Shown: piece after piece, positions 1 to 34,715 of the stretch
How positions within the stretch are numbered: the first letter of the stretch is position 1
Layout of the letters: the number at the start of each line of letters is the position of its first letter
Source of the DNA: Tetrahymena thermophila SB210
Lineage: Eukaryota > Ciliophora > Oligohymenophorea > Hymenostomatida > Tetrahymenidae
Assembly (NCBI RefSeq): GCF_000189635.1
Contig: NW_002476072.1
Coordinates: 1-34,715, forward strand
Reading direction: 5' to 3'
Length of the DNA stretch: 34,715 nt
Position numbers and translations under genes: made by a program
The notes under the pieces: model-generated
The model's database searches: none
The model's input: the letters and a program-made list of their open reading frames with translations, nothing else
What the model was told of the DNA's origin: nothing

Positions 1-47
1 TATTTTCTATTGATGATTGACTAATTTATTTATTTATTTGAAAATAG

Positions 48-970
48 TGAGTAAAATTTTAGATTGATTTTAAATAAGAAGAAAAAGAAATATTCTAAAT
101 AGGGCGTAAAGTTTCTATGTTAAATGGCACTCTAAAATAAATACTAAATTATTTTATTCGTATTATAGAGAGTATAATATTTGAATGAATGATATTTTAT
201 TAGAATATTTTAAAATATCTTCAACTTTAAAATAAGGGATTGGTAATTTTTAATTTAATTTAAGCATTTTAAAATATTAAAATAAAATTACTTAAATAGG
301 AAGAAGTAAATAAAGATCAATCTAGCTATCATCTTTTCTTAATATTATATCTGGTTTTATTAAAAATAAATAATAGACAGTAATTTTTAAATAAAATTTC
401 ATGATCTTAGCAAAATAAATGGATGAAATAATAAATTAAAATTAATAAAATAGAATGTAATAATTAGTTTTATTGAATTCTAATTCAAAAATACAAATTA
501 AAACTTAAAATAAATAGTGGGTAATCAATCTTTTTACTAAATAATATCAAATGATGTTTATTTTCGCTTTTTTTTTATAAAAGCAAGTAATAAACAAAAA
601 ATTATTTCTGGTTCTAACTTTGCAAACCACAATTTAAATTTTAAATTTAAACAGAGCGTAACTTTCATTATAAAATTTATTCTAAAAATCTCAATATTTT
701 TATTAACCAAAACAGCTAGTAAAATTCCTTGCTTTATTTAATTAGAATATCAAACATACAAACATATTTCATATTTTTAATAGCCTGTAAACATTCATAT
801 TTGTTTCTTAAAAGATTAAAAACATTTTAATTTATTATATCAATAAGCGGGTAATTTTATCATCTTATAGTAGACCTTCTTCGAATTTTTTACATCATTA
901 ATAGCAAGTTATTTTTCTAAAATTTTTATAATTATCAGATTTTTAATCAACTTTAAATTTAAAATAGACA
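48..970 (+). other. Microexons 1-15 (diverged introns)
   Basis: Exon start positions and sequences: 48 TGA; 103 GGC; 169 AGA; 237 GGATTG; 300 GAAGAA; 377 ACA; 454 AAT; 518 TGG; 584 CAA; 655 AGC; 716 CTA; 784 CCT; 848 CGG; 905 CAA; 968 ACA. The introns here share almost no internal sequence, yet each begins GTAA (GTTA at 908, GTAT at 172) and ends AG. That conservation limited to borders is what splicing would preserve and a decaying satellite would not. Exons 4 and 5 are 6 nt, still a multiple of three. The border of exon 4 (AAG before it) is the least certain. Confidence 0.7.
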
Positions 971-3398
971 GTAATTAATATTTTAGAATGATTTTGATGA
1001 GAAAATAAAAGCTGAATTAACTATCATATTCCAAATAGGATGTAATTTCTGATGTGAAAATAAATGCTGAATTAAATTTCATATTCAAATTAGCGAGTAA
1101 TTAATATTTTAGAATGATTTTTGATGAGAAATAAAATTATGAATTAACTTTCATATTCAAAATAGCATGTACTTAATATTTCAGAATGATTTTTAATGAA
1201 AAAATAAAAACTGAATTAACTTTCATATTCAAAATAGTCGGTAATTAATATTTAGAATGATTTTTAATGAGATAATAAATGCTGAATTAATTTACATATT
1301 TAAAATAGCAAGTAATTAATTAATATTTTAGAATGATCTTTGAAGTGAAAAATAAATGCTGAATTAACTTTTATATTCAAAATAGATAGTAATTAATATT
1401 TTTTGAATGATTTTTGATGAGAAAATAAATGCTGAATTAATTAACTTTCATATTCAAAATAGGACGTAACTTATATTTTAGAATGATTTTTGATGAGAAA
1501 ATAAATGTTGAATTAACTAACTTTCATATTAAATAGAACGTAATTAATATTTTTTGAATGATTTTTGATGAGAAAATAAATAATAAATTAACTAACTTTC
1601 ATATTCAAAAAAGGACGTAATTAATATTTTAGAATAATGTTTGATGGGAAAATAAATGCTGAATAACTTTCATATGAAAAAATAGGACGTAATTAATATC
1701 TTTTGAATGATTTTTGATGAGAAAATAAATGCTGAATTAATTAATTTTCATATTCAAAATAGGATGTAATTAATATTTTAGAATGAATGATTTTTTATGA
1801 GAAAATAAATGCTGAATTAACTTTTATTCTCAAAATAGCAAGTAATTAATATTTTAAAGTGATTTTTGATGAGAAAATAAATATACTGAATTAACATTTT
1901 TCATATTCAAAATAGCTAGTAATTATATTTTAGAATGATTTTTGATGAGAAAATAAATGCTGAATTAACTAACTTTCATGTTCAAAATAGATAGTAATTA
2001 ATATTTTATAATGCTTTTTGATGAGAAAATAAACGCTAAATTAATTTACTTTCATATTCAAAATAGTGGGTAATTAACATTTTTTGAATCATTTTTTATT
2101 AGAAAATAAATTCTGAATTAACTTTTATACTCAAAATAAATAGCAAGTAATTAATATTTTAGAGTGATTTTTGATGAGAAATAAATGCTGAATTAACATT
2201 CATATTCAAAATAGCAAGTAATTAATATTTTTTTAAAATGATTTTTGATGAAAAAATAAATGCTAAATTAACTCTCATATTCAAAATAGGATGTAATTAA
2301 TATTTTAGAATTATTTTTGAAGAGAAATTAAATAATGCTGAATTAACTAACTTTCTTTCTTTCACATACAAAATAGTCGGTAATTAATATTTTAGAATGA
2401 TCTTTAATGAGAAAATAAATACTGAATTTACTTTCATATTTAAAATAGCGAGTAATTAATATTTTAGAAAGATTTTGGAAAGAAAATAAATACTGAATTA
2501 TCTTTCATATTCAAAATAGATAGTAATTAATATTTTAGAATGATTTTTGATGAGAAAATAAATTATAACATTCATATTCGAAATAGCACGTAATTAATAT
2601 TTCAGAACGATTTTTGAATAAATGCTGAATTAACTTTCAATTTCGAAATAGCACGTAATTTATATTTTAGAATGATTTTTCTTAGAAAATATATGCTGAA
2701 TTAACTAACTAACTTTCATATTCAAAATAGTCGGTAATTAATATTTTAGAATGATTTTTGATAAGAAAATAAATTCTGAATTAACTTTCTTATTCAAAAT
2801 AGGGCGTAATTAATATTTTAGAATTATTTTTGATGAGAAAATAAATGCTGAATTAACTTTCATGTTAAAATTAGATAGTAATTAAATTTTTCTATTGTTT
2901 TTTGATATGAAAAAAAAATCTAAATATAAAATAGTGAGTAAAATTTAATCAGATTTGATTCCAAGAAATTAGAGAATAAAATAAACTTTTGAAAAACAGA
3001 TGGTAATTATTTGTAGAAAACAAATAAAACAGATTGAAAATAAGTTTAATTTTGAATATACAGCGAGTAATATTTAGAACAATAATTTTGATAGAGAATC
3101 TTATTAAAATGTATGTATGAAATAGATAGTAATATTTTTGAAAGATACTAATGTAGAAGTAAGAGTTAATTATTATATGAAAAAAGTGAGTAAGAATTAT
3201 CAAAATAAATTGAAAAATGTAACTAACTAATTAAAAAACTATGTTAATCCTAAACTAGATTGTAAAATATTTGAGTTATTTAAAAAGAATATTAAAAAAA
3301 TTAAAAATAATAAATAATAGATTGTAATATTTTAAATAATTAACTTTGGATGAAATACAATTCAAGAAATGAAAATATAAATTTAATTAAAATAGCTG
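48..3398 (+). CDS. Microexon-array gene (49 exons of 3 or 6 nt), 5'-truncated by window edge
   Basis: I do not recognise the product. The + strand shows 49 repeats of a 3' splice site (TAG, sometimes CAG or AAG), then 3 nt (6 nt twice), then a 5' splice site (GTAA, rarely GTTA, GTAC or GTAT). Introns between them run about 52-84 nt. Many have a branch-point-like TTAAC about 20 nt before the 3' site. All exon lengths are multiples of three. Spliced exons total 153 nt at about 43% GC, against very AT-rich introns. Codon phase is not settled. Reading the triplets themselves (phase 0) is closed by TGA in exons 1, 42 and 46. With introns after codon base 2 the product starts EAEDWKKQIGKAYL and ends NKIREYTTRAYECEYELF, then TGA if the next exon begins with A. 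With introns after base 1 it contains RRRSTNMATRFANTPLGH and stays open past exon 49. The 5' end lies outside the window. A satellite repeat is the main alternative. Confidence 0.72.
1039..2877 (+). other. Microexons 16-41 (homogeneous introns)
   Basis: Exon starts: 1039 GAT; 1094 CGA; 1166 CAT; 1238 TCG; 1309 CAA; 1386 ATA; 1463 GAC; 1537 AAC; 1614 GAC; 1686 GAC; 1763 GAT; 1839 CAA; 1916 CTA; 1991 ATA; 2067 TGG; 2144 CAA; 2215 CAA; 2290 GAT; 2377 TCG; 2449 CGA; 2520 ATA; 2587 CAC; 2652 CAC; 2731 TCG; 2803 GGC; 2875 ATA. The introns are near-copies of one unit: GTAATTAATATTTTAGAATG at the 5' end, then GATGAGAAAATAAATGCTG, then TTAACTTTCATATTCAAAATAG-like ends (given in parts). The 3-nt exons vary although the flanking introns are alike. 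Runs such as GAC, AAC, GAC, GAC, GAT and CAC, CAC fit local tandem duplication of an exon-intron unit. Confidence 0.75.
2935..3398 (+). other. Microexons 42-49 (3' end of array)
   Basis: Exon starts: 2935 TGA; 3000 ATG; 3064 CGA; 3126 ATA; 3187 TGA; 3259 ATT; 3321 ATT; 3396 CTG. Intron sequences diverge again but keep GTAA and AG borders. Downstream, a possible 36-nt exon sits at 3560-3595 (after AAAAAAG, before GTAATT), and a possible terminal exon near 3672-3780 reads SDEPHTQYLLDSGNTTQF in one frame. How the array joins these is not resolved: in the base-2 phase a next exon starting with A completes TGA after exon 49, and in the base-1 phase the 3560 exon gives TGA after a few codons. Confidence 0.6.
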
Positions 3399-4740
3399 GT
3401 AATAATTAATCCTATTCAGAAAGCAACATATTTTAAAATCTACTACTTACTTATTTATAAAGAAAGTAAAATTATTTATAAAAAAGTAAATTTTCTTACT
3501 AAACCTTTGAATAAAATAAAAAGGGTAAAAATAACACATTAAAAGATTTATCAAAAAAGAGCAAGATTAATGAATATTTATAAAAATATTACAAGGTAAT
3601 TTATTTTTACAATTTTCATTTAATTGAAAAAATTAATTTCATTAATATAAATCATTTTTTGCTATTAAAAAGTGATGAACCACATACATAATATTTACTA
3701 GATTCAGGCAACACAACACAGTTTACGAAATCAGAAATGCACTTTTTTGTTTACTTGTTGATTATAAATAAAATAATCGATTGAATTACTATTAATAAAT
3801 ATTAAAAATAATATGAATTTGTGAAATATATTTTTTTTTTCTATATTGATTGTGGCTTAAACTTTTAATTTAATTTTTTTTTTTTAACATGAAAAAAAAA
3901 CAATCAATTATTAAGATTTTATTTAATAATATTTTTTATTAAATAGATAGATAACATAACTTAGTAAACAATTATATTTAGCAATTTTTTTAAAGTGTTG
4001 ATTTATTTATATATTTTCCTTTTTTTATGGTTTAAAAAATCCAGATACTCCTAATTTTGCAAATTAAAAATTTCCATTCAAAGTATATTTGGGGTCCAAT
4101 TTCAATTTATAAGCTAAATATAGCTGCTCCTAGTTTTAAAATTCCGCTGATAGGATATATATATGTATGTATGTAATCAGCGGAATTTATAAAAAATATA
4201 TATATAAATCACTAAATAGAAATATACATATTTTTTCTTTTAATTTTTAAACCAAAATTTATCTAGCAGATAGAGATACCTTTGCTTTAAAACCAAAATT
4301 AAGAAATAAATTAATTTTTTCTAAACATTTTAAATATTTTATAAAGTAACATTTTTATTTAATCTTTACTTATGTTTTAAATAATATTAATTTCCATTAT
4401 TAATTCATCTGATTTATATCTATGAGATAGAAGCTTCACATTTTTATAATTTAATAAAACATAGTATGGCACTAGCAATTAATAAAAGCTTTGGTCGTAT
4501 TTGGTTTAGAGGAATTACTTTATTTAAGTAAATTTTTTTCTTAAATTTTGTTTTGTTTTATAAACTATTTATTTACTTACCAAATTATTATACATATAAA
4601 TATAAAAATAATAATAAATCATCTATCTATCTATATTTTAGGTTAAATTATTTGATAACAAAATATTAAAATATAAAGCATTTTATATTAAAGTATTCAA
4701 TTATATTTATATTTATTCGTCTTATTTCACTATTATTTTA
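3399..4740. other. AT-rich intergenic stretch between convergent genes
   Basis: This stretch lies between the end of the + strand microexon array and the 3' end of the - strand LRR gene. It holds the possible 3' exons of the array (3560-3595 and about 3672-3780), a 12-bp perfect inverted repeat (4139-4188) and an ATCT-type simple repeat near 4620. A short candidate first exon on the + strand at 4466-4527 reads MALAINKSFGRIWFRGITLF and ends before GTAAAT. Its continuation would overlap the LRR gene's last exon on the other strand, so I leave it as a weak candidate. Confidence 0.4.
4139..4188. repeat. 12-bp perfect inverted repeat (hairpin)
   Basis: Left arm AAATTCCGCTGA (4139-4150) and right arm TCAGCGGAATTT (4177-4188) are perfect reverse complements around a 26-nt AT-rich spacer. 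The arms are much richer in GC than the surroundings. It lies between two convergent genes. It could be a 3'-end or terminator-like hairpin, or the remains of a small inverted-repeat element. Confidence 0.6.
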
Positions 4741-7130
4741 TCACCAATATTGTATTTCTAAGGCAACTAATCTTTTTGATTTAAGGCATTTTAATTTCAA
4801 TTATTAATATCTTTTGTTTTAGTTGTTACTTTTAATATAAATTATTGTAAATTAAAAAAAATAAATACAATAAAATTTTTAAGTAAAATATTATATGTTA
4901 ACTCAATAAGTAATAAAAATTTTAGTAAAATAAGAAACAAAAGAAAAATTAATCAAATAAAAAGCTTTTAATTAAAAGAGTTAGTTATATTGTTTTTAAT
5001 TAATTTTTATATTTAAAAATACCACAATCCAAAACAAATAAACTGTATTTACTCTAGATTAAGTTTCAAATTATAGAGATTAGTGCACTTTCCTAAACCA
5101 GAACCTAAGCCTGATGCACCAATTGCGCCAATTTAATTCCACCTTTTGAAATATTGAAGAAAATAAATATAGTTCATTTGTTTTTTAGAAGGAAAAAATG
5201 ATGAAAAAATATGAAATAATAAGAAATAAATTAATTAATTTATAATAAAAACAAAAGTTGAAAATGAATAAATGAGTTAAATTAGTAATCAAACAAACAA
5301 TGAAATAAATTTAAAAAATACAACCAGAAAATAAAAAAGAAAAATAAATCAAATGAAAAGCTCATATATAAATAAATTAAAAGAGTTAGTTATATTGTTA
5401 TAATTCATGTTTATATTTAAAAATATCACAATCCAAAACAAATAAACTGATTTTACTTAAGATAAAGTGTCAAATTTGAGAGATTAGTGCTCTTTCCTAA
5501 AAAAGAGTCTAAGCTTGATGCACCTTCATCGCCAATTTAATTTTTCCTTTTTTAAATATTGAAGAAAAAATATATGTTAATTTGTAAGAAAAAATGAAGA
5601 AAAAATATGAAATAATAAGAAATGAATTAATAACAAAAGCAAAAATTGAAAATGAAAAAACAAGTTAAAATAACAATTGAACAAAGAAATAAATAAATGA
5701 AAAAACACAACTGAATAGAAAAATAATTCAAATGAAAACCTCATAATAAATAAATTTTAGTTAGCTAAATTGTTTTAAATTCATTTTTATATTCAAAAAA
5801 TATCATAATCAAAAACAAATAAACTGATTTTACGATAGATTTAGAGTCAAATTTGAGAGATTAGTGCAATTTCCTAAACCAGAACTTAAGCTCGATGCAC
5901 CTTCATCATTAATTTAATTCCAACTTTTTAAATATTATAGAAAAAATATATAGTTAGTTAGGAGGAAAAAATGAAGAAAAAATACGAAATAATAAGAAAT
6001 TAAAAAATATAAGCATAAAAAAAAGTAAAGAAAAAGAAATCAAATGAAAAGCTAATAAATAAATAAAAAGAGTTAGTTAAAACAAATAAACTATTATACT
6101 TTTTTTAATCATGGAGACAAGGAGAGTTGTAAAATTTTTTTCATATTTTTCTTCATTTACAGGGTCGATATGCTAATTATGAAAAACAAAAAATAAATTG
6201 GATAACTCTCCTCGTTTCAAACATAAAAAAAAGTCCTATATTTTTACCCTAGATCGAGTGTCAAATTTGAGAGATTAGTGCATTTTCCTAAACCAAAACC
6301 TAAGCCTAATGCACCAATTGCACCAATTTCATTTAGCCTTTTAAATATTGAAAAAAAATAAAGAGTTAATTTGTTAGTTAGAAGGAAAAAATAAAGAAAA
6401 AATATGCAATATTAAGAAGTTAATTAATAATGAAAGCAAAAGTTGAAAATGAAAAAATGAATTAAATTAAAAATCAAAAATAATTAAATGAAAAAACACA
6501 AGCAGAATAAAAAAAGAAAAAGAAATCAAATGAAAAGCAAATAAATAAATTAAAAGAGTTAGTTAGTTATATTGTTTTAAATTCATTTTTATATTCAAAA
6601 ATATCATAATCCAAAACAAATAAACTATTTTTACCCTAGATTGAGTGTCAAATTTGAGAGATTAGTGAACTTTCCTAAACCAAAACCTAAGCTTAATGTA
6701 CCTTTATCACCAATTTAATTCCCCCTTTTTAAATATTGAACAAAAAATATAAAGCTAATTTGTTAGTTAGAATGAAAAAATGAAGAAAAAATATGAAGTA
6801 ATAAGAAATGAATTAATTAATAATAAAAGTAAAAGTTGAAAATGAAGAAACAAGTTAAATTAACAATCAAACAAAGAAATAAATAAATGAAAAAAAACAA
6901 GTAGAATAAAAAAAAAGAAAAATAAATCAAATGAAATAAAAACCTAATAAATAAATTAAAAGAGTTAGCTAGTTATATTGTTTTAAATTCATTTTTATAT
7001 TCAAAAATATCACAACCTAAAACAAATAAACTTATTTTACTCAAGATAAAGTATCAAATTTGAGAGATTAGAGCACTTTCCTAAACCAGAACCTAAACTT
7101 GATGCACCTTCATCACCAATTAACTATCTC
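4741..7130 (-). CDS. Leucine-rich-repeat protein, one repeat per exon, 5' end not found
   Basis: Exons in transcript order: 7041-7130, 6635-6724, 6248-6337, 5834-5923, 5457-5546, 5053-5142 (each exactly 90 nt), then 4741-4810 ending in TGA. Each 90-nt exon has 1 nt + 29 codons + 2 nt, so all introns are phase 2 and exons are interchangeable in frame. Each encodes one 30-residue LRR of the form N-x-IGDEGASSLGSGLGKCTN, then LSNLTLDL. The terminal exon reads KCLKSKRLVALEIQYW. Five introns between the repeat exons are 287-324 nt and alike, so the unit that multiplied was exon plus intron, with a period of about 377-414 bp. The last intron is 242 nt. LRR proteins usually bind other proteins. The most upstream exon (7130) follows an intron, but I could not find a start exon before gene A, so this may be a partial gene or pseudogene. 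Confidence 0.72.
6094..6240. mobile_element. Small inverted-repeat insertion in an LRR intron (MITE-like)
   Basis: Compared with the equivalent intron before the 6635 exon, this intron is interrupted between AAACAAATAAACTAT and TTTTTACCCTAGAT-like sequence by about 147 bp. The ends are imperfect inverted repeats of about 35 bp: ACAAGGAGAGTT inside the left arm pairs with AACTCTCCTCGT in the right. Runs of T (left) and A (right) lie outside this core. No coding capacity is visible. A short CTAT/CTATA at both edges may be a target duplication. This fits a non-autonomous foldback or MITE element. The same intron also lacks about 50 bp present in its paralogues. Confidence 0.55.
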
Positions 7131-8414
7131 CTTTTTAAATATTCAAGAAAAAATATATTGTTAATTTGTTACTAAGAAGGAGAAAATGAAGATTAAAAAT
7201 AAAATAAAAAAATTAAATTAAATTAAATTAAAATAATTAAAATAAATTGTATAAATAAAATTGAATGAATTTAGTTGATAATTTAAATTTGAAAAATAAT
7301 ACAATCAATATATTAAAATTAGTAAATAAAGCGTTAATAATAATAATATTAATAAACCAGACATACTAATTATTTAGATCTATATAGAGAACCTAAAACG
7401 ATTAAAGTGAAGTGTCTAAAAACTTTTGTTATTAATAGAAATAAATTGCATTAACATTAATAAAAAGTAAATATTTACTTCTTCTAAATTGTTAAAATAT
7501 TTTTTCTATCCTATCATTTATTTTTTTTTCTTATCAAAAATATTTAATTACAATTTATAGAAATTAATTAACTTTATATCAAATTAATTTGGACAAAAAA
7601 CAAATAAATATTTATAAATTTTCTTTTAGATGTAGAAATCCCAAAAAATTTAAATTTAATGTAACATTAACTATTTAATCTTAATATTTCTATAAAAAAT
7701 TGTACTTATAAAGATAGCAATAATCAAAGATTTCCATTTCATATGTTGATAAAATTCTATTAATTAATTTCATTTAATTTTGATAAAATAATTTTAATCT
7801 TTATATTTTTATGTTTGTTTTAGTTGAGGTAAATTTTAATATATAATAAAATAGATTTTTAAAATTATAATATTTATAATATGCCTAATTATTCTTAAAT
7901 CCTATTAGTTATTTTTAAAAAACATGTTATTTAGGTATATATCATAAATACTCTTATTAAAGCTGACCAAAAATTCTATTATCAATAAATTTAGTCTGCT
8001 TATTTTTATATAGTATATTAATTTTATTTTTTTGCTTATCGATGAATTAAATTCTAGCATCACAGTGTCTGAAAGAAATTAATTCTTGGAAATGCTATAT
8101 ATATATAAATATATATTTGGATATTCATACCTTAAAAATTCCTTAGTATTATATTTATAATGTATTATTTTATTCTGTAAAATAGACAATCTATAAATTC
8201 GTATTTCAAAATTTTATTTCCTTTAAGAAAAAGGATTTAATTTGCTTATTTAAAATATTTTTATTTATGAGAACAATGAGTAAGTAGATTACTTTTATGT
8301 TGAAGGAGTAATAAATTAGTAATTATAAAATTTAATCTCTATCTTTGATCGTTTCAAAGCTTAAAAAGCTTCTTAAAGTTTAATTATCCTTTAAAGATAA
8401 ATCATTATTTGTTG
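7131..8414. other. AT-rich stretch, expected 5' side of the LRR gene
   Basis: The first LRR exon found needs at least one upstream exon here or further right, but I see no LRR-like reading frame or clear start. The stretch is mostly A/T runs. A frame near 7330-7430 on the + strand is open to TGA but short and unconvincing. Confidence 0.3.
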
Positions 8415-8981
8415 ATGAATGTAAGTTTTACTTAACTCTATGAGTGAAAATAAATTAATAAATAAGCATATATAACTTGTGCCTAAAAGGGTTAGGTTCA
8501 GAAGACTGTTTGGCTGGCTGGTTATTTAGTACTGTGTGGTTAAAAACAAATCCTGAATAAATTCAAATTAATCGATAGTTTAATTCAATATGACACTATT
8601 GAAAGCTCTTTCAATAGCGATGTTTAAATAGCAGTAGAAAATACTAGTTAACTTATTATCTAAAATGGAATTGTTTTGCTAGCTTCTTCCTTGGTTTCAC
8701 TTAATAGAATAGAAAAAAATAAAGATATATAAGCAAAGTAATAATTGGCTAAGTTATTGATGTACTTAACTATTTATCAAAATTAGATTTATTTTAAGTT
8801 TAAAAGAGTTAAATTGAATAATCAAGCTAAATAATAGAATATGAATAATTAAAATTTAAACATTTTAAATATTTAGAAATTCAATCAAATAACCAATTTA
8901 ACATTGTTAAAAATTAATAATTTTAATTTTCTAAACTCTAAAAAATCCAAATTGAAAATCAATTTGTAAAAACAACAATGA
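8415..8981 (+). CDS. Candidate gene, unresolved (GC-elevated segment 8480-8720)
   Basis: I do not recognise this. GC rises to roughly one third between 8480 and 8720, against well under 20% around it. The + strand frame is open under the ciliate code from 8448 to TGA at 8979-8981. A possible start ATG-AAT at 8415 is followed directly by GTAAGT and a 69-nt intron ending in AAAAG at 8489, which joins in phase 0. Part of the product would read GYLVLCGQKQILNKFKLIDS and, later, IVLLASSLVSLNRIEKNKD. The last third is low-complexity (Asn/Gln/Leu) and may not be coding. The - strand also has a short open frame here, so the strand is uncertain. Confidence 0.3.
8596..8617. repeat. Short perfect inverted repeat
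   Basis: CTATTGAAAG and CTTTCAATAG are exact reverse complements separated by 2 nt. They lie inside the GC-elevated candidate coding segment. They could be a binding site or a chance palindrome. Confidence 0.4.
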
Positions 8982-9274
8982 TTATCTATAATATTCTAGA
9001 ATTAATTTTTTTAGACTCTGAAAAATAAAATTTGACATATTATAACGTGGATTTTTTTTTAAATTCACTCTTATGCGCCTAATTAATTAATTTCCTTGAT
9101 AGCGAATATTATTTTTAATAAATTAAAATTTTACTTTATTTTATAAAAAAAATATATTTATACTATTATCAAATAAATCTTTTGCCATTATTTTTTGAAT
9201 ATAAATAGACAAGATATTATTTATTATAAATAGGAATTTAGAATAGAAAATATATACATTACTATAAATTATAA

Positions 9275-11119
9275 TCACTTTAATTAATTTAATAAATTAC
9301 TTTATGTTTCTAGCTTATATTCTAAAAGTGGGAAATCATATTCACTTTATAGTTAAATTTAAAATATATTATTAGGATTTTTTTAAGATTAGAGTGTTAT
9401 TATTCTTTTTTAAATATCCATTTTTAAAAATATTACAGCTTCATTTTTATTTCCAGTAATAAATTAATTTGATTCATTTGTAAAGAGAGTTATTTAATTA
9501 TTATTAATCAGCAATTTTCCCTTTATTTATTATTTAATTATTCTTTCATTTAATTATTAATAATTATAATATTAAATGATTAATTATTATCTTGTGATAA
9601 TTTAGAATTTTCTTTAATAAATACATTCTAAAATTTATTACTGTGTTAAGAATTTAGGAAATGATTACAATTTTTAAAATAAATGATTGGAGGAAGAGCA
9701 TTTATCAACTTTTTAAAAACATTCAAAATAAACTGAATAAATTCTTATCTATGATTTAACTTTATATTTAATTTGAATTAGTTTTTAATAACAAGCGAGC
9801 ATATTTCTGAGTCATTTGTATCAAGAATTATTTCATTTATTTCTGCTATTAAGAATCTTTTTACATCTGAAGAGCTATTTAAATTTGGCAAAACATAAAA
9901 ATAGTTTTGAGTCAAGCAAATAATTCTTTATTATGATTCACCAGAATTAGATAATTTTACAGCTTATTCACTAAAATATGCATTATAACTATATTTTTAA
10001 TCCTTTTATTCTTTTTAAAGTAAATTTAAAATGAATTAGTTGTCTTTTACTCTATAGAAATCAAAATCCAGCTCTAAGAAGTTTAAATCATTATAGAATT
10101 CTTAACCTAATTTTAAAAGAAAAGCTATCAATAAATAATTTATATAATTTACTGAATTAAATATTCATAAATTATCATAATTATTTACCATAATTTGGTT
10201 TTTCAAGAGTTTTTGACTTTTTGAGAATTGATTTTTTTGGTATTGTTTCAATTTACAATTTCTGCATTTTACACTCAAACCCTTTATAGCATCAAAATTT
10301 ATTTAGTTTTGTAAATAAAATAAATAAGAAATAAGTTACCTGGATCACTTTACACTTTTTTTATTTAAATTTATATATTTTCTTTTGATTTTGTATTACT
10401 TTCTTTCTGTTCGTCTAGAATTTTTAAAAAATGAAATTTATTAGAAATTAGATTTATTCATTAATGTTAAAATAAATTTTCTTCTTTTTTAATATTGATT
10501 TAAAAATAATTTTAAAGTTTAAAATTAATTACAATATTTTCCAAGGTCTTAATAAAATGAAACACTTTTTTTTGTTTAAATATACTAGTGCTTATTCTAA
10601 AGAATTAAATTTTTTTATTGCAAAGAATGGCTTTAAGTGTTTTAGCTTGAGCAATCAGTTTATATTTCATCTGTTTCTGTCAAATAATTTTCATTTAAAT
10701 TGGTAATATCTTCTAAAAAATACAATAAAAAAATAATTATTAATTGAAAAAATATTTTAATTTATAAAATATGAATACCTTCAAAAGCGGGATCACATTT
10801 TGTTTCTGTTTTTGTATTATTGAGTTCATCTTAACTTCTTAATTCTTAAGCAGTGATATTTGAGAAACTTATTGTATTGACTAATTTATTAATTTTTTAA
10901 GATAAATCTTTGATTTTTTCATTTAGATCTTTCTCAGAAATCTTGTTTTAACTAAAAAGAGATATTTTTTTAAAGAAAAAGAATAATTTGAATTTACTTA
11001 TTATTTATTTTGATTTGTTAGATTTACAATTCAATTTAATCAACCAATTGAGATAACATTTTAAAATTTTCTAATATATTTTGTATTATTAAATTATTTT
11101 CGCCTGTTTACATAATCAT
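9275..11119 (-). pseudogene. Three-copy family, member A (frameshifted five-exon gene)
   Basis: I do not recognise this family. Exons: 10998-11119, 10779-10951, 10533-10712, 10189-10281, 9275-10106. Introns have GT-AG ends with lengths 46, 66, 251 and 82 nt. Intron phases are 2,1,1,1, the same as in copies B (21512-23604) and C (29527-31888). Exon 1 is a coiled-coil-like segment containing LSQLVDQIELQIQQIK; exon 4 carries the family signature KKSILKKSKT; exon 5 holds a conserved domain with RIICLTQNYFYVLP and ends near QLQSEYDFPLL. In exon 5 the frame is broken: reading on from the conserved part gives TGA at 9508-9510, while the homologous C-terminal half continues one base out of frame, open to TGA at 9275-9277. 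The exon is one base short of the length the frame needs. This is a recent lesion or a sequencing error. Copy A is the most diverged of the three. Confidence 0.7.
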
Positions 11120-14100
11120 ATTTCAGTTTTAGCTGTTTTTAATATTTCTTAATTAATTAATTATTATTAAGCAAGTTTAAATAATTACAACCAATTTTTA
11201 TTACAAAAAAAATTTATATACAGTAAATAATTAGTTTCACTGAACATTTTTCTATTTAAATCACTCACTCAAATTTAAAATTAAAAATTAAATAAAAGTC
11301 TTTTAAAAATAAATCAGCCTTAACTTTTTCTGAAAATATGCAGTAATTTAGTTATTTAAAAATTAATTATTTTTTTATTTTTTACAATTCTTAATGCTTA
11401 CATAAATAAATGTAAACATAATTTATGATACAGCTTTTATCAATAAAAAAGTGTAAATTTATTTGGTTAATTTTCCTAAAGTTTTATATCTGAATTTATT
11501 AAATAGCTTATTTTCTAATAAATTTTGGTATAATTTAAAATTACTTAATAATCGTTTATTTTAATTTATTTTAAATGAAGATCAATTGTTTCATGTATTT
11601 TAAATTTATAATTTTCATTTTGTTATTTTGTTGTATTTTAAAACTAATTAATAGTAAAAAGCAAAAAAAATCAATTATATGTTATTATTCTTATTTCATA
11701 ATTTTAATAATATTTATTTATTAATTAATATTTATGCCAAATTAATACGTTTTACAGGAATTAGAAGTATTTAATTTAAATGTTTTTTATATTAATTAGT
11801 TCTCAATTAATGCTGATTTGTTTGATATTAAAATGAATAAAATTTATATTTATTTAAAATAAATACATTTAATATTAGTATAATATTTTAAAATAATCAA
11901 AATATTATTATTAAATTTTTAATTTTACTAATAAATTCTTTTGCTAATTACAATAAAAATTAATACTTATTAAAAATATATGTAAATCTAAGATTTCATA
12001 TTCACAAAATAACTAGTTCATATTTAAAAATCTAGATGACGAAATATAAGAAATTAACTGTTTATCTTTTAAATTTTGATAAGCTAGCTACTGATTTATT
12101 CCTAATTAAATTAATATTATAAAATAATTATAAACTTAGTCAGTATAGAAATTCTACAGACTATGAAATTATTGAAATGAAAAAATTAAATCTCTTGAAT
12201 ATTCTTTTTTAATGACAGCATTTTTATTTATTTATTAATTTTGAATCTTTCCTTTTATCATCTGAAAATCTTTGTTTATTTATTATTTTATTGATACTAT
12301 CTTTTTCTATATCAAGAATTTACTAATTAAAAGAGTTTTTTATTTAAATAAGTCCTGTTGAAGAAAAATAATTTTTTTAATTTAATCAGATCTAATTAAT
12401 TTTTCTAATTTTTTATAAAGAAAATACCTTAATAAATTTAAATCATTATTAGAATACTGTAATATTTTTCTTTTTCAAAATAATTTATACTGAATTACAG
12501 ATGAATCCATCCATGGTATCTCAGATCTTATATTAGTAATTAAGAATTTTTTAAATTTTTGAAAACTTGGAATTACAGTAAATTTCAATAAATTGCACAC
12601 TATTTTGAGATATTGAATATAATTTAATTTTAAAAAGATTATAAATATACTTGACGTAAATAATAAAACAAAGTAAATTAATTAAAAAGTGATTATAATT
12701 CTTTTAATTTCAGGTAAAAAATTATAATTCTAATTTATGAGGAAAATTCATGTAGATTTTCCTAATGGTTAACTTTTCATAATTTGATAATTTAATCATT
12801 ATAATTTAAATTGAATAGGCTAAAATCAATAATATAAGTTACGCTAATAAATTTGCTAAATAATAGTTAAATAAAGTATCTCAAACTAGTTTTTTATTAT
12901 ATATTTAAATTAGTAAAAAGGTAAAATATAAATCAATTTGAGAGATATAAAATTATTTTTTAAACTATAAAAATTGAACTTAAATCTGTAAGTCACGCAA
13001 CAAAATAAAGGTCACCAATAAATTTATAATAATTTTATACTTTTTAGAAAATTCTTTTGATGATTAATTTATTTAGCTGGTTTTGTTTTTAAATCTTGGC
13101 ATTACAATTTTTTTGTAGTTTTTTTGATTTAATTACATCTTTTTGTTTATCAGTAAAAAATATGATTATCATAAAAATAATATACGTAATTTATTTAAAA
13201 ATCTATTTGATTGTAGTGATAAATGAAGTATATAATTGTCTGTTTCCATTTAAGAGTTTAAATAAAATTTATTTATTTATAAAAATATAAAACACTTTCA
13301 ATAAAAAAGTAAAATAGTATTTTTAAAAGAAACTATTTCTCTCAATAAATAATAACTTTACTTCTAATTTAAAATTAAATATCAAAAAAATGTACTTTTA
13401 ATTACATATTTTTAAAAGACTAACCTTATAGTTTATTTCAATTATCATTTTTTATCAGAAATTTTAAGAAATTAAGCTGATTCAAAATTGAAATTTAATT
13501 TAATTTACAATTATTACTTTTTACCCTTACAATATTACTCTTATTTGAATAACCTAATACCACTCTCTACAAACAAGAAATTTTTTCACTTAAAATATTT
13601 ATTCATATTATGGAGGATGGGTATTAATAAAATCTTTTAATAATTAATAAATTATTTATTTATTACACAAAAATTTAAGTAATAAAGAGATCAGAATATA
13701 TTTTTTTTACCTAAGTTTAAACATATGTTTGTTATAAAACTTATTGAAAATTATAATTCTTATAAAAAGTTAAGAAAAATTTAACATTAACAATTAAATA
13801 ATTTTAAGTTTTAGAATATCTGAGAACATAAAATATTCAGAATAGCATATTAATAAAATCATTAAATAATATAAAGATTGTGGAATATATTGATTGTAAT
13901 TTCTAAGTCAAATGTAACAGAAGAATTAAAAGAATAAGGATTTCAACTATATAAATAAGCTTTAGAAATATTTACCTAAATCTTACAAAAGTAATGAAAA
14001 AAGTTAATATTATCTAAAATAAATAGGTAAAAGAATATATATAAAATGACATAACTATTTATTGTATTTTTAATTTATTATTAACATATTTAAATAATAT

Positions 14101-14386
14101 TTAATTTATTAAATATCTTTATAAATTACTATTAAAATATTAATTATTTCAAATAAATAATTTATTTTTTGAAGTTTATTAAAAAATTATTATTATTATT
14201 ATTATTATTATTAATAGCTGAAACACATATGAACAGCTAGCTATGCAAGTACAGTTTAATTTATTATATAAATATTAAAAATTAATTAATAATTATTATA
14301 AAATACAATTTAAATATTTACTTATAAAATTAAAATTTCTATTAACAGATGAAGTATAAAATCAAATATCTTTTAATAATTATTTT
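11120..14386. other. Long AT-rich stretch without a convincing gene
   Basis: I see no conserved or clearly coding segment here. A 64-codon frame near 13096-13290 on the + strand is low-complexity Ile/Leu/Tyr/Lys. A short frame at 12500 starting MNPSMVSQIL is isolated. An ATT-type microsatellite lies at about 14187-14213. Confidence 0.4.
14187..14213. repeat. (TTA/ATT)n microsatellite
   Basis: About nine consecutive copies of a TTA/ATT trinucleotide. Confidence 0.8.
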
Positions 14387-14585
14387 TCAATATTTAATTT
14401 TATAAATCAGATTCTTCTGAATAATCTGAATTATTACTGCTTGAATTACTTAATAGTTATGATCATTCAAAACTTCAACTTTCATCTAAATATCTGAATA
14501 TTTCTGAGCTGCTTCATATTTTTATTCTAAGTTATCAAAAAAAATGTTGATTTCTTCAATTATAGCTATTCTCTATATTTTTTTA
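14387..14585 (-). CDS. Candidate terminal exon, unrecognised
   Basis: The - strand is open to TGA (14387-14389) and reads in part FFDNLEQKYEAAQKYSDIQM and KVEVLNDHNYQ, a helix or coiled-coil-like composition that stands out from the flanks. After HNYQ the protein-like frame may shift: the next frame reads an acidic Ser-rich tail (NNSDYSEESDL). The upstream splice site is not clear and no start was found. This may be an exon of a gene whose other parts I cannot place, or a gene fragment. Confidence 0.25.
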
Positions 14586-15462
14586 AGGTTTATATAATAT
14601 AATTTTGTATTATAAAATGTAAATTATTTTAAGTTTATAAATAATTATTTATTTATTTTATAATTTTTTTATTTAAATTTTAAAAATGTTTGTTTTATTT
14701 ATTTTAAAAGTTTAATTTATTATGTATGTTTGATTAAGAAAGCAAAGAGCTTTTTACCATTTTATTGTAACACTTATTCTCTAATTAAAAATAAAAATTT
14801 ATTACATTTTCAAACAATATTTATTTTTGTTAAATATATAAAAAATGTAATCTCTTTTTTAAAAAAAGACATCTTTAATTAATTAATTTTATTATATATA
14901 TATTTTTAAATATATAACTCTTATTTTTAAATATAAATAAAAAAAATATAGAAAAATCAATAATTTTAGTTATATTTTAAGAAAATTTCAATAAAATTCA
15001 AAAATTAATAAAATAATTATTAAAATGTAAATAATTTAAATAAAATATCATAAGATTAATGTATAAACAAATAAATAGGTTTTTAAGAAAAGAAAAATAT
15101 ATCAAAATATGTAATAAATAACCTAATTAATACGCTTTGCAAATATTTTAAATAATTCTTAAAGTATTTATTTTATACATATTTATAAGTAAAATAATAA
15201 AGCAAAATCCTTTTTCCAGTTATATATAGAGGTAAGTTATTTTATAGAAATTTAAATGAAAATTGTTTCTATAAACATATTTTATTAATTCCAAAGTTAA
15301 AGCTAAAATAAAATTTTTAATATGTAATACATAATTTTCATAAAATCTAAATTCAATATTGCATAAGCTGTTAAAAATGAAATAATGAATAGTAAACCTA
15401 TTTAAAATATATTTATATAAATAATTTTATTATTGAAAAATAGTGAATTTATTGTAGTAAAT

Positions 15463-17847
15463 AAATCTCCGTAGTATAGAAAAAAATTAATTTTTTTAGA
15501 TTTTATTCTTAATTTGGTTAATTGTAAAAATCTTCTGAAAGTAAATCACTTATTTTTCTATAAAATTTTAAATAAAGTGTTTAAAGGTTTATTGGAACAT
15601 AAAATTAATTAATAAATGCCATTTTAATTTTTAATTATCCTAAATGATAAAAATTATTTAAAATAGTTTATTTTTTAGAAATAGATATCTCGAAGTATTA
15701 ATTGTTACTATCAAAATGTAATAATTGCTTTATTGTATCTATATATAAAACAAGTAGAGATTTCAAAAATCATTAATTTTTATACAATATTTATTTAACA
15801 AGTGCTATTTGATTGATTAAAACCATGAATTTAATTTAATAAACTCGAATTTTAATCAAAAATTGCATTTCTTGGTTCTAGATCATTAACTTATTATTGA
15901 AGTGTTTTTTCCATTAATTTAAGTAACTAGGAATTTATATAATAACTTAACTTCCTTATCTAAGGAAAAATAAGTATATCATAATTTAAACACCTTTTTA
16001 CATAAAAAAATATTTTCATACATAAAGAAAATAGAGTCTAAAATTTAGCAGTAAAACTTAATCTCGAATATTTTTTTATCTAAAAATTAGTATGATATGT
16101 ATTATTAAATAAAAAATATTACTTATTAAATTAACATCAATTATTGAAAAATGTTACAATCCATTATTTTGTTTGTTTTTTTAGGTTATAAATTGTTTAT
16201 TGTTTTCAAAATATAATTTCATAACTATAATAACTAATTAATACAGACCATATAATTTTTAGTTTGAAACAGAATTTAATAGTTAATTCTAAAATGACGA
16301 AATATTGATCTAATAAATTTTATCTAATAATCTTTTAAAACTTTCTTTTGATATAAAATCTAAAAATAATATTATTTTATTATCTATCAATTCTTTCAAT
16401 TATACTTATCATCTCTAATTAAACTCATATTCTTAAATATTTGAGGCTTATAATTAAATAGTTTTATTAATGTATGCAGATTAATTTTATTACTAAAATT
16501 ATATTTTTCTATAAATAAAATTATAATTTAAGATAATTTATTATAAAGCTGGTTAAATTTTTCTAAATGAAGAAAAATTAGTTTTGGTTTATAAAAAATA
16601 CACTATTCCAAATTGAAATTCTCCATGCTTTATATAGTTAGACATTTTTACTCAAAATATTAAAGAATAAAAAAATAAAATAAAAAAAAATAATAAAACT
16701 AAAACTTTAAGTAAAATATGAATAAATTGATCCTTTTGAGTATTATCATGCTCATGCCTCTCTGTTTGGCTCAAAATATAAGTGTAGAAAAACTTCTTGC
16801 TTATAATAAATGGTCAAGCTAACATCAAAGAGTTTATCTGAATGAAGATGAAAAACTATTTAGACAAATGGTTTTCTTTGAGAACTTGTAAAAGATTTAG
16901 GAACATAACAGTGATCCTAATAACACCTATTCTATCAATTTAAACTAATTCTCAGATATGACTAAAGAAGAATTTGCTGAAAAAATTCTTATGAAATCCG
17001 ATTTTGTTGACCATTTAATGAAAGGAATCAGTTAAGAGACAACTCATAATGATGCTAATAAAGAAACTTAGTTCAATTCAAAAGGCGTTTCTTATGCTTA
17101 TTCAATAGACTGGAGAACAAAAGGTGCTGTAACATCGGTTAAGGATTAAGGTAGTTGTGGTTCATGCTGGAGTTTCTCTGCAGCTGGAGTAATGGAGTCA
17201 TATAACTTCATTAGAAACAAAGCTGCTTTAGTTGATTTTTCTGAGTAATAACTTGTTGATTGTGTCATCCCTGCAAATGGTTACAACTCTTATGGATGTG
17301 GTGGAGGATGGCCTGCTTCTTGTCTGGATTATGCCTCCAAAGTAGGTATTACTACCCTAGACAAGTATCCCTATGTTGCAGTTTAGAATAATTGTAATGT
17401 GACTGATACAAATAATGGCTTTAAGCCTAAAAACTGGATTTAAGTTGCTAACACGCCTGATGACTTAAAAATGGCTTTGAATTGGACTCCTGTTTCTGTA
17501 GTTGTTGATGCTTCCAATTGGGGTAGTTATTACTCTGGAATTTTCAACGGATGTGATTAATCTCATATTAGTCTTAATCATGCTGTGTTAGCTGTTGGTT
17601 ATGACTTACAAGGAAACTGGATTCTTAAAAATTCTTGGAGCGCCTATTGGGGTGAGAATGGCTATATGAGACTTGCTGCTAACAACACATGCGGTATCTT
17701 AAGCTATAATTATTTAGTTACTGCTTGAAAAATCTGGATAATCTATTATAATTAAAATATAATATTCGTATAAACTATTATTTTATATAAAATTGTAATT
17801 CAAATATTAAGATTCGATTAGTTTTAAAAACAAAAATTTATTTAAAT
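15463..17847 (+). repeat. Direct repeat, first copy (protease segment)
   Basis: This segment aligns colinearly with 18703-21094, with starts 3240 bp apart. It covers about 1.25 kb upstream of the protease start, the whole gene and about 120 bp after the stop. The non-coding flanks differ by several percent including indels. The CDS differs at only 22 of 1011 bases. Confidence 0.85.
16718..17728 (+). CDS. Cathepsin-L-like cysteine protease, copy 1
   Basis: Papain-family (C1A) protease precursor, 336 aa, a normal length. Residues 1-18 form a signal peptide, so it is secretory, vacuolar or lysosomal. Residues about 24-90 are the I29 inhibitor propeptide with a perfect ERFNIN pattern (E45, R49, F53, N56, I60, N64), which marks the cathepsin L type. 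The mature enzyme starts near [11 protein letters not shown] (128). The active site is complete: Q144 (codon TAA), C150 in GSCGSCW, H288 in LNHAV, N305 in KNSW. The GCxGG motif is at 193-197. It stops at TGA. Two conserved glycines are altered: the propeptide GxNxFxD motif begins with N74, and NSWG is NSWS (S308). The A-rich leader before ATG is typical of ciliates. It forms a tandem pair with 19965-20975. Confidence 0.95.
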
Positions 17848-18702
17848 TAACATTAAATTTATAAATATTAAAAATAATAATTTATATTTCAAAATAACTT
17901 GATAAAATATAAAAAAGTAAATTAATTTTATAAAAAAAAATTCAAATAAAACTAACTACAAAATTATTTAATAGAAATTTATTCATTAAAAATAACTTCC
18001 TAGTTAATCAAAGTTTCTTTATATTAAGACTTCTTACTAAGATTCACTGGGTTTTAATTTATTTTAAGGCTTTTAAATAATAATTTTTAAGAATTTTCTC
18101 TAAGGACTTGATTAAGAGGTTTTTTTAATTTTCCAAGATCATTTTTGATTTTTTTGATTTTCTAAAGCTTATTTTAAATTAAAATTATTCAAGTTTGACT
18201 AGATACTGCATATGCTGTAATTAAGGTGCATTAATTTCTTAAAAAAATATTTTGAATGCACCTTAATTAAATTGATTAATCTTATAAATTAGATTAAGAT
18301 AAATATATAATAAAAGAATAAAGAAGACTGGTAAATGATTATAAGAAATAAAATTATGATTTTTTTAATTTATATTAAAATTTTAGTAATCTATTTCTTT
18401 TAAATATTTTTTTATAATAACGTTAACAAATTATCTAATTTTTAATAATTAAATAATAATTTCAAGTAATATATTTAATAACTAAATTTAAAATATTTCT
18501 AAAATTTTAATTAAAAAAAAATATTATATTAATAACATTTAAAAATTATACTTTATTTAATTTTAAATCTAATAATGTACAAATAATAAGTGAGGAAATA
18601 TTATTAAAAATTTTATTTGTTTACAAATAAATATATTTAAAATTTTTATATTTATTTAGTTAATTAATACTAAGAAAAAAATATTTTAAGAGAACTTCAA
18701 TT
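17848..18702. other. Spacer between the two protease repeats
   Basis: 855 bp of AT-rich DNA not shared by the repeats. It contains the inverted pair TTAAGGTGCATT (18221-18232) and AATGCACCTTAA (18256-18267), perfect reverse complements, which can form a 12-bp hairpin. I see no gene. Confidence 0.5.
18221..18267. repeat. 12-bp perfect inverted repeat in spacer
   Basis: TTAAGGTGCATT and AATGCACCTTAA are exact reverse complements separated by about 23 nt. They lie about 490 bp downstream of protease copy 1. The hairpin could act in 3'-end formation, or be the end of a small element. Confidence 0.5.
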
Positions 18703-21093
<2,391 letters not shown>

Positions 21094-21094
<1 letters not shown>

Positions 21095-21145
21095 ATATAT
21101 ATATATAGCACGCTAGCGTGCTGCCAGTCTTAGGGGCTTGTGCCA
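21094..21145. repeat. AT run followed by GC-rich 16-bp palindrome
   Basis: An (AT)n tract runs into AGCACGCTAGCGTGCT (21107-21122), a perfect 16-bp palindrome. It is followed by the unusually GC-rich GCCAGTCTTAGGGGCTTGTG. Nothing similar follows copy 1. It lies exactly where protease-repeat homology ends. It could be an element end, a rearrangement junction or an assembly junction. Confidence 0.7.
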
Positions 21146-21511
21146 TATAATATTACAACTTTATCATTTTAATTTAAATTAAAAATAATTAAAGTTATAA
21201 ATTTTTAGGATAACTTTTATCAATTTATATTTAATATTTTTAAATAAAAATTCTTACTAATTAAATTTTTTACAAACTTTGATTAATCCTAGTTTTTATG
21301 AATTGTTTTGGTTAATTTTAAAATAAAAATTAATATCTACCTTATTTATGTAAATTATTATTTTGATTAGTATGAGTAAAATGGAAATGCATAAGAGAAA
21401 TAATTATAAAAATATGTTCAATTTTTTAGTTAAAATGGTAATAAATAGAAAAAACAAATATAGCATAGAATCAAACAAACAAATAACTAAATAAATATTA
21501 ATTATCAATAA

Positions 21512-23604
21512 TCATTTAATTGTTAATTATTATTTACTGAAAAATTCTAAGTGAATTCCTAATAAAGGAAAGTCATATTCGCTTTGTAATTAAATATTAA
21601 ATATTTTGTTAGGGATATCTAAAGATTAAAATTAAAGTATCCTCGCTTCAGTATCTTTTTTTAAATATTTAACTTAGTGACTTTCTTCTAAATTATTATT
21701 CTCAGATAATTAAATGATAATTTAGTCATTATTAATCAATAAAACGCCATTAGATTTTTGATTATTATTTAATAAATTTGTATGATCATTTAAAATAAAA
21801 ATTTTATAATATTAGTTTTTGTTCTTAGAGATTGAGGATTTTGTTACTATTGGGGATTTACTATATTTATTTTAAGGATTTAATTAGGGAGACTAAGCTT
21901 ATTTATATTGAATCTTTGGCTAAAGAGCATTTAAATAGTTCTTGAATACTCTGAAAATATAATCTACAAACTCTTTTCTATGACTTATTATCAAATTCAA
22001 TTAGAACTCATTTTTAATAACCATTGAACACTTTTGTTTTTCATCAACATCAATAATTATTTGATTAATATCTTTAATTAAAAACTTTTTAAAGTTATCA
22101 TCATTAATTTTTTAAGGAAAAACATAGAAGAAATTTTGAGTCATGCAAATTATCTTCAATTCTTACTTGCCAGACTTTGATAATTTAGTGACTGATTCAC
22201 TATAAAAGTAATTTTCTTTATTCTTTGAATTAATTTATTCGCTTTATATCAAATTGTTAATGAGTTCATGATTTCTTAATTCGCAATAATCTGTATCTGC
22301 CATACTTGTATCTGATAATTGTATATCTTCATCTGGACTTATTTCTAATTTATAAATAATAAAATAATTGAAATAAATTTAATTAAATCCTTTATAAATT
22401 TCAAAAGATACTTCATAATACTTTAATAATATTTTTCAAAAAACTCTTGTAACAAAATTAATTCTGAAGTGTTTGATTTAATGTTGTAAATATTATTTAA
22501 AATGAAAATATTGTCATTGTTTTAAAGGGGGGGGGTAGANNNNNNNNNNNNNNNNNNNNNNNNNNNNNNNNNNNNNNNNNNNNNNNNNNNNNNNNNNNNN
22601 NNNNNNNNNNNNNNNNNNNNNNNNNNNNNNNNNNNNNNNAAATATTATTTAAAGGTTAAGTTTTTTTCTATTTGGTTTTATAAAATATTTACAATTAGCA
22701 AAAAATTCTTGTGTTTTAGATTTTTTAAGAATTGACTTTGTTTATTTCAAGTTTTTCTCAATTTTGTTTAGATTAGACTTTGAACCTGTTTATTAGTAAA
22801 ATTAAAAATCATTCAAAATTTATAAGAATTAAAAATTTAATTTTTTACTTTCTTTCTCTTCAGCTTCAAAATTATACTAAAACTAAACACTTTTTTGTTA
22901 TTTAAGTTTAGAATTCTTCTGTGGAGATGCAATATTTTCTAATTTCTGAGGACTTTAACATAAAGGAGTTTTCTACCCATGTCCTAATTCATTCAATTTA
23001 CTGTCTAAAATTTATTATTATTTTATAAATTGTGATTATTTAAAAAGAAATATTGTATTTATAGTCAAGTAAGTTGAAAAAGTAATAAATATTTAATACT
23101 AATTAAAATATTTTTGCAAATAAGAGATAGAATTTTTCAATAAAATTAAACATGATAAATAAACAAAATAAATTAGAAAAATTTATTAATTGTAAAATAT
23201 TTTAGAAAAAATATCATATAAATATATACCTATTGATGATAATGTTTTAATTTAACTTTATTCAAGTGTTCGTTCTTTTTTGATATCAATTTAAATGTCT
23301 TTTTATCCATTTTTAGATTGCTAATCAGCGCTATGTTCTTAATTTAACTAACTGATCATCATTTCAATTTTTTGAGAAATTTCTTGTAAAAATTTGGTTA
23401 TACAGTTTTTTGATCCTTTGTATTATCTAATAACATAGAAAGAAAGATATGTTTAAAATGATTATCATTTAAATACTTTTACATGCTATCTTTCTCAATT
23501 TATTTAATTTAACTGCCAATTTTGTCTAAAATTTGAGACAATTCTTTGAAGGTATCCTATATAATTTACAAGTCTATGTTGTTTTAAATTGAATCTAGAG
23601 TCAT
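21512..23604 (-). CDS. Three-copy family, member B (five exons, intact frame)
   Basis: I do not recognise this family. Exons: 23483-23604, 23230-23426, 22849-23004, 22693-22785, 21512-22344. Introns are 56, 225, 63 and 347 nt, all GT-AG, phases 2,1,1,1; the last contains the assembly gap. Total 1401 nt, 466 aa. Exon 1 gives a coiled-coil-like N-terminus (LSQILDKIGSQIKQIEKD). Exon 3 has the conserved QKSVQF. Exon 4 (93 nt in all copies) has TKSILKKSKT. Residues about 236-325 contain KSGKQELKIICMTQNFFYVF and end in an FVDYIFRVFKNYL helix. Alternating strands closed by a helix suggest a PH-like or myosin-TH1-like fold (inference, weak). The C-terminus has QLQSEYDFPLL. No signal peptide or membrane span is seen, so it is probably cytoplasmic. 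It is closest to copy C. Confidence 0.75.
22540..22639. other. Assembly gap (100 N)
   Basis: Exactly 100 N, a default size for a gap of unknown length. A run of nine G precedes it, foreign to this AT-rich DNA and probably a low-quality read end. It lies in intron 4 of family member B, so no coding sequence need be missing. Confidence 0.95.
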
Positions 23605-23625
23605 TTTCCTTTGCACTTTGCAGAT

Positions 23626-23957
23626 TTTAAAATTAGATTATTTTTTGGAATTTAATAATTATATCAGCAATTAATTCACCCAGCCACAAATTTTAAGTTA
23701 TTTTCAAAACAATCTTAATGTAGATTTTCAATTATCAATTGTACTCAAATCAAGGGAACAACGCAAGATTTATTTATTGAGATAGATAGATACCTTTCAA
23801 TAAATTTTAGACACAAATTATTTTTGTGAGCAATTATGGTACTCTAGTAATAATGAATTTATTAAAAATATCGCTTTATGTATTTAACATATTTAGAGTT
23901 AATCATAAAAGAAAGATTACATCTATTACCTATAACCGTTCTTATCAAAACAAAAAT
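23626..23957 (+). CDS. Candidate exon, unrecognised (divergent to member B)
   Basis: The + strand frame is open after TTTGCAG at 23626 to TGA at about 23958. It has protein-like pieces such as LNVDFQLSIVLKSREQRK and DTNYFCEQLWYSSNNEF. GC is modestly higher than the flanks. No start codon or partner exon is established. Open frames of this length do occur by chance when only TGA is a stop, so this is weak. Confidence 0.2.
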
Positions 23958-24322
23958 GATTAAATTTTTTTTGGGAAAATAAAAGCTATTATTTATTATA
24001 TTATGAAGAAGCTGTGGGAACTAAAGAAATTATAATCTATTATTTAGATTTTTTAAAAAGCAGAATAATTTGTTATTATTAATTTATTCCATCCAGCCAC
24101 TAGAAGTAAAAATAAATAAATAAATAAATTCTGTTTAATTATATTTTAACAATATGGTACATATCTTTCAAGCTATATAAATAAATATCAACAAAATACT
24201 AAACTGGATACATAAATTATTTTTTATAAGATTTATTGAATTAAATCAAGTGATTTTAAAAAGTAAAGAAGCATTTATTTTGATATTTTTAAATAGCGCT
24301 ATCAGTAATGATAAATAAATAA

Positions 24323-24341
24323 TTGAATGAATGAATGAATT
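24323..24341. repeat. (GAAT)n simple repeat
   Basis: About four to five copies of a GAAT tetranucleotide in AT-rich intergenic DNA. Confidence 0.7.
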
Positions 24342-25034
24342 AATTTGATATTGATGTTTTTTGATAATTCGATTTATTTATTTTAAATGTCAATCTAAAT
24401 TTTGTTATCAATTTCATTTTTAAAAAATAAACAAACCCTAAATTTTGTGAGAAATTTAATCATTTAATTAAAACAATTGAATGTTTGTTTATCTATTTAC
24501 TTTGCTAAGAATTAGGAATAAAGCAAAATTTTGTGGTTTTTAATCATATAAAAAAAAATTATTAAAATTTTATTAGAGAATACATTCAGCTTTATCAAAT
24601 GAGAGAAGCTGAAAAAAAAAGCAATTTTTAAAGATATTATCATTGATACGAATTTACTTAAATACTAATTACTTGATTTGAGAAAACTAATATCTATTCT
24701 AAGTTGTAAATTTTACATTAATGAAGTATTTTACTAATTTTCTTTATTATTTTTCAATTATTAAAGCTCTTTAATTACTCGCTTGAAAAATACACATATT
24801 CGTCATATAAAATAAAAAATGAGTAGGTATTTTTTTAATCTTTTAAAATAAGTTGATCTATCAATAAGTTAGTTTATTTAAATAAAACATAAATGTATAT
24901 CTTAAATATGGCTTTCAATTTTATGATAATATAGCAATTTGTTATGAGAGTAAGATGTTAAAGACTTAAAGAGAGAAGTGTAAATTAATAATTATTGTAT
25001 CAATTTTAATAATTAATCAGCTTTATTTTTAAAA

Positions 25035-25361
25035 ATGAAATCTACATTTTTAGATTAATTTTCACTCTAAGACTTGTAAGAAAAAATTAAAATTAGATTT
25101 TCTAAATTGCTCAATCAAAAAATGAGAAGGTGACAAAAAACCATCAAACTTAAATCCTTTAAAATAGCTCAAATTGTCTAAATAATGAATTGAGCATTTG
25201 CAAAGTTTTATTATCAGCTGCATAAAAAGTGTAGCTAGCAAAAAATGTGTAAGTAGTGTATGATGGACATAAAAAATTTTATTAAGAAATAAATTCAAAA
25301 TTAAAACTATACCTGTTTGTACATACAAGGAATAGCTGGACGGGGTACTATCAATCATTGA
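25035..25361 (+). pseudogene. Possible degenerate gene with two internal TGA codons
   Basis: I do not recognise it. An ATG in good A-rich context (25035) opens a frame reading MKSTFLDQFSLQDLQEKIKI, using TAA/TAG as Gln. It is interrupted by TGA at 25131-25133 and 25191-25193 and ends at TGA 25359-25361 (108 codons overall). Protein-like sequence continues in the same frame after each TGA (for example FAKFYYQLHKKCSQQKMCKQ, with clustered Cys, and later IQGIAGRG). GC is about 30%, above the flanks. Trp would fit at both TGA sites, so TGG-to-TGA decay is one reading; unseen introns are another. A 98-codon frame free of all three stops on the opposite strand (25062-25358, also ending on TGA) is the main rival. 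Confidence 0.35.
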
Positions 25362-26553
25362 AACTCACTTTTACCCTCTAAAATATAATCAATCCTATAA
25401 AAATTCAAAATAAAATTTGCACATTTATTTAATACTCACAATATATATAAAGTAGCCTTAAAATTTAGATATTATTCTTTAAAACAAAAAATTAATAACT
25501 AGGAGAGAATAGGATTTTTAGACTACATAAATAATTAAATTATTTAGCATATTTTAAGCATAATATAAATTAATAAATATCAATCATAATTTTCTACTCA
25601 TCTAAAAAAAAAACTTTTATTTAGATTTGTTAGATAGATGATGAAAAGAAATATATTCTTATTATAAAATTGTAGAAGTTGAAAAAAATAACAAGTCAAA
25701 ATCTGATTTTTTTAAATAACAAAAATTACATGTTTTTTTATCTGAATCAAACAAGGAAATAATAAATCAACTTAATATTTATTAAGCAATAATATAGTAT
25801 ATATAGTTTTATATAAACAAAAATTGCTGCATGAGTAATAAATAAATAAATAATTGATTCATTAATTAGCTTAAGAATTTATCAAAATAAAAAGAACCAT
25901 CTCATAATCATATTTTATTAGATTATTGAAGTAGTGAAAAGTAAATTAATTTATTTGTTTCTTTTTTTCCCCCTTTAAGATGATAAGCTTACTTGATTTA
26001 TAATTCAACCTAGATTGCTATAATTTTTTTATTGTTTAGCAAAAAATAAGCTAAAAAGTACTGAAGAGATTTAATCATTTTCTTAAAAAATTGAATGATT
26101 GACAAATTAGAATATTTAGACCAAAAGATAAAAAAATCAATGTTCTTAAATTCTCCTCTTTTAAACCATTTTTATTATGATTTTTTAACAAAATAAAGAT
26201 AATAATTTTTATTCATATTAATTAGAGTAGTGAGTGATAGCTCATAAAGAATTTTAATTTGTTATTTAAAATTGTCAAAAGAGCAATTATTTATTTTATT
26301 AAATTGTGTTTCAAAAAAGCAAAACAAACAAATTTACCCAGCTATTTATTTTTTAGATAACAATAGTAATAATTACTTTTTATTTTTAAATAAATAATAT
26401 CATCAAAATTTTTTGCTCAATAAGTAAATTCTTAATTTATCAGAATTAATAAGTTGATTTAAATTATCAAAAAGAATCAGTTTTTAGTTTTAGAAGTTTT
26501 TATAGAAGTGAAAACAAAATTTATTTATTTAATATTCTTCATTTGAGATATTA

Positions 26554-26690
26554 ATGACTACCGTAGAATACACAATAACTGGTAAAATATGATCTTAAAC
26601 CCAGAAGTAAAAAATTTACGATGAATGAAGAATTTTAAGTAGCAAAAATAAATAGTAATTTTTACTAGTCATCGTATATTCTGTGGTATA
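26554..26690 (+). other. Possible small exons with inverted similarity
   Basis: ATG at 26554 gives MTTVEYTIT followed by a GTAAAA splice site at 26582. After TTTTACTAG the sequence TCATCGTATATTCTGTGG could continue in phase. The segments ACCGTAGAATACAC and GTATATTCTGTGGT are also imperfect inverted repeats of each other (11 of 14). Coding use and a structural or element origin cannot be separated here. Confidence 0.2.
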
Positions 26691-27269
26691 TAAATCTAAC
26701 TTGATATTTTGTAAATTAAAAAACTCTTAGTTGGTAGGCAGGCAGGTAATTTATTTGTTTAACTAGAAAATTGGAAACCTTAGCAAATTTAGAAACTATA
26801 ATTTAATTTTCTAATATAATATTTATAGCACAGTACGAAAATTAGATTTAATTATTAAATGAATTATATGACTAACAGTGCTTAATAAGCTGTATCAATT
26901 TAGATCAATCAAATTATTATTATCTTGCACTTATAATTTTTAATTTGCAAATAAACAAATTTATTATTATAAAAGTTTAAAAATTAATATTCTGTTAGTT
27001 TATTTAAGCAAGTTAACATATAAATATTTAGTTTATAAGTGATAAGAAAAAATATTTATACTAAATACTACTTGAGATTTAATTGTGATCAATAAAGCTA
27101 AAAAGCAAATAATAAATTAAAGCAAACAATGAACAGCAATAATTTATTATTATTATTATATGAATTAAATAATTAATCAGCGTAATTTAAAAATAATAAA
27201 GCTACATTTTGATATTTCGATATAAGTTATTAACATTTTAGACAGACTGTTAAATAAAATATTATTTAT

Positions 27270-28149
27270 TCAATTCTCTTATTCAATCAAAAATGGAAAA
27301 ATTAAAAAAATTTATTTATGTTTTTAAATTTCAACAATTAGCATAAATAAATTCAGCTTGAATTGAATGCATTTTATCAAATATTATTTCTCTCTATTTT
27401 ATATCCAACTTTAATGTAATGAATAATGGTAATTTAAAATTTCTATACGTTTTTATGATATTTTAAGTGGGACTATTCTGTGTATAAAAGTAGACCTAAT
27501 CTTAAAAAATCTTACCTAAAGTTGTATGGGAATGCTTTTATTTAGATTATTTGTAGTTTTTGCTTCAGTTTATCAAAATTAATTTTCGATTGTTACAAGA
27601 CATATTTTAAGTAATCTCTTTCTTATCGTTTGTAATATTTTGCTTGTTTCGTTCTTTCTGCATTTTCTAATAAATTTCTAAAAATATTAAATTACAAACA
27701 AACTGACAAGTAATATTAGTATTATTTTTTATTTAGAGTATTTATTAAATAAATAAAAACTGCAAGAAACATAGAATTTACTGATCTACAGTTAATATAA
27801 AAGTGAAAGATATTTATTGATTAGAAACAGATCAATCTAAAATTGATAATCTAAATTAAAAATTTAAAAAGTAGCATTCTTAAATCTAAACCAATTAATT
27901 GTAAAAATAATAAATTTTAAGAAAACTTTTATTGTTAATCAATTCGTCTACCAAATATAAATAATCTATTATTCTGTAATACATTTTTATTTAATATTTT
28001 TCTTTAAAAAATAATTAAAAATAAATTGACATGCTATAAACTTTCTCATTGACATTGATTATATGATTTATCATTTATTGAACATCCTTGATATGATAAT
28101 ATTCATCAAAATTAAGCTTATTTATTTTATTAAAGTGATCAGTTTTCAT
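27270..28149 (-). CDS. Candidate three-exon gene, unrecognised
   Basis: Model: exons 27983-28149, 27516-27677 and 27270-27477, giving 537 nt and 178 aa with TGA at 27270-27272. Exon 1 starts MKTDHFNKINKLNFDEYYHI. Exon 2 follows a strong TTTTTAG site, is 162 nt and symmetric (phase 2), and is coiled-coil-like: LENAERTKQAKYYKRQERDY, then LKQKLQIIQIKAFPYNF before GTAAGA. The second intron would be only 38 nt (GTAAG...ACACAG), short compared with other introns here. All three exons join in frame. The first 5' splice site (GTATTA) is a guess, and the open frame extends upstream of this ATG, so the true start may be further right. No domain is recognised. Confidence 0.4.
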
Positions 28150-29526
28150 TAAAGGACTCAAAATGTTTTGAATATTCTATTATTTATTAGTGCTTAGCTT
28201 ACTCTTTTCAATAGTTTATACATATAAAAGTACAATAAGGATACATGGTTGCATAATTATCACAACAAAAATAATTTTCAAATTCGATAACATTATAATA
28301 ACTATTGCAAAAAAAATGTCACTTAATCGTATTTTTAAAATTTTTATTGATATATATTCAGGGCAAAAAATCCTCTTCATTTTTTTCATCAAAATCATTT
28401 CTCTCATCAATTTATCAATTTGACATCTATTTTAAAAAATACCGTCTCAAAAGACGATTAAAGATGATTAAATTTTCAAACTATTGCCAAAACTTTTATT
28501 TAATTACTAATTTTATTTTTTAATATTAGAGTTAAACAATTACAGTTTATAATTAAACAGTATGTACAATCAAAAATATTATCTATGTTTCATATTTTTA
28601 AATTTTTATATAACATTATTGAAATTATATTTTTCTATATTTAGACTATTGTGATCTATCATTAAGATTTTATTAGCAGATTCAATTTTTGAATTATTTC
28701 TATTTTATATGGCTTTCTTAAATATGGTTTTCTCAATAATTATAAATAATCCTCAATATCCTCAAATGGAAAATTTTATTGTCTCTTTCTTGACCAAAAA
28801 TATTAATTACTATTCAAATTAATTACCTTTAACGGTGATAATCAATATATTTCCACATAGAGAGACTCCATAGATAAAATCCCCAAAAATAGTACTGCTT
28901 AATATATATGAAATTCCAAATAAATATATATTAATATAAATTTGTAAAGCACAAAGGTGTAATGTAGATTTTTCAATTATGACAATTTTTTATTTTTATT
29001 ATTATTTCTATCATATAAAAAATAAAAAAATGTTACTATTTACTTTAATAGATCATCAATTAATTAATTATATCTGAGGTATTTTTTTTCATAATATACC
29101 CCTGATCACTTAATTTTTTGTATTATGATAATATTTATGGATTCGAATATAGGAGAATATACAGTATTTAATCTTGCTCAAAATTTATATTTCAATTTGA
29201 TTTACATTTAAAAGTTGAAGTATTTATTTATTATTCATAATAAATATTTTTAGGATTAATTTTAAATATTATCTGAATTTAAATTTTCATCCATTTTAAT
29301 TCATTTTTTATAGGAAATTAACTATGGATACAATTTTTTTTGCACTAAAATACCGAAGTGATTTTTTATCATAAATAATTATTTTTATTAGTATGAATAA
29401 AATCGAAATGCATAAGAGATGTAATTATAAAAATAAGGTATGATTTTTGTAGTTCAAATAATAATAAATAATAAAAAAATATATAACATTTAATCAAACA
29501 AATAGCTAAGTATTAATTATCAATAA
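28150..29526. other. AT-rich stretch with overlapping short frames
   Basis: Around 28190-28523 both strands have standard-code-open frames of 64-77 codons, rich in Ile/Phe/Lys, and none is supported by homology or splice context. The - strand frame is continuous with the candidate gene at 27270-28149 and could be its 5' part. From 29380 the sequence is related to that downstream of family member B (21360 onward), showing that the B/C duplication includes 3' flanking DNA. Confidence 0.35.
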
Positions 29527-31888
29527 TCATTTAATTGTTAACTATTATTTACTGAAATATTCTAAATGTTTTGCTAATAAAGGAAAGTCATATTCACTTT
29601 GTAATTAGATATTAAATATTTCGTATGGGCTATCTAAAGATTAAAATTAAAGTATCCTCGCCTCAACATCTTTTTTTAAATATTTAACTTAAAGATTGAC
29701 TTCTATGCTGAAACTATCCTTAGAAAATTAAATAAAATTTTAATCATTATTAATCAATAAAATGCCATTAGATTTTTTATTATTGTTAATCAAATTTGTA
29801 TGGTCTTTTAAAATAAAAATTTTATAATATTAGTTTTTGTCCTTAAAGATTGAGCATTTTGTAACGATTTGGGGTTTACTATTTTTATTTTAAGGATTTA
29901 ATTAGGGCTACTAAGCTTATTTGTATAGAATCTTTGGCTAAAGAGTATTTAAATAGTTCTTAAAAACTCTGAAAATGTAATCTAAAAATTCATTTCGATG
30001 ACTAATTATCAAATTCAATTAGAATTCATTTTTAATAACGATTGAACACTTTTGTTTTTCATTAACATCAATAATTATATCATTAATATCTTTCATTAAA
30101 AACTTTTTAACGTTATCATTATTAATTTTTTAAGGAAAAACATAGAAAAAATTTTAGGTCATGCAAATTATCTTCAATTCTTACTTTCCAGACTTTGATA
30201 ATTTAGTAACTGATTCACTATAAAAGTAATTTTCTTTATTCTTTGAATTAATTTATTCACTTTATATCAAATTTTTAATGAATTCGTGATTTCTTAATTC
30301 ACAATAATCTGTATCTGCCATATTTGTATTAAAAAATTTTTAATCTTCAACTGGACTTATTTCTAATTTATAAATAATAAAATAATTAAAATAAATTAAA
30401 GTAATTCCTTTAAAAATTTATAAATTATATAATGATTTAAAATTGATTTAATAAATAAATAAATTATACATATTTTAATTTTTACAAAAATCCACCCTTC
30501 AAAATTTTGAAATGTTTGATTATATTGTTGCGTTTATTTATAAAATTAACTTACTAGAAGGGGTAGAGAAGGGGATCTAAAAGGAAAGAGTTTGCAGTAA
30601 GTTAGTAAGTAAAAATTATTTTGATATGTAATATCGAAAAAAAAATTTGAATTAATCTTAAATATGTTTACCATGATCAAATTTATCTAGAGTTTTAGAT
30701 TTTTTAAGTATCGATTTTGTTTATTCGACTTTACACTTTAGACTATTAATTGAATGCATTGAACCTATTTTTTATTAAAAGGGAGAATAAAATATTAGAT
30801 CACCTATTTTTAATAACTAATTACTATTGTAATTAAAATATTTTATCATTTAATTCTCGTCATCATTCTCTTCTTTTTATCTACTGTCATCAAATATGTC
30901 TTTTTATTTTATTTATATATAAATAAATACTATTTAAATGAAAATAAAAAAATATATTGTAATTATTAAAAAAAATGTAAGAGCAAAATTGTTTAGCAAA
31001 ATTAATCACATATTTTGTTTGTTATTTTGACTATATTTTAAATTATTTACTCAGATCAATATTTATAAAATAAAATGTAATATTTTTATGATTAATGATT
31101 TACTTTTTTCTTGAATGCTAAACTAGAATGTAACACTTTTTTACAATTTAAGATTTGAACATTATATTATTTAAAAGGGATGGTCTATATTCTGAGGACT
31201 TTGTTTATTAATTGATTTTTCTGTTTCTTCTTTTATATTAAAATTAAATTTATTAATTTTTTAATCAATAAAATTAATAATTCATTTTGTTAGCTTCAGT
31301 TATTAAATTTACAAAAAATCAAATAAAATAAATAAGGTAGTATAATCTATTAAATTGAAATTTAAAAATTTATATAAATAAATGCAGATAATTAAATAAA
31401 TCTAAAAACAAACTTTAAAAGATGAGAATTAGGATAATAATTCACTCTCTTTAAAAATATCAATGAAAAAAGTATAACAAATTAGATTGTAATTTCAATT
31501 TCACCTTACCCTGAAACAAGCTTTTTTATTTTTTTTCAAAAATTGATCCTTTTTTTATATTGGTGCAAAATTATGTTTCTTAGCTTTTAATTTTTTAATC
31601 CTTGAGATTATGGGAATTTAATGATCTAGCAATCTTTTCAATTTTCTAATTCAGCATTTAGACATGTTTCACAATAGCGTTTTCTGACTTTTTGTATTAC
31701 CTAATAAAAAGTAAAACAATTAAGTTGAAAATATTTTTAGATAGAAAATGATTTATTTATTCTTACTCGTTATCTAATTTGATTTATTAGATTTGCTATT
31801 CAATTTTGTCAATAAATTGAGACAATCCACTCAAATCATTAATTAAAACTTAAATATTAGCTTTATTATCAAGAGTTTCTGCAGACAT
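29527..31888 (-). CDS. Three-copy family, member C (five exons, intact frame)
   Basis: I do not recognise this family. Exons: 31767-31888, 31510-31700, 31104-31229, 30672-30764, 29527-30362. Introns are 66, 280, 339 and 309 nt, phases 2,1,1,1. Total 1368 nt, 455 aa. Exon 1 (122 nt in all copies) begins MSAETLDNKANIQVLINDLS and contains IDKIEQQIQQIK. Exon 3 has LQKSVTFQF. Exon 4 (93 nt) has TKSILKKSKT. Exon 5 matches copy B closely over its whole length, from about CELRNHEFIKNLIQSEQINS to QLQSEYDFPLL. The same possible PH-like or TH1-like segment is present. Exons 2 and 3 vary in length and sequence between copies, while exons 1, 4 and 5 are constrained. Copies B and C share 3' flanks, so C and B are the more recent duplication. 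Confidence 0.75.
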
Positions 31889-33584
31889 ATTTATTATTTT
31901 CCAGATTTGTAAAAAAGAATTCTTTTAAAAAATTAATTATTATAAGTGTGTATTTCTAATCAATTTATTAGTACAAAATCAAAAAAATTAAAAATATACA
32001 CAGTAAAAATTCATTATAATAAATGTAATCAAAGCTATTTTATTTGATAAAAATAATTAATTGATTGACAATAGAAAACCCCTCAAAACATAGAATTATT
32101 TTTTTTATAATAAATTTTCACAGTATATAAATGAACAAGCATAAAAATAAAAGCTAAACATAAATTAGCATTAAGTAAAAATAAAATTATTTATATGAGT
32201 TTGTTTCTAAAAATATATCTTCATTCGTAAATATTCGAGAAAATAAAATAATAATACATATTACAAGTTTGCTTTATTCATAGTGTTAATTTTACATAAG
32301 TATATAAATTTGCAAAAAAAACATCTTTTAGTGAATCATGAAGTGAAAAAAACTTTAAAAAACTGTTCCAGTCAATACTTTTTTAATGATTGATTTTGTT
32401 AAATTGAAGAACTGATTATTTATCATTAAGCAAAATATTGCTTGTTTATAAATTTAGTTTTAACATTTTTACTAATTTAACAAAGTTAAAAATTAATGAT
32501 TGATCATTCAGAAAAATATTCAAACATTTAAATATTTTTAAATTTGGTTTTCAATTAATAAACTAAAAAGAGTTTTGGCCATTTCAGTTTTATTCTTTTC
32601 AAATGATAAATTTGGTTTATAATTAATTAAAACCTAAAGTAATAAAATTTGCTCTTGTTTTCTTGCCAAGAGTTAATTTTGAGCATAAATTAAAGCCAAT
32701 CAATAAAAAAGAAATCTTATTTAATACACATTTTTAAATAATTTTGCAAATAATAATTATATATGTATTATATAAAATGTTAGTAATATAATATTAATTT
32801 TATTATTATTTAATACAAATTTCAAGATTTTAATATCAGTTATAAAGCTTAATTGAAAGAATTACGAATAATTATTAATAACAAGGTTTATTTAATTTAT
32901 ATTTATTTTTTATGTTTTTGTTTTTACTAAAAACTCAAGCTTATTTTCTCTGTAAAATATATAAAAGATATATTCTATCAAATGGAAGGAAACATATCAA
33001 ATGATTTAATTTCTTAAAAGTCGCCAAAATATTCATATTAAATTTAATTTTCATTTGTATTGTAAAATATTAAGTTTCATAGCTACTTAATTTACATACA
33101 TTTTTTTCCAAAAAATCACTTAAATTATCAAAGAAATTATGATTTTTTATTGCTACAAAATGCTTACTATAAAAGAATGACTTTAAATTAATTTCTTTTT
33201 TATTCTAGCCATAAAAAAATGCACTCACAAATTAGATAACTAAACTGAAAGAGGGGAGAAGATTTTGAATTTATATTATAATAATTTTTTAATTTATTTT
33301 CACTAGTAATGGAATTTTATTACTTTAATTAGATCTCTTTGTTTTTCCCCCCTCTGTTTTATAAAAAAAAGTAAATTAATCTTTTTATTATTCGAATTAT
33401 CATAAAGCCTATTTTTTGTATAATAATAAGAAGGTGAGAAAAATCAAATTATTTTTTAGCATAAATTTTGCTTATTTTGATTGATGTAAGTAACTCTGAG
33501 TGCTTTAATTTATTAAAAGATATTAATATATTAATTAAATATTACATGATATACTTTCAATGATATTTTGAAATTTAAGCTTAC
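31889..33584. other. AT-rich stretch without a convincing gene
   Basis: I see no supported gene. Near 32370-32410 there is weak - strand resemblance to exon 4 of the three-copy family (KSIIKK), too short to call. A GAGGGG / CCCCTC pair near 33252-33355 could form a weak stem. Confidence 0.3.
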
Positions 33585-33742
33585 AAATTAGGTATTTATA
33601 ATAAATGAAATGAGTGTTATATTAATCTATAAAAAACATTAGCACTTTGCTTACTATTTCATCACTGTCTCTTATGTTTATTGAATTTGACAATTCGTGA
33701 ATTACATCAACACAATTTAAGATTATTTACATTTTAAGCAAT
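33585..33742 (-). CDS. Candidate internal exon, unrecognised
   Basis: Bounded by TTTTTAG (intron end at 33743) and GTAAGC (from 33584), 158 nt. In one frame it reads CVDVIHELSNSINIRDSDEI then VSKVLMFFIDQYN, with acidic and small residues unlike translated AT-rich junk. The upstream intron would contain the TAAA repeat at 33745-33766. Partner exons were not found. An alternative frame is also open across the region. Confidence 0.35.
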
Positions 33743-34715
33743 CTAAAAATAAATAAATAAATAAATGAGTATGTATGTGTGTTGATATATTTTAAGACCA
33801 TTAAATAGCAAAATAGAAGTCAATAAGATATAAAATATTCACAAAAAACTCTTTAAAAATTTAGAACATAGCATGCATGTTAAAGAAATCAAAACTTTAT
33901 GCCAAAATCAAAATCAATAACAATTTATTTTCAATAGAAATTTATTTTTTTAAAAATTGCATTAGCATAAAACCAAAAATAATTTAAGTTATTATGCTTA
34001 TAAATTCTAAAAATGAATATATTTGGATCAATCAAACATAATTTTTAAACTAGTATCATGATAATATTATTCGATATAATATTATTAAACATTTCAAAAT
34101 TAGTATTTTTGCTTTTTGATTTTAAATTCATTTATCACAATCATTATTTGTTTGATTCAAAATAAAAATGAATCGTATAAATAAACTAATCGCATATACT
34201 TCTTTTTTAAATTAGAAACCTATCTTTGGATTTTAAACTTTTAAAAGTGAGTAAAAGCTAGCATGAAATACTTTATTTCTAGTTTCTTAAAAAGTGCTAA
34301 ATAATAAAAATGTATGTGCATTTTATTTTGTAGCTGCAATCTTTATGATTATCTTAATCAATAATATAAAAACTAAAGCAGTATTTTTATTAAAAATCTT
34401 TAATTAATTATTCATGATTTTTTACTGATTCATATTTATATCAAAAAAATGTTAATAAGAAATAAAAACTAAAAGATTGAGGTAATAATAAACAAATTAA
34501 ATCTAATATTTTCTTTTACATTAAATAAAGGCATATTTCTTATTAACAAATTAATTAATATGCTGAAAGTTTGTAAATTAAAATACTTCAAAATATTAAA
34601 AACTTAAACATTTTAAGATCACAAAAAAATTATGAATAACATTTTATATTTAAAAATCAACCTAAGAATTATAATTAATAAATACATTTGATAAAATCAT
34701 ATGATTAATTAATAT
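33743..34715. other. AT-rich right end of window
   Basis: Contains an AAAT-type simple repeat (33745-33766) followed by a GTAT/GTGT-rich patch. A frame at 33830-33960 on the - strand (NMHAMFQIFKEFFVN) is open but unsupported. Nothing else is recognised. Confidence 0.4.

Follow-up and report, generated by a model that had tools for sequence, protein, structure and literature searches.

What is encoded by a DNA segment in which a splice-acceptor-like TAG, three nucleotides and a splice-donor-like GTAA follow one another dozens of times? This question is raised by the beginning of the window analysed here, a stretch of 34,715 nucleotides from Tetrahymena thermophila. The first-pass annotation had proposed that its + strand carries, from 48 to 3398, 49 consecutive exons including two of 6 nt, 153 nt in all. 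The array is real: we reproduced the count (47 units of 3 nt and two of 6 nt, totalling 153 nt), and its motif occurs far more often than in shuffled sequence. Positions 1–3420 contain AG-N3-GTA 46 times (mean 1.34 and maximum 6 in 500 dinucleotide shuffles) and the stricter TAG-N3-GTAA 36 times (0.20 in shuffles, maximum 3). When the spacer in TAG-N{L}-GTAA was varied from 0 to 30 nt, these 36 occurrences were found at L = 3 and at most one at every other length. A few borders are atypical, namely the acceptors AAG at 584, 848 and 1614 and the donors GTATA at 169 and GTTA at 905. No second array was detected in the window by a chain finder for runs of at least eight units, applied to both strands and also to L009–L028.

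Spliced in silico with phase-2 introns and the ciliate code, the window array gives a predicted micro-exon gene at 48..3465 on the + strand, with 50 exons (48 of 3 nt, two of 6 nt) and the product EAEDWKKQIGKAYLGKQIDIRKQTTTTINQYGNKIREYTTRAYECEYELF followed by a stop; all 50 predicted codons are open. The model begins with a constant core of 14 exons (48..907), which would be spliced to EAEDWKKQIGKAYLGK: TGA at 48, GGC at 103, AGA at 169, GGATTG at 237, GAAGAA at 300, ACA at 377, AAT at 454, TGG at 518, CAA at 584, AGC at 655, CTA at 716, CCT at 784, CGG at 848 and CAA at 905. Introns in this core are mostly unique and recur in the same order in the paralogs described below. A hypervariable segment of 26 consecutive 3-nt exons (968..2805) follows, with exons starting at 968, 1039, 1094, 1166, 1238, 1309, 1386, 1463, 1537, 1614, 1686, 1763, 1839, 1916, 1991, 2067, 2144, 2215, 2290, 2377, 2449, 2520, 2587, 2652, 2731 and 2803. 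Here 26 introns (971..2874) derive from one 69-nt master, the intron at 2878–2934 being a 27th at a looser cut; with the latter included, they carry on average 3.96 substitutions each relative to the master (variance/mean 0.79). The codons are unrelated to those found beside other copies of the same intron. The constant C-terminal core (2875..3398) has nine exons, ATA at 2875, TGA at 2935, ATG at 3000, CGA at 3064, ATA at 3126, TGA at 3187, ATT at 3259, ATT at 3321 and CTG at 3396, and is predicted to be spliced to YECEYELF. The 50th and last micro-exon (AAA, 3463..3465) contributes its first base to the stop codon TG|A, whose first two bases are at 3397–3398. At its left edge the array runs off the contig, as the first-pass annotation had noted in arguing for a larger gene; its relatives supply the missing 5′ part.

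These relatives were found in a search of 101 Mb of genome in 445 contigs, which looks like the T. thermophila macronucleus. Its TERT agrees with PDB 6d6v_A, the T. thermophila enzyme, at all 189 residues aligned, apart from a 21-residue insertion that is probably an unspliced intron. The window array matched at least 58 places on 23 contigs, its own and 22 others. Gene models were then built with hand-set splice weights and exon lengths restricted to multiples of 3. A splice-site matrix trained on the 72-nt consensus was set aside, real exons with other borders being lost. Chains in C26, C29 and the second arrays of C320 and C205 took up spurious exons in normal sequence, some of a length not divisible by 3, and were split or dropped. 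C118, C422, C29 at 2150, the second C205 and C320 arrays and L041/L042 were left out of the final set, which was also drawn without contigs C9, C161, C266, C116, C415 and several others.

The resulting 18 models, with splicing predicted under the ciliate code and phase-2 introns, yield one protein family. In the family frame, exon bases 2 and 3 are joined to base 1 of the next exon, TAA and TAG are read as Gln, and introns interrupt both the start codon (AT|G) and the stop codon (TG|A). The predicted proteins begin with MKGFI and continue with a variable segment, then often DINKKxIGYIKxEDW, MIFYExxDWKKQIGKAYLGK, a hypervariable segment and YECEYEL[F/L/N] before the stop; in 10 models the core MIFYExxDWKKQIGKAYLG can be recognised. 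Examples of joined strings are GGATTGGAAGAAACAAATTGGCAAAGCCTACCTCGGCAA and, from the 3′ end, ATATGAATGCGAATATGAATTATTCTGA. Near-complete models contain 66–96 exons of 3–18 nt, nearly all of 3 nt, and those with both ends have 76 (C50), 74 (C205) and 91 codons (C320); some gaps of 100–600 nt remain inside models and may be missed exons or longer introns. An in-frame TGA is met by 13 of the 18 models, in 12 of them after the conserved EL[FLN]/QLF end; in the thirteenth, C274, it is internal and is removed if an 18-nt exon is included. The remaining five end before the 3′ end of the gene and are TGA-free. One word-based search of about 5.8 billion predicted proteins returned no homologue of the C50 product. 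No Pfam family scored above cut-off, and a search for an intronless genomic copy, run without a positive control, found none. A weak match to an engineered PDB protein (E 0.0012) was taken as chance.

Are the joined triplets read as codons? The models were cut at their first TGA and a count of 0 TGA in 997 codons is therefore circular; we relied instead on permutation of the 3-nt exons within models. With the last six exons omitted, the family frame contained one TGA (in C274) compared to 12.2 on permutation, and none of 2000 permutations gave a count as low, whereas the other split frame showed 44 against 47.6. The hypervariable blocks alone gave the same picture in the family frame (0 TGA against 3.55, P 0.013), and TGA was also somewhat infrequent there when the other split frame was read, with 13 instead of 18.2 (P 0.055). 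Over the whole family, the two other frames accumulate TGA. Differences between paralogs at exon bases 1, 2 and 3 amounted to 0.204, 0.163 and 0.119, which in the family frame are codon positions 3, 1 and 2, respectively; this comparison used 59 of 66 possible model pairs, which are not independent of each other, the rest having fewer than 24 usable nt, and homology was assigned by flanking introns and order only. Codon-usage log-odds, with TGA scored, were −0.235 in the family frame, compared to −0.448 and −0.492 in the other two. Less clear-cut were the substitution ratios, with a pN/pS of 0.65 in the family frame and of 1.42 and 0.72 in the other frames, the last being close to 0.65. A further point against the family frame is that, in a hand-typed alignment of the core, the synonymous fraction was 0.206 there and slightly higher, 0.228, in the third frame.

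Exons were less alike than introns in 50 of the 59 pairs (pooled identity 0.838 compared to 0.904, the latter somewhat inflated by the omission of gaps and by score filtering), which is unexpected for a merely conserved protein. An earlier version of this comparison, in which introns were paired without regard to order and repeats were mixed, was dropped. In close pairs pN exceeded pS, for instance with 10 to 0 changes between C26b and C440. We do not claim positive selection, since pooled pN/pS is 0.65 and exons exceed introns at synonymous sites too.

Taken together, the frame, stop and codon-position tests lead us to reject a non-coding or satellite reading, and the arrays are, as predicted from their sequence, a gene family of single-codon exons. 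That a satellite acquired splice-like borders by chance, with no gene involved, is hardly credible even though Tandem Repeats Finder reports a repeat of about 72 nt over much of 991–2917: the middle alone repeats, the flanks before 968 and after 2877 keep the borders and the 3-nt spacing with introns mostly of other types, and the exon columns, the most variable of the unit in seven of eight arrays, jointly encode a conserved frame. The first-pass annotation had likewise dismissed a satellite, and this holds for the codons only, as the mid-array introns are tandem repeats. Its further proposal of selection on splicing, with borders and frame persisting where introns have diverged, is supported by the paralogous arrays: over 23 array segments (79,349 bases) the TAG-N{L}-GTAA scan gave 791 occurrences at L = 3 and at most 21 at any other length, and one conserved family of predicted proteins results from the joined codons, with split start and stop and a single frame clearly avoiding TGA. 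The window gene is thus very probably a member of a T. thermophila family with its coding sequence split almost codon by codon, the spliced product being a prediction.

Is this family still functional? Single-codon-exon genes may have existed once, with most copies, perhaps including that of the window, now being unexpressed pseudogenes near chromosome or contig ends. Consistent with such decay, arrays are often found on short contigs or at the ends of contigs, and a kinase frame upstream of the arrays (see below) is interrupted before its stop at several loci (C26a, C50, C422 and others). Part of the family may indeed be decayed, because the start exon or its ATG is missing or changed in four of twelve 5′ ends (C26a, C195b, C274 and C422). 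Nevertheless, the absence of in-frame TGA from the hypervariable blocks, the open frames of the oldest arrays (C320, 91 codons; C133, 74) and that of the window itself make general decay improbable.

A second question is whether the arrays have a start of their own. At many loci they are immediately preceded by a repeated ORF that encodes a protein kinase domain (Pfam E 3e-22) and, judged by eye, a coiled-coil-like stretch; the end of this ORF gave 22 matches. An idea that this ORF contains a 34-nt intron was dropped. Since the frame after the kinase stop is that of the micro-exon ORF, the spliced array could belong to the kinase gene as its C-terminal tail, through fusion or readthrough of the stop, instead of being a separate gene. 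C29 and C294 in fact have TTA in place of the junction TGA, and in C320 this TGA has been replaced. However, it is kept in seven of ten loci, C29 and C294 have another TGA before the junction position, and a start exon with split ATG is present in eight of the twelve 5′ ends (C26b, C50, two in C205, C29, C56, C294 and C320), a region that for the window gene lies outside the window. We therefore regard a kinase tail as unlikely, though worth keeping in mind, and an independent gene with single-codon exons as the likelier reading.

The most puzzling feature of the arrays is the relation between introns and codons. At the cut used, introns of a single repeat type accompany 446 of the 865 single-codon units; 27 blocks contain 418 of these, and the other 28 lie outside blocks. 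These repeat-type units concentrate in the two variable segments of the protein, whereas the cores have mostly unique introns in the same order in paralogs. Within eight arrays, introns are 82–95% identical (up to 99% in the youngest blocks) and exon columns 27–41%, chance being about 29%; ranked by entropy, the three exon columns occupy ranks 1–3 in seven of the eight and ranks 1, 2 and 8 in C274. Relative to the 69-nt master, block means range from 0.33 to 7.0 substitutions per intron. In block 1 of C287, 16 of 20 introns carry no substitution, and most of these have a 4-nt insertion (73 nt); the 20 codons beside them are of nine kinds.

Copies of the intron are thus clonal while the codons between them are not, and two accounts of this were compared. 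According to the first, which involves no new intron gain, introns were homogenised by gene conversion or unequal exchange, with codons kept or diversified by selection. As in unequally exchanging arrays, divergence is greater at the edges, where introns carry 5.04 substitutions, than inside (3.06), and the edge value is the higher one in 24 of 27 blocks. Identical triplets are also above the chance level of 0.046, at 0.084 in the four youngest blocks and 0.060 in the oldest, and short codon runs recur, such as TCG TGG TTG twice in C440. Neighbouring triplets have an identity of 0.32 at distance 1, compared to 0.285 at distance 10; identical triplets within six units reach 0.072–0.099 (chance 0.045), and repeated triplet pairs number 21 against 11.8 in shuffles, for which the maximum was 25. 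The excess among neighbours and triplet pairs points to some block duplication, with codons not copied along with most introns.

Two observations are harder to reconcile with conversion or exchange. Inner introns look equally old, with a variance/mean of 1.16 within arrays compared to 2.37 pooled over arrays, whereas a mixture of ages would be expected from piecemeal conversion; it is as if every array had arisen at a single time. Moreover, the four youngest blocks have less than one substitution per intron and a codon base identity of 0.277, against 0.291 by chance. The blocks are related in a star-like manner: whichever of the 27 is taken, its closest relative among the others belongs to the three youngest (C287.1, C440.2 and C26b.2), and the distance to it does not exceed that among introns within the block. 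We consider homogenisation a strong candidate, falling somewhat short of probable. More tentatively, whole hypervariable segments may have been built codon by codon through a burst in which copies of a fixed 69-nt master intron were placed between one codon and the next, or arrived along with new codons. This possibility, on which we would not yet rely, would represent a new mode of intron gain and of protein diversification, used by several families with different masters.

A genome-wide search for three units in a row gave 209 + 324 = 533 matches (reversed control pattern, 0 + 0), and 109 with a shorter-intron pattern (control, 0). Among the roughly 100 places listed, arrays with other intron families occur on C415 and C116, and C138, C182, C262 and others have short runs. 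The run on C262 has 13 units in a row and is open in phase 0 only (EKMNEKGAFYAAI), and about 15 units with unlike introns at C4:456.6–457.5 kb contain a hand-read GDWRM resembling the core EDWRM. The architecture is therefore not confined to the family of the window. As a separate observation, contig C4 is capped at either end by C4A2 repeats, as expected of a macronuclear chromosome; this was seen for one contig, and the reversed control is uninformative here.

How might such genes be expressed? We infer that the arrays are transcribed, completely spliced, translated and functional. In the pre-mRNA of the somatic gene, 3-nt exons would be separated by introns of mostly about 50–77 nt, each intron being recognised singly by the spliceosome (intron definition). 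About 65–95 introns would be removed per transcript and the triplets joined in order. With phase-2 introns, the start and stop codons and nearly every codon between them would be complete only after splicing. The predicted product would have about 74–91 residues and would combine constant cores with two hypervariable segments. As one unit corresponds to one codon in a single phase, gain, loss or skipping of a unit would alter one residue and never the frame, and such frame-neutral turnover would permit fast change in length and sequence. Perhaps the family serves self/non-self or partner recognition, but this is a guess.

If expressed, these genes of a classic model organism would be more finely divided than any others known to us, with about 65–95 introns for 74–91 codons, and standard annotation and read mapping would overlook them. 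They would offer a natural system for studying how small an exon can be, how splicing proceeds by intron definition alone when introns lie 3 nt apart, and how faithful such splicing is. In addition, clonal introns between unrelated codons make fine-scale intron gain directly testable in living strains.

We know of no precedent for the splicing of tens of consecutive 3-nt exons. Introners are near-identical introns that arise in large numbers from one source and are dispersed over many genes. The array introns resemble them in diverging star-like from one master, and differ in that all 54 exact copies of the 69-nt master (only exact copies were counted) are on contigs that also match the array, not scattered in unrelated genes. 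A coding minisatellite would encode a repeated peptide, which the unit described here does not, its exon columns being far less alike than its introns. Among the titles and abstract openings listed from the open-access literature, a scope that excludes bioRxiv and most subscription papers, none reported 3-nt exon arrays in Tetrahymena. In a 2012 T. thermophila RNA-seq study, the step that mapped multi-junction reads is described as requiring a minimum of 8 bp to each side of a junction (PMC3274533), and that step could therefore not have seen 3-nt exons. That the spliceosome can join exons so small is indicated by Arabidopsis APC11, with an isolated 1-nt exon (PMC4674806); in such cases, as described there, one microexon of 1–3 nt lies between normal exons, whereas here dozens stand in series. 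Tetrahymena LRR genes are reported to contain arrays of 90-bp exons with phase-2 introns (PMC6564038); the present exons are of 3 nt, four products examined have no Pfam LRR, and the codons do not repeat with the introns. The bicycle genes of aphids form a family of fast-evolving proteins described as having about 17 exons on average, many of them small, internal and of one phase (PMC9168663). Many small one-phase internal exons are thus a shared trait, but near-complete Tetrahymena models have 66–96 single-codon exons instead of about 17. The nearest parallel is with the micro-exon genes of schistosomes, which according to PMC8293314 are encoded mainly in many short symmetric exons of up to 36 bp, exon loss being frame-neutral. 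Most of the predicted Tetrahymena coding sequence likewise lies in symmetric exons of no more than 36 bp (3–18 nt), the differences being that nearly all are of 3 nt, that a model has up to 96 of them, that the host is a ciliate and that the introns are clonal. By this analogy, the window gene may work like an extreme micro-exon gene, and the array of clonal introns with unrelated codons, if borne out, would be novel in kind.

Within several arrays of predicted serial 3-nt exons, the clonal introns, which derive from one 69-nt master sequence (window 971-2874 and relatives), differ in length by steps of 4 nt (69, 73 and 77 nt), and these steps apparently arise from TAAC/TTAA repeats within the intron. 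Micro-exon arrays in two other contigs of the same genome, C415 and C116, carry different repeated introns, beginning GTAATATTTTTGAATC / GTAATATTTTTGAATGG; clonal introns thus seem to come in at least two families.

Isolated micro-exon arrays were located on two large contigs, with about 15 units in C4 (segment L041, 1134-1950) and about 13 units in C262 (segment L042, 72-840), their introns appearing mutually dissimilar. The C262 array reads open in phase 0 only. The 96-exon model of contig C320 (oriented 2824-9506, segments L016/L017) encodes a predicted product which retains the MKGFI start and the ECEYELN end of the family pattern while the middle core is missing. This product is strongly hydrophobic, with stretches resembling membrane helices by eye.

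Elsewhere in the window, two tandem plus-strand genes (16571-17728 and 19686-20975) encode papain-family cysteine proteases with an I29 propeptide and strong mutual similarity. Three minus-strand open frames (9508-10164, 21512-22435 and 29527-30498) look related by eye, suggesting a local gene family; MADTDYCELRNHE is present in two of the three.

Adjoining the micro-exon array (48-3465, plus strand), six repeats spaced by 377-414 nt occupy the other strand (5000-7230, minus) and carry frames like LRR units (IGDEGASSLGSGLGKCTNLSNLTL). These putative LRR-like frames are similar to the 90-bp-exon LRR genes of Tetrahymena (PMC6564038).
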